Notes under the pieces: generated by a model
Told to the model about the DNA's origin: nothing
What the model saw: only the letters and a program-made list of their open reading frames with translations
Database searches by the model: none
NCBI RefSeq assembly: GCF_000018405.1
Contig: NC_009943.1
Span: forward strand, 2,731,001 to 2,795,000
Origin: Desulfosudis oleivorans Hxd3
GTDB taxonomy: Bacteria; Desulfobacterota; Desulfobacteria; Desulfobacterales; Desulfosudaceae
Direction: 5' to 3'
Length of the DNA: 64,000 nucleotides
In this document: positions 1 to 64,000 of the stretch, piece after piece
Numbering within the stretch: position 1 is the first letter of the stretch
Layout of the letters: every line of letters starts with the position of its first letter
Made by a program: the position numbers and the translations under genes

Positions 1-1
1 C

Positions 2-559
2 TACCGGGTCAACACGTCATACGGGATAAAGGGGGCGCTGCGCTCGATCATTTCCTGGCTGATCCCCTACAAAACCTTTGGCTGGCGGACCAACCCGGTG
101 ATGACGGTTCTTTTTTTCATCATGCATGTCGGCCTGCTGGTGACGCCGGTCTTTCTGAAGGCCCACAATTACATGCTGTACGATGCGTTCGGTTTCTCCC
201 TGCCCACCATTCCGGACGGGGTGGCCGATCTCCTGACCATCGGCGTGATAACGGCTGTGGCCTTTATCCTGCTGCGCCGGCTTGCGCTGCCCGAGGTCCG
301 CATTCTCACCGACTGGAAAGACATCGTGCTGCTGGGGATCACGGCGGCTCCCTTTGTCACCGGTTTTCTGGCCTACCACGAGGCGGGCAACTACGATTTC
401 TGGATCATCGCCCATATATTAAGCGGCGAGATCATGCTGATAGCCGTTCCCTTTACCAAGCTTTCCCACTTCCTGCTCTTTTTCCTGTCCCGGGCACAGC
501 TTGGCATGGATTTCGGCATTAAGCGCGGCGGAATGAAAGGCAAAGGGTTCGCCTGGTAG
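2..559 (+). CDS. HmcE/TmcC-like membrane cytochrome subunit (C-terminal part)
   Basis: The reading frame is open from base 2 and ends with TAG at 557-559, so about 185 C-terminal residues are seen and the 5' end lies outside the window. Four hydrophobic segments are visible, near visible residues 34-54, 70-92, 105-128 and 133-162, with histidines inside or beside them (IMHVG, IAHIL, KLSHF) that could bind heme b, as in the nitrate-reductase gamma-like subunits of Hmc and Tmc complexes. Such subunits pass electrons between the periplasmic multiheme cytochrome and cytoplasmic Fe-S partners. The gene is followed 55 bp later by an HmcF/TmcB-like Fe-S protein, which supports the assignment. Which complex (Hmc, Tmc or a relative) cannot be settled without the upstream genes. 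Confidence 0.75.
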   Translation, partial: YRVNTSYGIKGALRSIISWLIPYKTFGWRTNPVMTVLFFIMHVGLLVTPVFLKAHNYMLYDAFGFSLPTIPDGVADLLTIGVITAVAFILLRRLALPEVRILTDWKDIVLLGITAAPFVTGFLAYHEAGNYDFWIIAHILSGEIMLIAVPFTKLSHFLLFFLSRAQLGMDFGIKRGGMKGKGFAW

Positions 560-614
560 GCGCTTCCCTGGACACGAAACAGAGCAACTGTTTGAGCAAT
601 AAGGATAGACGATT

Positions 615-1997
615 ATGCCTGAAGGAACACTGTGCAACCGCAAAATGGTCAACGAGAAGGAGTTTCTCTCCGCGCTCCTGGCGGACAAGCAGGGCAAGCA
701 GTACTACGCGGAACTGAACGAACTGGATGTGGACCACAAGAAGCTGGTCGATACCCTGTCCAAGACCCTTAAATCCCGCACGAAAACATGGCTTGAAATC
801 TGCGCCCACTGCGGTATGTGCGCCGACAGCTGTTTTTTCTACCTGGCCAACAAAAAGGATCCGGAGCAGGTCCCCTCCTACAAGATTCAGTCCACCCTGG
901 GCCGGCTGGTCAAGGCCCCTCACAAGGCGGACAACGCCTTCATGCAGTACTGCATGGACACGGCCTGGGGCAAATGCACCTGTTGCAACCGGTGCGGCTC
1001 TTACTGCCCCTTCGGCATCGACATGGGGGTCATGTTCAGCTACCTGCGGGGCCTGCTCTTCTCTCAGGGCTTTGTTCCCTGGGAACTCAAGATCGGTTCC
1101 GGCATGCACCGCATCTACCAGGCACAGATGGATGTCACGTCCGAAGACTGGGTCGAAACCTGCGAATGGATGGCCGAAGAGAGCGAGGAAGAGTACCCGG
1201 GCCTGGAAATCCCCATCGACAAGGAGGGGGCCGACATCATGTACACGGTCAACGCCCGGGAGCCCAAGCACTACCCCCAGGACATCGCCGAGGCGGCCAT
1301 GCTCTTTCACATTGCCGGTGAAAACTGGACCGTGCCCAGCCGAGGATGGGAAGAGACCAGCCTGGCCATGTTCGCCGGCGACTGGGAGGCCTGCAAGATG
1401 CAGGTGGAGTCGGTGTACGCGGCCATGGACCGGCTCAAGCCCAAGCGCATGGTGGTCACCGAGTGCGGCCATGCCTATCGGGCCACGGTAATTGAAGGTC
1501 CCTACTGGGCCGGCCTTGCCTCGGGCAAGACCCCGGTGGAAAGCCTTCACTACGTGGAGTGGGTGGCCGAGGCCCTGCGTACCGGCAAACTCAAGATCGA
1601 CCCGGCCAAAAAAATCAAGGAACCGGTAACCTACCAGGACTCCTGCAACTATATCCGAAACGCGGGCCTGCGCGATATCCCCAGAGAGATCATGAGCTAC
1701 ATCGCCGAGGATTTCCGGGAGATGAAGCCCTGCAAGGAGCACAACTTCTGCTGCGGCGGCGGCGGTGGCATGAACGGCCTGGGCCGCTACCGGGAGCAGC
1801 GCAATATCGGCCTGAAGGTCAAGCGGGATCAGATTCTGGCCACCGGCGCCAAGCTGGTGATCTCGCCGTGCCACAACTGCTGGGACGCCATCCGGGATAT
1901 GGAAGAGGTCTACCGGATCGGCATCCGCTGGAGTTTTTTAAAGCCACTGCTGCTGGACATGGTGATCGTGCCGGAGCACCTGCGGGCCGAGGAGTAA
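615..1997 (+). CDS. HmcF/TmcB-like cysteine-rich Fe-S protein (HdrD family)
   Basis: 460 residues. Two N-terminal ferredoxin-type cysteine clusters are visible: C63-x2-C66-x2-C69-x3-C73, and a second around residues 121-131 ending in CPFG. The C-terminal half holds CCG-domain motifs as in the HdrD subunit of heterodisulfide reductase: TECGHAYR near 282, a CCGGGGG stretch near 379 and SPCHNCWD near 418, the usual ligands of a noncubane 4Fe-4S site. It is predicted to be a cytoplasmic electron-transfer subunit docked on the preceding membrane cytochrome, exchanging electrons between periplasm or quinone pool and a thiol/disulfide or Fe-S partner. The length is close to that of HmcF of Desulfovibrio. 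The start has AAGGA about 8 bases upstream. The family is clear; Hmc versus Tmc is not resolved. Confidence 0.85.
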
Positions 1998-2075
1998 TGC
2001 AGGACAGCCTTCGGACCGGAAGGCGGCAGACCGGCAGTGCAACACAGAAAACGGTTTGATACAGGGGTGACATTC

Positions 2076-3002
2076 ATGTTTAAAAAAATCTTGTTTGCGA
2101 CAACCGCTTCCCCGGCATGCGACCACGCGGCCCGGGTAGCCTTTGACATGGCCGGCCGGTACCCGTCGGACCTGACCGTGCTGCATGTGCTGGGCGTTCC
2201 CTCCAGGGGATTCGGCCAGTATGTGACGGATGTGCGGACCGGTGAGCAGCTGGTGCCCGACGAGGACTATATCGCATGGGTGAAGGAGGAGATGAAAACC
2301 ACCTATGCCGAACAGCTGAAACAGTGTCCTGAATGCACCATGGAAGCGGTGGCCGGCATTCCCCATACCGAGATTCTGCGGTTTGCCCGTAAAACCGACG
2401 CCGATCTGCTCATTCTGGGGGGCCACACAAAAGACCGGGAAAACGAGGGCTACACATACCGAAACATGGCCGGCAGCACGTTGCAGTCCGTGGCCCGCAG
2501 CGCCCGGTGCCCGGTACTGGTGGTCTCCCGGCCGGCGGCCTCCTTCTGGGGCGGATTCTCCAACATCGTTCTGGGCACCGATTTTTCAAAGGCGGCGGAA
2601 CACGCCTTCCGTTTCGCCCTGTCGGCGGCCAGACAGCTTGACTGCCGGCTTCACCTCTTTCACGCCCTGGACATCAGCGGCATGCATGCCGGCAAGGTGC
2701 TGGAACAGGATGAGATTGAAGACCGACTCCGCGACAGCCTGAACACCATCCGGCGCAAGTACGTATCCCAGATGAAAGACTTTAAAAACTATGAAATCGA
2801 CGCGTGGGAAGGCGTTCCCTACGTGGAAATTGTCAAGTACGCCCGTGAAAAATTCGCCGACCTGATCGTGATGGCCCATCACACCGGCTCACGGGACGCG
2901 GAAAACAGCGCACTGGGCAGCACCATGGAGCAGGTTGTGCTGCGCGCCACCTGCCCGGTAATCAGTGTCAACCACCCGGACAAGGTGTCACAGGACGCAT
3001 AG
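2076..3002 (+). CDS. Tandem-domain universal stress protein
   Basis: 308 residues with two UspA folds (about 1-145 and 155-300). Each half begins with a hydrophobic strand (KKILFATTAS; SNIVLGTDFS) and ends with a nucleotide-binding glycine motif: GGHTKDREN followed by AGST in the first, HHTGSRDAEN followed by LGST in the second, both leading to CPVLVV/CPVISV-type last strands. These are the G-x2-G-x9-G(S/T) signatures of ATP-binding Usp proteins. The ATG at 2076 is chosen over the upstream in-frame ATG at 2037 because AGGGGTGA lies just before it and homology begins there. It sits 78 bp after the HmcF-like gene and 31 bp before a response regulator, so it is probably cotranscribed with both; a stress or redox role is inferred from that context. 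Confidence 0.88.
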   Translation: MFKKILFATTASPACDHAARVAFDMAGRYPSDLTVLHVLGVPSRGFGQYVTDVRTGEQLVPDEDYIAWVKEEMKTTYAEQLKQCPECTMEAVAGIPHTEILRFARKTDADLLILGGHTKDRENEGYTYRNMAGSTLQSVARSARCPVLVVSRPAASFWGGFSNIVLGTDFSKAAEHAFRFALSAARQLDCRLHLFHALDISGMHAGKVLEQDEIEDRLRDSLNTIRRKYVSQMKDFKNYEIDAWEGVPYVEIVKYAREKFADLIVMAHHTGSRDAENSALGSTMEQVVLRATCPVISVNHPDKVSQDA

Positions 3003-3033
3003 GCAGTAAAAATCTTGAAAAGAGAGGTGTCAC

Positions 3034-3396
3034 ATGGCGAAAAAAATTCTGATCGTCGACGATGATCCCAACATCACCAGTTACCTGACCGAGTTTTTTG
3101 CAGACAATGGTTATGCCACCTGTGCGGCCTCGGACGGCCGGGAGGCCCTGGATGTGGCCAAAAAGGAAAAACCCGATCTGATCACCCTGGACCTGGAAAT
3201 GCCCGATGAATGGGGGCCCCGTTTCTACCGCAGGATGTCCCAGGACCCGGAGATCAAGAACACGCCGGTCATTGTGATCAGCGGCCTGTCCGGCAATCAG
3301 TATGCCATTCAAAAGGCCGTGGCCAGTATCAGCAAACCCTTTGACCGGGATGAACTGATCAAAATCGTCAGGGACGCCATTGGTGATGCAAAATGA
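3034..3396 (+). CDS. Single-domain response regulator (Rrf1-like)
   Basis: 120 residues making up one receiver domain and nothing else. The acidic pair and first strand (ILIVDDDPN), the phospho-acceptor aspartate in TLDLEMP (about residue 53), the Ser in VIVISGLSG and the lysine in SISKPFDRDE are all present, so phosphorylation should be possible. With no output domain it must act by contact with a partner, like CheY- or DivK-type proteins. In Desulfovibrio the hmc operon ends with rrf1, a small response regulator, then rrf2; the same order recurs here with a kinase between the two. The stop overlaps the start of the downstream kinase gene, so the two are translationally coupled and probably partners. 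GAGAGG precedes the ATG. Confidence 0.88.
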   Translation: MAKKILIVDDDPNITSYLTEFFADNGYATCAASDGREALDVAKKEKPDLITLDLEMPDEWGPRFYRRMSQDPEIKNTPVIVISGLSGNQYAIQKAVASISKPFDRDELIKIVRDAIGDAK

Positions 3397-4972
3397 CGCA
3401 GCATCCGGGTCTGTTGCCGCGGTTGATATAAACGGCACCATCGGCGGCATCGTGGGTTCGCTGGTACTGGCCGAGCCCGAGGCCGACCTGCGGGACGCCC
3501 TTGAGATACACCTCACCCGACTGGGCCTGCATGTACACAAGGCGGGCAACGGGCAGGCGGCCCTGAACCTTCTCAAGGAGCAAGGACCCTCTTTTCTGCT
3601 GGCCAACGCCAGGCTGCCGGACATGAGCGGCATCGACCTGCTTCGCCTGAGCCAGGCGGTCTCCCCGAACACCGCCGTGATCATCATGGGAGACCCCGCG
3701 GACCGGAAATCCGCCCTGGCCGCCCTTCGGCTCAAGGCCACCGACTATATTCACATTCCGGTGGAAAGCGAGCACCTGGAAGTGGCCCTGACGCGGGCCG
3801 CTCACTGGCGGACCACGCGCGTCAAGATTCAGCACTACGTGGAGCAGCTGGAGGCCCTGCACCAGACCAAGGTGCTCTTTCAACAGCTGTTTGATGAAGT
3901 CCCCTGTTATATCTCGATTCAGGACAAGCATTTTCGTCTCACCGGCGCCAACCGACGTTTCAAGGAGGATTTCGGCGACACCATCGGTTCCATCTGCTAC
4001 GAGGTCTATAAACACCGCAGCGAGCCGTGCCGGGACTGCCCGGTGATGGGCACCTTTGAGGACGGCCAGCCCCGGCAGACCGAAGAGGTGGTCACCAGCA
4101 AATCCGGCGAAAAGATCAATGTGCTGACCTGGACCGCGCCCATTCATGACGCCGCGGGCCAGATCACCCAGGTGATGGAGATGGCCACCGACATCACCCA
4201 GATTCGCAAACTGCAGAGCCGGCTGACATCCATCGGCCTGCTGATGAGCTCAATCTCCCACAGCATCAAGGGGCTTCTCACAGCCCTGGACGGCGCCATC
4301 TACCGGCTGGATTCAGGCCTTGAAAAGCAGGACATGGACAGGGTGCGCGACGGCGCCGACCGGGTCAAGGAGATGGTGGCCCAGATTCGCAAGATGGTGC
4401 TCAATGTGCTTTACTACACCAAGGAGCGCCAGCTGAACTGGGCACGCATCAATGTACGGGACTTTACCCGGGACGTGGTCTCCATCATCGGGCCCAAGGC
4501 GGAGGCCGCCGGCGTGACCTTTACGCACAACCTGAGCAGCGGCCTGGGGGCCTTTGAGGTGGACCCCGGCGCCCTGCGCTCGGCCCTGATCAACATTCTT
4601 GAAAACTGCATCGACGCCTGTGTGGATGACAAAAGCGGCAACGACAGGAAGCATGAGGTGACCCTGAAGGTGACGGACCGGGACGACCATGTCGTGTATG
4701 AAATCCAGGATAACGGCGTGGGCATGGACCAGGAGACCCGGGAAAAGATGTTTACCCTCTTTTTCTCCTCCAAGGGAAGCCGGGGCACCGGCCTGGGCAT
4801 GTTCGTGGCCGACCAGATCATCGGCCAGCACGGCGGCAGCATTGATGTGGACTCGGAACCCGGCAGCGGGTCGACCTTTACGGTGCGCCTGCCCAGGATC
4901 CTGCCCCAGGAGATTCGCCAGCCGGCCGATGCGGATACCGGCGAACCGGACCATGCCTCCCATACAGAATAG
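3386..4972 (+). CDS. Hybrid sensor histidine kinase: pseudo-receiver, PAS, HisKA, HATPase
   Basis: 528 residues from the ATG at 3386, which overlaps the preceding stop codon; TTG 3380 and GTG 3383 are alternatives. Order: receiver-like domain (about 22-138), PAS (about 155-270), H-box SSISHSIKGLL with H292, then HATPase_c with NILENCIDAC near 404, DNGVGMD near 443 and GTGLGMFV near 467. The receiver is degenerate: the phospho-aspartate position is Asn74 (LLANARLPDM), the acidic pair reads EPEAD and the usual Lys-Pro reads HIP, so it should not be phosphorylated. The PAS domain holds C204, C215 and C218 (PCRDCPV), which could bind a metal or sense redox. No membrane segment is seen, so it is cytoplasmic. 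It probably phosphorylates the adjacent single-domain regulator. Confidence 0.88.
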   Translation: MQNDAASGSVAAVDINGTIGGIVGSLVLAEPEADLRDALEIHLTRLGLHVHKAGNGQAALNLLKEQGPSFLLANARLPDMSGIDLLRLSQAVSPNTAVIIMGDPADRKSALAALRLKATDYIHIPVESEHLEVALTRAAHWRTTRVKIQHYVEQLEALHQTKVLFQQLFDEVPCYISIQDKHFRLTGANRRFKEDFGDTIGSICYEVYKHRSEPCRDCPVMGTFEDGQPRQTEEVVTSKSGEKINVLTWTAPIHDAAGQITQVMEMATDITQIRKLQSRLTSIGLLMSSISHSIKGLLTALDGAIYRLDSGLEKQDMDRVRDGADRVKEMVAQIRKMVLNVLYYTKERQLNWARINVRDFTRDVVSIIGPKAEAAGVTFTHNLSSGLGAFEVDPGALRSALINILENCIDACVDDKSGNDRKHEVTLKVTDRDDHVVYEIQDNGVGMDQETREKMFTLFFSSKGSRGTGLGMFVADQIIGQHGGSIDVDSEPGSGSTFTVRLPRILPQEIRQPADADTGEPDHASHTE

Positions 4973-5033
4973 AACAAAAAATAAAACAAGTGTCCATCCA
5001 TCGGCTATGGGGACACGAAAAAGGTTTTCAATC

Positions 5034-5160
5034 CAGAAATGAGAATTTTTTCGTAAGGTCAAGGAAAACAAGGGTTGACGCGGAGGCGTACTGCTGTACG
5101 CCGCACAAGGAAGCCCGCAGTTTGACGCAGAGATTGCGGAAAAAGGCCATTTATGGATGA
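5034..5160. repeat. Intergenic hairpin element, diverged relative of the 150-bp repeat family
   Basis: The 358 bp between the kinase and the Rrf2 gene hold an element whose core GGCGTAC-TGCT-GTACGCC is a perfect 7-bp stem, followed by GCA. The same core (GGCGTAC, 4-5 bases, GTACGCCGCAGTGACGAG) lies in the middle of the three elements at 9.8, 55.0 and 58.4 kb. The flanks here differ and lack the 17-bp terminal inverted repeats, so it is either a decayed or a different subfamily. It does not code for anything evident. Confidence 0.5.
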
Positions 5161-5246
5161 AAACAAAACAAGCTGTTGACAGGATTCATTGCCGTACTGA
5201 TCACAAAATCGTTTTTTGTGTAAAGCGTGTTTGCTTCCAACTTGCC

Positions 5247-5275
5247 TTGACAAACGTGCCATAAGCGACTAATGG
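5247..5275 (+). promoter_or_regulatory. Sigma-70-type promoter for the Rrf2 gene
   Basis: TTGACA at 5247-5252, a 17-base spacer and TAATGG at 5270-5275. It lies 56 bp ahead of the chosen Rrf2 start and is consistent with a separate transcript starting around 5282 for the regulator and the genes after it. Confidence 0.5.
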
Positions 5276-5330
5276 TCATCCTTTGCCTGACGTGACAACA
5301 GAATCAAAAAACAGCAGCAAGAAGATCATT

Positions 5331-5795
5331 ATGCGACTGACCACCAAGAGCCGCTACGGCACCCGTTTGATCCTGGATCTGGCCCTTTATGGAAAAGAGG
5401 AACCGGTCCGGCTCTCCGAAGTCTCTAAAAGACAGGGGATCTCCCTGAAGTACCTTGAAAAGCTGATCCGCCGCATGCGCAGGGCCGGCCTGGTGGAGAG
5501 CAGCCGGGGCCCCTATGGTGGCTACAAGCTGGCAAAGGCCCCGGAGGATATCTCCGTGGGCGACATCGTCCGGGTCATGGAGGGCGGCACATCCATCACC
5601 GACTGTTCTGAACGGGAGAGTGTCTGCGGCGTGTGCAACCGGGCCGGAGAGTGCCTCTCCCGCCACATCTGGGTGGAGACCAGCAAGGCCATGTTCAACG
5701 CCCTGGACGAATTTCGCATCGGCGATCTGATTGAAAACTCCACTACGATCCTGAAAAGCAGCAAAGACAGCCCAACACCGTCACCGCCCGTCTGA
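5331..5795 (+). CDS. Rrf2-family transcriptional regulator with four cysteines
   Basis: 154 residues from ATG 5331. The upstream TTG at 5283 would add 16 residues, but Rrf2 proteins normally start exactly at MRLTTKSRYG. The winged-helix N-terminus (KSRYGTRLILDLALYG, then SLKYLEKLIRRMRRAGLVES) and the wing (RGPYGGYKLAK) are typical. C92, C99, C102, C108 and H112 follow in the effector region, comparable to the Cys/His ligands of the Fe-S cluster in IscR, so an Fe-S or redox sensor is likely. The first-named Rrf2 is the repressor encoded at the end of the Desulfovibrio hmc operon, and here too it lies downstream of HmcE/F-like genes, a receiver protein and a kinase. It may control that operon, the sulfur cluster downstream, or both. 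Confidence 0.88.
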   Translation: MRLTTKSRYGTRLILDLALYGKEEPVRLSEVSKRQGISLKYLEKLIRRMRRAGLVESSRGPYGGYKLAKAPEDISVGDIVRVMEGGTSITDCSERESVCGVCNRAGECLSRHIWVETSKAMFNALDEFRIGDLIENSTTILKSSKDSPTPSPPV

Positions 5796-5849
5796 AACGA
5801 TTCGTCCAAAGCCCTGACACCCATGACCCTCTCCGTCCAAGGAGCCGCC

Positions 5850-6554
5850 ATGAACCTTTGCCAATTCCGATACAGCGACGATAACCTGGGATACCTGATT
5901 GCCGGCACGCGCCACGCCATTGCCATTGACGGCGGCGCTGTTCAGGAGATGCTGGCCTTTCTTGACACCCACGGGCTCACACTTACCGCTGTCACCAATA
6001 CCCACACCCATCCGGACCACACCTCGGGCAACAGCGCCCTGGTCCAGGCCACCGGCGCGGCCCTGGTGGAGATTCCCCAACTGCTTCAGACGGGCCGCCT
6101 GGAGCTGGAAGGCGCCACCATTGAGGTGCACCACACCCCCGGCCATTCAGCAGATTCCGTGGTGTTTCATTTTGATGATGTGCTGATCGCCGGCGACACC
6201 CTTTTTATCGGCAAGCCGGGCCGGTGTTTTACCGGAGATCCGGCATCATTTTTAAAAACCATTCAATGGATCCTTACCCTGCCGGACAACACCCGCGTTT
6301 ATCCGGGCCACGATTATGTTCACGAATACGTGTCCGACCTTGCGGCCATCGAACCGAACAATCCTGAAATTGCCCGGTGCCTGGCCGCTTACGACCCCGG
6401 TCACGTGGTCTCCTTTCTGGCCCGTGAACGCAGGCTCAATCCCGCCCTTCGACTCAACGACCCTGTTGTCATCGACCTGCTCAAAGCCAGGGGCCTTGCT
6501 CATGCCACCGAGCAGGAGCGATGGATCTCGGTTCTCTCACTGATTCACAAATAA
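5850..6554 (+). CDS. Metallo-beta-lactamase-fold hydrolase (glyoxalase II type)
   Basis: 234 residues from ATG 5850, which has AAGGAG five bases upstream; ATG 5823 in the same frame has none. The metal motif THTHPDH gives H52, H54, D56 and H57; H99 (HTPGHS), D116 (IAGDTLF) and H154 (YPGHDYV) complete a binuclear site of the glyoxalase II / persulfide dioxygenase group. Substrate is not settled: a glutathione or other thioester, or a persulfide. The next genes encode a rhodanese-ferritin fusion and an FAD oxidoreductase, which favours sulfane sulfur. The C-terminal 60 residues (LAAYDPGHVVSFLARERRLN onward) form an extra helical part absent from the smallest family members. Confidence 0.85.
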   Translation: MNLCQFRYSDDNLGYLIAGTRHAIAIDGGAVQEMLAFLDTHGLTLTAVTNTHTHPDHTSGNSALVQATGAALVEIPQLLQTGRLELEGATIEVHHTPGHSADSVVFHFDDVLIAGDTLFIGKPGRCFTGDPASFLKTIQWILTLPDNTRVYPGHDYVHEYVSDLAAIEPNNPEIARCLAAYDPGHVVSFLARERRLNPALRLNDPVVIDLLKARGLAHATEQERWISVLSLIHK

Positions 6555-6664
6555 CGATTTGTGTTGTTTTAACGATCCGTGTTTGAAAAAATGGGGCTCC
6601 GGGTTACCATCGGCCACACAGCGATTTTCTTTCTTTTAGAAACGACTGAAAGGAGAGACGGCAG

Positions 6665-7504
6665 ATGAAGTGGAGACAGTTTTTCACCCCTGTTAAATCC
6701 ATGGACACCGACCAGGCCCGGCAACTGATTGCCGACACGCACCGGAATGACATATCGATCATTGATGTGCGCCAGCCCGGTGAGTATGAAAAGGGCCATA
6801 TTCCCGGGGCCCGGCTGATACCCATGGGAGAGCTGGACACCCGTCTTTCCGAAATTGACAGGAACAAACCCGCCCTGGTCTACTGCGCCGTCGGGGGCCG
6901 CAGCCGGGTGGCGGCCCAGATGATGGCCGGAAAAGGATTTTTCAATGTCATCAACATGGCCGGCGGTTTCAAGGCATGGAACGGTGAGGCGGCCGTGGGC
7001 CCCCAGTCCCTGGGGCTGGAACTTTTCTCCGGCAGCGAGCCCATCGACCAGGTGCTGGCCGTGGCCTATTCCATTGAGGACGGCCTGCGGGACTTCTACC
7101 TTTCAATGGGCCGGCAGGTCAAAAACATCCAGGCCGCCTCCCTGTTTGAAAAACTGGCCGCCATCGAGGTCAAGCACCAGGATCTTATCTACCGGGCCTA
7201 CACGGCCATCACCGACTCGCCGGTGTCCAGGGAACGGTTTGTCACCGAACGGGTGGGAAATGCGATTGAAGGCGGCATGAGCACCGAGGATTATATGGCC
7301 ATGTTTTCCCCGGACATGGAGTCGGCCACGGATATCATCAGCCTGGCCATCTCCATCGAGGCCCAGGCCCTGGACCTCTATTTCCGGGCATCGGAAAAGG
7401 TCGACGCTACTGAAGGCAAAAAGGCGCTGGCCAGGCTGGCCGATGAAGAGCGCAGTCACATCAACGAACTGGGCAAACTGATGGACACGATACAGGAGAA
7501 ATAA
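6665..7504 (+). CDS. Rhodanese - ferritin-like diiron fusion protein
   Basis: 279 residues, two domains in one chain. Residues about 13-112 are a rhodanese: IIDVRQPGEYEKGHIPGA, then the catalytic loop YCAVGGRSR with C74. Residues about 120-279 are a ferritin/rubrerythrin-like four-helix bundle with E138 (SIEDG), E168 and H171 (IEVKH), E232 (SIEAQ) and E262 with H265 (DEERSH), the usual carboxylate and histidine ligands of a diiron site. No rubredoxin domain follows. The likely role is transfer or disposal of sulfane sulfur coupled to oxygen, peroxide or iron chemistry in the cytoplasm; this is inferred from the domains. AAGGAGAGA precedes the ATG. Its stop directly abuts the next start, showing tight coupling with the FAD oxidoreductase. 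Confidence 0.85.
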   Translation: MKWRQFFTPVKSMDTDQARQLIADTHRNDISIIDVRQPGEYEKGHIPGARLIPMGELDTRLSEIDRNKPALVYCAVGGRSRVAAQMMAGKGFFNVINMAGGFKAWNGEAAVGPQSLGLELFSGSEPIDQVLAVAYSIEDGLRDFYLSMGRQVKNIQAASLFEKLAAIEVKHQDLIYRAYTAITDSPVSRERFVTERVGNAIEGGMSTEDYMAMFSPDMESATDIISLAISIEAQALDLYFRASEKVDATEGKKALARLADEERSHINELGKLMDTIQEK

Positions 7505-8617
7505 ATGGGCAACCTGGTACTTGCCGGCGGTGGTCATGCCCACATGGTGGCCTTAAGCCGGATTGGCGAACTGGTAAACCGGGGCCACCGCGTCACCGTG
7601 ATCGGCCCTTCCCCCCACCACTACTACTCTGGCATGGGCCCGGGTATGCTGGGCGGCACCTATTCGCCTGAGGATATCCGGTTCGACACCCGTGGGGTGA
7701 CTGAAAAAAACGGCGGTACCTTTATGTGTGACCGGGTCGAACGCATCGACCCGGACCGGCGTAGCGTTCACCTGGCCTCCGGGGATAAAGTGTCTTACGA
7801 CGTGCTCTCCTGCAACCTGGGCAGCCATGTGCCCCGAAGTCTGGTTGCCGAAGACAGCGGCGGCATCTACACGGTAAAGCCCATTGAAAAACTCCTGGAG
7901 GCCCGACAGCGCGTCCTGGAAATCATCTCCCGGAAAAAGGCGGCCATTGTCGTGGCCGGCGGCGGGCCGGCGGCGGCGGAAGTGGTGGGCAACATTCATT
8001 ACCTGGCCGCCGGTTCAGGCCAGCAAATGCCCACCATTCACATGTGCGCGGGCACGGCATTCATGGCCCGTTTCCCTGAAAAGGTGCGCCGCCGGGTGCG
8101 CCGGTCCCTGGCCGGCCGGGGCATTGTGATCGATGAAACCGCCTTTGTCCAAACGGTTCAAACCGGTGCCGTCATCCTGGAATCGGGCAGGACCATCGAG
8201 GCAGACCTGGTTTTTCTGGCCCTGGGGGTTATTCCGTCACCGGTGTTTGAAACATCCGGCCTGTCCGTGGGCCCGGACAGGGGACTGCGGGTCAACGCCT
8301 TTCTCCAGTCCCCGGACCATCCGGAGATTTTCGGCGGCGGCGACTGTATCTATTTCGAACCACATCCCCTGGACAAGGTGGGGGTCTACGCGGTGCGCCA
8401 GAACCCGGTACTCTACGCCAATCTGCTGGCATCGCTGGAGGGCAAACCGCTTTTGCCCTTTGATCCGGGCGGCGACTACCTGCTGATTTTCAACCTGGGC
8501 CACCGCACCGGTGTGCTGAAAAAGCGGGGCCTGATCATGGAAGGGCGGCTCCCCTTTCTTCTGAAGGACTATATTGACAGGCGATTCATGACAAAATTCC
8601 AACGACTGGAGGAATAG
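7505..8617 (+). CDS. FAD-dependent pyridine nucleotide-disulfide oxidoreductase
   Basis: 370 residues. The N-terminal FAD motif LVLAGGGHAHM (residues 4-14) and the following PHHYYSGMGPGMLGG resemble the oxidoreductase domain found fused in front of SelD, and also NDH-2/sulfide-quinone reductase relatives. A second nucleotide fold is at about 147 (VVAGGGPAAAEVVG), and the FAD-contacting GGGDCIYF lies near 277. No CxxxxC redox pair is seen, so direct disulfide reduction of the glutathione-reductase type is unlikely. A quinone or sulfur acceptor is possible given the rhodanese-ferritin gene ending one base before it. No membrane helix is seen. Function beyond a flavin-dependent NAD(P)H or sulfide dehydrogenase cannot be fixed. 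Confidence 0.8.
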   Translation: MGNLVLAGGGHAHMVALSRIGELVNRGHRVTVIGPSPHHYYSGMGPGMLGGTYSPEDIRFDTRGVTEKNGGTFMCDRVERIDPDRRSVHLASGDKVSYDVLSCNLGSHVPRSLVAEDSGGIYTVKPIEKLLEARQRVLEIISRKKAAIVVAGGGPAAAEVVGNIHYLAAGSGQQMPTIHMCAGTAFMARFPEKVRRRVRRSLAGRGIVIDETAFVQTVQTGAVILESGRTIEADLVFLALGVIPSPVFETSGLSVGPDRGLRVNAFLQSPDHPEIFGGGDCIYFEPHPLDKVGVYAVRQNPVLYANLLASLEGKPLLPFDPGGDYLLIFNLGHRTGVLKKRGLIMEGRLPFLLKDYIDRRFMTKFQRLEE

Positions 8618-8618
8618 C

Positions 8619-8981
8619 ATGCAGCCGTTATACGAAACCGCCATGGAACTAACCGGGAAACTGAAGGCGGCACGCCTTCAGGCGGCCACGCTTTCCAAAA
8701 ACCTGACGGAAACCGAATACCGCCTGAAGGTCAAAAAGGCCGGAATCGAAAGGGCGCTGATCAAGCAGGTCAAAAACGAAAAGCTGCTGGGCAATACCCT
8801 TGAAGACCGCACCCGAATATTCACGCTGGCCCTGGACGCCGACACCGACTACCAGGACCTGCTCCGGCGGCATACCGACCTGACCATGGAACTGGAACAG
8901 GCCAAAATCGAGGCTTCGTTCATGCGGGACCGGCTGACCGTCACACTGGCGGCCATGAAAGCCGGTGAAGCGACAGAGTAA
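8619..8981 (+). CDS. Small coiled-coil protein of unknown function
   Basis: 120 residues, almost wholly helical and charged, with heptad-like spacing of Leu and Ala (LTGKLKAARLQAATLSKNL; LEQAKIEASFMRDRLTVTL). No cysteine, signal peptide or membrane helix is seen and the family is not recognised. It starts one base after the stop of the FAD oxidoreductase gene, so it is the last cistron of the Rrf2-MBL-rhodanese/ferritin-FAD group. A scaffold or partner role for those enzymes is a guess from position only. Confidence 0.65.
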   Translation: MQPLYETAMELTGKLKAARLQAATLSKNLTETEYRLKVKKAGIERALIKQVKNEKLLGNTLEDRTRIFTLALDADTDYQDLLRRHTDLTMELEQAKIEASFMRDRLTVTLAAMKAGEATE

Positions 8982-9017
8982 AAAAAGTTTAAAACCGCCG
9001 GCCCGCCTGCTTCGCAT

Positions 9018-9046
9018 TTGACAACGTGGCGGGGGTGCACTATGGT
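9018..9046 (+). promoter_or_regulatory. Sigma-70-type promoter for the GAF-ANTAR gene
   Basis: TTGACA at 9018-9023, a spacer of exactly 17 bases and TATGGT at 9041-9046. It lies 57 bp before the ATG of the GAF-ANTAR gene in the 121-bp gap after the preceding operon. Confidence 0.6.
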
Positions 9047-9102
9047 CCGTTCTGACAGACACCCCGTTACCGGCGGCACTGCAACCAGACCGGAGAACGC
9101 AC

Positions 9103-9813
9103 ATGCCCTATTCAGATATCCAGGACGCGGACAAGTATATCAAGGCACTGGCCCAGATCAGCCGGGCCATCACCTCTGAGCAGTACCTGGAGGACATTCT
9201 CAAACTCATCGTCATGGTCACGGCAAAAGTCACGGGCGTTGAGATCTGCTCTCTGTGGATTATTGAGGAGGAAGAGGGGGAGAAAGTGATCCGGCTCAAG
9301 GCCACCCAGGCCATTGACCAGGTCTACCTTAAAAACCGCAGCCTGCGCATGAACGAGGGGGTGGTGGGATACGTGGCCACCCACAGGGTTCCCATCATCA
9401 TTCCCAATGTCCTGCAGGAGCCCCGTTTCAAGGAAAAGGAGATGGCCCGGCAGCTGGGCCTGGTCTCCATGGTGGGCATCCCCATGCAGGTCCGCGACGA
9501 AGAGGTGACCGGCGTGCTCAACTGCTTCACCGCCGCGCCCCATGATTTTCCCGAAACCGAGGTCAACCTGATCACCGCCGTGGCCAACCAGGCGGCCGTT
9601 GCCATCCACAACACCAAGCTGATGGTGGATGCCCAGATTATCCGCGAGGAGCTGGAGAGCCGGAAGCTGATCGAGCGGGCCAAGGAGGTGATTGTGCGCA
9701 GGGGAAAAATGAACATGGAGGAGGCTTACCGCTGGATTCGCAAGCGCAGCATGGACACCCGCAAATCCATGCGGGACGTGGCCGAGGCCGTGCTGCTCTC
9801 CGAGGAGTTATAA
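9103..9813 (+). CDS. GAF - ANTAR transcription antitermination regulator
   Basis: 236 residues. A GAF sensor domain occupies about 15-170 (EDILKLIVMVTAKVTGVEIC to ANQAAVAIHNTKL), then a linker helix, then a C-terminal ANTAR domain of about 55 residues (RKLIERAKEVIVRRGKMNME, EAYRWIRKRSMD, SMRDVAEAVL). ANTAR domains bind paired hexaloop RNA hairpins in mRNA leaders and prevent termination; known members govern nitrate, amidase and ethanolamine genes. The GAF ligand is unknown and no phosphorylatable receiver is present, so it is a one-component sensor. The window holds nitrogen-assimilation genes nearby and a terminator-bearing leader at 11.46-11.6 kb, which is a possible target. GGAGAAC precedes the start. 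Confidence 0.88.
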   Translation: MPYSDIQDADKYIKALAQISRAITSEQYLEDILKLIVMVTAKVTGVEICSLWIIEEEEGEKVIRLKATQAIDQVYLKNRSLRMNEGVVGYVATHRVPIIIPNVLQEPRFKEKEMARQLGLVSMVGIPMQVRDEEVTGVLNCFTAAPHDFPETEVNLITAVANQAAVAIHNTKLMVDAQIIREELESRKLIERAKEVIVRRGKMNMEEAYRWIRKRSMDTRKSMRDVAEAVLLSEEL

Positions 9814-9827
9814 AGACGTCTAAGGCG

Positions 9828-9979
9828 TGATGGACTCGTAAAAAGTCAAAATCCAGACGGCTTCGTAAAAAGTTCAAGTTCAAGGCGCGCAAATTCCGAG
9901 GAATGAGGCGTACTTAGCGTACGCCGCAGTGACGAGGAATGCAGCGCAACGCAGAAATTGGGCTTTTTACGAAGCCGTC
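9828..9979. repeat. 150-bp MITE-like element, copy 1
   Basis: A 17-bp perfect inverted repeat GACGGCTTCGTAAAAAG (9856-9872) / CTTTTTACGAAGCCGTC (9963-9979) encloses a central hairpin GGCGTAC-TTAGC-GTACGCC. A conserved left extension (GTAAAAAGTC) begins near 9828. Two close copies lie at 54988-55141 and 58412-58565. The right end touches the stop codon of the reverse-strand gene that follows (TGA at 9978-9980), and the element separates two converging genes. It has no coding capacity. It may act as a 3' RNA structure or terminator, or be a non-autonomous mobile element. Confidence 0.8.
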
Positions 9980-11333
9980 AAGGTGTGGCGGTGATCCACA
10001 GCAGCCGCGCCGGCAACTTGCCCCGGTTCTCCCACTGGCTCGGCACCTCCGCCGCCAGGTAAACCAGGTCCCCTGTCTGAAGGGGCTGGGCCCCATGGCC
10101 AAGGGTCATGTGCAGTTCCCCCTCCATGAGAAACCCCGTCTCCTCTCCCTTTAATGAGAAAAAATGGCCGTCCAGCACCGCGCCCGGCTGAATTTCTATA
10201 ATATAAGGAACACACTGCGCCTCCATGTCTTCGGGCATCAGCCGCCGGCACGATATCAGGCGCCGGGCCATGCCCGGCACCGGCGACGGCATGGCCTCGA
10301 ATTCCGAAAACACCACCCGCGGCGCGGATCCGGCACCGGTCTGGAAAAAATAGCCCACATCCACCGACAGAATCTCCGACATCTTGATCAGCGCGGGCAC
10401 GGAGGGAAAAATCTGGTTGTTTTCCACCTGGGAGATGGTGCTGGGCGTCACACCGATTCCCCTGGCAAGCGCTACCTGGGACATGCCTTTTTTAGTGCGA
10501 AGCTCCTTGATCCGCAGGCCCAGGTCCAGTGAGCCGCTGCGCATCTTTCCGGGGTCCAGGGTGACAGAAAGCCCCCTGTTCCAGTAGACCGTGGGCTGGT
10601 TGAGAATGTCAATGGCCCTCTTTTCCGCTTTGAGCACCGACAGGTAGGTCTTGCCCCGCTTCAGGGAAAGGTCCACGGCCACCTGGGTCACCTGGTTGAG
10701 CAGGGCCTTGAGCCGCCGGGAGTGCACCTCCTTTTCCACGATCCAGTAAGCAATGGTGTTGAGCTCATAGAGCCGGGGACAGGCATGGGCATAAAACTTC
10801 ATCACGCTCTCTTCCCCGCCCCACATTTCCTGCATACCGGTGAGACTCTCAAAGACAAACCGGACATCCCCCCGCATGGCGCCGTGAAGGTCGTAAAAGG
10901 CGCCGGCCACCACTTCAGGCTGCTGGGGCTGGTCCACACAGACAATGCGGCATCCGGTGCTGCTGCGCTTCCGGCGGTAAAATTCCAGAAACACGCTGGA
11001 GGCTTCTCCTTTGCCGTAGGTAAAACAGTCCAGAATGGTGAGATAGCGACTGTTGGCAAGGGCGCCGAACCGTTCCAGCAAATTTTTGGGGCTTCGGTCA
11101 AAACTTACATAAATGAGAGATTTTTTCGCCTCAATGGAGGCCTTTAACAGATTTAGGCAAAACACGCCGGCCAGCATGCCGGCATCGTCATACCACACCA
11201 CGTTGTCGCCGATAAATACCCCCCCCTCCAAAAGCCGGTCCAGGTCGGGGATGCCGGATGTCACGGAAGCTTGTGTCATGTGCGTCATGTCCCTGAAAAG
11301 TGTTGAATCCTGAGGTCCGGCCGTGTCATCCAT
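9978..11333 (-). CDS. KaiC/RecA-like domain fused to XRE helix-turn-helix and cupin
   Basis: 451 residues. About 22-255 resemble the KaiC/RadA RecA fold (SGIPDLDRLLEGGVFIGDN, KSLIYVSFDRSPKNLLERFG, RIVCVDQ). The expected Walker A lysine motif is absent: the loop reads GDNVVWYDDAGMLA (42-55), so ATP hydrolysis of the usual kind is doubtful. Residues about 272-328 are an XRE-type helix-turn-helix (RIKELRTKKGMSQVALARGI, TPSTISQVENN). Residues about 375-450 are a cupin (PGAVLDGHFFSLKGEETGF, EGELHM, GDLVYLAAEVPSQWEN). The XRE-cupin half looks like a ligand-sensing DNA-binding regulator. The gene is divergent from the glutamate-synthase-like gene with 273 bp between them and may regulate it. ATG 11333 is taken as start; internal methionines at 16 and 19 are alternatives. 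Confidence 0.82.
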   Translation of the reverse strand: MDDTAGPQDSTLFRDMTHMTQASVTSGIPDLDRLLEGGVFIGDNVVWYDDAGMLAGVFCLNLLKASIEAKKSLIYVSFDRSPKNLLERFGALANSRYLTILDCFTYGKGEASSVFLEFYRRKRSSTGCRIVCVDQPQQPEVVAGAFYDLHGAMRGDVRFVFESLTGMQEMWGGEESVMKFYAHACPRLYELNTIAYWIVEKEVHSRRLKALLNQVTQVAVDLSLKRGKTYLSVLKAEKRAIDILNQPTVYWNRGLSVTLDPGKMRSGSLDLGLRIKELRTKKGMSQVALARGIGVTPSTISQVENNQIFPSVPALIKMSEILSVDVGYFFQTGAGSAPRVVFSEFEAMPSPVPGMARRLISCRRLMPEDMEAQCVPYIIEIQPGAVLDGHFFSLKGEETGFLMEGELHMTLGHGAQPLQTGDLVYLAAEVPSQWENRGKLPARLLWITATP

Positions 11334-11427
11334 GGGCCGAACCTTTGCCGCTGTTTATCATAGCAGAGAGCCGGCCTGAAAAACCAGTGTAAAACCACGT
11401 GCCGGCAAAAACAGAAAAACTTTTTTC

Positions 11428-11457
11428 TTGACAACGCCTGTAAGCTGATCTTATAGT
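11428..11457 (+). promoter_or_regulatory. Sigma-70-type promoter for the glutamate-synthase-like gene
   Basis: TTGACA at 11428-11433, an 18-base spacer and TATAGT at 11452-11457, predicting a transcript start near 11464 and a leader of about 140 bases ahead of ATG 11607. It lies in the gap shared with the divergent KaiC-like/XRE/cupin gene. Confidence 0.6.
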
Positions 11458-11470
11458 GACAGTTGCTTTG

Positions 11471-11575
11471 TTAAGCATGGCTTAACGGGCATGGCACAAC
11501 GGCGTGCCTTTATTATACCAAGGAAACGACAAAGACGTCTTTCTTCCTGAATTCGGAAGAGGCGTCTTTTTTTTT
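11471..11575 (+). promoter_or_regulatory. Structured leader with intrinsic terminator (possible attenuator)
   Basis: Three hairpins occur in the predicted leader: TTAAGC-ATG-GCTTAA at 11471-11485; GGCAC-AACGGC-GTGCC at 11493-11508; and a long stem at 11531-11569 (outer arms AAAGACG/CGTCTTT, inner arms TCTTCC/GGAAGA) followed by nine T (11567-11575), a typical intrinsic terminator. It lies between promoter and start codon, and no forward gene ends nearby, so it should act as an attenuator. A 19-codon ORF (11491-11550, six Arg codons) ends inside the terminator stem. The second hairpin has a six-base loop with A at 1 and G at 4, as in ANTAR targets, but the partner hexaloop is not seen. Confidence 0.55.
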
Positions 11576-11606
11576 GTATCAACACTATGCATTTTAGGAG
11601 GCACAC

Positions 11607-13262
11607 ATGAGATTTGCAAAAAGCAACGATGTTCTTGGAACCGCCAACCGTGGCAACCCGGCCGAATCCGGCCTCTGTACCCTCTGCCGGGCCGACTGCC
11701 AGGGCAAATGTGAAACATGGCTCTCCAGCCTGGTGGGCCGCAAGCTGCTCTATCCCCGGGACTTCGGCGTGGTCACCGCCGGCGGCAACAACACCACCCA
11801 TGTGGGCGTTTCCTATAACTCCCTGCGTATTCAGGGATACGCCTACGGCGCCCACGGCCTTTCCAAGGGCCTGACCAACGACCCGGACGACTGCATCTTC
11901 CCCAACGTGAGCATTGAGTCGGAATTCGGCAAGGCCGTTAAAACAAAAGTGCGCATGCCCCTGATGACCGGCGCCCTGGGCTCCACCTTCGTGGCGGCCC
12001 GTTACTGGGACTCCTTTGCCATTGGCGGCGCCCTGTGCGGCATTCCGGTGGTCATCGGTGAAAACGTGGTGGGCGTGGACCTGCAGTCTGAAATCGGCAA
12101 GGGCAAGGCGAAAAAAGGAAAAATCAAAAAAGCGCCGGAACTGGAGCGCCGCATCGACGGCTACCTGCGTTACAAAGACAAGTCCTACGGCGCCATTATT
12201 GTTCAGCTTAACGTGGAAGACACCCGCAACGGCGTGGCCGAGTTCGTGGCCGACAAATACGGCGACCAGTGCATCATCGAGCTCAAATGGGGCCAGGGCG
12301 CCAAGGACATCGGCGGCGAGATCCAGGTAACCAGCCTGGAATACGCCCTTTTCCTCAAGGACCGCGGTTACGTGGTGGACCCGGATCCCACCATTCCGGA
12401 AGTGCAGAAGGCATTTAAAAACGGCGCCATTCGCTCCTTTGCCCGGCACAGCCGTCTGGGCGGCACCAACATGAGCAACGTGGACCAGGTGCGGGAAGAC
12501 TTCATGAGCAGCGTGGACTACCTGCGCTCCATCGGGTTCAAGCGGGTGACCCTGAAAACCGGTTCTTACGGCATGCAGGAGCTGGCCATGGCCATCAAGT
12601 TCGCCACCGACGCAAAGCTTGACCTGCTCACCATTGACGGCTCCGGCGGCGGCACCGGCATGAGCCCGTGGAACATGATGCAAAGCTGGGGCGTCCCCTC
12701 CATCAACCTTCACGCCAAGGCCCACGAATACGCCGCCATGCTGGCGGCCCGGGGTGCCGACGTGGTGGACCTCTCCTTTGCCGGCGGCTTTGCCCTGGAA
12801 GACCACATCTTCAAGGCCGTCGCCCTGGGCGCTCCCTACACCAAGCTGGTATGCATGGGCCGGGCCATCATGATCCCGGGGTTCCTGGGCGCCAACATCG
12901 AGGGTGCCCTTCATCCTGAAAAACGGGAAGCCATCTGGGGCAACTGGGACCAGCTGCCCAAGACCGTTTCTTCCATCGGCGACAAGGCCGAGGAGATATT
13001 TGCCGCCTACTTTGATGTGGAAAAACGGGTGGGCAAAAAGGAGATGAAAAACATTCCCTACGGCGCCATCGCCTTCTGCACCCTGGCCGACAAGCTCTCC
13101 TGCGGACTGCAGCAGCTGATGGCCGGCGCCAGACGATTCTCCCTGGATCAGATCCGCCGGGACGACCTGTTTGCCGGCAACCGGGAAACCGCCGCGGAAA
13201 CCGGCATTCCCCATGTGTCCGATTACAACGACGAAATCGCCAGAAAGATTCTCAACGCATAA
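11607..13262 (+). CDS. FMN-binding glutamate-synthase-like protein with N-terminal Fe-S motif
   Basis: 551 residues with the central FMN-barrel fold of glutamate synthase (IELKWGQGAKDIGGEIQV, LLTIDGSGGGTGMSPWNMM, GADVVDLSFAGGFALEDH). There is neither an N-terminal amidotransferase domain nor a GXGXG domain. The N-terminus has C24, C27, C31 and C35 (LCTLCRADCQGKC), which could hold a 4Fe-4S cluster. Homologues are often annotated as glutamate synthase, but the reaction of stand-alone members is not established, and a complete split glutamate synthase exists 10 kb away, so this is probably a different amination or redox enzyme. AGGAGG sits six bases before ATG. It is monocistronic, with an attenuator-like leader before it and a terminator after it. 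Confidence 0.8.
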   Translation: MRFAKSNDVLGTANRGNPAESGLCTLCRADCQGKCETWLSSLVGRKLLYPRDFGVVTAGGNNTTHVGVSYNSLRIQGYAYGAHGLSKGLTNDPDDCIFPNVSIESEFGKAVKTKVRMPLMTGALGSTFVAARYWDSFAIGGALCGIPVVIGENVVGVDLQSEIGKGKAKKGKIKKAPELERRIDGYLRYKDKSYGAIIVQLNVEDTRNGVAEFVADKYGDQCIIELKWGQGAKDIGGEIQVTSLEYALFLKDRGYVVDPDPTIPEVQKAFKNGAIRSFARHSRLGGTNMSNVDQVREDFMSSVDYLRSIGFKRVTLKTGSYGMQELAMAIKFATDAKLDLLTIDGSGGGTGMSPWNMMQSWGVPSINLHAKAHEYAAMLAARGADVVDLSFAGGFALEDHIFKAVALGAPYTKLVCMGRAIMIPGFLGANIEGALHPEKREAIWGNWDQLPKTVSSIGDKAEEIFAAYFDVEKRVGKKEMKNIPYGAIAFCTLADKLSCGLQQLMAGARRFSLDQIRRDDLFAGNRETAAETGIPHVSDYNDEIARKILNA

Positions 13263-13294
13263 CCCCGGGGGCGATCCCCAGACAACACCACAAC

Positions 13295-13330
13295 AAAAGG
13301 CCTTCCTGGTTCAGGAAGGCCTTTTTGTTT
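13295..13330 (+). terminator. Intrinsic terminator after the glutamate-synthase-like gene
   Basis: AAAAGGCCTTCCTG (13295-13308), loop GTT, then CAGGAAGGCCTTTTTGTTT. A perfect 14-bp stem with a T-rich tail 33 bp after the stop codon; it can also work on the reverse strand. Confidence 0.85.
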
Positions 13331-13403
13331 GATGTCCCCAACGGCCACGGTGAGATCAACCATAATATTAAAGCAGTTACATTCTCCAGCCAGAAAAATA
13401 ACC

Positions 13404-13433
13404 TTGACTTTAATCCCAGCGCCAACCTATAAA
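13404..13433 (+). promoter_or_regulatory. Promoter for the two AT-rich orphan genes
   Basis: TTGACT at 13404-13409, an 18-base spacer and TATAAA at 13428-13433, 71 bp ahead of the first orphan gene. The base composition turns AT-rich from about here. Confidence 0.5.
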
Positions 13434-13504
13434 AAATACGGGGATATACAGAACCACACAATAACTTGTTATGCTGGCCCCCGAATTAAGGAAAAGCTCC
13501 AGTA

Positions 13505-14095
13505 ATGCGTAAATTCAAAGAACAAAAAGAGTTAATTCAGTTTGCTCGAAACTTTATAGAAGATCGTCTAAACGCGCTATCAAAAGACACACAACATTGT
13601 TTGAAAGAACCCTATGCACCCTTTCCATCAATATTACTATGTTTCTCAACCATAGATATGCTTGGCGCTTTATATGCCGGTGATGCTTCAAAAAAAGCCA
13701 GAACTACCGAGCAATCAAAGCGCTATATGAAACGCTTTATGAGCTATACAAACGAACAATGTGAAATGCTAATGGAAATTTTCAGGCATAAAATTATACA
13801 TCTTGCTCAACCCAAAGCTATAATTGAATATAAAGGCAAAAAAGTTACTTGGCGATATTGGCATGACAATAAGATATCCCATCTGAAATTGACCAAACTT
13901 AAAGAAAAAGTTGATATATCAGTATCATCAAACTGGGCATTAACAGCAGAATATGAATTTGCGATAAGTATAATTCATTTGGTACAAGATATAGAGAATT
14001 CAGTTTTTGACTCTGAGGGATATTTTCACTCTTTAAAAACATGTGTTGATATACAGGATAGTTTTGAAAAAGCTATATCCGAAATCTATGAATGA
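13505..14095 (+). CDS. AT-rich orphan protein, function unknown
   Basis: 196 residues, mainly helical, rich in Lys, Ile and Glu, with no signal peptide, membrane segment or motif that I recognise. Hints of structure: RDFIEDRLNAL-like amphipathic N-terminus (residues 10-25), a hydrophobic stretch PSILLCFSTIDMLGALYAG (about 41-59) and a C-terminal helical part. AAGGAAAAG precedes the ATG. Its codon use (AAA, ATA, TTA, AGA) and low GC contrast sharply with the neighbouring GC-rich genes, pointing to horizontal acquisition. It is 33 bp upstream of a second AT-rich gene and probably cotranscribed with it. Confidence 0.7.
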   Translation: MRKFKEQKELIQFARNFIEDRLNALSKDTQHCLKEPYAPFPSILLCFSTIDMLGALYAGDASKKARTTEQSKRYMKRFMSYTNEQCEMLMEIFRHKIIHLAQPKAIIEYKGKKVTWRYWHDNKISHLKLTKLKEKVDISVSSNWALTAEYEFAISIIHLVQDIENSVFDSEGYFHSLKTCVDIQDSFEKAISEIYE

Positions 14096-14128
14096 AAAAT
14101 ATCTGGTCTTAATAAGTGAGGATTAACA

Positions 14129-14722
14129 ATGTTTGGACTATTCAAAAAAGATCCATCAAAACTGTTGAAACAAGATACTTCTGCTAAAAAATCCGGCAAC
14201 ATGGATGAGGCTATTTCCTTATTAAGAAAAGCCTATAAGGCTATAGCTAAGAGTGATATGAATTCTGGTGTGGATACATTTCTTAGACTCCCTTTATACC
14301 TGCAAGAGGCAAATAGAACAGAGGAAGCATGGAATGAGTTTGAAAATTTGTTAACAAAAGGATACCCAAATCAACAACCCAATAAATATCCTCAATTGCT
14401 TCCAATGGATCGTTCAACTATTTACGATAAAATGCGTTTATTTCTACAGAGGGAAGGCCGTAATGATGAAGCAGTTAAATATGGTCTTTTTTCACACCTA
14501 TCTTGGGCTTCGGGCCTTTATTTGCAATCACGACGGGAGGAGTTTAAGGATTTTATTGATGCAGAAACGACTGATAACGTTGTAACGAAATTATTAAAGA
14601 AAGCAAAAAAGGCAAATTTGTCTGAAAAGGTATCCAGTTTAATAAAGCATGAGATCAAAAACGTACCAAAAATTAATTTCAAAGTCTTGGGCACTAAAGT
14701 AGATAGCGTATTAACCGAATAA
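14129..14722 (+). CDS. AT-rich orphan protein with TPR-like helices
   Basis: 197 residues. The N-terminal half has alternating helices that read like tetratricopeptide units (KKSGNMDEAISLLRKAYKAI, then LPLYLQEANRTEEAWNEFEN, then MRLFLQREGRNDEAVKYGLF), so protein-protein contact is the likeliest role. No catalytic motif is seen. The start has GTGAGGA about 7 bases upstream. Composition and codon use match the preceding gene and not the surrounding genome; the pair forms one small imported unit. I cannot name a function. Confidence 0.7.
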   Translation: MFGLFKKDPSKLLKQDTSAKKSGNMDEAISLLRKAYKAIAKSDMNSGVDTFLRLPLYLQEANRTEEAWNEFENLLTKGYPNQQPNKYPQLLPMDRSTIYDKMRLFLQREGRNDEAVKYGLFSHLSWASGLYLQSRREEFKDFIDAETTDNVVTKLLKKAKKANLSEKVSSLIKHEIKNVPKINFKVLGTKVDSVLTE

Positions 14723-15161
14723 AATAGCATAACAATCGCTTTCACAGCCGACCGGGCTAGCCAACGGCTACTTACAGACCTATATGGCAAGCGGTTTTAT
14801 CGGGTGTTTAATACTTTATTGCTTCTTCGCGCCCGGCGAGTGAAGCGCACGTTCACCCACAGGTCCTTGACAGCTCACGCCCATGCCGGGCGTACACCAC
14901 TCTGCTTCACTCTGACCGGTGTTCCGCTGCTGCGCCACTCCGGCAGATGACCAGCCTGTTGGCCCGGATATTTCACGAGTTGATCTGGCCGCGAACATGC
15001 TGTATCTTAAATGAAAACTTACAAATGTCGAAAAATTTCATGGACTGTTCGGTTAGCTGAGAAGAAAGGGGGATGCTCGTTTTTCTACGAGAGCTCAGAA
15101 AGAGCATATAGGAAGGGCTTTCTCATGGCCGACAGTGCCGCGTAAAATTGAGCGTGAATGT
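14723..15161. other. Non-coding spacer with repeat fragments and a six-codon ORF
   Basis: This 439-bp gap has no gene that I can support. Bases 14958-14992 (CCCGGATATTTCACGAGTTG onward to TGGCCGCG) match one end of the repeat family seen at 28.0, 21.4 and 63.1 kb. At 15110-15117 a strong AGGAAGGG precedes ATG 15125, which opens a six-codon frame ending at 15145, 16 bases before the chosen transporter start; this may be a translational leader, or mark a frameshift at the transporter's N-terminus. Confidence 0.4.
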
Positions 15162-16499
15162 ATGTTTCACCGTCATAAATTTGTTGAAAGTTCCCGTAAA
15201 CACTGGAGTTCCGAGCCGGCATTTATTGCTTCCATGGCTGCCGCGGCGGTGGGGCTGGGCAACCTCTGGCGCTTTCCCTACATTATGGGCGAAAACGGTG
15301 GCGGCGTTTTTGTCGTCGCCTATCTGATTGCATTGCTGGTGGTCGTGATGCCTATCATGATCCTGGAAGTCGCCGCAGGACGACTTTCCAAGGGCAGTAC
15401 GGTGGGAACCTATCGGGAGGTGGGCCCATTTGGCACGATCTACGGCTGGTTCGTGGTTCTGGTGACTGTTGCAATCACCAGCTATTACCTGGTGATCACG
15501 GGTTGGACTCTGGGTTATTCGGTGGACGCGATACGTGGTCAGGTGCGCGTCTTTGAAGAGTTCAGCAGTGGGTTCAACTCTCTCTGGTTCTTTATAGCCA
15601 CCACCCTGCTGGCTGCGGTGGTGCTGGCGCGTGATGTGACTGCTATCGAGAAGCTGTCCAAACTCTTGATGCCGGCCCTGGTCGCAGTGGTGCTGTTTCT
15701 TGTGTATCGGGCCTCGCAGACATCCGGTTGGGAAGAGGCGAAAGATTTTTTCTTTCAGGTGGACTGGTCGCGGTTGTGGAGCGGCAAGCTCTGGGGGTTT
15801 GCTTTCGGCCAGGCGTTTTACACACTGGCCATCGGCCAGGGCTATCTGGTCACCTATGGCAGTTTCATTCCGCGGAAAACACATCTGCCCCGCGCCTGCC
15901 TGGCTGTAGCCGGGGTTGAAACCAGCATTGCGCTTCTGGCAGGGTGGATGATCTTTCCCTTTGTGTTCAGTTTCGGTATGGAGCCGGGACAGGGGTCGGC
16001 TCTTGCCTTCGAGACGTTACCGCGCGTATTTGCGCAGATGCCGGGCGGCGGCTGGCTGGCGGTCCTGTTTTTCGGGCTGTTCTTCGCCGCTGCCTTTACG
16101 TCTTCGCTTGCGGGTCTCAAAGTGGTGACTGCTGCGGTAGCCGAAGAGTTTCAGTTACGTAACACCACGGCGGTCACCGTCGTGACCGGCGTAATGCTTG
16201 TGCTGGGTACAGCCTCAGCGCTCAGCTTCACACCACTGGAGTGGCGCATCGCCGGCGAGCCGGTGTTGGATATGATAGATCGTGTCGCTGGCGGCGATGT
16301 AATCATCTTTTCCGGGCTGACGGGTGCGGCGCTGTTGTGCTGGTTTATTCCTCCGAAACGAATTCGCACTGTTCTGGGCACCGCAAATCGCTGGTGGGAG
16401 TGGCGAATCTATCTGGTTGGCCGATACCTGCCCGTGCTGGTGCTGCTGTGGGCGGTTCTTATCTTCGCTGTGAACCAGGCCCGTGGTACGGGCGGATAA
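15162..16499 (+). CDS. Sodium-dependent neurotransmitter-symporter family (NSS) transporter
   Basis: 445 residues from ATG 15162; GTG 15135 in the same frame is an alternative with no good ribosome site. The first membrane helix carries the NSS signature GLGNLWRFPYIMGENGGG, which forms the Na+ and substrate sites. About eleven hydrophobic segments can be traced, fitting the bacterial LeuT-like fold that imports an amino acid with Na+. The substrate is probably a neutral or aromatic amino acid but cannot be read from sequence. Codon use is less GC-biased than in the flanking core genes and the gene sits in the 13.4-17.3 kb island, so transfer is likely. No operon partner is evident. Confidence 0.85.
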   Translation: MFHRHKFVESSRKHWSSEPAFIASMAAAAVGLGNLWRFPYIMGENGGGVFVVAYLIALLVVVMPIMILEVAAGRLSKGSTVGTYREVGPFGTIYGWFVVLVTVAITSYYLVITGWTLGYSVDAIRGQVRVFEEFSSGFNSLWFFIATTLLAAVVLARDVTAIEKLSKLLMPALVAVVLFLVYRASQTSGWEEAKDFFFQVDWSRLWSGKLWGFAFGQAFYTLAIGQGYLVTYGSFIPRKTHLPRACLAVAGVETSIALLAGWMIFPFVFSFGMEPGQGSALAFETLPRVFAQMPGGGWLAVLFFGLFFAAAFTSSLAGLKVVTAAVAEEFQLRNTTAVTVVTGVMLVLGTASALSFTPLEWRIAGEPVLDMIDRVAGGDVIIFSGLTGAALLCWFIPPKRIRTVLGTANRWWEWRIYLVGRYLPVLVLLWAVLIFAVNQARGTGG

Positions 16500-16768
16500 G
16501 GGGTGGGGGTGCCAGCGCTTGACCGCCTCCCGTCAGGCAGCCGATTTGTCCTTGGACGGTAGTCAGGTTGAGGGCCGGCAGGGACCGCACCGGGCGCCTT
16601 CACCTGAGCTGCCGGGCCGTAGCCGAAAAGATCATGCAAACGCAGGCCGAATTTATCATGAAAAATCGAGTGGATCAGAAAACTATTTGCAACTTATGGG
16701 ATAAGGCATTATTAATTAAGGTGGTTGTATCAAATCGTATATTGCATAGATAGAATTGGAGAATGTTC

Positions 16769-16987
16769 ATGCACTTTATCATTCCATTGGAAAAAATGAG
16801 CATCGAAGATAAGCTGCAAGCGATCGAAGTAATTTGGGCCGACCTTGCCAGCACACCAGAGAATATCCCCTCCCCATCCTGGCACGCAGATGTATTACGC
16901 GCCCGGGAAAAACGCATCTCCGAAGGGGCATCCAGCTTTCTGGATATAACCGAAGCTAAGAAAGCCGTGAGGGATCTTCTTAAATGA
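16769..16987 (+). CDS. Antitoxin of a ParE/RelE-type pair (addiction module protein)
   Basis: 72 residues from ATG 16769, which has GGAG seven bases upstream; ATG 16763 is only one base from that site. The pattern EKMSIEDKLQAIEVIWADLA, then PSWHADVLRAREKRI, then FLDITEAKKAVRDLLK is typical of the short 'unstable antitoxin' addiction-module family. Its stop overlaps the toxin start (ATGA), the usual coupling. It should bind and neutralise the toxin and repress their common promoter. Confidence 0.85.
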   Translation: MHFIIPLEKMSIEDKLQAIEVIWADLASTPENIPSPSWHADVLRAREKRISEGASSFLDITEAKKAVRDLLK

Positions 16988-17274
16988 GGGTTCAAGTACT
17001 TGATGAGGCAGCTGCCGATTTGGCAGACGGGTTTCGTTTCTATCAACGACAGGCCAACGGTCTTGGCGACTATTTCCTTGATTCATTGTGGTCTGATATT
17101 CAATCATTGAGAATCTCTGGGGGCATTCATGCCATCCACTACGGATATCATCGCCTCATTTCTAAGCGGTTCCCCTATGCAATGTACTACCGCATTGAGG
17201 ATGGTGTTGCGCGCGTCCGAGCCGTACTCGACTGCCGCCGAGATCCAAAGTGGATATCGGACCGGCTCGAATAA
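16984..17274 (+). CDS. ParE/RelE-superfamily toxin
   Basis: 96 residues. The pattern RVQVLDEAAADLADGFRFYQ, IHAIHYGYHRLISKRFPYAMYY and VRAVLDCRRDPKWISDRL matches the ParE/RelE fold of plasmid-stabilisation toxins, with the conserved aromatic/Arg C-terminal strand (RFPYAMYYR). The target (gyrase or ribosome-bound mRNA) cannot be decided from sequence. It overlaps the antitoxin by four bases and lies at the right edge of the island, where such a pair may stabilise the segment. Confidence 0.85.
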   Translation: MRVQVLDEAAADLADGFRFYQRQANGLGDYFLDSLWSDIQSLRISGGIHAIHYGYHRLISKRFPYAMYYRIEDGVARVRAVLDCRRDPKWISDRLE

Positions 17275-17332
17275 TAAATGAGCAATATTCAGATATCTTT
17301 CATCAATAAACTTCTAAAATACCCCGGAACAA

Positions 17333-17363
17333 AAAAGGCCTTCCCAAACGGGAAGGCCTTTTT
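17333..17363. terminator. Bidirectional intrinsic terminator between toxin and glnN
   Basis: AAAAGGCCTTCCC (17333-17345), loop AAAC, then GGGAAGGCCTTTTT. The 13-bp stem has T-rich tails in both directions, so it can end both the toxin transcript (forward) and the glutamine synthetase III transcript (reverse, stop at 17401). Its stem resembles that of the terminator at 13295. Confidence 0.85.
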
Positions 17364-17400
17364 GCGTTACAAACTATTATGACGGATACCGTGCCTCCGG

Positions 17401-19572
17401 TTAACGGATAAACAGCATCTCCTGATAGGTGGGAAGGGACCAGAGGTCGTCCGCGACCACGCCTTCGAGCTTATCCACCACCTGCCGGACGGTGGCCATG
17501 GCCGGCAGCACTTTCTTGCAGTACACCTTTGCCTCGGCAAGGTTGTCGCTCTTTTTGTGCCCGATAAGTGCTTCAAGGGCCTCAACACCGGCCTTTAATT
17601 CCTTTATAAGACCGGTGACCGTCTTGAGTACCGATGTCTCCCCGGTCATGTTCAGCCCTTTCATCTTGAGGCAGCTTTCGGCAAGCTCCGTCTGATACCG
17701 AACCGCGGCGGGATAAACAATTGTACGGGCCATTTCAATGGCTGTTTTCGCTTCGACCTCTATTTTGAGATTATACTGTTCCAGATACGTCTCATAGCGG
17801 CTTTTCATTTCCTTTTCCGAAAGAACGCCGTACTTACTGAAAAGCGCGATCACATCATCTTCAATGAGAACCGGCAGCGCTTCCGGGGTGGTCTTCATGT
17901 TGGGAAGCCCCCTTTTGGCCGCCTCTTTCTGCCAGGCATCCGTATAATTGTCACCGTTAAAAATAATGGCGCCGTGCTTGTCGATAATCTTTTTCAGGAC
18001 CTTTTGAACCGCGGCGTTCAGCTTTGACGGATCGCCACCGGTTTCTTTTTCAAGTTCAGTTGCGATGTAATCAATAGACTCCGCGAATATGGTGTTCATC
18101 GCGACAATCGGCCCGGAAATGGACTGGTCCGAACCCACGGCCCGAAATTCGAAACGGTTGCCCGTGAACGCGAACGGGCTGGTTCTGTTGCGGTCCCCGG
18201 CATCCTTCGGGAGATCCGGCAGTGCGTCAACCCCGATTTTCATGGTACCGGGTTCTTTTGACGAGGTGGCGCCGCCTTTCTTGATCTGCTCGAAAACATC
18301 GGTGAGCTGATCGCCCAGGAAAATCGAAAGAATGGCCGGCGGCGCTTCATTGGCGCCGAGGCGGTGGTCGTTGGCGGCCGAGGCGACAACCGCTCTTAAC
18401 ACTTTTGCATATTTATGAACGCCCCTGATGATCGCGGCACAAAAGACGAGAAACTGCGCATTCTCATGGGGGGTCTTGCCCGGGTCAAGAAGGTTGCCCT
18501 GGCTTGCGTTCCCAAATGAATAGTTGCAGTGCTTGCCCGAACCGTTAACCCCGGCAAAGGGTTTCTCATGAAGCAGGCACTCCATGCCGTGTTTTTTGGC
18601 GATTTTCTTGAGCATCACCATGATGAGTTGCTGATGGTCTGTTGCCAGGTTCGCCGTTTCAAATACCGGGGCGACCTCGTACTGTCCGGGAGCGACTTCA
18701 TTGTGTCTTGTCTTGACGGGGATTCCCAGCTTATAGAGCTCCCGTTCCACCTCAAACATAAAGGCCAGCACACGATCCTGAATAGCCCCGAAGTAATGAT
18801 CATCAAACTGCTGCCCCTTGGGAGAAGGCGCCCCGAAAAGCGTCCTGCCCGTTGCCTGAATATCCGGCCGTGCGGAATGAAAATGTTTATCAATCAAAAA
18901 ATACTCCTGCTCCGGCCCGCATGTCGCGGAGACGATCTTGTCTGAATGGTCCCCGAACAGCCTTAAAATCCTCTGGGCCTGCTTGTTCAAGGCCTGCATG
19001 GACCGCAGGATGGGCGTCTTTTTGTCCAGGGCCTCGCCGGTCCACGACACAAACGCCGTTGGGATGCAGAGGGTCGCGCCGTTGGGGCTTTCCATGATGT
19101 AAGCGGGGCTTGTTACATCCCAGGCGGTATATCCCCTTGCTTCAAATGTCTGGCGAAGCCCGCCGCTGGGAAAGCTTGACGCGTCCGGTTCGCCCTGGAT
19201 CAGGGTTTTTCCTGAAAATTCGGCTATCGCGTTTCCGGCCAGGTCCGGCGCCAGAAAGCTGTCGTGTTTTTCGGCCGTGGCCCCTGTAAGGGGGAAAAAA
19301 ACATGGGCGTAATGGCTGGCCCCTTTCTGAATGGCCCAGTCTTTCATGGCGTTTGCCACAACATCCGCAATGGAGGCGTCCATCAGGCAAAAATTTTCAA
19401 CGGTCCTGGCCAATGATTTATAGATATCCTTGGGCAGCCGCTTCTTCATGACAGCCATGCTGAACACGTTCTCGCCAAACAGATCAATGGAATTTTTTTC
19501 TTTATAATCCAATGTGGCCCTGGGCGCGCCGTTTCCGTTGATTGCCGCTAACAGCTTTGATCGTCCGCTCAT
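17401..19572 (-). CDS. glnN: Glutamine synthetase type III
   Basis: 723 residues, the size of GSIII and much longer than GSI. It makes glutamine from glutamate, ammonia and ATP in the cytoplasm as a dodecamer. Visible family features: the N-terminal GSIII-specific region ([20 protein letters not shown]), [20 protein letters not shown], the glutamate-binding [36 protein letters not shown] and the long helical C-terminal part typical of GlnN. The start has AGGAGA six bases upstream. A sigma-54-like promoter precedes it, consistent with nitrogen control. Having GSI only 460 bp away on the other strand suggests that the two are used under different nitrogen states. Confidence 0.95.
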
Positions 19573-19648
19573 TGCTTTCTCCTGAGAATTTTAGTTTCCC
19601 GTTAAAATGTGGTTGATAATAAAAACCACGAACCTTGCTCTTGTATTC

Positions 19649-19665
19649 AGCAACTGTCATGCCAA
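19649..19665 (-). promoter_or_regulatory. Sigma-54-type promoter for glnN
   Basis: On the reverse strand the bases read TTGGCATGACAGTTGCT: GG at -24 and GC at -12 with the proper 5-base gap between TGGCAT and TTGCT, only one mismatch to TGGCAC-N5-TTGCT. Transcription would start near 19637, giving a leader of about 65 bases that holds a GTGGTT/AACCAC hairpin (19609-19629) and the AGGAGA ribosome site. The rest of the 461-bp glnN-glnA gap shows nothing else that I can name. Confidence 0.65.
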
Positions 19666-20033
19666 TGCGCTAAAAAAGACTATATATACTTGAAACGTCA
19701 ATATTTTTCCCTTTTCCCCATTAAAATGGAAAACCACAGTACTTACAAATTTGCAGTCGTGTTTAATGAAAAAATACAAAATCGTAAGTTATCACGAAAC
19801 GGGGGAATTGGCGGCCTGACAAAAAGCCGGCGCCAATACTGATTTGAAAATGTACCGGCGCTCACGGCTAAAAATTAAAGGTTGCGTTTTGCGCCGGGTA
19901 ATTGATAGATATTTGTATAAGCTGCTGCTTTGCACGCTGCGCCCTGCCCCACACGGTCAATTTCCTGATATACACCCGCCCGGCAGGGGCCCGTGATAAA
20001 CCCGAATAAAACCCATTGCAGGAGGAATGCATC

Positions 20034-21365
20034 ATGATCTGTAAGACCGCGGACGATGTGAGAAAAATCGTCAAGGAAAAAAATGTCAGCTTTATCCAGT
20101 TCTGGTTCACCGACGTGCTGGGCGCGTTAAAAAGCTTTGCCATCACCCCGGATGAACTGGAAGAGGGGATTGAGGAGGGTATGGGGTTTGACGGTTCGTC
20201 CATCCAGGGATTCTGCCGGATTCATGAAAGCGACATGATCGCAAAGCCCGACCCCACCACCTTCCAGTTTGTTCCCTGGCGGGGCGAGGGAGACCGGCCC
20301 GTGGCCCGCATGTTCTGTGATATTCTTCAGCCGGACGGCACCCCCTACGAGGGCGACCCCCGTTATGTGCTCAAGCGGCTGCTCGGGCAGGTGGCGGAAA
20401 AGGGCTACACCTTTTACGTGGGCCCGGAACTGGAGTATTTTTATTTCAAGAACGACCAGGGGACCGGAATCCTCGACAAGGCCGGTTACTTTGACGCCCG
20501 GCCCATGGACATGGGCGGAGACCTGCGGCGGCAGACCATCTTCGCGCTTCAGGCCATGGGTATCCAGGTGGAGTACAGCCACCACGAAGTGGCCCCCAGC
20601 CAGCATGAGATCGACCTGCGCTACGCCGAGGCCCTGAATATGGCCGACATCACCATGACCTACCGCATGACGGTCAAGGAGATCGCCCATAGAAACGGGG
20701 TCTACGCCACCTTCATGCCCAAGCCCATATTCGGTGAAAACGGCAGCGGCATGCATGTCCACCAGTCCCTTTTCAAGGACGGGAAAAACGCATTTCACAG
20801 CAAGGATGCCAAATTCAACCTCTCTGACATCGCCAAGCACTATATCGCCGGCATTCTCAAGCATGCGCCGGAAATTGTTTCCATTACCAACCAGTGGGTC
20901 AACTCCTACAAACGGCTGGTTCCCGGTTATGAAGCCCCGGTCTACGTCTCCTGGGCCAACAGAAACCGGTCGGCCATGGTGCGGGTGCCCATGTACAAGC
21001 CGGGCAAAGAGGCGGCAACCCGCATGGAGTTCCGGGCACCCGACCCGTCATGCAACCCCTACCTGGCCTTTGCCGTGATGCTGGGCGCGGGCATGGAGGG
21101 CATCGAAAACAAGTACCCGCTGCCCGACCCCATTGAAGAGGACATCTTTGAAATGACGCCGGCGGAGCGGCACAACAAGGGCATTACCGAGCTGCCGGGC
21201 AACCTCTACTCGGCCATTCTGGAAACCGAAAAGAGCGGGCTGGTAAAAAAGGTGCTGGGAGAACATATCTTCAAGGAGTTTATCGACAATAAAAAAGTGG
21301 AGTGGGACCGTTACCGGACCCATGTCAGCACTTTTGAGCTGGAGAACTACCTGCCAAAGCTCTAG
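20034..21365 (+). CDS. glnA: Glutamine synthetase type I (alpha subtype)
   Basis: 443 residues from ATG 20034, chosen over ATG 20016 because AGGAGG lies eight bases upstream. Visible GSI blocks: GMGFDGSSIQGF, the metal-site GPELEYFYF, EVAPSQHEIDLRYA, FMPKPIFGENGSGMHVHQS and the Asn/Arg site NRSAMVRVP. The length and the lack of the internal 25-residue insertion and of a canonical NLYDLPPEE adenylylation loop (the region reads ELPGNLYSAI) place it with the GSI-alpha enzymes controlled by feedback rather than adenylylation. It lies upstream of the three glutamate synthase genes on the same strand and with them forms a GS-GOGAT ammonia-assimilation block. Confidence 0.94.
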   Translation: MICKTADDVRKIVKEKNVSFIQFWFTDVLGALKSFAITPDELEEGIEEGMGFDGSSIQGFCRIHESDMIAKPDPTTFQFVPWRGEGDRPVARMFCDILQPDGTPYEGDPRYVLKRLLGQVAEKGYTFYVGPELEYFYFKNDQGTGILDKAGYFDARPMDMGGDLRRQTIFALQAMGIQVEYSHHEVAPSQHEIDLRYAEALNMADITMTYRMTVKEIAHRNGVYATFMPKPIFGENGSGMHVHQSLFKDGKNAFHSKDAKFNLSDIAKHYIAGILKHAPEIVSITNQWVNSYKRLVPGYEAPVYVSWANRNRSAMVRVPMYKPGKEAATRMEFRAPDPSCNPYLAFAVMLGAGMEGIENKYPLPDPIEEDIFEMTPAERHNKGITELPGNLYSAILETEKSGLVKKVLGEHIFKEFIDNKKVEWDRYRTHVSTFELENYLPKL

Positions 21366-21850
21366 CCCGAATATTTCATGAAATTCTTCGGCGTGTATGC
21401 TGGATCGGGAAGGCTGTGAGGCCTTCTGCTGCATAATTATCCTGCGCCTTGCATCCGCGCCCGAATCAACTCGTGAAATAGCCGGATTGAAACGCCGCCG
21501 CGCGTATCGCGCCCGGTCCCGGCCAGAGAAAATACCAATCCGCCTGATGTTTGGCACAAAAATCGCATACAATCCATTAGGCTGTTTATGGCTGCTTAAA
21601 ATTTACAGTGAAGTGTTGTTTTGCCTTAAATACGGGTGTGGTTTGTCTGGAATTTAACTGTAGTTGAACTTTCTTATTCAATATTTAGAATTACTAATAA
21701 ATGCGGCGAAAAAACTCATTTTTTGGTAAAAGGCCGTTTGCTTTACGCGCCGCCACCGGACGCCCAGAAATATATTAATACAAAACAAAACAAATTGGTT
21801 ATAGAAATAATGACATTTTTGAAACCCCGATTGCTCAAAAAATTCACATC
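21366..21850. other. Long non-coding spacer with repeat remnant between glnA and glutamate synthase
   Basis: The 594-bp gap has no supported gene. Bases 21366-21494 look like a decayed repeat with inverted ends: GCCCGAATATTTCATGAAA on the left and CGAATCAACTCGTGAAATAG on the right, related to the ends of the element at 63.1 kb (TTTCACGAGTTGAT). The rest is AT-rich up to the promoter near 21.85 kb and holds no clear terminator for glnA. Confidence 0.45.
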
Positions 21851-21908
21851 TTGCCTGAGGTTTCAAAATCGTTATAATGCCACACGACAATTGACGCCAT
21901 ATGTCAAT
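21851..21908 (+). promoter_or_regulatory. Promoter and palindromic operator of the glutamate synthase operon
   Basis: TTGCCT (21851-21856), a 16-base spacer and TATAAT (21873-21878) make a good sigma-70 promoter. A palindrome ATTGAC-GCCATAT-GTCAAT (21890-21908) lies right after the predicted start site, where a bound repressor would block elongation or initiation. The binding protein is unknown. Confidence 0.5.
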
Positions 21909-21959
21909 AGTAACCCGCTGAAGTCAGCGCACCGTACAAGAATATAGAAAGGCAGTCTT

Positions 21960-23090
21960 ATGTGCCGCTTATTCGCAATCACCAGCGAAACCCCCATGAC
22001 ACCGATGGTGGCCCTGGAGGCCCTGGATGTCATGCGCGAAGGCCATGACGGATCCGGGGTGGGCATCTTTCTGCGGGACCTGGGCGGGCCCTTTGAAAAG
22101 ATAAAGGACTCTCCCATTCTCTCGGGCATCTTCACCGACCAGGGCATCCGTCGCCTGGACCATTACATGATGGAGCACGGATTTCTCACCAAGCACAAGG
22201 TCACCATCAAGGTGCCCAAGGAACAGCCCCCGGGTGTTCCTAAAAGGGATATCTACCTGATCCGGGCCTATGAATACCCGGACAGCTGGGAAGGATGGAG
22301 CGAGGAAAAAATTTACGCCGAACTGACCCGCATCCGGCTGGAACTGGTTGAGATGGGGGCGGAAAAAGAAGACATGATCGTGTTCTCCTTCTGGCCGGAC
22401 GTAATCATGTTAAAAGAGATCGGCGACCCGTTGACCGTGGCCCGGTATCTGCAGCTTGACCGGGAAGAACTCCAGGCACGGGTGATCATGGCCCAGGGCC
22501 GGCAGAACACTAACTATGCCATCAACCTGTATGCCTGCCACCCCTTTTTCCAGGGCGGATTTTCCACCATGACCAACGGCGAAAACACCGCCTTTGTGCC
22601 GATCCGGGAGTTTCTCATGTCCCGGAACATTCCCGGATACAGCGGGTTCGAGTCGGACTCCCAGGTGTTTGTTTTCATCCTGCACTACCTGTTCAAGCAG
22701 CTGGGGCTGGGCATCGACGCCTACAAACATATCATCACTCCGCTTCAGGACGATGTGCTGGCGGCCCACCCGGACCATGTGCTGCTCAAGCACCTGAAGC
22801 AGACCTGCCGCCGCCTGATCATCGACGGCCCCAACTGCGTGATCGGTTGCTTGCCAGACCATTCGCTCTTCATGGTGCAGGACAGAAAGAAGCTCCGGCC
22901 CGGCGTGGTGGGCGGCCGGCCCGGTATGTATGCCTTTTCATCGGAAATCTGCGGCCTGGACGCCGTGATTCCCAACCGGGACAAGTCAAAGGATTTTCAG
23001 CCCATGTACATGGACACCGTGGTGGTGGGTCCGGACCGCGGGGAGGTTGTCGTATGTCAGCAAACGGAAGCATTAGCCCTTCAACACTAA
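21960..23090 (+). CDS. Glutamate synthase amidotransferase subunit (class II glutaminase)
   Basis: 376 residues. It starts MCRLFAITSE, so Cys2 becomes the N-terminal nucleophile after methionine removal, as in class II glutamine amidotransferases; VMREGHDGSGVGIF supplies the conserved RxRGxDGxG-like block. It releases ammonia from glutamine and channels it to the FMN subunit. In ordinary bacterial glutamate synthase this is the N-terminal domain of the large GltB chain; here it is a separate protein, as in archaeal-type split enzymes. Its last 37 bases overlap the start of the next gene in another frame, so translation is coupled. AAAGG precedes the ATG. Confidence 0.9.
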   Translation: MCRLFAITSETPMTPMVALEALDVMREGHDGSGVGIFLRDLGGPFEKIKDSPILSGIFTDQGIRRLDHYMMEHGFLTKHKVTIKVPKEQPPGVPKRDIYLIRAYEYPDSWEGWSEEKIYAELTRIRLELVEMGAEKEDMIVFSFWPDVIMLKEIGDPLTVARYLQLDREELQARVIMAQGRQNTNYAINLYACHPFFQGGFSTMTNGENTAFVPIREFLMSRNIPGYSGFESDSQVFVFILHYLFKQLGLGIDAYKHIITPLQDDVLAAHPDHVLLKHLKQTCRRLIIDGPNCVIGCLPDHSLFMVQDRKKLRPGVVGGRPGMYAFSSEICGLDAVIPNRDKSKDFQPMYMDTVVVGPDRGEVVVCQQTEALALQH

Positions 23091-24688
23091 GCCTCAAGGA
23101 CCTGCCCTGGCAGATCCTGTGGGACAAAGAAAAATGCACGCTCTGCGGCCGGTGCACGTCGGTATGCCCGGTGCGCACCCTTGAACTGGGCGTGTTCAGA
23201 AAACGGGTGGTCAAACCCAACATTCATATCAGCCACGCCTCTTCCAGCAGCTTCGAGGTGTATTACGGCATTCGGCAGCAGACCGCGCCCGCCAACGCCT
23301 GCGTGGGATGCGCCATGTGCACCCTGGTCTGCCCCAATGACGCCATTCTGCCGGTTCGCGGCGACGAGGCCGACAAGCTGATGTTCCACGTCAACCAGGG
23401 CGGCACGCCCCGGCAGCGGGGCGGACGCAGAAACGCGCCGGGCGGTATTTTAGACCGGATCAAGTTCATTCGTATCTCCATGCTCACCGACCCGGCCCTG
23501 GATGCCGGCCGTCACGAATTCGAGCTGCGGACCCTGCTGGGGCGGGTGCTACCGCCGGAGGAGAACCTTGCCCACCTGCGGGAAAACGGATGGATTCCCC
23601 CGGTGCGGGAGATCTATCCCCTGATCATCGGCGGCATGTCCTTTGGCGCCCTCTCCCCCAACATGTGGGAGGGGCTCCAGATGGGCGTGGCCTACCTCAA
23701 CGAAGAGATAAACATGCCGGTACGCATGTGCACTGGTGAGGGCGGCTGCCCGCCCCGGCTCCTGCGCAGCCGTTTCCTGCAATATGTGATTTTGCAGATT
23801 GCCAGCGGCTACTTTGGATGGGACGAAATCGTCCACGCCATTCCGGAAATGAAGGTGGACCCCTGCGCCATTGAGATCAAGTACGGCCAGGGCGCCAAGC
23901 CGGGGGACGGGGGCCTGTTGATGTGGTATAAGGTCAATAAATTAATCGCCGCCATTCGGGGGGTTCCCGAGGGTATCAGCCTGCCCAGCCCGCCCACTCA
24001 CCAGACCAAGTACTCCATTGAGGAGGCCGTGGCCAAGATGATCCAGTCCATGTACATGGCCTGGGGATTCCGCGTACCGGTCTATCCCAAGATATCGGCC
24101 ACCTCCACGGCCCTGGCCGTGCTCAACAACCTGTCCCGCAATCCCTATGCCGCCGGGCTGGCCATTGACGGCGAAGACGGCGGCACCGGCGCGGCCTATA
24201 ACGTATCCATGAACAGCATGGGCCACCCCATTGCCAGTAACATTCGGGACTGCTACCTCAACCTGGTCAAACTGGGCAAGCAGAATGAGATTCCCCTGCT
24301 GGCCGGCGGCGGGGTGGGCAAGTCCGGCAACCTGGCCGCCAATGCAGCGGCCCTGATCATGCTGGGCGCCAGCGGCGTGCAGGCGGGCAAATACGTGATG
24401 CAGGCCGCGGCCGGGTGCCTGGGGTCGGAGACAGACCGGTGCAACATCTGCAACATCGGCCAGTGTCCCAAAGGCATCACCTCCCAGGATCCGAGGCTTT
24501 ACCGGCGGCTGGACCCCGAAGACGTTGCCCAGCGGATCGTGGACATGTTTTTAAGCTTTGATACGGAACTGAAAAAAATTGTCGCGCCCCTGGGCCGCTC
24601 CACGTCCCTGCCCATCGGCATGGCCGATGCCCTGGGCATCGACGATATCGCGGCCGCGGAACGGCTGCGGATCAAGTACGTGGTATAA
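23054..24688 (+). CDS. Ferredoxin-containing FMN core subunit of glutamate synthase
   Basis: 544 residues from ATG 23054, inside the end of the amidotransferase gene; the open frame extends further upstream, but that part overlaps the previous gene and is unlike the family. N-terminal ferredoxin domain with two 4Fe-4S motifs (CTLCGRCTSVCPV near 28, CVGCAMCTLVCPN near 83), then the FMN barrel (GGMSFGALSPNMWEG, KYGQGAKPGDGG, AIDGEDGGTGAAYN, LAGGGVGKSGNLAANAAALI) and the 3Fe-4S cysteines CNICNIGQCPKG near 463. It condenses 2-oxoglutarate with the glutaminase-derived ammonia to glutamate using electrons that arrive through its Fe-S clusters. Confidence 0.92.
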   Translation: MSANGSISPSTLSLKDLPWQILWDKEKCTLCGRCTSVCPVRTLELGVFRKRVVKPNIHISHASSSSFEVYYGIRQQTAPANACVGCAMCTLVCPNDAILPVRGDEADKLMFHVNQGGTPRQRGGRRNAPGGILDRIKFIRISMLTDPALDAGRHEFELRTLLGRVLPPEENLAHLRENGWIPPVREIYPLIIGGMSFGALSPNMWEGLQMGVAYLNEEINMPVRMCTGEGGCPPRLLRSRFLQYVILQIASGYFGWDEIVHAIPEMKVDPCAIEIKYGQGAKPGDGGLLMWYKVNKLIAAIRGVPEGISLPSPPTHQTKYSIEEAVAKMIQSMYMAWGFRVPVYPKISATSTALAVLNNLSRNPYAAGLAIDGEDGGTGAAYNVSMNSMGHPIASNIRDCYLNLVKLGKQNEIPLLAGGGVGKSGNLAANAAALIMLGASGVQAGKYVMQAAAGCLGSETDRCNICNIGQCPKGITSQDPRLYRRLDPEDVAQRIVDMFLSFDTELKKIVAPLGRSTSLPIGMADALGIDDIAAAERLRIKYVV

Positions 24689-24711
24689 TTCAGGCCGGCA
24701 TAAACAAACAG

Positions 24712-24732
24712 CCACCGGCTGCAAGCCGGTGG
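24712..24732 (+). other. Intercistronic hairpin inside the glutamate synthase operon
   Basis: CCACCGGCT-GCA-AGCCGGTGG, a perfect 9-bp stem with a three-base loop, 24 bp after the FMN-subunit stop and 31 bp before the next start. It is followed by only three T, so it is more likely an RNA-stability or partial-termination structure that sets subunit ratio than a full terminator. Confidence 0.5.
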
Positions 24733-24762
24733 GTTTAAATCAAGCACCGGACGGTATGATCG

Positions 24763-27093
24763 ATGAGTGACCGCTACTACAGGATATCAGGGAAAAACGA
24801 GGGCACCCGCTTAGAGTCCCGGGTGCTGGAGGAGTTGATCCAGCAGGCCGTGGAGCAGGGCCGCCGCCATATTGAGGTGGATGCCTTCGGCCAGCACGGC
24901 ATCGGGGGCCGGCTCTGGAAGGCCGGCAGCGAGGCTGTGCATGTGCGAATCGTGAACCAGCCGGGCCAGCGGGTGGGGGCCATGGGATCGGCCAACACCC
25001 GGATCGAAATCATGGGCCCGGCCTCCGACGACGTGGGCTGGCTCAACGGCGGCGCCGAAATTCTCGTTCGTGGTCATGCCGGCAACGGCCTTGCCAATGC
25101 CATGGCCCAGGGCAAGATATACGTGGCCGGCAACATCGGGGCCCGGGGCATGACCATGACCAAGCACAACCCCCGGTTCGCGCCCCCCGAGGTGTGGGTC
25201 CTGGGGTCAGTGGGCGACTATTTTGGGGAATTCATGGCCGGCGGTATTGCCGTGGTCTGTGGCATTGATCCGCAGACACCGGACAACGTGCTGGGCTATC
25301 ACCCCCTGGTAGGCATGGTGGGCGGCCAGGTGCTGTTCCGGGGTCCGAACAAGGGATACAGCACCGCCGACGCCAAGTCCGTGCCCATTCCCGACGACCT
25401 GTGGCAATGGTTTCTGGAAAACCTGAAAACCTTTTTAGACCGCGTCGCCCGGCCCGGACTCTTTGAACGGCTCTCCGAACGCAACGACTGGCAGTTGCTC
25501 ACGGCCCGAACCCCACAGGAGCGGGGCCGCGTGGAAAAACGGTCCATGGCCTCCTTTCACAGCGATATCTGGGACCGGGAGCTGGGCGCCGGCGGCCTGA
25601 TCGGCGACCTGACCGCCATTGACCGTTCCCCGATCCCCCTGGTGACCACAGGCGATCTGCGGCGGTTCGTGCCGGTGTGGGAAAACCGGGTGTACAAGGC
25701 CCCGTGCGAAGGGGCCTGCCCCACCGGTATACCGGTTCAGCAGCGGTGGGCCATGATTCGGGACGGCAGGGTGGACGAAGCCGTGGACATGGCCCTGATG
25801 TACACCCCGTTTCCGGCCACGGTGTGCGGCTATCTCTGTCCCAACATCTGCATGCAGGGGTGTACGCGCAACAATCAGGCCATGGTCCCCATTGATGTCA
25901 CGCAACTGGGCAGGGCCTCCATCAATGCCAAAGCGCCGGTGCTGCCGGAAAAAAACGGAAAAAAAGTGGCGGTTATCGGCGGCGGACCGGCCGGCATCTC
26001 GGTTGCCTGGCAGCTGCTGCAAAACGGCCATGAGGCCGTTGTATATGACACATCCGACACCCTGGGCGGCAAGATTGCGGCGGTGATTCCAGAGACCCGT
26101 ATTCCCCGCGAAGTGCTCTCCGCCGAGCTGGACCGGATTCGCAAGGTCATTCCCCACGTGCGCCTTGAAACGGCCCTGGACCGGAAAAAAACCGAACAGG
26201 TAAAAGCCGAATACGATGCCGTGGTGGTGGCCACCGGCGCGTGGAAGCCCCGGACCCTGCCGGTGCCGGGAAAGGAGCGCATGATAGCGGCCCTGGATTT
26301 TCTTGCCCGGGCAAAGTCCGGGGGCATTGTGCCCGGAAAACGGATCGTGATCATCGGCGCTGGCAACGTGGGGTGCGACGTGGCCACCGAGGCCCACCGC
26401 CTGGGTGCCGAGACCATCACCCTGATTGACGTGCAGAAGCCCGCCTCCTTCGGCAAGGAACGGGAGGAGGCCGAAGCGGCAGGCGCCCTGTTCCGCTGGC
26501 CCGCCTTTACTCAGGAAATCACGGACCGGGGTGTGGTGCTGGACAGCGGCGAACTCCTCCCCGCCGACACCGTGGTGATCTCCATCGGTGACGCGCCGGA
26601 TACCTCTTTTCTGCCGGCATCCGTGGAAACCGAGCGGGGATTTGTCAAGGTCAACGATTTTTTTCAGACCTCGGATCCGGCCGTCTTTGCCGTGGGCGAC
26701 ATTGTCCGGCCCGGCCTGCTCACCGACGCCATCGGCGCCGGTCGCAAGGCCGCCGCAGCCATTACCGACCTGCTGTCTGGAGAGGAGCACCGGCCCGACA
26801 TGCGGACCGTTATCGACAAAAAACGGGTAAGCCTGGAATATTTCGATCCCCGCCTGACCGGGTTTGACGGTATGGACCAGTGTGGGGCACAATGCGCTTC
26901 CTGCGGCAACTGCCGGGACTGCGGCATCTGTGTGACGGCCTGCCCGCAGTCCGCCATATCACGAGCAGAAAAACCAGACAGCGGCTTTGCCTACGAAGTG
27001 GATGAAACCCTGTGCATCGGCTGTGGATTCTGCGCCGGAGCCTGTCCCTGCGGCGTATGGGGACTTGTGCCCAACACCGAGCTGTCCGCCTGA
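24763..27093 (+). CDS. Glutamate synthase GXGXG domain fused to NAD(P)H:Fe-S reductase
   Basis: 776 residues. Residues about 1-235 form the right-handed GXGXG helix that is normally the C-terminus of GltB (GRRHIEVDAFGQHGIGGRLW, GMTMTKHNPRF, GGQVLFRGPN). From about 300 the chain is a GltD/DPD-type reductase: Fe-S cysteines CEGACPTG near 316 and CGYLCPNICMQGC near 356, FAD site VAVIGGGPAGIS near 404, NAD(P) site VIIGAGNVGCDVA near 530. A 2x4Fe-4S ferredoxin ends it (CGNCRDCGICVTACPQ and CIGCGFCAGACPCG). It carries electrons from NAD(P)H or ferredoxin to the FMN subunit. The fusion of GXGXG domain with reductase is the notable architecture. The start lacks a strong ribosome site. Confidence 0.9.
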   Translation: MSDRYYRISGKNEGTRLESRVLEELIQQAVEQGRRHIEVDAFGQHGIGGRLWKAGSEAVHVRIVNQPGQRVGAMGSANTRIEIMGPASDDVGWLNGGAEILVRGHAGNGLANAMAQGKIYVAGNIGARGMTMTKHNPRFAPPEVWVLGSVGDYFGEFMAGGIAVVCGIDPQTPDNVLGYHPLVGMVGGQVLFRGPNKGYSTADAKSVPIPDDLWQWFLENLKTFLDRVARPGLFERLSERNDWQLLTARTPQERGRVEKRSMASFHSDIWDRELGAGGLIGDLTAIDRSPIPLVTTGDLRRFVPVWENRVYKAPCEGACPTGIPVQQRWAMIRDGRVDEAVDMALMYTPFPATVCGYLCPNICMQGCTRNNQAMVPIDVTQLGRASINAKAPVLPEKNGKKVAVIGGGPAGISVAWQLLQNGHEAVVYDTSDTLGGKIAAVIPETRIPREVLSAELDRIRKVIPHVRLETALDRKKTEQVKAEYDAVVVATGAWKPRTLPVPGKERMIAALDFLARAKSGGIVPGKRIVIIGAGNVGCDVATEAHRLGAETITLIDVQKPASFGKEREEAEAAGALFRWPAFTQEITDRGVVLDSGELLPADTVVISIGDAPDTSFLPASVETERGFVKVNDFFQTSDPAVFAVGDIVRPGLLTDAIGAGRKAAAAITDLLSGEEHRPDMRTVIDKKRVSLEYFDPRLTGFDGMDQCGAQCASCGNCRDCGICVTACPQSAISRAEKPDSGFAYEVDETLCIGCGFCAGACPCGVWGLVPNTELSA

Positions 27094-27338
27094 TTATCGA
27101 CCCGATCTCTGTTTGCGGGACATACAAATAAGACTTGATCCGGACCGGGCAGGGACTGTTCCCCGTGCCCGGTTCCTGTTTTGATTTCAGGTTCTGTCGA
27201 GTCCGATACCGATTTCGATGCTCATGTCCCGAAAAACAGTTGCGTCTCCCAACCGCCTGGAAATCCACACGTGCCTTGCCTCTCTCCCTGTTTTCTGATA
27301 TGACCGGACAATATCAACCCACAGGAGGAGAAGCGGCC

Positions 27339-27896
27339 ATGATCCATCTTTTTGACAGGTTTCTCTGGCTGTTTGCAGGGGTATTGGGGACCCATATCGG
27401 ACACTTTGTCTATCAGACCTATTATGCCGAAGACTTTTCCAGAGCCACTTTGTCCCAGTCCATCGCCATGGTTTTTGAAGATATATTGAAGGTCATTGTC
27501 CTTTTTCTGGACAAGGTCCTTCCCTTTCTGGTGGCCCACCAGAACGCCATTGTTATTGTCCTGGTCTTTTTGATCGTGATGCTGATTTTGCTGGTGGGAC
27601 TGCGCATGGCCCTGAAGCTGAAAGGCAACCGGGAAATAGAAAGGAGAATAAAGGAAGCCGAGCTGATCATGGAAAGTGCGAAAAAGGATGCCGAGACAAG
27701 ACTGGAAGAAAACAAGCAGCTCAAGGAGCGGCTCATTCAGGAGTTCAAGAAAAAAGAGATCACCCTCAACAACACTCTCAATGAAAAACTCGCCGAATAC
27801 AAAACCCGCATAAAGAAACTGGAAACCGAGCGCATGGAGTTGAAGACCATTGCCGGGGAACTGATGCAGAAGGTCAAAAAGGGCAGGCCCGCCTGA
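27339..27896 (+). CDS. Membrane-anchored coiled-coil protein, function unknown
   Basis: 185 residues from ATG 27339 (AGGAGGAG nine bases upstream; the frame is open further 5' but that part has no coding look). Hydrophobic segments lie near 7-25, 42-66 and 68-92 (AIVIVLVFLIVMLILLVGL). A long charged coiled coil follows from about 95 to 180 (REIERRIKEAELIMESAKKD, LEENKQLKERLIQEFKKKE), presumably cytoplasmic. No enzymatic motif. It stands alone between the glutamate synthase operon and a repeat region. A scaffold or envelope-linked role is only a guess. Confidence 0.72.
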   Translation: MIHLFDRFLWLFAGVLGTHIGHFVYQTYYAEDFSRATLSQSIAMVFEDILKVIVLFLDKVLPFLVAHQNAIVIVLVFLIVMLILLVGLRMALKLKGNREIERRIKEAELIMESAKKDAETRLEENKQLKERLIQEFKKKEITLNNTLNEKLAEYKTRIKKLETERMELKTIAGELMQKVKKGRPA

Positions 27897-27997
27897 CACG
27901 CCTTGCCGCTGCCGGCAAATCCATGATCCCCGAGCCCGGACGGATGTCTGCGATATCCGCCCCCCCGTTTTCTCAGCCACAGCACCCTTTTTCAGCC

Positions 27998-28170
27998 CGG
28001 ATATGTCACGGGCTGCTTTGGCCGCAGAAACATTGTAGGGGCACCCCCTGTAGTTGCCCATCAATGGGCGAACACAAGGTTCGCCCCTACTGTATATCCG
28101 CGAATGTCCCGCAACACAGTCCCGCCAATGGCGGGACCAGGACGACTCGTCCGAAGGGTAAAATATTGGA
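27998..28170. repeat. Composite intergenic repeat, same family as the 63.1-kb element
   Basis: Left end CCCGGATATGTCACGG followed by TTTGGCCGCAG; right end CCGCGAATGTCCCGCAACAC, then GACTCGTCCGAAGGGTAAAA. The same left and right blocks frame the element at 63137-63262. Here an extra palindromic piece is nested inside (GTAGGGGC at 28036 to GCCCCTAC at 28083), suggesting one repeat inserted in another. No coding capacity. It fills the convergent gap between the coiled-coil gene and the RND gene. Confidence 0.6.
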
Positions 28171-28172
28171 GG

Positions 28173-30680
28173 TTAGGCGGTTTCCGGTCCGAAGGGCCGA
28201 AGCTTTATGATCAGCTGCGGCAGCAGGGTCAGGGCCGCCATCAGGGCAATCAGCATGGCCAGACCGGTGAGCAGGCCAAAGAGAATCGTGGGGATGAAAT
28301 TGGACAGGGCCAGAATGGAAAACCCGATGATGATGGTGATGGAGGTATAGTACATGGCATAGCCGATGGTATCGTGGGACCGCTCCATGGCGGTATAGTA
28401 ACTGCCGGTTGCCGCAAACTCCTCCCGGAACCGGTGAATGTAATGAATGGTGTCATCCACGGCAATACCCACGCTGATGGAGGCAATGGTGATGGTCATC
28501 ATGTCCAGCGGGAACCCCAGCCACCCCATCACTCCCAGCACCACGGCAATGGAGAGCAGGTTGGGAACAATGGCGATCACCGAGACCTTGAAGGAACGGA
28601 ACAGCACCAGGAACATGCCCATCAGGGCGATCAGCACCAGTCCCAGGGTCAGTATCTGTGAGTCAAACAGGCTCTGGAGCATGTTGTTGTAGAGCACCAG
28701 CATACCGGTGAGCCGGGCCTGGCCCGGCGCAAATCCCAACTTTTCAGTCAGGTCATGATCGATCTTTTCCAGCAGCTGATTTCTGCGCAAAGATGGCGCG
28801 GTGTCGACAATGCGCACCATCAACCGGGCCTGGTTCTGTTCCACCGACACAAAGGGATCAATCAGCTGCTCTTTGTACTGGTCGGGCATTTCGTTGTAAA
28901 TCAACGGCAGTTCAAAGCTGTCCAGGGGCCGGCCATTGTTCAGCCGCTGGGCCACCTTGAGCATGGTGCCCAGGGAGAGGACCTTGCCGGTGACCGGCAG
29001 GCTTTCCATGTAGTCATGAACCGCCATAATCCGCTGCATGCGGTGTGGCGTAAACCAGTACTGGGCCTCCTGGGTATCGGTTTCAAACTCTTCAAACATG
29101 TCAAACGTATCGGCGGCGGTATCCGCAGCCGCGCCTGTTCCTGCAGGAGTGTCATTCCCGTCCGCCGGGAAATCGATGATCACATCCAGGGGCGTGGTGC
29201 CGCCCAACTGCTGGTCGATCACCTTCATGCCCTGATATATCTCGGTTGAAGACTTGAAGTAATTAATAAAAGCGTTTTCCACGGTAAGCCGGGAGATGCC
29301 GACCACGCTGAGCGCCAGTGCCCCCAGGCTGACCAGGAGTATCAGGGTGCCGTGAAAACGGGTGAACCGGGCCGTGCCGACGGTGAGCAGGCGGCCTCCC
29401 GCAGAAACCGGGGGCGGCGGTGTTTTGGGCAACAGGGAGAGCGCCACCGGGAAAAACAGAAAGGTGATCAGCAGGGAGACCACCAGTCCGCCCACCATCA
29501 TCCAGCCGAAGGTGATCACTGGCTTGATGTCGCACAGCACCAGGGAGGCGAATCCGGCCATGGTGGTGAGCGTGGTGTAGATACAGGGTCTGAGCTTGGA
29601 CCGCACCGTTTCCATGACCAGCTCTTTCTGGTCGGCATCGGGCTGCTCAGTGAGCAGTTCCCGGTACCGGACGATCAGGTGAATGGCCACGGCCATGGTG
29701 ATGATCAGCTGCAGAGAGATAAAATTGGAGGAGATCACCGTGACCTTCCAGCTGAAAAGCCCCAGCAGCCCCATCATGGCCACCACGGCAAACACGCAGC
29801 AGAGCATGGGCAGCACCACCCAGCGAATCCGGCGAAACACCAGGCCCAGAACCCCCACCAGCAGGCAGAAGACGCCGGCGCCGAAAATCTTTAAATCGTT
29901 TTTGATGAACTGAATCAGGTCGCTGGCGATCATGCTCACCCCACCCAGGAACAGATCGGCGTCCGCCTCGTGGGCCGCCATGATGGCCCGAATTTGGGCT
30001 ATCAGCTCCCGGTTGTCCCGGGTATACGCCTTTCTGGCCTCCAGCACCGTTTTTTCCAGGCGGCGCAGGGTATCGTCCTCTTCCGGCGAAAGGCCTGCCT
30101 CCCGCTTTTTATTGCCCAGCCGGTCCCGTTCCATAACCAGGTCGATATAGTCCTGATCAACTTTCAGGTTGATCTGAATGCCGGTGGTCTTTAAATCCGG
30201 GCTCACCAGCATGCGCTGGTACAGGGGGCTGGTGGACAGCTCCTTTCTGGCCAGATCCAGGTCCACACCCGGCGACACAAGTGTGGGCAGGCTGCCGGCC
30301 AGCTCCTTGATGGCCACCGGTGGGCTTTCCAGCAGGGGCACATCCAGCAGGGTGACCACTGAAGCCACCGGCGCCAGGGCCGCCAGCCGGTCCCGCAGGG
30401 CCGCTATATCGGCCAGCACACCAGGAGACAACAGGTCGGCCCGCGGTGTGTAGGCGATAACCAGAAAATCCCCGATGCCGTAACGGTCCGTTATCTCACG
30501 GGCGTATTGAATGTCTTCATCGTGTTCGTTGACCAGGGTGTCGGCGGAGGCGTCGATCTGGAAATTCCTGGAAAAACAGGCCAGCACCGCGATACACAGC
30601 ACAAAGCAGACCAGCATCCGCCAGGGGTGGCGCAGCAGAAAGGTGTAGAATCGATCGACCAGCGGCATCAGTCGGGGCAT
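28173..30680 (-). CDS. RND-superfamily (MMPL-type) transporter linked to MlaA/MlaC
   Basis: 835 residues with two repeats, each of one N-terminal membrane helix (about 17-35 and 445-465), a large periplasmic domain and a block of five helices with sterol-sensing-like features (about 260-440 and 680-825). Such two-repeat RND proteins without adaptor proteins (HpnN, MmpL) export lipids. Conserved charged GxxxD-like sites lie in the helix blocks (SIGVAVDDTIHYIHRFREE near 745). Its start codon overlaps the end of the mlaC-like gene, and an mlaA-like gene lies just upstream, so the three act together, probably moving phospholipid or hopanoid between the membranes in place of the MlaFEDB ABC transporter. 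No MCE (MlaD) gene is seen here. Confidence 0.85.
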   Translation of the reverse strand: MPRLMPLVDRFYTFLLRHPWRMLVCFVLCIAVLACFSRNFQIDASADTLVNEHDEDIQYAREITDRYGIGDFLVIAYTPRADLLSPGVLADIAALRDRLAALAPVASVVTLLDVPLLESPPVAIKELAGSLPTLVSPGVDLDLARKELSTSPLYQRMLVSPDLKTTGIQINLKVDQDYIDLVMERDRLGNKKREAGLSPEEDDTLRRLEKTVLEARKAYTRDNRELIAQIRAIMAAHEADADLFLGGVSMIASDLIQFIKNDLKIFGAGVFCLLVGVLGLVFRRIRWVVLPMLCCVFAVVAMMGLLGLFSWKVTVISSNFISLQLIITMAVAIHLIVRYRELLTEQPDADQKELVMETVRSKLRPCIYTTLTTMAGFASLVLCDIKPVITFGWMMVGGLVVSLLITFLFFPVALSLLPKTPPPPVSAGGRLLTVGTARFTRFHGTLILLVSLGALALSVVGISRLTVENAFINYFKSSTEIYQGMKVIDQQLGGTTPLDVIIDFPADGNDTPAGTGAAADTAADTFDMFEEFETDTQEAQYWFTPHRMQRIMAVHDYMESLPVTGKVLSLGTMLKVAQRLNNGRPLDSFELPLIYNEMPDQYKEQLIDPFVSVEQNQARLMVRIVDTAPSLRRNQLLEKIDHDLTEKLGFAPGQARLTGMLVLYNNMLQSLFDSQILTLGLVLIALMGMFLVLFRSFKVSVIAIVPNLLSIAVVLGVMGWLGFPLDMMTITIASISVGIAVDDTIHYIHRFREEFAATGSYYTAMERSHDTIGYAMYYTSITIIIGFSILALSNFIPTILFGLLTGLAMLIALMAALTLLPQLIIKLRPFGPETA

Positions 30681-31291
30681 TATTCCGTAACCGGTTTTTT
30701 AAGTTCGGTAAACAGGTCTTCCACTGTTCCGTTTTTCAAAATGGCATTAAACTGGGCCATGTAACTCTTGATGAAGCTGACCCCCTCCACCTCCACGTCA
30801 TAGACCTTCCAGGCATCATGAGCGGAATAGAACTTATACAGCACCACCACGGTCTTGTTCTCTGTCATGATGTTCATGGCCGCGTAAACCTTGTTGCCTT
30901 CAAGCACGGCCTGTTCATAGGTCACCTGCTGATCGGAGTAGAGGGCGGTCTTGTCAAGGTAGGAGCGTTTGAGCCGGTCGACAAAAAGGTCGACAAACTC
31001 GGCCTGCTGATCAGCGGAAAGTTTTGACCAGTGCTGCCGGCCCAGGGTCAGCTTAGCCATCAGGGGAAAATCGATGACCGGCTCGATGATAGACATGATC
31101 CGGTCCTGCTTTTCAGCCTGCGCCAGATCGGTGTTTTTCAGCACGACCAGAACAGCGTCCAGCCGGTCCTTCAGAAGGGCCTCCACCTGACGGGTCCTCT
31201 CATCTGTCTCCTGGGTCGCGGCCGGCAGAACCGATAAAACAGTAATGGCCATCACCAGGCCGAAAACCAACACTGAAAAAAAATGTCTCAT
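30680..31291 (-). CDS. mlaC: MlaC-family periplasmic phospholipid-binding protein
   Basis: 203 residues. A signal peptide covers about 1-27 (FFSVLVFGLVMAITVLSVLP, then AATQ). The mature part shows MlaC (Ttg2D) features: VIDFPLMAKLTLGRQHWSKL, QQAEFVDLFVDRLKRSYLDK, then VVVLYKFYSAHDAWKVYDVE and VSFIKSYMAQFNAIL. MlaC ferries phospholipids across the periplasm between the outer-membrane MlaA complex and an inner-membrane transporter. It is flanked by the mlaA-like gene (3 bp upstream) and the RND gene (overlapping), so the inner-membrane partner is expected to be the RND protein. Confidence 0.88.
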   Translation of the reverse strand: MRHFFSVLVFGLVMAITVLSVLPAATQETDERTRQVEALLKDRLDAVLVVLKNTDLAQAEKQDRIMSIIEPVIDFPLMAKLTLGRQHWSKLSADQQAEFVDLFVDRLKRSYLDKTALYSDQQVTYEQAVLEGNKVYAAMNIMTENKTVVVLYKFYSAHDAWKVYDVEVEGVSFIKSYMAQFNAILKNGTVEDLFTELKKPVTE

Positions 31292-31294
31292 GGT

Positions 31295-32242
31295 CTATTC
31301 CTCTATCTTTTTTCTCCGATACTGTTCATATCCATCCCGCATCAGAATATACAGGTCGACGGCATCTTTTGTAAGTGCCTCGTACTGGCCGAGTCGAAGG
31401 GATGTATCGTTGATGGTCCTTACTGCGGAAATCGCCAGGGACGTATCCGCATCCTCCAGGTAGGCCACGGGGTTTAAGAACCCATCGGCCACCCTGCCCA
31501 CCGTATCCCGCACGTTGGACGGGCCGAACACGGGCAGCACCACGTGAAATCCGCCGCCCAGACCGTAACGTCCCAGGGTCTGGCCAAAATCCTCATCACA
31601 CGGACCAACCCCCATCCACTGCTGGGCCGGGTCCCACAGGCCGCCGATGCCCAGGGTAGTGTTAATCAAAAACCGCGCGGTCTCCACGCCGGTACTGTGC
31701 ACCTTGCCCTGCAGGGCATTGTTGGCAAACCGTACCGGGAACCCCAGGTTTTCAAACGCATTGCCGATGCCGCGCCGCACCGGCTTCGGCATCACCACCT
31801 TATATCCCCGGGCCATCGGTTTTAACACCCAGTAGTAGAGCCGGTCGTTTACCTGGGTCATCACCCGGTTATAACCGGACAGGGGATCAAACACGGGAGG
31901 CTGTTCCGGTGCATCAAACTCGTCAAACTCGTCAAAATCACCGAAATCATCATCGGTATCAACGGTTCCGGTGTCGACGGTATCTCCTGCCGCATCTTCT
32001 GATGGCAAAGGCGCTGGCGGCGTATCCACGCCATCCTCCCCGACGGGGCCGGTGTCCGGCTCCACGTCGATGTCGCAGCCCGGCGCAGCCGGACTTTCAA
32101 GATAAAAACCGGACGATTCAAGCTTGAGATCAACAGTATCAACCACTCCATAGCAAGGTGAAGCCAATACAAAAGCCATCACCGCCGATATCAGAACCGT
32201 CCATATAAATGCCTGTCCAGGTCCGCTATCGCCTTTTTTCAT
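31295..32242 (-). CDS. mlaA: MlaA/VacJ-family outer-membrane lipid-asymmetry protein
   Basis: 315 residues. A hydrophobic N-terminus (about 11-32) is followed by an acidic Asp/Pro/Thr-rich linker (about 55-115, DTVDTGTVDTDDDFGDFDEF) not found in short MlaA proteins. The conserved MlaA body runs from DPLSGYNRVMTQVNDRLYYW to FLNPVAYL, including GNAFENLGFPVRFANNALQG and the ring-forming GGLWDPAQQWMG. The usual lipobox is not clear: the only nearby Cys sits in ASPCYG, a poor match. MlaA removes mislocalised phospholipids from the outer leaflet and hands them to MlaC, encoded next. The extra linker may span peptidoglycan or bind a partner (inference). Confidence 0.87.
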   Translation of the reverse strand: MKKGDSGPGQAFIWTVLISAVMAFVLASPCYGVVDTVDLKLESSGFYLESPAAPGCDIDVEPDTGPVGEDGVDTPPAPLPSEDAAGDTVDTGTVDTDDDFGDFDEFDEFDAPEQPPVFDPLSGYNRVMTQVNDRLYYWVLKPMARGYKVVMPKPVRRGIGNAFENLGFPVRFANNALQGKVHSTGVETARFLINTTLGIGGLWDPAQQWMGVGPCDEDFGQTLGRYGLGGGFHVVLPVFGPSNVRDTVGRVADGFLNPVAYLEDADTSLAISAVRTINDTSLRLGQYEALTKDAVDLYILMRDGYEQYRRKKIEE

Positions 32243-32514
32243 GAAGTTGTCCCTTCTGCCTGCCGATGGTAAAAAAGTCCTTATCTCTTACCACCGTTTA
32301 CGAATAAAAAGCAAGTCTGAACCGCCTTTTTACCGGCCTTCACAAAGACGACAGCACCACGGGCCGGACAATCGATTGCCCTGTCCCTGTTCCCTTTTCT
32401 GATTTTTCTATTGACACCCTACCCGGTTTATGGATTAAAAGTAGAGTTTTCTGTATGGCTTTTCACATAGAATCGACTCCATACTGTTATGTTTATTAAA
32501 GGAGGCTTGTCTTA

Positions 32515-32958
32515 ATGGATCCGGCCACACTGTTAACCCTGTTCAGTTTTGACCGCATCGCCGAACAAAACGGCTGGGCCATGGCGGCCCTGGGCATTAC
32601 CATCGACATTTCCTGCCTGGCGCTTCTCTCATTTATTATTTCCCGGGTACCGGCCATGATCGCCTTTTCAGAACGGGTCGGAGGGGCTTTCAGGAAAAAC
32701 AGCCTCCCCATTGTAGAGCAACCCGTCACCACGCCTCTGGCGGTTCCGGAGCATGATTTCTCCGTCGAAGGAGCCCGCCGGATCGCCGCCGTGTACAAGG
32801 ACTGTGCCAGGCAGCTGGGGTCGTCTTTTCAACTGTCCGACCTCTACCGGGTATCCCGGGAAAAAGGGCTGCCCCACCCCCACCTGACCATTAAAACCCT
32901 TCGCGAGACCGGACTCCTGGTGACCGGGAGCGAGGGCCGCTTCACGTGGAACCTGTAA
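32515..32958 (+). CDS. OadG-like membrane protein with extra C-terminal domain
   Basis: 147 residues. An N-terminal membrane helix (about 21-43, GWAMAALGITIDISCLALLS) and position next to the beta subunit fit the gamma subunit (OadG) of a sodium-pumping decarboxylase, which anchors the carboxyltransferase. The C-terminal 75 residues (ARRIAAVYKDCARQLGSSFQ, LSDLYRVSREKGLPHPHLTI, KTLRETGLLV) read like a small winged-helix fold and are not typical of OadG. A promoter-like TTGACA-N18-TTAAAA lies at 32412-32441. GGAGG precedes the ATG. No alpha or biotin subunit gene is nearby, so the partner enzyme must be encoded elsewhere. Confidence 0.6.
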   Translation: MDPATLLTLFSFDRIAEQNGWAMAALGITIDISCLALLSFIISRVPAMIAFSERVGGAFRKNSLPIVEQPVTTPLAVPEHDFSVEGARRIAAVYKDCARQLGSSFQLSDLYRVSREKGLPHPHLTIKTLRETGLLVTGSEGRFTWNL

Positions 32959-32984
32959 CCCCATGACTGCCGAATAGGTGCGCC

Positions 32985-34115
32985 ATGCTTGACCTGACCC
33001 TGAACTTTCTTCACAACACCGGCTTTTTCCTTGCTGATGAACGCTACGTGCTGATGCTGGCCATCGGTTGTCTTCTGGTTTACCTGGGGGCCGCCAAACG
33101 GTTCGAGCCCCTGCTGCTGATTCCCATCGGCCTGGGGGTGATCATCGGCAACATTCCCTTTTTCGAGGGGTTCGGCCTGGGCATCTACGAAGACAACAGC
33201 GTGCTGCACTATTTATACTTCGGAGTCACGTCCGGTGTCTATCCCTCCATTGTCTTTCTCGGCCTGGGCGCCATGACCGATTTTTCCTCCCTGCTGGCCA
33301 TGCCCCGGCTCATGCTGCTGGGCGCGGCAGCCCAGGTGGGTGTGTTTTTCACCCTGCTCTCGGCCCTGGGCCTGGGTTTTCTGCCCAACGAGGCGGCCTC
33401 CATTGCCATTATCGGCGGTGCCGATGGTCCCACCTCCATCTTCCTGACAGCCAAGCTGGCCCCCCACCTGATCGGCCCCATTGCCATTGCGGCTTACTCA
33501 TATATGGCCCTGATTCCGGTGATCCAGCCACCCATCATGCGGCTGCTCACATCCCGCAAAGAACGGCTGATCCGCATGCCCAACATGCGGGAGGTCTCCA
33601 AAAAAGAGCGAATGATCTTTCCGGTGGTGGGTATCATGCTCTGCTGCCTCACGGCGCCGGCGTCGATCCCCCTGCTGGGGCCCTTCTTTTTCGGCAACTT
33701 TTTAAAGGAGTGCGGCGAGGCCGAGCGACTGGCCCAGAGCGCCCGAACCGTTATCATGGACGCGGCCACCATTTTTCTCGGCATGACCGTGGGCGCCAGC
33801 ACACAGGCCAACGTGTTTCTGACCCCCAAGTCCGTCGGCATCTTTGCCCTGGGCGCCGTCGCCTTTTCCGTGGCCACAGCCTCGGGCATTATCTTTGCCA
33901 AACTCATGAACCTCCTTCTAAAACAGAAAATCAATCCCCTGCTGGGGGCCGCGGGCGTGTCGGCCGTTCCCGGATCGGCCCGGGAGGTTCACATGATGGG
34001 ACAGCACGAGGACAAAGGCAACTATCTTCTCATGCATGCCATGGCGTGCAACTCCTCGGGCGTCATCGGCTCTGCCTGCGCGGCCGGAATTTTGTGGAGC
34101 TTCATGGTCGGCTAG
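32985..34115 (+). CDS. oadB: Sodium ion-translocating decarboxylase beta subunit
   Basis: 376 residues, about ten membrane segments. The conserved Na+-channel motif is visible: GGADGPTSIFLTAKLAPHLI (about 145-164, with the essential Asp), followed by PVIQPPIMRLLTSRKERLIR. The C-terminus holds NPLLGAAGVSAVPGSAREVH and ACNSSGVIGSACAAG, typical of OadB/MmdB/GcdB. It couples decarboxylation of a carboxybiotin to export of Na+, giving a sodium gradient that the NSS transporter or antiporter in this window could use. It follows the OadG-like gene by 26 bp. Which acid is decarboxylated (oxaloacetate, methylmalonyl-CoA or glutaconyl-CoA) is unknown because the alpha subunit is absent here. Confidence 0.92.
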   Translation: MLDLTLNFLHNTGFFLADERYVLMLAIGCLLVYLGAAKRFEPLLLIPIGLGVIIGNIPFFEGFGLGIYEDNSVLHYLYFGVTSGVYPSIVFLGLGAMTDFSSLLAMPRLMLLGAAAQVGVFFTLLSALGLGFLPNEAASIAIIGGADGPTSIFLTAKLAPHLIGPIAIAAYSYMALIPVIQPPIMRLLTSRKERLIRMPNMREVSKKERMIFPVVGIMLCCLTAPASIPLLGPFFFGNFLKECGEAERLAQSARTVIMDAATIFLGMTVGASTQANVFLTPKSVGIFALGAVAFSVATASGIIFAKLMNLLLKQKINPLLGAAGVSAVPGSAREVHMMGQHEDKGNYLLMHAMACNSSGVIGSACAAGILWSFMVG

Positions 34116-34182
34116 CCTGACCGGGGCATGCGCGTGCAGGGGCCCTACGGACACAGTGGCTGCCGGGCGGCTTCACACCTCC

Positions 34183-34212
34183 TTGACTTTCGTAAAACAG
34201 GCAGGGTAGAAT
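34183..34212 (+). promoter_or_regulatory. Sigma-70-type promoter for the DUF4124 gene
   Basis: TTGACT (34183-34188), an 18-base spacer and TAGAAT (34207-34212), 57 bp before the ATG at 34269. Confidence 0.55.
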
Positions 34213-34268
34213 GACCCTCGAACAGGTCAGGCCTTGCCTTTTCTTTCTTCAGACCATGGAGGCGTTTG

Positions 34269-34826
34269 ATGAAGTACCCGGTTTTTTCTTTTTTTCTCCC
34301 TGCTTTTGCTGCTCTCTTACTCACCGGGCAGGTGGCGTCTGCGGATATCTATAAGTACATAGACGACCAGGGCCGGGTCCATTACGCCAACAGTCTTGAG
34401 TCCGTCCCTCCCCGGTACCGCAAGCAGGTCGAAATCAAAGAGGAACTGAAATCCTCTCCACAGGAGCCGGCCGGTACACCGGCGGTGGCGGCTCCGGCCC
34501 CTGCCACATCGGACGGCAGTAACGGCGCCAACGATTTCGGCGAGTCCAAAGCAGCGGCCCTCAAAGCCCAAGAACAGTCCATCCAGAAAGAGTTTGAAGC
34601 CCTTAAGGCGGAGCAGGCTGAACTGATTCGTCTGAAGGAGGCCGCTGACACACCGGACAAAATAGAAAATTACCACCGGAAAATGGAGCGGTTCCAGGAA
34701 CGCTTTGATGCCTTTCATGAAAGGCGGAAAGCCTTTGAAAAAGAGGCCCGGGAATACAACGAAAAGGTGCGTCAAAGCATTGAGCAAACCCTCAAGACGC
34801 TTGAAGCCGGGGAAAAACAGAAATAA
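34269..34826 (+). CDS. Exported DUF4124 coiled-coil protein
   Basis: 185 residues from ATG 34269 (GGAGG seven bases upstream). A signal peptide covers about 1-22 (FSFFLPAFAALLLTGQVASA). The DUF4124 signature follows: DIYKYIDDQGRVHYANSLES, a small domain found at the N-terminus of many envelope proteins. A Pro/Ala linker then leads into a long charged coiled coil (about 95-183, QSIQKEFEALKAEQAELIRL). Located in the periplasm; function unknown. It is 44 bp upstream of an aldolase with which it has no obvious link. Confidence 0.8.
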   Translation: MKYPVFSFFLPAFAALLLTGQVASADIYKYIDDQGRVHYANSLESVPPRYRKQVEIKEELKSSPQEPAGTPAVAAPAPATSDGSNGANDFGESKAAALKAQEQSIQKEFEALKAEQAELIRLKEAADTPDKIENYHRKMERFQERFDAFHERRKAFEKEAREYNEKVRQSIEQTLKTLEAGEKQK

Positions 34827-34870
34827 AACATCCGGCGCTGGGCGCAACGCCGGTAAACGGAGGAGTAAAC

Positions 34871-36160
34871 ATGCCGAACAGCATCTATTCCAGTGATTAC
34901 CTGAACGCGGTCAAAGTGGGAAGGCCCCCCAACATCGTCCGGCTGTTTCCCAACTCCAGGGCGCTGATCGTCAGCGGACGATACATCAACCGGGCCCTGG
35001 CAGCAAAAGGCAAGGCCGTAACCATGGCGGCCAACGGCAGAAACAGCTTTGTCATTCGGGGCGCCCTGCGGGCCGCGCAGCGGGCCAATGCCGCGATCAT
35101 CATTGAAATCGCCAAGTCCGAGGGCGGACGAAGCGCCTACTGCGCGGTCAACTACTGGAACATGGCCCGCCAGGTGGATGCCTTTTGCAACGAGATGGGG
35201 ATCACCGTGCCGGTAGCCATTCACGCGGACCATTACGGCATTAAAAATGAAAAGGATATCGCCGATGCCAGGGTGGAGATACCCTCCCTTTTTGAGGCGG
35301 GCATCACCTCCATCGCCATTGACGCCTCCCACATGCCCGACGACCAGAACCTGCTGGCCAACATTGAACTCAGCCCCTTTGTTCCCAAATGGGCGGGACT
35401 GGAGACCGAAGTGGGCGAGATCAAGGGCAAGACCGGGCTTTCCACAAAAGAGGAGGCCCTTTTCCTGATCCAGGGGCTCAATGCCCACGGCATCTTTCCA
35501 GACTGGATCGCCCTGAACAACGGCACCACGCACGGCATCGAGGCCAGCGACCAGGGCATCCAGGTGGAGCTTACCGCCGAGATTCACAGGGCCATCGAGC
35601 CTTACAGGGTATACGGCGCCCAGCACGGCACCTCAGGAAACAGCTCGGACCGGCTGCGGCGCATTGCCAACGAAACCCGGACCACCAAGGCCAACGTGGC
35701 CACGGCCCTGCAGATGATTTCCTGGGGGCTTGAAGTCAATGACTATGGCAACGCGTTTCTGGATGCTGCCGGCAACTTTGTCAAAAAGCCCGATGCCGGG
35801 GTCACCGACGAGATGTGGGCGAAAATGAGGGCATACGCGGACGAAAAAGGGCTGAAGGCAGGGGACTACAAAAAGCTCAACCTGCCCTTTGAAAACCTGC
35901 TGCATGCCCAGCCCGCGAAAATCAAGGAGCGTATGGCCCAGGGGGTGGAGGATTTCATATACACCATGCTGACATCGGTGCTGAATGCAACGGATACCGC
36001 TCCCATGGTGATTGATGCGATTCTTGCCGCCGGTTCCCACGATCCCGGCCCTCTGGCCGAAAGGATTGAAGCCCCCGATGACTGGACCCCGGAAAAAATC
36101 AAACAGAAAGCTGCCGGCCTGACATCAGACAAGGGGCCTGCCGGCAATTTCGACGACTGA
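34871..36160 (+). CDS. Class II fructose-bisphosphate aldolase family protein
   Basis: 429 residues. Zinc-site motifs: VAIHADHYGIKNEKD (HADH near 118-121), SIAIDASHMP, LETEVGEIKGKTG and YGAQHGTSGNSSD, the last forming a phosphate-binding turn with the second metal histidine. It catalyses reversible aldol cleavage of fructose 1,6-bisphosphate or a close sugar phosphate, for glycolysis or gluconeogenesis. The chain is longer than the ordinary 300-350-residue class IIA enzymes; the extra part is at the C-terminus (about 300-429), and the family also contains tagatose-bisphosphate aldolases. GGAGG precedes the ATG. Confidence 0.87.
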   Translation: MPNSIYSSDYLNAVKVGRPPNIVRLFPNSRALIVSGRYINRALAAKGKAVTMAANGRNSFVIRGALRAAQRANAAIIIEIAKSEGGRSAYCAVNYWNMARQVDAFCNEMGITVPVAIHADHYGIKNEKDIADARVEIPSLFEAGITSIAIDASHMPDDQNLLANIELSPFVPKWAGLETEVGEIKGKTGLSTKEEALFLIQGLNAHGIFPDWIALNNGTTHGIEASDQGIQVELTAEIHRAIEPYRVYGAQHGTSGNSSDRLRRIANETRTTKANVATALQMISWGLEVNDYGNAFLDAAGNFVKKPDAGVTDEMWAKMRAYADEKGLKAGDYKKLNLPFENLLHAQPAKIKERMAQGVEDFIYTMLTSVLNATDTAPMVIDAILAAGSHDPGPLAERIEAPDDWTPEKIKQKAAGLTSDKGPAGNFDD

Positions 36161-36171
36161 GACCCATTACT

Positions 36172-36274
36172 TTTACACCGAAAAGACGCAAAGCGCGCAA
36201 CTGATTATGCCTTCTGCTTTACACGCAGCGCTCACTCTTTACTCTGCGTCCTTTGCGTCTCTGCGGTGAAATTA
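36172..36274. repeat. Short inverted-repeat element (ACGCAAAG type)
   Basis: The ends TTACACCGAAAAGACGCAAAG (left) and the complement of CTTTGCGTCTCTGCGGTGAAA (right) are imperfect inverted repeats around about 60 bases. Such elements with GACGCAAAG ends are common between genes of many environmental bacteria. It lies between the aldolase and Nudix genes and does not code. Confidence 0.6.
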
Positions 36275-36319
36275 ACCTTTAAAGGTCCCCTTAATGTATA
36301 AAAACTTCCAACGGTTCCT

Positions 36320-36856
36320 GTGAAAGAAAAACTTTATTGCCCCTTCTGCGCGCAACCTCTTCAAAAACGGCTCTACGAAGGCCGTGAGCGTCCTTTTTGT
36401 ACCCGCTGTGATGCCCCGATTTACGAGAACCCGGTGCCTGCCACGGCCGTGGTGGTGGCCGATAAAGACACGGGCATTCTGCTGGTCAAGCGAAGCGTGG
36501 AACCCCGCAAGGGTGAATGGGCACTGCCCGGCGGGTTCGTTGAACTGTCAGAAGCGCCGGATCAGGCCGCCCTGCGGGAACTGGCAGAGGAGACCGGCAT
36601 CTCCGGCACCATTGATACCCTTCTGGGGGTGGAAACCAACAACAGCGCCACCTATGGCACGGTGCTGATCGTGGGTTACCTTGTCATCGACTACGCCGGC
36701 GTTCCGTGTGCCGGAGATGATGCCGAAGAAGCCGCTTTTTTCCCACCGGGCGTCATGCCGCCCATTGCCTTTAACAGCCACGCCGCCTTTATTGACCGGG
36801 TCATTGACCGGTTCTTTCCTTCTTTTTCCATTTCTAAGGCAAAACAACCTCTTTAA
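36320..36856 (+). CDS. Nudix hydrolase with N-terminal zinc ribbon
   Basis: 178 residues with GTG start at 36320. A zinc ribbon (CPFC at 8-11, CTRC at 27-30) precedes the Nudix domain. The Nudix box is complete: GGFVELSEAPDQAALRELAE followed by ETGI, giving the Mg-binding REL-EE-G pattern. It hydrolyses a nucleoside diphosphate derivative such as NADH, ADP-ribose or a flavin; the ribbon resembles the NudC/ADP-ribose pyrophosphatase group, but the substrate cannot be fixed. No operon partner; it is bounded by repeat elements on both sides. Confidence 0.88.
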   Translation: MKEKLYCPFCAQPLQKRLYEGRERPFCTRCDAPIYENPVPATAVVVADKDTGILLVKRSVEPRKGEWALPGGFVELSEAPDQAALRELAEETGISGTIDTLLGVETNNSATYGTVLIVGYLVIDYAGVPCAGDDAEEAAFFPPGVMPPIAFNSHAAFIDRVIDRFFPSFSISKAKQPL

Positions 36857-36865
36857 TTAAAATAA

Positions 36866-36977
36866 GCGTCATTGCGAGGAGCGAAAGCGACGAAGCAATC
36901 TCCTCCTTATATGAACAAAATTGCTTCGCTGCGCTCGCAAAGACACAAGCCGAGTTCGAGATTGCTTCGCCTGAGGC
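36866..36977. repeat. Palindromic repeat of the ATTGCGAGGAGCGAA type
   Basis: GTCATTGCGAGGAGCGAAAG, then GACGAAGCAATCTC, followed by ATTGCTTCGCTGCGCTCGCA and a third partial unit GAGATTGCTTCGCCTGAGGC. These are inverted and direct copies of one short palindromic unit widely spread in intergenic DNA of delta-proteobacteria and others. It fills the converging gap after the Nudix gene. Confidence 0.65.
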
Positions 36978-36978
36978 C

Positions 36979-37018
36979 AAAAAAAACCATGCCGCCCGCA
37001 TTCATGCAGGCGGCATGG
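36979..37018 (-). terminator. Intrinsic terminator of the repeat-adhesin gene
   Basis: CCATGCCGCC (36987-36996) pairs with GGCGGCATGG (37009-37018), with a further GCAT/ATGC pair in the loop. On the reverse strand the stem is followed by eight T (A-run 36979-36986). It lies 27 bp beyond the stop of the reverse-strand adhesin gene. Confidence 0.85.
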
Positions 37019-37044
37019 TGTAATGGGTTAAAAGCGATTATCGG

Positions 37045-40000
37045 CTAAAAACTGAAACCGATACCCGCGTTGATGGTGGTCTGGCTGTTGCTGAAGCCGG
37101 CGCCGCCGGTGACCACGATGTTCTTGCTGAACACGCAGGCCTTACCGCCGATGGCGATAGCATCCTCACCATCATAATGGCCAAACCCGGCGCCAACGGA
37201 AAAGCATTTACCATTGACGGGGCCGGGAATGGCCGCCAGGGCGGCAACTGATGCCACACCGCCGGCAAACTCATCCATCCGCTTGTCCAGCCGGTCAATT
37301 TCACGCCTGAACTGCACGAAGTTGACCGCGTCAAAGTCATCCTCACCTTCAGCCACACCGGTCACGATAACAGGCTCACCGGTGCCCACTTCGGCAAAGG
37401 TGGCACCGTCGTCATTCAGGGTCAGCGAGGTGGAACCGGTTCCGCCGGCAATCACCGTACTGGTCTGGCTGATCAGAATGCCATGGGGCGCGCCACTTGC
37501 CGAGTTCACATACAGGCTGGCTTGGGTAGGCGTCACCTCAAGGCCGGCCTGGGCGTCGTTGGGCCCCACCGAATCGATGAAAATGCCGTTGTTGCTCACC
37601 GCCGCGCTCTGGGTGCCGTCGGCACTGACAAGCCGGGAGCTTGTGGCATCCACGATCATCTGGTTGGCCGTACCGGTGGAGGTGACCGTGGTCACGCCCA
37701 CAATGGTGTTGGTGGCACCGGTGATGGTGTTGGCCGATGTGCCGGCGTTACCAATAACGTTCACCGAGTTGGCCGTGGCAGCACCGATGTTGTTGGTAGC
37801 CGCCTCAATGTTGTTCGTGCCGTCCACGGCATTGGCTGTCAGGTTGTTGATGCCGCCGCTGGCGGTTGCCAGAATGTCGTTGGACACGTTGTCAACACCG
37901 CCGATGGTAACGGCAGTTGTCGTGCCATCGTTGGTGGCCTCGAGCACCTGGATTTCAGCGGTTGTATCGGTGCCCACCGCCAGTGTCGCGGCGGCATCCT
38001 CCAGGGTCAGCGAGGAGGAGTTGGAACCGCCGTTCAGCGTTGTGGTGTGGGATGCCTGGTCAACCGTCAGGCCATGGCCGTCGGCCGTCAGCAGGGTCAC
38101 CTGGCTGGTGTCACCCGTGCCGGTGGCAGTCATGCTGCCGCCGCCGGTCACACCCACCATCGCGCTGTCAGTGGTCAGTTCCACATTGGCGTTGCTGCTG
38201 GTCAGGGTCGTGGTATCACCGGCCTGGTCAACTGTCAGGCCATCGCCATCAGCTGTAATTGCTTCAACGAAGCTGTTGGCGCCCGTGCCGCTGACTGTCA
38301 TGTTACCGCCGCCCATCACCGTCATGGACACCTCATCGATATCGGCAATAACGCCTGCACCGGCGCCTGCGCCATCCATCACGCCCATGGCAACCGTACC
38401 GGCCGTGGTCATCACACCGGCATAAGCCCCGGAACCATTGTCCACATAAAGGTTCGCGGTGTCGGCGGACAGATCCACGATGGCGTTGTCGCCGGACATC
38501 GTACTGCTAGTTGCGCCGGTGATAGTATTCTCATCGCCTGTGATAGTGTTGGTACCCGACGCCGTAATGGTAGTGCTGGTGTCGGTCACCGTCATGCTCG
38601 CGCCGCCGGTCATACTCATGGTAACGTCGGTATCCGTGGCAACCAGACCTGACACACCGTCCACGCCAATGGCTGCGCTGTCCGTGGTCAGTTCCACATT
38701 GGCGTTGCTGCTGGTCAGGGTCGTGGTATCACCGGCCTGGTCAACTGTCAGGCCATCGCCGTCAGCTGTAATCGCTTCAACATAGCTGTTGACGCCCGTT
38801 CCGCTGACCGTCATGTTACCGCCGCCCATCACTGCCATGGACACTTCATCGATCTCGGCAATAACGCCTGCACCGGCACCTGCCCCATCTGTCACGCCCA
38901 TGGCAACCGTACCGGCTGTTGTCATTACACCGGCATAAGCCCCTGAACCATTATCCACGTACAGGTTGGCCGTGTCGGTGGTCAGGTCCACGACGGCGTT
39001 ATCACCGGTCACCGTGCTGCTTGTGGCACCGGTCATGGTGTTGGTGTCACCGGTAATGGTGTTGTCCGACACACCGGCGGTACCAATGGTGTTGGTGGTG
39101 CCGGTAGCGGTCAGAGCACCCTCCACATCCAGGGTGCCGTGCATAGTGGAGTCACCGTCCACAACCAGGTCGGTCTCCATTGTGGCAGTACCGGCCACGG
39201 ACAGGGCGCCGTTCAGGTCGGAGTCGCCAGCCACGATCAGGTCATCGTTCAGCGTGGTCGTGCCGTCAACCGTCAGGCTGCCGTCCATCTGGCTGTCACC
39301 GTTCACTACCAGGTCACTCTCCATTGTGGCAGTACCGGCCACGGACAGAGCGCCGTTCAGGTCGGAGTCGCCAGCCACGATCAGGTCATCATTGAGCGTG
39401 GTCGTTCCGTCAACCGTCAGGCTGCCGTCCATCTGGCTGTCACCGTTCACTACCAGGTCACTCTCCATTGTAGCGGTCCCGGCAACAGACAGGGCGCCGT
39501 TCAGGTCGGAGTCGCCAGCCACGATCAGATCGTCGTTCAGCGTGGTCGTGCCGTCAACCGTCAGGCTGCCGTCCATCTGGCTGTCACCGTTCACTACCAG
39601 GTCACTCTCCATTGTAGCGGTCCCGGCAACAGACAGGGCGCCGTTCAGGTCGGAGTCACCGGCCACGATCAGGTCATCGTTCAGCGTGGTCGTGCCGTCA
39701 ACCGTCAGGCTGCCGTCCATCTGGCTGTCACCGTTCACTACCAGGTCACTCTCCATTGTGGCAGTACCGGCCACGGACAGAGCGCCGTTCAGGTCGGAGT
39801 CGCCAGCCACGATCAGGTCATCATTGAGCGTGGTCGTTCCGTCAACCGTCAGGCTCCCGTCCACATCAGCGTCGCCGGCAATCCACGTATTGCCCGCGTT
39901 ATCAACGGTAAACGTATCGCCGTTGACGCTGTCATTGAGGACCGCGCCGCCGTCATCCAGTGTCCAGGAGGTTGAGTTGGCACCGCCGGTCAGGGTGGTG

Positions 40001-41799
40001 GTGCCGGTGGACTGGTCAACCGTCAGGCCATGTCCATCTTCCGTGGTAAGGGATACTAAACTGCTGTCTCCCGTACCAGAGACGGTCATACCGCCGCCAC
40101 CGATCACGCCCATAGACGCACTGTCGTCGGTCACCATCGTAAAGGCACCGCCGCTCACGGACATAATGACGTTGTCAACTTCGGCAACCACACCTGCGCT
40201 GCCTCCCAAGCCATCGGCCACACCCATTCTGATATCAGTGTCCGTGGCTCTCACGGCCGTGCCAGCGCCCGGACCAGTGATCACGGCCATACTCGCGCTG
40301 TCGGTGGTAAGACTTACACCGGCATTATCACCAATCATGGTGCTGCTTGCGCCGGTGATGGTGTTGATCGACGTGCCGACAGTACCAATGGTATTGGTGG
40401 TGCCGGTGGCGGTCAGGGCGCCCTCCACATCCAGGGTGCCAGCCACATCGGCATCACCCTGGAGATCGGCAAGGCCGGTCACGACCATGTCATTATTCAC
40501 CGTGGCTGTGCCGGTAACGGTCAGAGCACCACCCACATCGGCATCATTGGTTACGTCCAGGCTGCCGGCACCTACCGTTCCGCTGGCCGTCAGAGATCCG
40601 GTGGTCATGTCAGCAGCGTCTACCGTTCCGGTCGCGGTCAGGCTGGTCGTGGCCACATCGCCCGTGTTGTCTATGCCGTTGGTCGTGGCTGTGCCGGTAA
40701 CGGTCAGGGCACCGCCCACATCGGCGTCACCGGTCACGTCAAGCGTTCCGGCCGCTACCGTTCCGGTTGCGGTCAGGCTGGTCGTGGCCACATCGCCCGT
40801 GTTGTCTATGCTGTTGGTCGTGGCTGTGCCGGTAACGGTCAGGGCACCGCCCACATCGGCGTCACCGGTCACGTCAAGCGTTCCGGCCGCTACCGTTCCG
40901 GTCGCGGTCAGGCTGGTCGTGGCCACATCGCCTGTGTTGTCTATGCCGTTGGTCGTGGCTGTGCCGGTAACGGTCAGGGCACCGCCCACATCGGCGTCAC
41001 CGGTCACGTCAAGCGTTCCGGCCGCTACCGTTCCGGTTGCGGTCAGGCTGGTCGTGGCCACATCGCCCGTGTTGTCTATGCCGTTGGTCGTGGCTGTGCC
41101 GGTAACGGTCAGGGCACCGCCCACATCGGCGTCACCGGTCACGTCAAGCGTTCCGGCCGCTACCGTTCCGGTTGCGGTCAGGCTGGTCGTGGCCACATCG
41201 CCCGTGTTGTCTATGCTGTTGGTCGTGGCTGTGCCGGTAACGGTCAGGGCACCGCCCACATCGGCGTCACCGGTCACGTCAAGCGTTCCGGCCGCTACCG
41301 TTCCGGTCGCGGTCAGGCTGGTCGTGGCCACATCGCCTGTGTTGTCTATGCCGTTGGTCGTGGCTGTGCCGGTAACGGTCAGGGCACCACCCACATCGGC
41401 GTCACCGGTCACGTCAAGCGTTCCGGCCGCTACCGTTCCGGTCGCGGTCAGGCTGGTCGTGGCCACATCGCCTGTGTTGTCTATGCCGTTGGTCGTGGCT
41501 GTGCCGGTAACGGTCAGGGCACCACCCACATCGGCGTCACCGGTCACGTCAAGCGTTCCGGCCGCTACCGTGCCTGTAACCGACAGGCTGCCGGCAGATA
41601 CCGTACCGCTGGCAGTCAGGCTGCCGCCCACGGTCACAGCGTTAGTCGTATCGTCCACGGACAGGGTACCGCTGACGACACTACCATCTAACAGTACACC
41701 CAAATCCGCCGCCCATGCCGCGCCGCTCATGCCGTTTACAACTAAAACGGCCAGAAGCAGCATGGCGGGCAGGTTAAAAAACCTTTGCCATTTTTTCAT
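37045..41799 (-). CDS. Giant repeat protein with YadA-like anchor (trimeric autotransporter adhesin type)
   Basis: 1584 residues. A signal peptide covers about 1-31 (NLPAMLLLAVLVVNGMSGAA, then WA). Seven 45-residue repeats follow (about 70-390; unit with TLDVTGDADVGGALTVTGTA and IDNTGDVATT), then five 48-residue repeats (about 650-890; SLTVDGTTTLNDDLIVAGDS), then two copies of a roughly 160-residue block (TANLYVDNGSGAYAGVMTTA). The C-terminus (about 1485-1584) has a short coiled coil (FRREIDRLDKRMDEF) and four amphipathic strands ending AGIGFSF, as in the YadA beta-barrel anchor. It is probably a surface-exposed trimeric adhesin or fibre. Composition is Thr/Gly/Ala/Asp-rich with almost no Cys. 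It forms an operon with the gene 44 bp upstream. Confidence 0.88.
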   Translation of the reverse strand: MKKWQRFFNLPAMLLLAVLVVNGMSGAAWAADLGVLLDGSVVSGTLSVDDTTNAVTVGGSLTASGTVSAGSLSVTGTVAAGTLDVTGDADVGGALTVTGTATTNGIDNTGDVATTSLTATGTVAAGTLDVTGDADVGGALTVTGTATTNGIDNTGDVATTSLTATGTVAAGTLDVTGDADVGGALTVTGTATTNSIDNTGDVATTSLTATGTVAAGTLDVTGDADVGGALTVTGTATTNGIDNTGDVATTSLTATGTVAAGTLDVTGDADVGGALTVTGTATTNGIDNTGDVATTSLTATGTVAAGTLDVTGDADVGGALTVTGTATTNSIDNTGDVATTSLTATGTVAAGTLDVTGDADVGGALTVTGTATTNGIDNTGDVATTSLTATGTVDAADMTTGSLTASGTVGAGSLDVTNDADVGGALTVTGTATVNNDMVVTGLADLQGDADVAGTLDVEGALTATGTTNTIGTVGTSINTITGASSTMIGDNAGVSLTTDSASMAVITGPGAGTAVRATDTDIRMGVADGLGGSAGVVAEVDNVIMSVSGGAFTMVTDDSASMGVIGGGGMTVSGTGDSSLVSLTTEDGHGLTVDQSTGTTTLTGGANSTSWTLDDGGAVLNDSVNGDTFTVDNAGNTWIAGDADVDGSLTVDGTTTLNDDLIVAGDSDLNGALSVAGTATMESDLVVNGDSQMDGSLTVDGTTTLNDDLIVAGDSDLNGALSVAGTATMESDLVVNGDSQMDGSLTVDGTTTLNDDLIVAGDSDLNGALSVAGTATMESDLVVNGDSQMDGSLTVDGTTTLNDDLIVAGDSDLNGALSVAGTATMESDLVVNGDSQMDGSLTVDGTTTLNDDLIVAGDSDLNGALSVAGTATMETDLVVDGDSTMHGTLDVEGALTATGTTNTIGTAGVSDNTITGDTNTMTGATSSTVTGDNAVVDLTTDTANLYVDNGSGAYAGVMTTAGTVAMGVTDGAGAGAGVIAEIDEVSMAVMGGGNMTVSGTGVNSYVEAITADGDGLTVDQAGDTTTLTSSNANVELTTDSAAIGVDGVSGLVATDTDVTMSMTGGASMTVTDTSTTITASGTNTITGDENTITGATSSTMSGDNAIVDLSADTANLYVDNGSGAYAGVMTTAGTVAMGVMDGAGAGAGVIADIDEVSMTVMGGGNMTVSGTGANSFVEAITADGDGLTVDQAGDTTTLTSSNANVELTTDSAMVGVTGGGSMTATGTGDTSQVTLLTADGHGLTVDQASHTTTLNGGSNSSSLTLEDAAATLAVGTDTTAEIQVLEATNDGTTTAVTIGGVDNVSNDILATASGGINNLTANAVDGTNNIEAATNNIGAATANSVNVIGNAGTSANTITGATNTIVGVTTVTSTGTANQMIVDATSSRLVSADGTQSAAVSNNGIFIDSVGPNDAQAGLEVTPTQASLYVNSASGAPHGILISQTSTVIAGGTGSTSLTLNDDGATFAEVGTGEPVIVTGVAEGEDDFDAVNFVQFRREIDRLDKRMDEFAGGVASVAALAAIPGPVNGKCFSVGAGFGHYDGEDAIAIGGKACVFSKNIVVTGGAGFSNSQTTINAGIGFSF
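39120..39855. repeat. Tandem 144-bp coding repeat, five copies
   Basis: Within the adhesin gene a 144-bp unit (48 residues) recurs five times in tandem with very few changes. The most diverged copy is the one nearest 39.13 kb (reverse-strand 3' side), where ESDLVVNGDSQMDG becomes ETDLVVDGDSTMHG. The near identity at silent sites shows recent expansion or gene conversion. Confidence 0.9.
40620..41580. repeat. Tandem 135-bp coding repeat, seven copies with three-unit higher order
   Basis: Seven copies of a 135-bp unit (45 residues), shown by CTATGCCGTTGG/CTATGCTGTTGG recurring every 135 bases (40671, 40806, 40941, 41076, 41211, 41346, 41481). In order of translation the variable residue reads Gly, Gly, Ser, Gly, Gly, Ser, Gly. 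Linked silent changes (GGTCGCG/GGTTGCG and CGCCCGTG/CGCCTGTG) partly follow the same 405-bp period, so a three-unit block was duplicated. Confidence 0.9.
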
Positions 41800-41843
41800 T
41801 TACCTTCTCCTTCCCAAAAACTGTTAAACATACACCCCACTTC

Positions 41844-42419
41844 TTATTGAATAACTTCTTTTTTTATGACAACACACCCGCTGCCTGCGGGCATGAGAAA
41901 TATCTTCAGGGTACCCCCATCCAGAACCACAATATTTTTCTTCAAAATTCCGACCCGCTTGAGGTCCTTGAACACCACCCTTTCCATCTCCGTACAGGTT
42001 TTGTTGACATACTCCACCGAATCGTACACCGCGTCCTGGTTGGGGAAAAAACTGGCGCTGGCATAGCATGTGGTGTTGTCCGGCCGGGTGATCTCAAGGG
42101 ATGTGGAAAATATGTGGGAATCGGCCGGCTGAAAAACCGGAAAAAGAAAAGCCCCGCTGGGGTTGGGGCCGGTGAGAAAATTGATCACCTGGTTGATACG
42201 GCCGGCGCTGGAAAGCACCCCCAGGTTGACCGCCTGCTGGGTTACGGTGCTAACCGCCGGACCGGCTGGCTTAGGGGCCTGCGGGGTTGATCTGGTTACC
42301 GGGGAACTGCCCGCACCGGAGGAGCCCGGCGGGTTCGGGCTGTCCGCCAAAACCATATGGGAAAAAATAAGCACGGATGCGATGACCTGCACCATCAAGA
42401 ATCGTCTCAACAGGCCCAT
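41844..42419 (-). CDS. Exported hypothetical protein preceding the adhesin gene
   Basis: 191 residues from ATG 42419 (AAGGGG seven bases upstream). The longer frame to 42497 is not convincing. A signal peptide covers about 1-25 (FLMVQVIASVLIFSHMVLA). A Pro/Ser/Gly-rich linker follows, then a compact domain with two cysteines in CYASASFFPN and VNKTCTEMERVVFKD, and a last strand SGCVVIKKEV. Family not recognised. It lies 44 bp upstream of the giant repeat gene on the same strand, with one promoter before it, so it may help secrete, anchor or modify the adhesin. That role is inferred from the operon alone. Confidence 0.7.
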   Translation of the reverse strand: MGLLRRFLMVQVIASVLIFSHMVLADSPNPPGSSGAGSSPVTRSTPQAPKPAGPAVSTVTQQAVNLGVLSSAGRINQVINFLTGPNPSGAFLFPVFQPADSHIFSTSLEITRPDNTTCYASASFFPNQDAVYDSVEYVNKTCTEMERVVFKDLKRVGILKKNIVVLDGGTLKIFLMPAGSGCVVIKKEVIQ

Positions 42420-42556
42420 GCATACCCCTTGTCTCAAAAGGCCTCCGGCCAGAAGGAGAGCCCACCCACTATAATTGCCATGGGGCCTGTCTGCCAAAAA
42501 AGCCTTAAAATACGAATGGTTGACAAACCTAATGGTGCTTTCATATCAAATTGAAA

Positions 42557-42586
42557 TTTATACATCAGAGGTTAATCAGATGTCAA
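42557..42586 (-). promoter_or_regulatory. Promoter of the adhesin operon with direct repeat in its spacer
   Basis: On the reverse strand TTGACA (42581-42586), an 18-base spacer and TATAAA (42557-42562). The spacer starts TCTGATTAACCTCTGATG, so TCTGAT occurs twice 11 bases apart, one helical turn, which suits binding of a regulator dimer. The leader to ATG 42419 is about 130 bases. Confidence 0.6.
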
Positions 42587-42650
42587 CTCTTTTCTGATCT
42601 TAAGAGTACCTTAAGTTACTAATTTGAAAATAGATTGGACGCCAATGAAA

Positions 42651-42693
42651 AACGCCTGGTGTCCCATCTCTTTTTTTTGGGACACCAGGCGTT
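42651..42693 (-). terminator. Intrinsic terminator of the AOR operon
   Basis: AACGCCTGGTGTCCCA (42651-42666) and TGGGACACCAGGCGTT (42678-42693) form a perfect 16-bp stem around an 11-base loop. On the reverse strand it is followed by TTTTC, 24 bp after the stop of the last operon gene. Confidence 0.85.
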
Positions 42694-42716
42694 TCAAATT
42701 TCAAACAAAAAAAAGA

Positions 42717-43871
42717 CTATTCCGCCGCCGCCAGCATCTCCATCACCTGGGCCTGGCTGACGGTTTCCGGGCCAAGGGTGTCGGCATCTGCGGCCACGGC
42801 CTTTGCGATTTCGTCCCTGCCCGTGATCAGGCCCAGAGAAGCCAGGGTAAGCTTCAGGCCGGCCGAGGCCTGTACCTTGAGCATCAGGGTTTCCACTGCT
42901 TCAAGGGCGGCCTGGGGCCGCTGGTCCGCGGGCGTGGCCGCGTATTCTTCCGGTCCCTCCATGGCCAGCAGCAGCCGGGACAAAGCATCTTCGGCGCCTT
43001 TCATGCGGAGCCTGATCAGGCCCGGCACCAGGGCCGCTCCGGCCAGGTCCTCGGAAACCTTGCCGGCCGCGCCCACGGCCCTGGACAGGGCGAGCCCCAC
43101 ACCCTGGGTGATGTTGGAAGCCGCGATTTCCGAAAGCATGGCAGCAGCGGTGAGAATCGCTGACTGCTTTTTGCTGTTGACCCGTACCGCTTTGAGCAGA
43201 TTCGCAGAGAGCATCTCCAGGGCGCAGGCGGCAAAGGTGGTACTTACCGGATTTTGCTGAGGGCCGGTGGCCGCGTCCACGATCCGGTAAAGCGCTGCCA
43301 GGCCGCTTTTTGCCACCTCTTTGCCCGTGGCGGAGGCCATGACCCGGCTGTCAATAAAAACCGCCCGGGGCATCAGAAGCGAAGAGGCAAATTCATGGGC
43401 GCCGGTTCCGGCCCCCACTTTTAAGGTCATGGTAAGGGACGCCTTTTCCTGGGCCATGGTGGGAATGGCAAAAAAGGGCGGCAGAGGCCCTGCGATATTG
43501 TCATCCCCCGACGCGGCGGCCAGCTCCCTGCCGGTCAGTACCACGGCCACGGCCTTGGCCGTGTCGATGACCGAGACCCCGCCCAGAGCCAGAATCGAAT
43601 TGCACCCGGTCTTTCTGTAGATATCCGCAATCTCCCTGATCGCCGTTTCTTCAACCAGCTCAGGTGTTTGATCAAACACCGTGATTGGGGCGGATGTCCG
43701 GGCAAAGGCCCCGGCCAGAGCGCGAACGGCCTTTTTTTCGGTTTTGGGATCAGTGATCACCAGGGGGTTTCTTGCCGGAATCTGGTCCAGCTCCGGCGGA
43801 ATCTGCTCCAGGGCCAGTGCGCCGTAAAAAACCTTGGTCTTATGTATGAAACTGTAGGAAGCGGGGATCAT
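42717..43871 (-). CDS. Iron-alcohol-dehydrogenase paralogue lacking metal ligands (probable pseudoenzyme)
   Basis: 384 residues, alignable end to end with the active-looking alcohol dehydrogenase at 45794-46978. The Asp-His pair GMDAMTH (198, 202 there) is GLAALYR here (A192, R196); the third ligand H271 is R264 and the fourth, in LPHG, is E274 (VSED). The nucleotide loop GGGSAID reads GGVSVID, and PTTGGTGSE reads PTMAQEKAS. All four metal ligands and part of the NAD site are lost while the overall fold and frame are kept, so selection for a non-catalytic role is likely (structural, regulatory or metabolite binding). It is the last gene of the AOR operon, 29 bp after AOR. GGAGAAG precedes the ATG. 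Confidence 0.85.
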   Translation of the reverse strand: MIPASYSFIHKTKVFYGALALEQIPPELDQIPARNPLVITDPKTEKKAVRALAGAFARTSAPITVFDQTPELVEETAIREIADIYRKTGCNSILALGGVSVIDTAKAVAVVLTGRELAAASGDDNIAGPLPPFFAIPTMAQEKASLTMTLKVGAGTGAHEFASSLLMPRAVFIDSRVMASATGKEVAKSGLAALYRIVDAATGPQQNPVSTTFAACALEMLSANLLKAVRVNSKKQSAILTAAAMLSEIAASNITQGVGLALSRAVGAAGKVSEDLAGAALVPGLIRLRMKGAEDALSRLLLAMEGPEEYAATPADQRPQAALEAVETLMLKVQASAGLKLTLASLGLITGRDEIAKAVAADADTLGPETVSQAQVMEMLAAAE

Positions 43872-43900
43872 TCATCTTCTCCTTTTTTTTCGATAAAGAC

Positions 43901-45760
43901 TCACGCGGCAATCTCAAGCTTTTTGAGCAGTTCCGGCGAAGGCTTGCCTTCCGGCGTAAATCCGCGCAGGCGGTAGTACTGGTCCCGCATCTCCTCCAGG
44001 GGCACGGTGCGGCCTTTTTTGTCGCACTTGCGGCTTTCGGTCAACAGCCGCTTGGGAAGGGTGTCGGTTTTTACCGAAGCCCCCATGCGGGTATTCATAT
44101 ACCGCTCCAGGACGTGAATGCGCTCACCAGCCCTCAAGAATTCGGACTTTGAAATGGAAATGCCGGTCACGGCCTGCCACATCTTGCGATAAACCACTGA
44201 AAAGTCCACAACCATGGTCAGCACCTGGGGGAAAAACTGCATACCGATCAGGGTGGATATCCAGCTGGACATTCTGGGGATCAGCAGTTCCGTGGTATAG
44301 GCATAGGAGGTGAACAGGCAGGTATGCAGGGAGTTGACGCAGCACCACATGTCCTCGAAAACCTTTGTCCACCGGGCCTTGGACAGGGTGGTGTGCGGCG
44401 CCAGAAAACACATGAAGTTTTCCATGGCCATCATGGTGGAACTCAGATGGCAGGCCCCCCGGTTGGCAACGGCGTAGGAAAGCCCATGGCCGTAACTGCC
44501 CCGGGGATCATAGGCGGACAGCTCCATGCCCTTGACGTGCATGGCAAACTCGGTGCCGCCGTATTTTTCGGACAGTCTCCTGGAGCCACCTGCCATCTCC
44601 GCGCCAAACCCCCGGCAGTAGGCGATGTCGGCCAGGGCCTCGTCCACGCCCTCGGGGCTGCCGAACTTCAGGTTGCTTTTCACCAGATCTTTTTCCGTGG
44701 CCTCCATGACCCAGCTCAGGGTGCCGCCGGCGGATATGGTGTCCATGCCCATGTCCCCGCAAACCTTGTTCCACCGGGCAATGATCACAGGGTCATAAAT
44801 CTCCAGGTTGGAGCCCATCAGGCCAACTGTCTCATACTCGGGCACCGGCATCTCCTTGCCGTCAAACACTCCCTTTTTACCGCATAAAATGGTGCAGGGT
44901 TTGCAGGTATGGTGGCTGGTATTGTATTTTTCCCGAATGAGCTCACCGGTGAGCTTATAAGCGTTGTCCGAGGTGCCGTCCTGGAAATTGCGCACCGGCA
45001 GAATGCCCGTGGTACGGGTGATGTTGACAATGCTCAGGGTGCCGTACTTGCGCTGGCCGTCCGAGGTCCAGGGATTGCGGTTGATGTAGTCGGTGGCCGT
45101 CTTCTTGATCTTGTCAAAGGCCGCCTTGTTTTTGGGGACAATCTTGAAGGCCTTGCCCACGGCGCAAATGGCCTTGAGCCTTTTGGCGCCCATCACCGCG
45201 CCCATGCCGCCCCGGCCCAGGTACCGTTCGCCCGACGCAATGTTGGCGAAACTCACCCCGTTCTCTCCGGCCGGTCCGATCACCAGGGACTGGCCCTCTT
45301 TCGCCAGCAGGGCCTGGGTCTCCTGAGTGTCCTTGCCCCACAGATCGGCCGCGTCCTTAAAGGTGACGCCCTTTGAATCCAGCAGCAGCCAGACCGGCTT
45401 TTCGGAAGTCCCCTTTATCAGAATCCCGTCCCATCCCGCGGTTTTTAAGGCCATGCCAAAGGGGCCGCCGCAGGAAGAAGAAACCATGACCCCGGTCTGG
45501 GGCGACTTGGCAACCGCGGCAAACCGGCCGGAACAGGGGGCACCGGTGCCCATGAGCACGCCGGGCATGACCGCCAGGATATTGTCCGGCCCCAGGGGGT
45601 CGGCATCCATGGGCATGCGATCGTAAATCAGTTTCAGGCCCAGCCCCTTGCCGCCCAGGTACATCTTCCGGTCCCGGTCGGTAATGGTGACCACGTCAAA
45701 TGTCTGTTGTGTCAGGTCTACTTCCAGTACCTTGTTACTGGTGCCGATAAGCTCTTGCAT
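43901..45760 (-). CDS. Tungsten-dependent aldehyde:ferredoxin oxidoreductase
   Basis: 619 residues, the normal AOR size. The N-terminal pterin domain shows TDRDRKMYLGGKGLGLKLIY and SGRFAAVAKSPQTGVMVSSS. The cubane ligands are CKPCTILC (about 283-290) and a fourth Cys near 479 (VNSLHTCLF). It oxidises aldehydes to acids with ferredoxin as acceptor, or runs in reverse to reduce acids. The neighbouring Fe-dependent alcohol dehydrogenase would convert the alcohol to the aldehyde, so together they allow alcohol oxidation to acid or ferredoxin-driven alcohol formation. GGGGGGAG precedes the ATG. Molybdopterin-tungsten cofactor genes are not in the window. Confidence 0.93.
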   Translation of the reverse strand: MQELIGTSNKVLEVDLTQQTFDVVTITDRDRKMYLGGKGLGLKLIYDRMPMDADPLGPDNILAVMPGVLMGTGAPCSGRFAAVAKSPQTGVMVSSSCGGPFGMALKTAGWDGILIKGTSEKPVWLLLDSKGVTFKDAADLWGKDTQETQALLAKEGQSLVIGPAGENGVSFANIASGERYLGRGGMGAVMGAKRLKAICAVGKAFKIVPKNKAAFDKIKKTATDYINRNPWTSDGQRKYGTLSIVNITRTTGILPVRNFQDGTSDNAYKLTGELIREKYNTSHHTCKPCTILCGKKGVFDGKEMPVPEYETVGLMGSNLEIYDPVIIARWNKVCGDMGMDTISAGGTLSWVMEATEKDLVKSNLKFGSPEGVDEALADIAYCRGFGAEMAGGSRRLSEKYGGTEFAMHVKGMELSAYDPRGSYGHGLSYAVANRGACHLSSTMMAMENFMCFLAPHTTLSKARWTKVFEDMWCCVNSLHTCLFTSYAYTTELLIPRMSSWISTLIGMQFFPQVLTMVVDFSVVYRKMWQAVTGISISKSEFLRAGERIHVLERYMNTRMGASVKTDTLPKRLLTESRKCDKKGRTVPLEEMRDQYYRLRGFTPEGKPSPELLKKLEIAA

Positions 45761-45793
45761 AAATACTCCCCCCGAAACCTCGGGTTAATAGGG

Positions 45794-46978
45794 TCAGGCA
45801 TAGGCCCGATTAAGGATATTCAACGCGTCCTGGTATTCAATCTCAATGGGATTGAAATTGGCGGCCCCGTCGCTTACCGCTATTCGGGCCACCTTTTCCA
45901 GTTTGTTTCTGGGCACACCGGCCTGTTCCAGGCAGACGGGCAGGCCGCTGGTCCGGTTCAGGGTCTTGATCAGGTCCCGCACGGTGGCGATGGACTTTTC
46001 GGCCCGCTGTTTCTTCGGTGTTGCCGCAAACACCTCTGGGCCGGCCAGCACCAGCAGCATGTCGGACAGAACATCCCGGGCCTTGGGCAGGTTGAACTCC
46101 ATGCCAAAAGGCAGAATAATGGCATTGGCAATGCCGTGGGGAAGGTGGCATACACCGCCCAGGGCATGGGCCACGGCATGAACCACTCCCACCATGGAGT
46201 TGGAAAAGGCAATACCGGCCAGCATGGCCCCGGTGGCAACGGCCAGCCGCACATCTTCATCGTCCCCGTCGGTCACGGCTTTGGGCAGATTTGCCACGAG
46301 CAGTTCAATGGCGGACCAGGCAAAGGCATCACTCACCGGGTTGCGCTGAATGCTCATGAAGGTTTCCACGGCGTGGGTCATGGCGTCCATGCCCGTGGCC
46401 GCCGTGATTTTGGGGGGCATGGTCTTTGTCATGCGCGGATCCAGAATCGTGAAGTCCGGCAGCATCAGGGGCGTGGTGAACTGCATTTTTACCCCCAGAT
46501 CCGGGTTGGCGATCACCGCGGCCATGGTCACTTCAGAGCCGGTGCCGCCGGTGGTGGGAATCACCACAAACGGTTTCATCACGGCCCGGACCCGGTTGTT
46601 GCCCGTGAACTTCATCAGGTCGTCGGTGTTTTCCGACAGCACGATGTTGACACCCTTGGCCGTGTCAATGGCCGAGCCGCCGCCCACCGCAATGATGGAA
46701 TCGCACCCCTTTTCCCGATAAATGGCGGCAATGGCATTGACCGCGTGAATGGAGGAGTCCACCGGTGTTTCGTCGTAAACGGCGCCGATGGAGACCCCGG
46801 ACCCGGCCACGTTCTCTTCCACCACCTTGACCAGGCCGGCATTGACCACCCCTTTATCAGTGACCAGAATCGGCTTCTTGACACCCAGGTTCAGCAGTTC
46901 CTCGGGCAGCCGGGCCAGGGCCTGCTTTCCGGCCACGACCTTAACGGAGTTGAAATACTCGAAATACTTGGGAATCAT
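45794..46978 (-). CDS. Iron-containing alcohol dehydrogenase
   Basis: 394 residues from ATG 46978 (AGGAG upstream; the open frame continues but lacks homology). NAD motif AVGGGSAIDTAKG (98-109) and PTTGGTGSEVT (141-151). The four metal ligands of the family are intact: D198 and H202 (TGMDAMTHAVETF), H271 (VAHALGG) and H281 (LPHGIAN). It interconverts primary alcohols and aldehydes with NAD(H) in the cytoplasm. It is the second gene of the operon, with AOR 33 bp downstream and the SCP2-like gene 23 bp upstream, so its aldehyde product is probably passed to AOR. Confidence 0.92.
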   Translation of the reverse strand: MIPKYFEYFNSVKVVAGKQALARLPEELLNLGVKKPILVTDKGVVNAGLVKVVEENVAGSGVSIGAVYDETPVDSSIHAVNAIAAIYREKGCDSIIAVGGGSAIDTAKGVNIVLSENTDDLMKFTGNNRVRAVMKPFVVIPTTGGTGSEVTMAAVIANPDLGVKMQFTTPLMLPDFTILDPRMTKTMPPKITAATGMDAMTHAVETFMSIQRNPVSDAFAWSAIELLVANLPKAVTDGDDEDVRLAVATGAMLAGIAFSNSMVGVVHAVAHALGGVCHLPHGIANAIILPFGMEFNLPKARDVLSDMLLVLAGPEVFAATPKKQRAEKSIATVRDLIKTLNRTSGLPVCLEQAGVPRNKLEKVARIAVSDGAANFNPIEIEYQDALNILNRAYA

Positions 46979-47001
46979 GGATTGCTCCTGCGTATATTGC
47001 G

Positions 47002-47535
47002 TTATTTGACCTGTCCGAGAACGCCCCAGGTCCAGAAAATGATCCGGTTTCGCACCATGAGCCACGAAAATTTAGGCACCTTTTTGATGTAAAGGCCGGT
47101 GATCACCGGAAGCATCAGGGCCTGGACCCGGTTCATGCACCGGATGATGGAACTGGCCAGGACCAGGTCACCCTTGACGTACTGGCGGTTCTCCGCGATG
47201 ATGCGGGGCATGCTCATCAGGCCCATCATCATGCGGAAGATAAATTCAACGTTCTTGATGGCGATCACCACATCGGCGTTGACGATCTCCTTTTCGCCCA
47301 GGTACTGAAAGGTGCCGTTGCGCTTGACAAGGGTCATGCACGGCCCGTCGGGCTCCACGTTCATGACGATGCACACCGTTTCCGGCCAGGCATCGATCTC
47401 TTTTTTCACCTCCGGGTCCAGCCGGTAGGCGGTCTGGAAGGCGTGGCCCAGGCTCAAAAAAACAAGGCGCACAATTGATGTTTGAATGTGCTTTCTGCCG
47501 GGTTTAATCTGGTAATACCGCGATGGTGAAGCCAT
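47002..47535 (-). CDS. SCP2-like lipid-binding-domain protein
   Basis: 177 residues. The pattern WPETVCIVMNVEPDGPCMTL, then KEIVNADVVIAIKNVEFIFR and MPRIIAENRQYVKGDLVLAS resembles the SCP2 sterol-carrier fold used to hold hydrophobic ligands. No signal peptide; the basic N-terminus (YYQIKPGRKHIQTSIVRLVF) may touch the membrane. It is the first gene of the AOR operon (GGAGGAACAACAGC before ATG) and may present a lipophilic alcohol or aldehyde to the following enzymes, or belong with them for another reason. The assignment is moderate. Confidence 0.65.
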   Translation of the reverse strand: MASPSRYYQIKPGRKHIQTSIVRLVFLSLGHAFQTAYRLDPEVKKEIDAWPETVCIVMNVEPDGPCMTLVKRNGTFQYLGEKEIVNADVVIAIKNVEFIFRMMMGLMSMPRIIAENRQYVKGDLVLASSIIRCMNRVQALMLPVITGLYIKKVPKFSWLMVRNRIIFWTWGVLGQVK

Positions 47536-47731
47536 GCTGTTGTTCCTCCTTGTGGTGCTTTAAAACGGCGCGCCGTGCCGGCAAAACGATTCGGCAGGAC
47601 AGAAAAACGGACACGTCGGCTGCGCCTGGAATGAATCGTCAATATATAGCGTCACTCACCGGGTCGTGTCAACAGATTCCACCACGGGGGCGCTCCGGGA
47701 ATCAAAAAACCCGCCAGGTCCTTCCCGGCCG

Positions 47732-47759
47732 TTGACAGGAACAGAGGCTTTGATAATAT
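47732..47759 (+). promoter_or_regulatory. Sigma-70-type promoter for the cation antiporter gene
   Basis: TTGACA (47732-47737), a 16-base spacer and TAATAT (47754-47759), 48 bp before the ATG. The 272-bp gap is shared with the divergent AOR operon. Confidence 0.55.
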
Positions 47760-47807
47760 GATGACCCTGTTCAGGGTTACACGCAACCAGACAGAGAAAG
47801 ACACCTC

Positions 47808-49721
47808 ATGGAAACCGGCCTTTTCTACAACCCGGCCCTCACCCTTGCCCTGGCCCTGGCCCTTGGCATGATCGCCCAGGCCCTGGCCCACCAGCTTCGA
47901 ATGCCGGGCATCGTTCTGCTGCTGGCCGCCGGCGTGGCCCTGGGCCCGGACGGCGCGGAACTCATTCACCCTCAGGCCCTGGGTCCTGCTTTGACCATCC
48001 TCACCGGGTTTGCCGTGGCTGTCATTCTCTTTGAGGGCGGCATGAACCTGAAATTCAACCGGCTGCGGCGGGCAAAGCGCTCCATTCGTCAGCTGGTGCT
48101 TTTCGGCGGCCTGGTCACGGTGATCGGCGGCGCGGTGGCGGCCCGCTTTATCCTGGACTGGCCGTGGAAAAACGCGATCCTGTTCGGCACCCTGGTCATG
48201 GTGACTGGTCCCACGGTGATCAATCCCCTTCTCAAGCGGCTCAAGGTCAAGCGCTCCGTGGCCACCGTGCTGGAGGCCGAGGGTGTGCTGATCGACGCCC
48301 TGGGAGCGGTGGTAGCCATTGTGGCCCTGGAGGCGGCGTTAAGCCCGTCCCACGGCAGCCCCATGGTCTGGATATGGCACGTGGTGTCCCGGCTGGGATT
48401 CGGCGCCATTTCCGGAGGAGTGGCGGCCGGCCTGCTGGTCCTGCTCTACCGGGTGCGCACCCTGGTGCCTGAAGGCAGCGAAAACGTCTTTACCCTCTCC
48501 ATCGTGCTGGCCCTGTTCCAGCTCAGCAACACAATTGTTCCGGAAAGCGGCATTGCCGCTGTGACCGTTGCGGGCATTATCGTGGGCAACACCAGAATGC
48601 AGGGCATCAAACGCCTGGTGGAGTTCAAGGAGGAGCTGACCGTTCTGCTCATCGGGATGCTGTTCGTGCTGCTGGCCGCCGACGTTCGCCTGGCCCAGGT
48701 GACCCAACTGGGATGGCCCGGCCTGGGCGTGGTGCTGGCCCTGATGTTTCTGGTGCGTCCGGCGGCGGTATTTACCGGCACCGCCTTTTCCGAACTGGCG
48801 TGGAAAGAACGGCTGTTTGTGGCCTGGATCGGCCCCCGGGGCATCGTGGCCGCGGCCGTGGCCTCCTTTTTTGCCGCCGCCTTTGCCGACAGGGGACTTT
48901 CCGGCGGTTATGAACTGCGGGCACTGGTTTTCCTGGTCATTGCCGTGACCGTTGTTTTCGCGGGCCTCACCGGCGGACTGATGGCCGGCATGCTGGGGCT
49001 GCGGCGGCCCAGCCAAATGGGATGGGTGATTCTGGGCGCCAATGACGTGGCCCGCAACGTGGCCAAACTCTTCAAGGAGAACGGTCAGGAGGTGGTCTGC
49101 ATCGATGCCAACACCGACCACTGCAATGCGGCGGAGGCGGACTGCACCCGGGTGATCTACGGCAACGGGCTACAGACCCGCAACCTGTTGCGGGCGGAGA
49201 TCGACACCCGCCGGGGCGCCCTGGCCCTGACCGCCAACGACGAAGTCAACGTCCTGTTCACGGAAAAAGTCAAGCAGGAGGCCCGTGGCATCACGCTTTA
49301 CGCGGCACTGAAGACCGACTCCTCCTTTACGCCGAAAATGCTGCACCAGGCCGATGTGGCCCTGGCCTTTGGCGCCACCGCCGACATCGACACCTGGACC
49401 CGCCGTTTCAAGGCCCACCATGTCTTTCTTCAGCGGTGGCGACTGGATACATCCGGCGAAGCGGCCGCTGAAACCCACATCTCCGGCGATTACACCGGCA
49501 AAGGCATGATGATCGCGGCGTCCCTGCGGGAGGAGACCCTCTTTCCGGTGGGAGACACCACCCGGTTCAAGATGGGGGACGAAATTATGGTGTTCGTGTT
49601 TGAGCCGGAGCTGTCCGCCGTGGAAAAATTTCTTTCCGACACCGGCTGGACCCGGCTGGAAAGCAGGGACAAAGCCGAGGTTTCCGCGTCGGTGTGCTAC
49701 CTGGAGCCGGAGAAAAAATAG
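47808..49721 (+). CDS. Cation:proton antiporter (CPA type) with TrkA-N domain
   Basis: 637 residues. About twelve hydrophobic segments occupy 8-410 with CPA1 features (GFAVAVILFEGGMNLKF, VMVTGPTVINPLLKR, LIDALGAVVAIVAL, WIGPRGIVAAAVASFFAAAF). A cytoplasmic Rossmann-type TrkA-N domain follows (about 412-540, MGWVILGANDVARNVAKLFK, VCIDANTDHCNAAEADC), then a TrkA-C-like segment (about 560-630). It should exchange Na+ or K+ for protons under control of NAD(H) or another nucleotide bound by the regulatory domain. It could work with the sodium-pumping decarboxylase in ion balance. A good promoter precedes it. Confidence 0.9.
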   Translation: METGLFYNPALTLALALALGMIAQALAHQLRMPGIVLLLAAGVALGPDGAELIHPQALGPALTILTGFAVAVILFEGGMNLKFNRLRRAKRSIRQLVLFGGLVTVIGGAVAARFILDWPWKNAILFGTLVMVTGPTVINPLLKRLKVKRSVATVLEAEGVLIDALGAVVAIVALEAALSPSHGSPMVWIWHVVSRLGFGAISGGVAAGLLVLLYRVRTLVPEGSENVFTLSIVLALFQLSNTIVPESGIAAVTVAGIIVGNTRMQGIKRLVEFKEELTVLLIGMLFVLLAADVRLAQVTQLGWPGLGVVLALMFLVRPAAVFTGTAFSELAWKERLFVAWIGPRGIVAAAVASFFAAAFADRGLSGGYELRALVFLVIAVTVVFAGLTGGLMAGMLGLRRPSQMGWVILGANDVARNVAKLFKENGQEVVCIDANTDHCNAAEADCTRVIYGNGLQTRNLLRAEIDTRRGALALTANDEVNVLFTEKVKQEARGITLYAALKTDSSFTPKMLHQADVALAFGATADIDTWTRRFKAHHVFLQRWRLDTSGEAAAETHISGDYTGKGMMIAASLREETLFPVGDTTRFKMGDEIMVFVFEPELSAVEKFLSDTGWTRLESRDKAEVSASVCYLEPEKK

Positions 49722-49736
49722 CGTTTCCCGGCAGGC

Positions 49737-50522
49737 CTACTTTTCAACGGCCTCCAGCTCTTTTGCCCGATCCACGGAAAGGTCGGCCGCGCCGAACATG
49801 GCATCTTTGCCGGGAAGCAGCAGCAAAAACCGGTCGCACACGTCCACGGCCCCGGCGCCGTTGGCCATCTCGAAAGCCAGAATATGGCCGCCCTGGGTGC
49901 GGTCTTCACTGATGAAATGCAGGTGATATCCCGGCACCCCGATGCCCTTCACATAGGCCGGGCTGCGAAACCCCACGATCCGGCCCGACACGTTTTCCAT
50001 GACAAACTCGGGCTGATGGCTGGTGACCTGGGCCAGGGGCGGATAGGGTTTGGTCTGTGCCGGCACACTGCGGGTATGCATGCGCGAAAAAGTGCCGGTA
50101 ATATCAATAGCGCAAAACAGGTTGGTATTGGGCGCGGCCTTGTCCAGGGCCGCCTGCACCTGCTCATAGGTCGCGCCGGGCGCAAATGCCACGGCGCGGT
50201 CCGGTGAAAAACGGCACACCGCGGCAAAGGGTGTGGTCAGGGTCTTGTCCGCCGCATAGACTTTGCCGTCGGCCCGAACCTGGTAAACCACGCCGTCGGC
50301 CATCACCATCTCCCCGTCCAGACGATCAAAGGTGCCGATGCCCAGGTTGCCGTGCTTCAACAGCTCCCCGCAGGTCATGCTGCCGTCGTATGCCCCGGTC
50401 AAAAGCGCGTCAATGGTGGATATCTGGGTGACGGTATTTTGCGGCGCCAGCCCGGCACAGCCCGCAAACACCAGCAGCAGGCAGATGGCAAAGACAGATA
50501 TATACCGTTGTTTTGTAATCAT
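49737..50522 (-). CDS. budA: Acetolactate decarboxylase with lipoprotein signal
   Basis: 261 residues. It decarboxylates 2-acetolactate to acetoin. Zinc histidines H201, H203 and H214 (GYHLHFISEDRTQGGHI) have the same spacing as His194, His196 and His207 of the Brevibacillus enzyme; E-rich FISEDRT and the N-terminal ISTIDALLTGAYDG block are conserved. Unusually the chain begins with a lipoprotein signal, ISVFAICLLLVFAGC with C22 as the likely lipidated residue, so the enzyme is predicted outside the cytoplasm. Most family members are cytoplasmic, though a secreted Brevibacillus form is known. No acetolactate synthase or acetoin gene is nearby. It converges on the antiporter gene with a 15-bp gap. 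Confidence 0.9.
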   Translation of the reverse strand: MITKQRYISVFAICLLLVFAGCAGLAPQNTVTQISTIDALLTGAYDGSMTCGELLKHGNLGIGTFDRLDGEMVMADGVVYQVRADGKVYAADKTLTTPFAAVCRFSPDRAVAFAPGATYEQVQAALDKAAPNTNLFCAIDITGTFSRMHTRSVPAQTKPYPPLAQVTSHQPEFVMENVSGRIVGFRSPAYVKGIGVPGYHLHFISEDRTQGGHILAFEMANGAGAVDVCDRFLLLLPGKDAMFGAADLSVDRAKELEAVEK

Positions 50523-50857
50523 TGATTTTCCCTTCCTTTCAAAATCGAAATCGGGATCGCTATCGGTATCGGTATCGAATTCCGATTTCGATTGTAGTCG
50601 ATAACTGGCTGTTTAACCAGAGCGGAAAGTGCACTGGAGTAACACGGGCAAACCGGGGGTTGCCCGTGCCCGAAGGGCAAGAGGGCTCTCAGATTATCCC
50701 AGGCAATTCGAATGAATCACCGCATTCCCTCTTGTGCTTCGCACCCCGGCAACGAGTTGCCGGGGCCACCCGCGAACGAGTTCATTGCCCGCCGCGATTC
50801 AGTGCAAAACAAGGGAAGTCGCGAAGCGACCCGGGCAAAGGATGTTAAAGAAAAGTA
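50523..50857. repeat. Intergenic region built of inverted repeats
   Basis: No gene is supported. AATCGAAATCGG (50543-50554) and CCGATTTCGATT (50582-50593) are perfect inverted repeats around GATCGCTATCGGTATCGGT-type short repeats. Further on CCCCGGCAA-CGAG-TTGCCGGGG (50744-50765) is a perfect 9-bp hairpin, and GGGCAA/TTGCCC (50658-50677) another. A GC-rich palindromic style close to that of the other intergenic elements suggests non-coding repeats; a role in ending or stabilising transcripts is possible. Confidence 0.6.
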
Positions 50858-52201
50858 CTACCCGATTTTTTTGAGCAGCTGGGTGGCTGCGGTCAGCAGG
50901 GGGTCCCACACCGGGCCAAAGGGCGGGGCATAGGCAAGGTCGGTCTGGGCAAAGGCGGCCACGGTCATGTGGTTGTGAAGGGCCACGGCAGCAGCGTTGA
51001 TCCGGTGGGCCACGCCCTCTTTTCCCACCATCTGGGCCCCCAGCAGGCGGCCGGTTTTCCGGTCCCCGATCATGCGCACGTGAATCGGCCTGGCGCCGGG
51101 ATGGGCGTGGGCCCGGGACCGGCTTTCAATCACTACCTCCACCGGGTCAAACCCGGCCCGCTGTGCCTCCCTTGGAAACAGGCCGGTGCGGGCCACCTCC
51201 AGGTCAAACACCTTGAACACGGCGGTTCCGGCCACGCCGTCGAGTTCCACGCGGGCGCCGAGAATATTGTCCGCCACGGCCCACCCGGCCCGGTTGGCCC
51301 GCAGGGCCAGGGGAATAAACGTTTTTTCGCCGGTGACCACATGATAGGCGTCTGCGCAGTCGCCGGCGGCGTAAATATCGTCATGGGAGGTTTTCAGGGT
51401 GCGGTCCACGGCAATGGAATTTTTCACGCTCAGCTCCAGGCCCGCGGCCCCGGCCATATCGCTGTTGGGCGAAAGGCCAATGGCCACCAGGACCATGTCC
51501 GCCTCCAGTTGGCCCAGGTCGCAGATCACGGCAAGACCGTTTTTCTGTTTTTCAATTCGGTGCACTTCACAGCCGATGTGAAGCTTCACCCCTTTTGATT
51601 CCACCTCCTGCTGGACCACGTCGGACAACGGCTCGCCCAGCCAGGACAGAAAGCCCTTGCCCGGCTTGATCATCTCAACGGCCACCGACCGTTCCACCAG
51701 GGCATCGCACATCTCAAGGCCGATGTAGCCCATGCCCACGATCACCACCCGCCGCACCCCGCGCTCCTCCATGTACGCCTTGAGCCGGCGGCCATCGTCC
51801 AGGCTCTTGAGCACCATGACGCCGGGCAGGTCAAACCCCGGCAGGTCCGGCACCATGGCCGACCCGCCGGTGGCGATCAGCAGCCTGTCATAAGCCATTT
51901 CAAAGGAAGCGCCCTGGTCCGTGGTGCCGAAAACCTTTTTTGCCGCCGGATCAATGGCTGTGGCTTCGTGACCGGTGAGCAGGTCAATGCCCTGTTTCTC
52001 CCGGAACACGAGGGCCTGGCGCACCACCAGGTCTTCAATGGCCCTGTCCGGCATCGCGATATTGTAGGGCATGCCGCAGGCGCTGTAGGAAACGTCATGG
52101 CTCCGTTCAAGAACCGTGACTTCCATGTTCTTGTCGTTGCGTTTGGCGCGGCTGGCGGCACTCATGCCGGCCGCGTCTCCGCCGATGACCAGAAATTTCA
52201 T
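50858..52201 (-). CDS. CoA-disulfide reductase / NADH oxidase-like flavoprotein
   Basis: 447 residues. FAD site FLVIGGDAAGMSAASRAKR (3-21) and the single active cysteine C42 in VSYSACGMPY, as in Cys43 of CoA-disulfide reductase, instead of a CxxxxC pair. NAD(P) fold near 152 (VVIVGMGYIGLEMCDALVE), second FAD contact IYAAGDCADAYH near 275, then the dimerisation domain (from about 325). It may reduce CoA disulfide, CoA-persulfide, polysulfide or oxygen; in a sulfate reducer the Npsr-like persulfide reductases are close relatives, but no rhodanese domain is fused here. It is probably monocistronic. Substrate uncertain. Confidence 0.87.
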   Translation of the reverse strand: MKFLVIGGDAAGMSAASRAKRNDKNMEVTVLERSHDVSYSACGMPYNIAMPDRAIEDLVVRQALVFREKQGIDLLTGHEATAIDPAAKKVFGTTDQGASFEMAYDRLLIATGGSAMVPDLPGFDLPGVMVLKSLDDGRRLKAYMEERGVRRVVIVGMGYIGLEMCDALVERSVAVEMIKPGKGFLSWLGEPLSDVVQQEVESKGVKLHIGCEVHRIEKQKNGLAVICDLGQLEADMVLVAIGLSPNSDMAGAAGLELSVKNSIAVDRTLKTSHDDIYAAGDCADAYHVVTGEKTFIPLALRANRAGWAVADNILGARVELDGVAGTAVFKVFDLEVARTGLFPREAQRAGFDPVEVVIESRSRAHAHPGARPIHVRMIGDRKTGRLLGAQMVGKEGVAHRINAAAVALHNHMTVAAFAQTDLAYAPPFGPVWDPLLTAATQLLKKIG

Positions 52202-52255
52202 TTTCCACGGTTCCTTCGGTTTATCGTGGATTGAAACATAAAAGCCGGGGTCTCA

Positions 52256-52810
52256 CTACTTAAATTTTTTAAAAAAATTGCCCACCGCTTTTCCCGCCTC
52301 ATCGATGCCGGCCTGGGTTTTGTCGCTGGTGGCGGTTTCCTCTATAACATTGCCCTTGCCGCTCTTGCTCCTTTTGGGAGCCGTGGTGGCGGTGCCGTCA
52401 CAGGCACCCAGGCGCTTACCTTTCATGGTGCTTTTGATCCGCATGTTGTTTTCCGGCACATAGGTCTCCATGGTGCCGTTCATGGTGTCGCCGCTGTAGG
52501 TGATTTTGCCGGACCCTTCGGTTGTGCCGCCCTCTCCCTTGCAGACGATTTTCCACGACACGGTGTTGCCGCTCACCTTCATCTCCCTGACTTCGCAATC
52601 CTTGGACTGCTCCTTGTCCATGGGCACCGCGTCCTCTTCGGTGATGCACTGGGCATGGGTAAAGGCCTGCGGCCCCATGCCCGGAATTTCGGTTGTGGTG
52701 GTGATCTCCCACTTGCCGGGCTTCATGTTGGGGCCGGCCCAGACCAGGCCGGCACCCAGAATAAATACGCATGCCATTGCCATTACCGTTCTGCCTGCTT
52801 TTCTTGACAT
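52256..52810 (-). CDS. Exported DUF3617-like protein
   Basis: 184 residues from ATG 52810 (AGGAG seven bases upstream). A signal peptide covers about 1-24 (VMAMACVFILGAGLVWA). The body shows the DUF3617 pattern: GPNMKPGKWEITTTTEIPGM, then CITEEDAVPMDKE, CEVREMKVSGNTVSWKIVC, and GKITYSGDTMNGTMETYV, with four cysteines that could form two disulfides. It is a periplasmic protein of unknown role. The C-terminal 55 residues are Lys/Ser/Thr-rich and low in complexity. It is 54 bp downstream of the flavoprotein gene's start region, on the same strand but separately transcribed as far as can be seen. Confidence 0.8.
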   Translation of the reverse strand: MSRKAGRTVMAMACVFILGAGLVWAGPNMKPGKWEITTTTEIPGMGPQAFTHAQCITEEDAVPMDKEQSKDCEVREMKVSGNTVSWKIVCKGEGGTTEGSGKITYSGDTMNGTMETYVPENNMRIKSTMKGKRLGACDGTATTAPKRSKSGKGNVIEETATSDKTQAGIDEAGKAVGNFFKKFK

Positions 52811-52883
52811 CCTGCTGCTCCTTGTGTTGCGAATTGGTTTATATTGCCGGCGCAAAACCGTATCGCCCCGGCTTTTCGTCACA

Positions 52884-53696
52884 TCATGCTGTATGCTGAT
52901 ACATATGCACATCCCGCTGGGGAAAGGGAATGGAAATCCCGTTCTGGTCAAAGGCCTTTTTCACTTTTTCGGTTATGTCAAAATAGACCCCCCAGTAATC
53001 CCCGGCATTGACCCAGGGCCGCACCGTGAAATCCACGCTGCTATCTCCCAGGCTGGCAATGGATATCTGGGGCGGCGGCTCCTTGAGAATGCGGCTGTCG
53101 CTGGCCAATACCTCGGAGATGACCTTTCTTGCCTTGTCGATATCATCGCCGTATCCGATACCGAACACCATGTCCACCCGGCGGGTGCCCTTCATGGACC
53201 AGTTGACGATTTTGTCGTCGGTCATTTTCGCGTTGGGCACGATAATGGTCTTGTTGTCCGGGGTTGCCAGCTGGGTGGTAAAAAGCTGAATCTTTTCCAC
53301 GGTACCTGCGGTGCCGCCGCCTTCAATATAATCACCCACCTTGAATGGCCGAAAGATGATCATCAGAAAACCGGCGGCAAAATTGGCCAAAGACCCCTGA
53401 AGGGCCAAACCCACGGCCAGGCCGGCGGCACCGATGATGGCCACAAAGGATGCGGTCTGAATACCCAGCTGCCCCAGGGCGGCCACGACAACAAAGGCCA
53501 GCAGCAGAAAATAGGCCAGGTGGGACACAAACGAGGTGATGGTGGGGTCCACGCCGCGGCGGCCCATGAGTTTTGAAACCACCTTTTCAACGATTTGCGC
53601 TGCCCAGCGCCCTATCACCAGAATCAGCAGGGCAACAATCAATTTAACGCCAAACACCCGCGCCAGCTCCATAATTTTGTCAACATAGGGTTCCAT
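52884..53696 (-). CDS. Small-conductance mechanosensitive channel (MscS family)
   Basis: 270 residues. Three membrane helices: about 14-36, 60-82 and the pore-lining third, about 88-117, with AAGLAVGLALQGSLANFAAG, the Gly/Ala-rich pattern of MscS TM3. The beta domain follows (FKVGDYIEGGGTAGTVEKIQ, IIVPNAKMTDDKIVNW), then the alpha/beta cage (VDFTVRPWVNAGDYWGVYFD). It opens under membrane tension to release solutes on osmotic downshock. The size equals E. coli MscS. It is a single gene, with no regulator seen. Confidence 0.93.
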   Translation of the reverse strand: MEPYVDKIMELARVFGVKLIVALLILVIGRWAAQIVEKVVSKLMGRRGVDPTITSFVSHLAYFLLLAFVVVAALGQLGIQTASFVAIIGAAGLAVGLALQGSLANFAAGFLMIIFRPFKVGDYIEGGGTAGTVEKIQLFTTQLATPDNKTIIVPNAKMTDDKIVNWSMKGTRRVDMVFGIGYGDDIDKARKVISEVLASDSRILKEPPPQISIASLGDSSVDFTVRPWVNAGDYWGVYFDITEKVKKAFDQNGISIPFPQRDVHMYQHTA

Positions 53697-53799
53697 GACG
53701 CTGTCTCCTTCAACAAAAGTTAATGTGAGTGCTCATGCTGCCTGTTGCCGGGCTGCACCTGATGAACATCCCGCGCTTTTCGCGGGCCACTGTCGTTTA

Positions 53800-54915
53800 T
53801 TACAGCTTTTCAATCTTGTATTTCCGGGTTCCCAGGCCCAGCTTTTCCGCGTAGTCCAGTTGAATTTCCCATTCCACGTGGGGATAGACACTGCGAAACT
53901 TGTCTTCCCCTGCTTCCCGGTTGCTCTTCAGACATGAGCCGGGCAGGGCGTGTTCGGCATTGACCATGTCGGCGCAGGCCTGGTCAATGGCCACCGGGTC
54001 GGTGGAGGCCAGAATGCCGATGTCCCTCACCATGGGCGCATCATTATAAGGAAAGCAGTCACAGGCCGGGGAGACATCGGTAATAAAATTGATAAACAGG
54101 GACTTTTTCTCCTTGCCCTTGAGCACACCCACGGTGTATTCCACCATCTTTTCCAGAAAGGCCGGGCCGGCCTGGTTCCACTGGATCTGCACCGAGCCGG
54201 TGGGACAGACCACGATGCACTCGCCGCAGCCCACGCATTTTTCCTCATTGATAAGGGCTTTTTTCTCCCCTTCCTTCACCAGCCGGATGGCCCCATGGGC
54301 GCAATGGGCCACGCAGTCGCCGCAGCCGATGCAGGTTTTGGTCTTGACCTTGGGAGATAGGGTGGAGTGCTGGGCCAGCTTGCCCTTGCGGGAGGCGCAC
54401 CCCATGCCGGTGTTCTTGATGGCGCCGCCGAACCCGGACAGCTCGTGCCCCTTGAAATGGGCCACGGATATAAACGCATCAGCCCGGACGATCTCGGCGC
54501 CGATATAGACTTCGTCAAACCGCTTGCCGTCGACCTTTATGGCCACCTCTGTTTTCCCCCTCAGCCCGTCGGCAATGATCAGGGGCGCCCCCACCACGGA
54601 ATAGGCAAACCCGTTGTGGACGGCCGTTTCCAGATGGTGAACGGCGTCGCTGCGCGCGCCGGCATACAGGGTGTTGGCGTCGGTCAGAAACGGAACGGCG
54701 CCCTGGCCCTTGACCAGGTCAACAATCTTTCGCAGAAACACCGGGCGAATGTAGGCCGTGTTCCCCAGCTCGCCGAAATGGAGCTTGACCGCGGCCAGAT
54801 CCCGTTTGGCCACCACCTTGCTCAGGCCCGCGGCTTCCACCAGCCTGCCCAGTTTCTGAACGAGATTCTCCTTGAAGCTTGCCGACAGATCGACAAAAAA
54901 GACCGTGCTTGCCAT
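53800..54915 (-). CDS. DUF362 protein with 2x[4Fe-4S] ferredoxin domain
   Basis: 371 residues from ATG 54915 (GGAGG five bases upstream). DUF362 regions surround a ferredoxin insert with two complete cluster motifs: CIGCGDCVAHC then CVGCGECIVVCP (about 188-230). VKLHFGELGNTAYIRPVFLR, DAFISVAHFKGHELSGFGGA and KNTGMGCASRKGKL are typical of this family. Location is cytoplasmic. The reaction is unknown; family members often sit near redox and cofactor genes in anaerobes. It stands between the MscS gene and a MITE-like repeat, with no operon partner. Confidence 0.87.
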   Translation of the reverse strand: MASTVFFVDLSASFKENLVQKLGRLVEAAGLSKVVAKRDLAAVKLHFGELGNTAYIRPVFLRKIVDLVKGQGAVPFLTDANTLYAGARSDAVHHLETAVHNGFAYSVVGAPLIIADGLRGKTEVAIKVDGKRFDEVYIGAEIVRADAFISVAHFKGHELSGFGGAIKNTGMGCASRKGKLAQHSTLSPKVKTKTCIGCGDCVAHCAHGAIRLVKEGEKKALINEEKCVGCGECIVVCPTGSVQIQWNQAGPAFLEKMVEYTVGVLKGKEKKSLFINFITDVSPACDCFPYNDAPMVRDIGILASTDPVAIDQACADMVNAEHALPGSCLKSNREAGEDKFRSVYPHVEWEIQLDYAEKLGLGTRKYKIEKL

Positions 54916-54987
54916 GGTTGCCTCCTTTTCCTGCATTTGTCAGGTATACCTGTTTTTTCTATCAAATTAAATAGAACTACGTCAAAA

Positions 54988-55141
54988 TCGATGCCATTGT
55001 AAAAAGCCAAAATCCAGGCGGCTTCGTAAAAAGTTCAAGTTCAAGGCGCGCAAGTTCCGAGGAATGAGGCGTACTTAGCGTACGCCGCAGTGACGAGTGA
55101 ATGCAGCGCAACGCAGAAATTGGGCTTTTTACGAAGCCGCC
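54988..55141. repeat. 150-bp MITE-like element, copy 2
   Basis: Terminal inverted repeats GGCGGCTTCGTAAAAAG (55017-55033) and CTTTTTACGAAGCCGCC (55125-55141), with the same central GGCGTAC/GTACGCC hairpin and left extension as the copy at 9.8 kb. Both arms differ from that copy by matching changes (GACGGC/GCCGTC there, GGCGGC/GCCGCC here), so pairing is preserved. The right end supplies the last codons and stop of yraN. Confidence 0.82.
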
Positions 55142-55500
55142 AAGTTTGCGTCAAACGCGTTCCTGATAAGTTCCACCGAATTGTCCCGCCCCTGCACAAT
55201 CACCACGTCAAACCGGGCCCTGGCCCCGGCCTGCCCGGTGTCCTTGAGGTACCACAGGGCCGCCCGGGTGATTTTACGCTGCTTGTCCTTTGTGATACTC
55301 AGCCGGGGGCTGCCGTAGCTCTCCGTCCGCCGGGCCTTGACCTCGACAAACGCAAGTGTGGTCTTGTCCTTTGCGATAATGTCGATCTCTCCCACGGGGG
55401 TACGATAGTTGCGGCACACAATGGTGTAGCCCTCTTTTTTTAAAAACCGCTCGGCCGCCTGCTCCCCCTGGCGACCATACTGCTGGCGTTGATTGAGCAT
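55129..55500 (-). CDS. yraN: YraN family endonuclease-like protein
   Basis: 123 residues from ATG 55500; ATG 55506 is an equally weak alternative. The UPF0102 pattern is complete: RQGEQAAERFLKKEGYTIVC, then RNYRTPVGEIDIIAKDKTTL and AFVEVKARRTESYGSP, the Asp-Glu-x-Lys arrangement of a restriction-endonuclease-like fold. The biological role is unsettled (DNA processing suspected). In many relatives it directly follows rnhB in the rplS cluster; here 5 kb of unrelated genes separate them. Its last codons and stop lie in the right arm of a MITE-like repeat, so the C-terminus may have been changed by insertion. Confidence 0.88.
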   Translation of the reverse strand: MLNQRQQYGRQGEQAAERFLKKEGYTIVCRNYRTPVGEIDIIAKDKTTLAFVEVKARRTESYGSPRLSITKDKQRKITRAALWYLKDTGQAGARARFDVVIVQGRDNSVELIRNAFDANLAAS

Positions 55501-55615
55501 GATCATCCATATCATATATCGATTGGCCATGCAAAAAATGTATGTGTTGTGGTATGGTGGCAAAAATGCAGCACATGACAGAACCGTACTCAAAAAGGGG
55601 TAAAAACCGACACGC

Positions 55616-56962
55616 ATGGACGCCATCCCCCAGTCAACTATCACCGGCATATCCTGGCCGGCGTTGCCGTCGCCCGAAGCATCGGCCCGGCTTTCCATCA
55701 TGTACCAGCTGGGCCGGACCCAATGGTGGTCTGCCGAAGCCCTGGAAACGAACCAGTTCCGCCAGGTCAACCGGCTGGTGCGTCATGCTGTTTCGTCCAC
55801 GCGGTTCTACCACGACCGGCTGACAGCCGCGGGTATTGACGGCCACACTGAAATAACACCGGAAATGTTTTTAAAAATTCCCCTGCTGCAGCGGGGGGAC
55901 ATCCAATCCCGAATCAAAGAGATGACCAGCACCGCTGTTCCTCAGGGCCACGGCCGGATCGGGGTTGCCAGGTCCTCCGGCTCCACCGGTCAGCCCATTC
56001 AGATTTATTCCACCAGCGCCTCCCAGTTTTTCTGGATGGCTTTTTCCCTGCGGGACCATTTGTGGCATAAGCGGGATTTTTCAAGACCCTATGCCGAAAT
56101 CCGTGTAGGGGTGGAAAACCGGGACGATGCCCGCTGGGGTCCAGCGGTCAGCCGGGTCTTTCCCACGGGACCGGCGGCCCGCTTGAATATAAAAGAGAGC
56201 ATTGACACCCAGATCCGGTGGCTGCAAAAACACCGGATCTATTACCTGCTGAGCTACCCCTCCAACATCCGGGAAATGGCGAAAAAATGTCTCGAGGCAG
56301 GCATTCTCCTGCCGGACCTGGGGCAGGTCCGGACCTTTGGGGAAACCGTCTCCGACGAGCTGCGGGATCTCTGCCGGCGAGCCTGGAACGTGGAGGTCAA
56401 GGACATGTACAGCTCCATGGAGATCGGGTACATGGCCCTGCAGTGCCCGGACCACGGGCATTATCACGTGATGTCCGAGGGGGTGCTGCTGGAGGTGCTG
56501 GACGACGCGGGCAACCCCTGCAAACCCGGTGACATCGGCCGGGTCGTGATCACCGACCTTCACAATTTCGCCACGCCCATGATCCGCTACGAGATTCTGG
56601 ATTACGCCCAGGTGGGAGCGCCCTGCCCCTGCGGCCGGGGCCTGCCGGTATTAAAACGAATCATGGGCCGCCAGCGGAACATGATGAAAATGCCCGACGG
56701 CACCCGCCGGTGGCCGTCGTTCGGCATGCGCCAGTGGCCCTGCGCCGAAAAGATCAACCAGATTCAGATCATTCAAAAAGAGATCGACCTGCTGGTGGTC
56801 CGGCTGGTCGTCAAAGCGCCGCTGACCGCAACCGATGAGCAGGGGATCACCGCCATTATACGAGAGCGGGCCGAATACCCGTTCCGGGTGACGTTTGAAT
56901 ATGTGGACGTCATTGAAAAGCCGGCCAACTTCAAGTTCGACCTGTTTTTCTCCGAAGTATGA
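55616..56962 (+). CDS. Phenylacetate-CoA-ligase-like adenylate-forming enzyme
   Basis: 448 residues. AMP-binding motif ARSSGSTGQPIQIYSTSASQ (about 117-136), the Y/S-x-M-E-G-like region DMYSSMEIGYMALQC (near 264), then VVITDLHNFATPMIRYEILD and CPCGRGLPVLKRIMGRQRNM, as in PaaK/CapK proteins. These activate an aromatic or fatty acid as the acyl-adenylate and usually transfer it to CoA. It is divergent from yraN and lies within an inserted block with tricarboxylate-transporter genes, which suggests that an imported organic acid may be its substrate; this is inference. CapK-like members also occur with surface polysaccharide genes, but none are here. Confidence 0.82.
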   Translation: MDAIPQSTITGISWPALPSPEASARLSIMYQLGRTQWWSAEALETNQFRQVNRLVRHAVSSTRFYHDRLTAAGIDGHTEITPEMFLKIPLLQRGDIQSRIKEMTSTAVPQGHGRIGVARSSGSTGQPIQIYSTSASQFFWMAFSLRDHLWHKRDFSRPYAEIRVGVENRDDARWGPAVSRVFPTGPAARLNIKESIDTQIRWLQKHRIYYLLSYPSNIREMAKKCLEAGILLPDLGQVRTFGETVSDELRDLCRRAWNVEVKDMYSSMEIGYMALQCPDHGHYHVMSEGVLLEVLDDAGNPCKPGDIGRVVITDLHNFATPMIRYEILDYAQVGAPCPCGRGLPVLKRIMGRQRNMMKMPDGTRRWPSFGMRQWPCAEKINQIQIIQKEIDLLVVRLVVKAPLTATDEQGITAIIRERAEYPFRVTFEYVDVIEKPANFKFDLFFSEV

Positions 56963-56972
56963 AACAGGCGGA

Positions 56973-58421
56973 CTATTTTTTCTTCAGCCCGATACCGCTT
57001 AACACCAGCACCACCAGCAGCACCAGGAAGATGGGGCGCGCAAACATGCCCAGGCCGTAAGCCTGTATGGATATGTGCAGATAGGTTTCAATGATCGGGG
57101 CCAGGATGAAACTTAAAATCAGGATCGGCCGGCTGAAGGAAAACCGCTGCATGCCGATGCCCAGCAGACCGCAGGCAAACAGCGCCGCCACATCATACGG
57201 ATTATGGCTTGACGCATACGTGCCGAAGATCACCAGGGCCGACAGGGCCGGCGCCAGTATCACAGCCTGAATCCTGATGATCTTTGCCACATAGGCGGCC
57301 AGCGGTATCACCACCAGGGCCGACACCACGTTGGTGATCGCCAGGGTAAAGACCAGTCCCAGGGCGATGTCCATGTGCTGGTTGATGAACTTGGGGCCGG
57401 GATTGATCCCCAGTATCAAAAAACCGCTCATCAGTATGGCCATGCCCGCGCTTCCCGGAATCCCCAGGGCCAGGGTCGGCACCAGCGCGCCCCCCTCCTT
57501 GGCGTTGTTGCTGCTCTCCGGCGCGATGACACCCACGATTCTTTCGTTCGATGACTTTTTTGCCGAGGCATAGGCCAGAAACGGCGCGGTTTCGCCTCCT
57601 ACGCCGGGAATAATGCCGACCACCATGCCGATCACCGAGGACTTGACCAGCAGCAGGGGCCGCTTGAACACCTCCCGCGCGCCCGCCCACATTTGAAAAA
57701 TAGACTCGCGGCGATTATCCGTATCGTCGATTCTTTTTTTTGACGCAAACAGGTTGAGAATTTCCGGAACGGCAAACAGGCCCAGCACTAGGGGAATCAG
57801 GCGCACGCCGTCCAGAAGGTATTCGACACCGAACCACAGCCGCGGTTCTCCGGTGATGCGCTGATAACCGATTGAAGAGAGAAACACGCCCAGGGCCACC
57901 GCAACAAAGGCCTTGAGGGTGGAGCCCCGGCCCAGCACCGCCACATAGGTGAGGCCGGTCAGAACGATCAGAAAGATTTCCGGTGAGCCGAAAGAAAGTA
58001 CAACCGTCTGGAGTACAGGCAGCAGCACCACCAGCAGGGCGGCGCTGAAAAGGCCGCCGGCCACCGAGGCGGTCAGGGCCGCGCCCACGGCATACAGCCC
58101 CCTGCCCTCCCGCCGTAAGGCGAACCCGTCTTCAATCACCGCCGCGTTGGCAGGAGAACCGGGAATACCCAGCATGATGGAGGTGACCACGCCGCCCGCA
58201 TCCACGGCGGCATGGGTAGCCACCAGAAAACAGAGACCGGTGGCAGGGTTCATGTCATAGATAAACGGCAGCAGGAGCGCCAGGGCGGTCAGCCCCCCGA
58301 TGCCGGGCATGATCCCAAAAAACACCCCCAGGACAATGCCCAGCAGCATGACCGAAAGGGTGGCCGGCGTGGCTATCAGGTGAGTCGCTGCAACAACCTG
58401 CTCAATCATCAGTGATGCCAT
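56973..58421 (-). CDS. tctA: Tripartite tricarboxylate transporter large membrane subunit (TctA)
   Basis: 482 residues, about eleven or twelve membrane helices. TctA hallmarks: VMLLGIVLGVFFGIMPGIGG with the conserved GxxPGIGG near 40, GIPGSPANAAVIEDGF near 86, VVGIIPGVGGETAPFLAYAS and LGIPGSAGMAIL in the second half. It is the main channel of a periplasmic-binding-protein-dependent secondary importer of citrate-like or aromatic acids. The small TctB subunit is missing: only 145 bp separate it from tctC, and that gap is a MITE-like repeat that reaches the first ATG. Met5 (58409) is an alternative start. The gene converges on the ligase gene with a 10-bp gap. Confidence 0.92.
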   Translation of the reverse strand: MASLMIEQVVAATHLIATPATLSVMLLGIVLGVFFGIMPGIGGLTALALLLPFIYDMNPATGLCFLVATHAAVDAGGVVTSIMLGIPGSPANAAVIEDGFALRREGRGLYAVGAALTASVAGGLFSAALLVVLLPVLQTVVLSFGSPEIFLIVLTGLTYVAVLGRGSTLKAFVAVALGVFLSSIGYQRITGEPRLWFGVEYLLDGVRLIPLVLGLFAVPEILNLFASKKRIDDTDNRRESIFQMWAGAREVFKRPLLLVKSSVIGMVVGIIPGVGGETAPFLAYASAKKSSNERIVGVIAPESSNNAKEGGALVPTLALGIPGSAGMAILMSGFLILGINPGPKFINQHMDIALGLVFTLAITNVVSALVVIPLAAYVAKIIRIQAVILAPALSALVIFGTYASSHNPYDVAALFACGLLGIGMQRFSFSRPILILSFILAPIIETYLHISIQAYGLGMFARPIFLVLLVVLVLSGIGLKKK

Positions 58422-58565
58422 CGTAAAAAGTCAGGAACAAGACGGCAAAGTAAAAAGTTCAAGTTCAAGGCGCCGCAAATCCCGAGGAATGAGGCGTACT
58501 TGTTGTACGCCGCAGTGACGAGGGGGGCAGCGCAACGCAGAAAGTGGGCTTTTTACGAAGCCGTC
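58412..58565. repeat. 150-bp MITE-like element, copy 3
   Basis: The right arm CTTTTTACGAAGCCGTC (58549-58565) is intact; the left arm has decayed to GACGGCAAAGTAAAAAG (58441-58457). The core GGCGTAC-TTGTT-GTACGCC and the left extension TGATGCCATCGTAAAAAGTC are conserved. It occupies the whole tctC-tctA gap: one end lies one base from the tctC stop and the other covers the first ATG of tctA. Confidence 0.8.
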
Positions 58566-58566
58566 A

Positions 58567-59580
58567 TTAGTAGTATTTCTCAAGCAGCACATGCCGGACC
58601 CGCTCCATCCGGTCTTTATCCAATGACTTTAACGTCTTTTCGATCAAGCGGTCGGTCTGCGACACCTCGGCGTATTCAATCAGTGCCTTCTTGGATTTTA
58701 CAAACTCGATAAACGCCGGGTCTGTCAGGATCTCTTTTACAACAGACACCAGGTAGTCCACCCTTTGCGGCGGCGTACCCGGCGTAGTGACCAGGTACCG
58801 CCCGATATCGGAAATGCCCGCCCGAAAGTCAATCCACCAGGCATGGGCATCGTCGAGTTCCACCACTTCAAAAATAGTGGGCACGTCGGGCAGTACACTG
58901 CTGCGCTGCCTGGCCAGGATCGCCAGGGGCACCAGCCGGCCGTCCTGAGAAAACTTTTTCCCTGACGTTGCGCTGATGGCAATGGCATCGGTTTCTCCCC
59001 GCATGGTGGAAAGGGCCGCTTCATTGCTGCCCTTGTAGCCGATGATGATTCTGGAGTTGAGCCCCAGCGCTTCAGAAAAACAGGCCTCCACGTCGGCCAT
59101 GTTGTCGATTTTACTGCCGGCGGCCCACTTGACCGGCTGCTTTGCATGCAGCATGCCGTCGATGCTTTTGTACGGCGAATCTTTCCCGACCAGCACCACT
59201 GACGGTTCGGGACAGACCAGGCCGATGGTGGGTGTGGTGGTCAGGTCGTACCGCACCGCTTCCTGCGACATTAATTGGGCCAGCGCGGCCGCCTGGCCGT
59301 TGACCAGCATCAGGGTCAGCCCGTCGGGCTTACCGTTGGCCACCTGGTTGAGGGCCACGGCCCCGCCGCCGCCGGGCAGGTTTCTCACCACCACGGTGGC
59401 GCCGGTCCGCTTTTCGATCTCCGGCGCGATCAGCCGGGCCAGGGTGTCAAATCCGCCGCCCGGACCGTATCCCACCACCAGGTCCATGGTTTTACCCCGG
59501 TAAAAATCGCCTTCTGACGCCACGACAATGGTTGAAAGCAAAACCAGACAAATCCCGGCAATAAAAACTCGCAGTTTCAT
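58567..59580 (-). CDS. tctC: Tripartite tricarboxylate transporter substrate-binding protein (TctC)
   Basis: 337 residues. A signal peptide covers about 1-22 (FIAGICLVLLSTIVVA). The TctC (Bug) fold shows MDLVVGYGPGGGFDTLARLI, then VVVRNLPGGGGAVALNQVAN and the domain-swap region IIIGYKGSNEAALSTMRGE. It captures an organic acid in the periplasm for TctA. The C-terminal part (about 300-337) is longer and more charged than usual. Its stop codon is one base from a repeat element. The methyltransferase gene upstream is 19 bp away, so they may be cotranscribed. Confidence 0.9.
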   Translation of the reverse strand: MKLRVFIAGICLVLLSTIVVASEGDFYRGKTMDLVVGYGPGGGFDTLARLIAPEIEKRTGATVVVRNLPGGGGAVALNQVANGKPDGLTLMLVNGQAAALAQLMSQEAVRYDLTTTPTIGLVCPEPSVVLVGKDSPYKSIDGMLHAKQPVKWAAGSKIDNMADVEACFSEALGLNSRIIIGYKGSNEAALSTMRGETDAIAISATSGKKFSQDGRLVPLAILARQRSSVLPDVPTIFEVVELDDAHAWWIDFRAGISDIGRYLVTTPGTPPQRVDYLVSVVKEILTDPAFIEFVKSKKALIEYAEVSQTDRLIEKTLKSLDKDRMERVRHVLLEKYY

Positions 59581-59599
59581 CTTTTCCTCCCCTGTTGGG

Positions 59600-60433
59600 T
59601 TAAGGTTTTACTGCCACAATATCTACACGCATCGACTTTCCCTGCGTGGACGGCGGTCCGGACACCGGGCTTTCCCTGCCGGTGATCTCAAACCGTTCCA
59701 GAGCAAACCCGCTGGCGCCGAACATATCCCGAAGATCTTCAGCCGAGGTAACAGGATAAGAAAAATAATTGTCCGCATAGGCCTGTGCCAGTACTTTCAA
59801 TTCCTCCCGGGAGAGATCAATCCCTTCCAACTCCTGTCCCGCGCTCACCACCCTGGCAACAAAATCATCGGCCTGCTGCCCGGAAAACCCGACCCGATCC
59901 CCGGCCGTGGGGCGTATCCGGTTCGATGTTACCACCCGGCCGCCGGGTCGCAGCAGGCGGCTCCAGTTCCAAATAAGGCCGCCCCGTTGCACCGGGGCAA
60001 AAAAACCGAAAAATGAGTGGGTGCAGATCAGATCAAAGTAATCGTCGTTACGGTAGTCCAGCATGCTCCGGCACGCCGTGTCTATTTTTACACCCACCCT
60101 GTCCGCGTACCAGCGGTTTAAAAAAAGCGGGGTCGGGCAGTGGTCCACCACGGTAATGGCCGGGGCGCCTTCCGGCAGGGGCCACAGGTCGAGAATGGTG
60201 TCGGCCATGGCGTAGTCCGTGGCCCCGGAAATACACACCCGCCGGAAATCACCGGATACCGCCAGCGGCGCTATGGCGTTGCGGTAAAATTCATTCTGCA
60301 GGTAGGGCGGCGACACAATGCCGAGCATGCGAAGGTATTGCCACGCGCCGTGGTACCAGCCGCACCCGTTGCACAGTGTTTGCGACTCACGATAGGCCAG
60401 TGGCGCGCTTTCAGACAGAAAGTCGTTTTGCAT
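59600..60433 (-). CDS. Class I SAM-dependent methyltransferase, cysteine-bearing
   Basis: 277 residues. SAM-binding region VCISGATDYAMADTILDLWP (about 66-85) with a GAxDY motif in place of the usual GxGxG, the acidic end ITVVDHCPTPLF, then YFDLICTHSFFGFF and LLRPGGRVVTSNRI, all in the class I order. The N-terminus has TLCNGCGWYHGAW with two cysteines. The methyl acceptor is unknown; the motif VVTSNRI and the Fe/Cys-like N-terminus do not match a named family that I can identify. It precedes tctC by 19 bp on the same strand. Confidence 0.78.
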   Translation of the reverse strand: MQNDFLSESAPLAYRESQTLCNGCGWYHGAWQYLRMLGIVSPPYLQNEFYRNAIAPLAVSGDFRRVCISGATDYAMADTILDLWPLPEGAPAITVVDHCPTPLFLNRWYADRVGVKIDTACRSMLDYRNDDYFDLICTHSFFGFFAPVQRGGLIWNWSRLLRPGGRVVTSNRIRPTAGDRVGFSGQQADDFVARVVSAGQELEGIDLSREELKVLAQAYADNYFSYPVTSAEDLRDMFGASGFALERFEITGRESPVSGPPSTQGKSMRVDIVAVKP

Positions 60434-60652
60434 TTTTCCCTGAATACCGACAAGTTAAAGAGGGCTTACCGGCCCACGCATATCATGAAAATACAAGACT
60501 TATCAACAGGAAGCTTGATTTCAAACGCCTGGTGTGAGGCAGCAGTGGTCTTTAGACCGCCATTCAGCCGGCCGGTGTTCGGGAGCACGATCAATTTTAT
60601 GGAAGGCTGAAGCCCTTCGGCTGCATCGATTTCGATTTGGAGAAAAAGAGCT

Positions 60653-61240
60653 TTATGGTCTGACAGTGAAGCTGGCCCGGTGAATAAGCGTGGGACCATA
60701 TTGAAAAATAGCGTTCCGGTGGGCTTTGGTGGGATAGCCCTTGTGCTGAGAAAAACCGAACTCGGGATAATCAAGATGGTAACGCTCCATCATGTTGTCC
60801 CGGGAGACCTTGGCCACGATGGAGGCCGCGGCAATGGAGATGCTGGCGCTGTCTCCTTTGACAATGGGGCGCTGCCCAACCGGCCGGGGAATGGTAAAGG
60901 TACCGTCGATCAGCAGAAAGTCCGGCTGGGGAAAAAGATTTTCAACGGCCATGGCCATGGCCAGCAGGGAGGCCTGAAGAATGTTGATGCGGTCGATTTC
61001 AACGGCATCGACAATGCCGATGCCAACAGTAAGGGCGTCCCTGTAGATGTCGTCATACAGGGACGCCCGTTTTTTTGCGGAAAGTTTCTTGGAATCGGTG
61101 ATCCGGTCGTTGGTATAATCGTCCGGGAACACGACAGCAGCAGCCACCACCGGGCCGGCCAGGGGCCCGCGGCCGGCCTCGTCAAGACCGGCGATGATGG
61201 AAAACCCGTCACTCCTGGCACTGTCTTCGTATGTTCTCAT
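60653..61240 (-). CDS. rnhB: Ribonuclease HII
   Basis: 195 residues from ATG 61240; GTG 61291, six bases after the rplS stop, is an alternative that would add 17 unconserved residues. The catalytic motif is IIAGLDEAGRGPLAGPVVAA (DEAGRGP), followed by DSKKLSAKKRASLYDDIY, the second acidic site FLLIDGTFTIP, and SISIAAASIVAKVSRDNMM with the C-terminal HKGYPTKAH. It cuts the RNA strand of RNA-DNA hybrids at single ribonucleotides, as in mismade DNA or primers. It is the last member of the translation cluster read from khpA. Confidence 0.93.
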   Translation of the reverse strand: MRTYEDSARSDGFSIIAGLDEAGRGPLAGPVVAAAVVFPDDYTNDRITDSKKLSAKKRASLYDDIYRDALTVGIGIVDAVEIDRINILQASLLAMAMAVENLFPQPDFLLIDGTFTIPRPVGQRPIVKGDSASISIAAASIVAKVSRDNMMERYHLDYPEFGFSQHKGYPTKAHRNAIFQYGPTLIHRASFTVRP

Positions 61241-61297
61241 GAATCGGTCCGTACCCGGAAAACAGTAACACCCGATCCGGCGGTCCAACACTGGAAC

Positions 61298-61651
61298 CTA
61301 CCTGTCCCGCTTTTCCCGTATCTTGGCCGCCTTGCCGGTCAGCTTGCGGAAATAGTAAATCCGGGACTGGCGCACCAGGCCCCTTTTCACCACCTCGATC
61401 CTGTCGATGGAGGGGGAGTGCAGGGGAAAAATCCGCTCCACGCCAATGCCGAAGGATGTTTTTCGAACGGTAAAGGTAGCGGCGGTGGATTTGGAGCCGT
61501 TGTGCCGTTTCAACACCACGCCCTCGAACACCTGAATGCGCTCTTTTTCACCTTCTTTGATCTTCACATGCACCTTGACCGAGTCGCCGGACGAAAAATC
61601 CGGCAGGTCCAACCGCATATGTTCTTTTTCCAGTTGTCTGATCGCTTCCAT
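61298..61651 (-). CDS. rplS: 50S ribosomal protein L19
   Basis: 117 residues from ATG 61651, which has GGAGGAAAAC directly before it; the longer frame to 61690 is not needed. Typical L19 blocks: [67 protein letters not shown] and [20 protein letters not shown]. It sits at the interface of the two ribosomal subunits. Located between the RNA methyltransferase and rnhB genes as in many bacteria. Confidence 0.97.
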
Positions 61652-61716
61652 GTTTTCCTCCAAAAACCTTATATTTGGCCGTTCCCGCACATGCGGAAAC
61701 CGACGTTGACCCGCCT

Positions 61717-62298
61717 TTATACCCTATCTTCTGCCAGTCTGTCCAGCATTATCGACACAGCCGACCGAACAGAAAGATGATTATATGCACTTTTTCCGGC
61801 CAGGGGCTCCAGCACACAGTCGGCCTGATCGAGAACCGACGGCGCCAGGCCCCAGGCAGTGCCGAACACCAGCAGCACCGGGGAGGCGTTAAGCCGGTCT
61901 TTTAAATACTCCATGGTCACCGCACCCGGATGGAGCCGGGCCGTGGTGGCCGCCACCAGGGGGGCCGTGCCGGTATCCGCGGTCACAAGGGCCGCTGCCT
62001 CGGCCAGGCTGTCGCACACCCGCATCAGCTCAAAGGCCTGTGCCCGCAAAGGGTTATACCGTGACCCACTCCCGTCGGTCCAGTGGGCGATGATCCGTTT
62101 TACCAGCCGCTTCTGGTCTTCCAGGGGCGTCACCACAAAATAACCGGCCGCTCCGTAAGTTTTTGCGGCCCTGGCAATGTCGTGCAGGTCCAGGTTGGTC
62201 ACGGCCGAGGCAATGGTCTCCGCCTGCCGGCCCAGGACCGGGTGGTGGACCAGCGCAATGTAGAGGCGAACCGGGCTAATCGGCGACAAGGGTTTCAA
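61717..62298 (-). CDS. SAM-dependent RNA methyltransferase of the trmD-rplS cluster
   Basis: 193 residues, starting at TTG 62298 or TTG 62289 (GGAAGG lies about nine bases before the latter), overlapping the end of trmD. The fold is SPOUT/TrmD-like: [20 protein letters not shown] at the start, [19 protein letters not shown], then [20 protein letters not shown] with the knotted SAM site and [17 protein letters not shown] at the end. It matches the small RNA methyltransferase commonly placed between trmD and rplS in delta-proteobacteria and other anaerobes. The target nucleotide is unknown. Confidence 0.85.
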
Positions 62299-63028
62299 CC
62301 TTCCGGCACCACGCTTTGAGCGCCTTTTTCTCCTCCGGGGTCAACGCTCTTTCCAGCAGCAGGTCCGGCCGCTTGAGCAGGGTGCGAACCAGGGAGGTTT
62401 CCAGTCGCCAGGCTTCGATCCGGGCGTGGTTGCCGGAAACCAGGACTTCGGGCACCGGTTCCCCTTCAAATACCGGGGGCCGGGTGTAGTGGGCGTGCTC
62501 GATCCGTCCCTGCACAAAGGTCTCCTTTTCCGCCGAGTCCTCGCCGCCCAGGGCACCGGGAATCAGTCGGGTGACCGCGTCGATGACGATCATGGCCGGC
62601 ACCTCGCCGCCGGAAAGCACGTAATCGCCCACGGAAATCTCATCGTCAATCAGTCCCTGGCAGACCCGCTCGTCAATGCCTTCGTAACGGCCGCACACCA
62701 GAATCAGGTCTTCGGCGGCATCGGCCAGGTGCCGGGCCGCCTCCTGGGTAAACCCCCGGCCCTGGGGGGTCAAGAGCACTGTACGGGCCGACGGATAGGC
62801 GTTTCTGGCATCCCGAATGGCCGCTGCCAGGGGCTCGGGCTTCATCACCATGCCGCTGCCCCCGCCGTAAGGCCGATCATCCACGGTCCGGTGACGATCT
62901 TTTGTATAGTCGCGAATGTCAACGGTCCGGCACGAGATGGTGCCGCTTTCTACGGCCCGCCGGACAATGCCATGCTGGGAAAAGGCATCCACCATCTCCG
63001 GGAAAATCGTCAACACCGTAAAGTTCAT
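62276..63028 (-). CDS. trmD: tRNA (guanine-37-N1)-methyltransferase
   Basis: 250 residues from ATG 63028 ([12 protein letters not shown]); the frame is open to 63115 but the extra part is repeat-derived. Family motifs: [40 protein letters not shown], then [13 protein letters not shown] and [20 protein letters not shown], forming the trefoil-knot SAM pocket. It methylates G37 next to the anticodon and prevents frameshifting. The end overlaps the next methyltransferase gene. Upstream, a 368-bp repeat-filled gap separates it from rimM, which normally abuts it. Confidence 0.97.
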
Positions 63029-63107
63029 GGCACGCCTTTTTTGTCCGGCCTTTCGGGCCGGTTCGAATATGCCGCAAGCCCCGCCTGTGGCAGGGCTAAA
63101 AAATTTC

Positions 63108-63400
63108 AATTTCATGAAAGATACGGGCTACCCGTATCTTTCACGAGTTGATTTGGCCGCAGGTGCAAGGCGCGGGACATGAAGCTGTAGTCAATCTACC
63201 GCGAATGTCCCGCAACACAGCAACTGCGGTCAAGGTGACTCGCCCGAAGGGTGAAATTTTTCGGTATAAAATTGGCTCAAAAGGCCTCAAGTCGTCCATG
63301 ACAGTTTGTGTTTTTAAAAAAATGCAATTTCTATTACGATATACTGTTTCTGATCCAGATATTCACCCATACCAAAAATTTCATGAAAGATACGGGCTAC
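63108..63400. repeat. Repeat insertion between rimM and trmD bounded by 24-bp direct repeats
   Basis: AATTTCATGAAAGATACGGG plus CTAC occurs at 63108-63131 and again at 63377-63400, flanking 245 bp. The left copy opens an inverted repeat TGAAAGATACGG / CCGTATCTTTCA (63115-63145). Inside are the blocks TTTCACGAGTTGATTTGGCC and CCGCGAATGTCCCGCAACAC and GACTCGCCCGAAGGGTGAAA, shared with the element at 28.0 kb. The right direct repeat contains the rimM stop codon. The structure looks like an inserted element with a duplicated target, or duplication of the rimM 3' end. Confidence 0.7.
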
Positions 63401-63909
63401 AGGGATTCCGGCAGGCTCACCTGCATGGTGCCGGCCGCCAGGTCGATGTGCCCGACCACGGACTTGAGGGCGGGCACCAGGGTCTCCTTCCCGGTATCGG
63501 CGTCGGTCACCACATACACATCGTTGCCCGGCGTGGGAATAATCGATGTGATACGGCCCAGCAAGGTCTTTTTGTCAAACACGGCCAGGCCGATCAGGTC
63601 ATCCCAGTAATAGGTGTCGTCCTCAAGGGGCGGCAGGGAGGCGCGCAGCGCGAATAGTTCGTATCCCACCACGGCCGCGGCCTGCTCGCGGCTGTCCAGT
63701 TCCAGAGCCCCCAAAAGGAAATGGCGACCATGGGGTTTGCACCATTCAATGGTGCAAACCCGCTCGTCGCCTTTGGGACCTCGTAGAAAAAGGGTATTTC
63801 CCTGCGAGAACTCCGCGATGTCACCGGAGTGGGAATAGACCCGGACAGTTCCGCGAATTCCATGAATACCGACGATTTTGCCCACACATAGGAATTCGCT
63901 GCTGTTCAT
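63397..63909 (-). CDS. rimM: Ribosome maturation factor RimM
   Basis: 170 residues. N-terminal RimM domain (LCVGKIVGIHGIRGTVRVYS), middle region GDERVCTIEWCKPHGRHFLL, then the PRC-barrel half (DDTYYWDDLIGLAVFDKKTL, then LGRITSIIPTPGNDVYVVT and LVPALKSVVGHIDLAAGTM). It binds S19 and helps 30S head assembly. The start ATG 63909 is nine bases downstream of the khpA stop. The last three or four codons lie in one arm of a 24-bp direct repeat. Confidence 0.95.
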   Translation of the reverse strand: MNSSEFLCVGKIVGIHGIRGTVRVYSHSGDIAEFSQGNTLFLRGPKGDERVCTIEWCKPHGRHFLLGALELDSREQAAAVVGYELFALRASLPPLEDDTYYWDDLIGLAVFDKKTLLGRITSIIPTPGNDVYVVTDADTGKETLVPALKSVVGHIDLAAGTMQVSLPESL

Positions 63910-63917
63910 GGGAAAAG

Positions 63918-64000
63918 CTACTCGATGATCTCGAGCACCGTGCGTTTTTTGAGCTTGGCCGAAGCAGCGCTCAGAATGGTGCGCAAGGCACGGGCCGTGC
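63918..64000 (-). CDS. khpA: KH-domain RNA-binding protein KhpA (C-terminal part)
   Basis: The reverse strand from 64000 to the TAG at 63918 encodes ARALRTILSAASAKLKKRTV then LEIIE, the C-terminal end of the small KH-domain protein (YlqC/KhpA) that normally sits between rpsP and rimM. Only about 26 residues are visible; the rest lies beyond the window. It binds RNA and in Gram-positive bacteria pairs with KhpB in control of cell size. Confidence 0.85.
   Translation of the reverse strand, partial: TARALRTILSAASAKLKKRTVLEIIE

Follow-up and report, generated by a model that had tools for sequence, protein, structure and literature searches.

We analyzed a window of 64,000 nucleotides (positions 2,731,001 to 2,795,000 of contig NC_009943.1) from the genome of Desulfosudis oleivorans Hxd3, which consists of one contig of 3,944,167 bases; the coordinates below are counted from the first letter of this window. 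On its minus strand, four genes follow one another in the order SCP2-like gene, active-type iron-containing alcohol dehydrogenase (Fe-ADH), aldehyde:ferredoxin oxidoreductase (AOR) and, in the last position, a ligand-less Fe-ADH paralogue, from here on the dead ADH. The first gene (47002-47535) encodes a small SCP2-like protein of 177 amino acids and is followed after 23 nt by P0002, the active-type paralogue (45794-46978), whose four ligands and NAD loops are intact and whose start at 46978 is a chosen one, the list of open reading frames giving a longer frame. After a gap of 33 nt comes the AOR gene (43901-45760; 619 amino acids, with PF01314 and PF02730), and 29 nt beyond the AOR stop begins the dead ADH (42717-43871; 384 amino acids), preceded by a Shine-Dalgarno-like AGGAG at 43879-43883. 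An earlier note on this DNA had placed the gene in an AOR operon and had described the chain as full length and in frame; the one-strand cluster with its short gaps, the ATG start and the lack of any internal stop bear out both statements. The same note had spoken of a good terminator: a perfect 16-bp inverted repeat with a loop of 13 nt (42650-42694, minus strand; arms 42650-42665 and 42679-42694) lies 22 bp past the dead-ADH stop and is the probable terminator of the operon, but its T-run is short, with five T of which three are inside the stem, and a consensus scan with a loop limit of 8 did not list it. Beyond the operon end, a minus-strand gene at 37045-41799 encodes a highly repetitive protein of 1584 amino acids, with many near-identical repeats and a signal-like start.

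The dead ADH aligned with P0002 over its whole length, with 32% identity. The ligands of P0002 are D198, H202, H267 and H281, with the same spacing as in the solved relative BkTauF, for which the excerpt of PMC6616044 gives D192, Q196, H261 and H275 as metal-site positions. In the alignment, the dead ADH carries A192 (minus-strand codon 43296-43298) in place of Asp198, R196 (43284-43286) in place of His202, L260 (43092-43094) in place of His267 and E274 (43050-43052) in place of His281, and the Asp/His/His/His site is absent. The loss of all four ligands had already been claimed, and the changes of Asp to Ala, of the first His to Arg and of the last His to Glu had been read correctly; the second His to Arg of that list, however, does not concern a ligand, because the ligand His267 is replaced by Leu, and R264 (43080-43082, minus strand) replaces His271, the next conserved His, four residues past it. 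Damage to the NAD loops had also been rightly seen, as GGGS of P0002 has become GGVS and TTGGTGSE has become TMAQEKAS, with neither GxG nor G.E kept. The protein was nevertheless matched by both Pfam domains of the family (PF00465 with 84.4 bits against a cut-off of 31.3, and PF25137 with 34.6 against 27), and an AF2 model, built from an alignment that included two active relatives, reached a pLDDT of 80.9 and superposed on FucO with a Z of 40.5 and 2.8 Å over 372 residues. The dead ADH is thus a member of the iron-ADH superfamily by profile and fold that fails the metal and NAD criteria of an iron ADH, and the metal-site loss read from the alignment excludes catalysis in the usual way.

Close relatives of the dead ADH were then sought, as homologues sharing its substitutions had been proposed as a check on its retention. 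A threshold of E 1e-44 was passed by 14 of 389 genomes of the order. A ligand-less orthologue was found only in the window genome and in one further genome (G001), a count that is a lower bound, since the order and phylum searches scored the best four candidates per genome at most; the other genomes passing this threshold contributed intact Fe-ADHs with 30-34% identity. The orthologue of G001 shows about 53% identity (52-53%) and lies in the same four-gene operon. With the same limit of four candidates each, 395 genomes of the phylum gave no additional ligand-less orthologue at the search threshold. A third orthologue was recognized in an uncultured Desulfohalobiaceae MAG (locus L055), with 41% identity and directly after an AOR gene; the contig begins inside this AOR, leaving genes further upstream out of view. 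The search of this MAG gave no SCP2-like gene, and its remaining Fe-ADHs share 38% and 31% identity with P0002. The residues at the four ligand positions are ARLE in the window, and ARLR and AKFG in the two others. A third genus of this family was sampled with G002 (locus L047); the 18 kb fetched from it contain an active Fe-ADH and an SCP2-like gene but lack a dead copy. A pattern scan of viral contigs gave no relative, and the same scan of genome contigs gave only two loci, the short patterns limiting its reach and the records nearest to the window being possibly absent from the collection.

The wider family proved much more common. Across the Desulfobacterota, we found tandem Fe-ADH pairs, one member intact and the other ligand-less, with an adjoining SCP2-like gene and usually an AOR gene. 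The window's dead ADH is of this type: its ligands are lost, and it lies near an active Fe-ADH, an SCP2-like gene and an AOR. A profile search with the SCP2-like protein was positive in 25 of the 395 genomes sampled from the phylum and in 99 of the 389 sampled from the order, and both positive sets include the window genome. The 122 loci collected comprise 121 with an SCP2-like gene plus L055, and Fe-ADHs were counted within 4.5 kb of the SCP2-like gene. Both a dead and an active Fe-ADH were present in 68 loci, only an active one in 43, only a dead one in 7 and neither in 4. Left out of these counts were two SCP2-like matches at contig edges (G235:C132 and G333:C431), four short ADH fragments at contig ends, and L050, L051, L191 and L192, which lack the SCP2-like gene. 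Contig ends cut six of the seven dead-only loci, and the seventh, L085, is a real exception: its SCP2-like gene and dead Fe-ADH (7557-9338) are followed by 7.5 kb with neither an active Fe-ADH nor an AOR. As separate observations, the Fe-ADH frames of L022, L023, L024, L025, L028, L050 and L051 are 613-632 amino acids long, with the match ending at about query residue 300 and a part of each frame left unexplained, and L050 and L051 have neither an SCP2-like gene nor an AOR nearby. Locus L098 (G341) holds an active and a dead Fe-ADH; for Desulfobacterium autotrophicum HRM2, the part of PMC2702500 available speaks of a single alcohol dehydrogenase gene.

The 75 dead copies, which include that of the window and its two orthologues, have lost the metal site in varied ways. 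The last His was kept in none of them and neither was the Asp (four copies have a gap in this column), the second ligand was kept in 14 and the third in 26, and 48 kept no ligand at all; the Asp column held I, T, A, G, S, L, R and others. The strict NAD-loop motifs, GGGS and GTGSE, were present in 112 of 112 active copies and in one dead copy each, and the relaxed residues persisted more often (GxG in 57 of 75, G.E in 54 of 75), so residual nucleotide binding is possible, on these motifs, in the wider dead family. In all 69 dead/active pairings, counting the second active copy of L076, both genes were on the same strand, and the dead gene was upstream of the active one in 66, the exceptions being the window, G001 and the second, more distant ADH of L076. 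In the window and G001 the dead gene comes instead after the AOR gene.

A tree of the Fe-ADHs with the catalytic columns masked placed the active rows in two groups, with 9 (100/99) and 12 (99/89) representatives, and each of the 112 active copies was assigned to its nearest representative. Each of the 66 copies assigned to the group of 9 had a dead copy in its locus, whereas 43 of the 46 assigned to the group of 12 had none; the three that did were again those of the window and of G001 and the second ADH of L076. One branch of active enzymes therefore always has a dead neighbor, and the window lineage is an exception inside the other branch. As 43 of the 122 loci have an active Fe-ADH and no dead copy, the active enzyme does not generally depend on one. 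Two kinds of AOR are found in these loci, one similar to that of the window and the other much more distant, and dead Fe-ADHs are beside both, which suggests a closer tie of the dead copy to the active Fe-ADH than to any one AOR.

This distribution raises the question of whether the window's copy shares its origin with the other dead ADHs, or whether its lineage made a dead copy independently and the likeness is convergence. The masked tree separated all dead from all active rows by one branch (100/99) and grouped the three orthologues with the dead copies of two other families (100/92), and the unmasked tree with outgroups also joined them to other dead copies (93/95, with a long-branch warning). 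Topology tests did not, however, reject the alternatives: the dead and active groups of the window as one clade gave AU p values of 0.467 (first set) and 0.121 (second set), and a tree uniting the three orthologues with all active rows gave 0.084 (second set). A local duplication of P0002 was likewise neither demonstrated nor rejected as the origin of the dead ADH. A separate recruitment in the window lineage, through transfer or a new duplication, is suggested by its deviating gene order and by the branch to which its active partner belongs, and convergence stays a serious, though minority, explanation.

We next considered whether the dead copies are under selection. Neutral simulation was run at 1.96, the full synonymous distance separating the gene from its nearest orthologue, and at half this distance (0.98), and an open frame was kept in 0 of 500 replicates at each; at 0.98 and 1.96, respectively, the simulated genes had on average 12.9 and 16.7 stops and an identity of 19% and 9%, against about 52% observed. 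The earlier statement that the gene is not the result of random decay is borne out by these data. Comparison of the window with G001 (NG86, near saturation) gave a dN of 0.42 and a dS of 1.96 for the dead ADH, and 0.16 and 1.91 for the active one. In the 23 pairs with a dead-copy identity of at least 70%, which involve 28 loci with lineages in common and so do not count as independent, dN/dS was 0.14-0.43 for dead and 0.06-0.24 for active copies. The dead value was the higher one in 362 of 362 pairs with a dS of 0.05-1.5, and it climbed in deeper pairs up to 1.10, with two of the 362 above 1, a climb that we ascribed to saturation. The dead ADHs are thus conserved but looser: purifying selection, which had been suggested as a check, was found, but weaker than that on the active partner. 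Since the window's trio is absent from the close pairs, its own evidence consists of the retained frame and the identity. Together, the 75 ligand-less copies, among them two orthologues beside an AOR, and the signature of purifying selection support a retained non-catalytic or new function, as had been proposed, and the more specific functions discussed below are inferences. That reading had missed the SCP2-like gene and the generality of the dead-ADH pattern across this operon type.

Conservation along the chain was uneven. The ratio of conservation in dead to that in active copies was 0.92 for residues 1-40, to which the only modest conservation of this segment in active copies (0.45) contributes, and 0.36-0.66 in nine other regions, with 0.36-0.58 in the NAD-loop and ligand regions and 0.51-0.66 elsewhere. 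In absolute terms, conservation of dead copies was highest around the first NAD loop (0.49), and residues 1-40 reached 0.42. According to the excerpt of PMC6616044, the dimer of BkTauF and FucO is formed by an antiparallel sheet of the N-terminal strands beta1 and beta2. N-terminal conservation together with these dimer strands of the relatives fits a heterodimer of dead and active copies, and a homodimer of the dead ADH equally. Mirror-tree analysis gave a correlation of 0.72 between dead and active distances (62 loci) and a partial correlation of 0.45 given AOR and SCP2-like distances, with a partial value of 0.41 for dead ADH against AOR; these correlations carry no significance test and were counted as weak.

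The SCP2-like gene and the AOR are also linked, as both are encoded in a single open frame, with the AOR first, at 14 loci (L105, L107, L112, L115, L117, L123, L125, L138, L141, L147, L148, L153, L186 and L187). Twelve of these frames are 806-845 amino acids long; L148 has only a piece of the AOR, and the frame of L186 is longer. Judged from the frames, they may encode an AOR-SCP2 fusion enzyme, and the sharing of one frame suggests that the two products work together. Pfam SCP2 matched 5 of 23 members of the SCP2-like family, with a best E of 2.1e-4, the window's copy having no Pfam match of any kind, and a structure model from two sequences was poor (pLDDT 49.8). The name SCP2 is therefore weak, and the protein hints at hydrophobic substrates.

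Considering all these data, our preferred reading, to which we give a probability of roughly one half, is that the dead ADH is a pseudoenzyme and pairs, as a non-catalytic subunit, with the active Fe-ADH of the same operon. Pairing would take place through the dimer-forming N-terminal strands of the family, and the dead ADH may stabilize or tune the active enzyme, or serve to dock it with the SCP2-like protein and the AOR. The active Fe-ADH would then oxidize an alcohol to the aldehyde with NAD, and the AOR would oxidize the aldehyde to the acid with ferredoxin, the aldehyde not being released; the heteromer, the docking, the channeling and the substrate are what we infer here. Several observations count against a partner of this kind: 43 loci have an active Fe-ADH alone, the active copies of the window and G001 sit in the branch that is mostly without dead neighbors, their dead gene follows the AOR, and the dead ADH of L085 has no active Fe-ADH in the 7.5 kb downstream. 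In more general terms, a ligand-less ADH is preserved in many sulfate reducers beside a working one, probably as a structural or regulatory partner. A bolder version, in which this widespread pseudoenzyme branch is an obligate subunit of a machine of active Fe-ADH, a lipid-binding SCP2-like protein and tungsten AOR that passes on hydrophobic aldehydes, and was recruited again, in another gene order, by the window lineage, is put forward only tentatively, and we regard it as somewhat doubtful.

A different role for the dead ADH would be that of an ADH-like sensor or regulator, which would bind an alcohol, an aldehyde, NAD(H) or another ligand and control expression or activity. The analogy is ErcA, a putative iron-containing ADH of Pseudomonas that takes part in regulating ethanol use according to a title cited in PMC12997753, and ErcA (NF041833) was the best NCBIfam match of the dead ADH by score. 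The cut-off of this model is, however, 550, and the dead ADH scored 100 where the intact P0002 reached 307, indicating family likeness only. Ligand binding is conceivable in the wider family, given the relaxed loop residues described above, but not on that basis in the window's protein, which lacks both. In L085, the dead ADH adjoins a membrane signaling-like ORF, a label that is our own reading and not the result of a family search; in the window, none of the four operon proteins matched a Pfam regulator family, the SCP2-like protein being without any match. Taken together, a regulatory role seems rather unlikely.

It is also conceivable that the dead ADH is a metal-free enzyme with a new chemistry. 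Maleylacetate reductases, of the same superfamily, work without a metal, and the catalytic residues of one of them, PcpE, are His172/Lys238. Such enzymes were among the structural matches of the dead-ADH model, and PcpE evolved from an iron-containing ADH, as the portion of PMC5741723 available states. The partial NAD-loop residues of many dead copies would agree with an enzyme of this kind, but the strict motifs are nearly absent, the ligand positions hold many different residues, which is not what selection on an active site would leave, and the loops are more eroded in the window's copy than in most others; we consider such an enzyme improbable. That the gene is a decaying duplicate on its way out is very improbable and largely refuted, because the raised dN/dS in every pair, the deep values up to 1.10 and the rarity of close orthologues (2 of 389 order genomes including the window's own, at the best four or fewer candidates each) are outweighed by a frame kept open between genera and between classes, with identities of 53% and 41%, by the low dN/dS of close pairs in the wider family, by 75 dead copies in all and by the failure of any frame to survive neutral simulation.

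If the preferred reading of a non-catalytic partner is true, these operons would encode a multi-gene alcohol-oxidizing system in sulfate reducers, some of which, like Hxd3, degrade alkanes. With the AOR/SCP2-like fusions of some genomes, this recurrent operon offers testable candidates for the handling of reactive aldehydes, and for annotation it is a warning that a Fe-ADH family match in such genomes may have no metal site. The retention of inactive paralogues beside active ones is a known theme. An inactive Fe-ADH paralogue beside an active one, or a ligand-less Fe-ADH in an AOR operon, is not described among the open-licence literature matches listed, at the level of titles and abstract starts. 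For Desulfococcus multivorans, the excerpt of PMC5109826 reports one ADH raised on n-butanol and 1-propanol, and one AOR present under all conditions.

The closest known proteins are the group III Fe-ADHs, among them FucO, DhaT and the sulfoacetaldehyde reductase BkTauF, with which the dead ADH shares the predicted fold from end to end, the two Pfam domains and the N-terminal dimer-strand region, conserved in dead ADHs; it differs from them by the lack of the four metal ligands and both NAD loops. ErcA is likewise a Fe-ADH relative with a proposed regulatory role, but the dead ADH stays far below its profile cut-off, and the gene neighborhoods differ, ercA having a hybrid histidine kinase next to it in the fragment of the source at hand. 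Maleylacetate reductases are a further case of diverged active-site chemistry within the superfamily, but they are active NADH-dependent enzymes, whereas the window's protein keeps neither dinucleotide loop. AorABC of Aromatoleum aromaticum resembles the present system as a tungsten AOR with further subunits, described as a "protein nanowire"; the excerpt of PMC10413684 does not mention an ADH-fold subunit in it. AdhE spirosomes also contain the ADH fold, in an assembly said in the excerpt of PMC12204686 to confine an aldehyde intermediate. In AdhE, however, the aldehyde dehydrogenase and an active ADH domain are joined in a single chain, whereas here the components are encoded by separate genes, together with an AOR.
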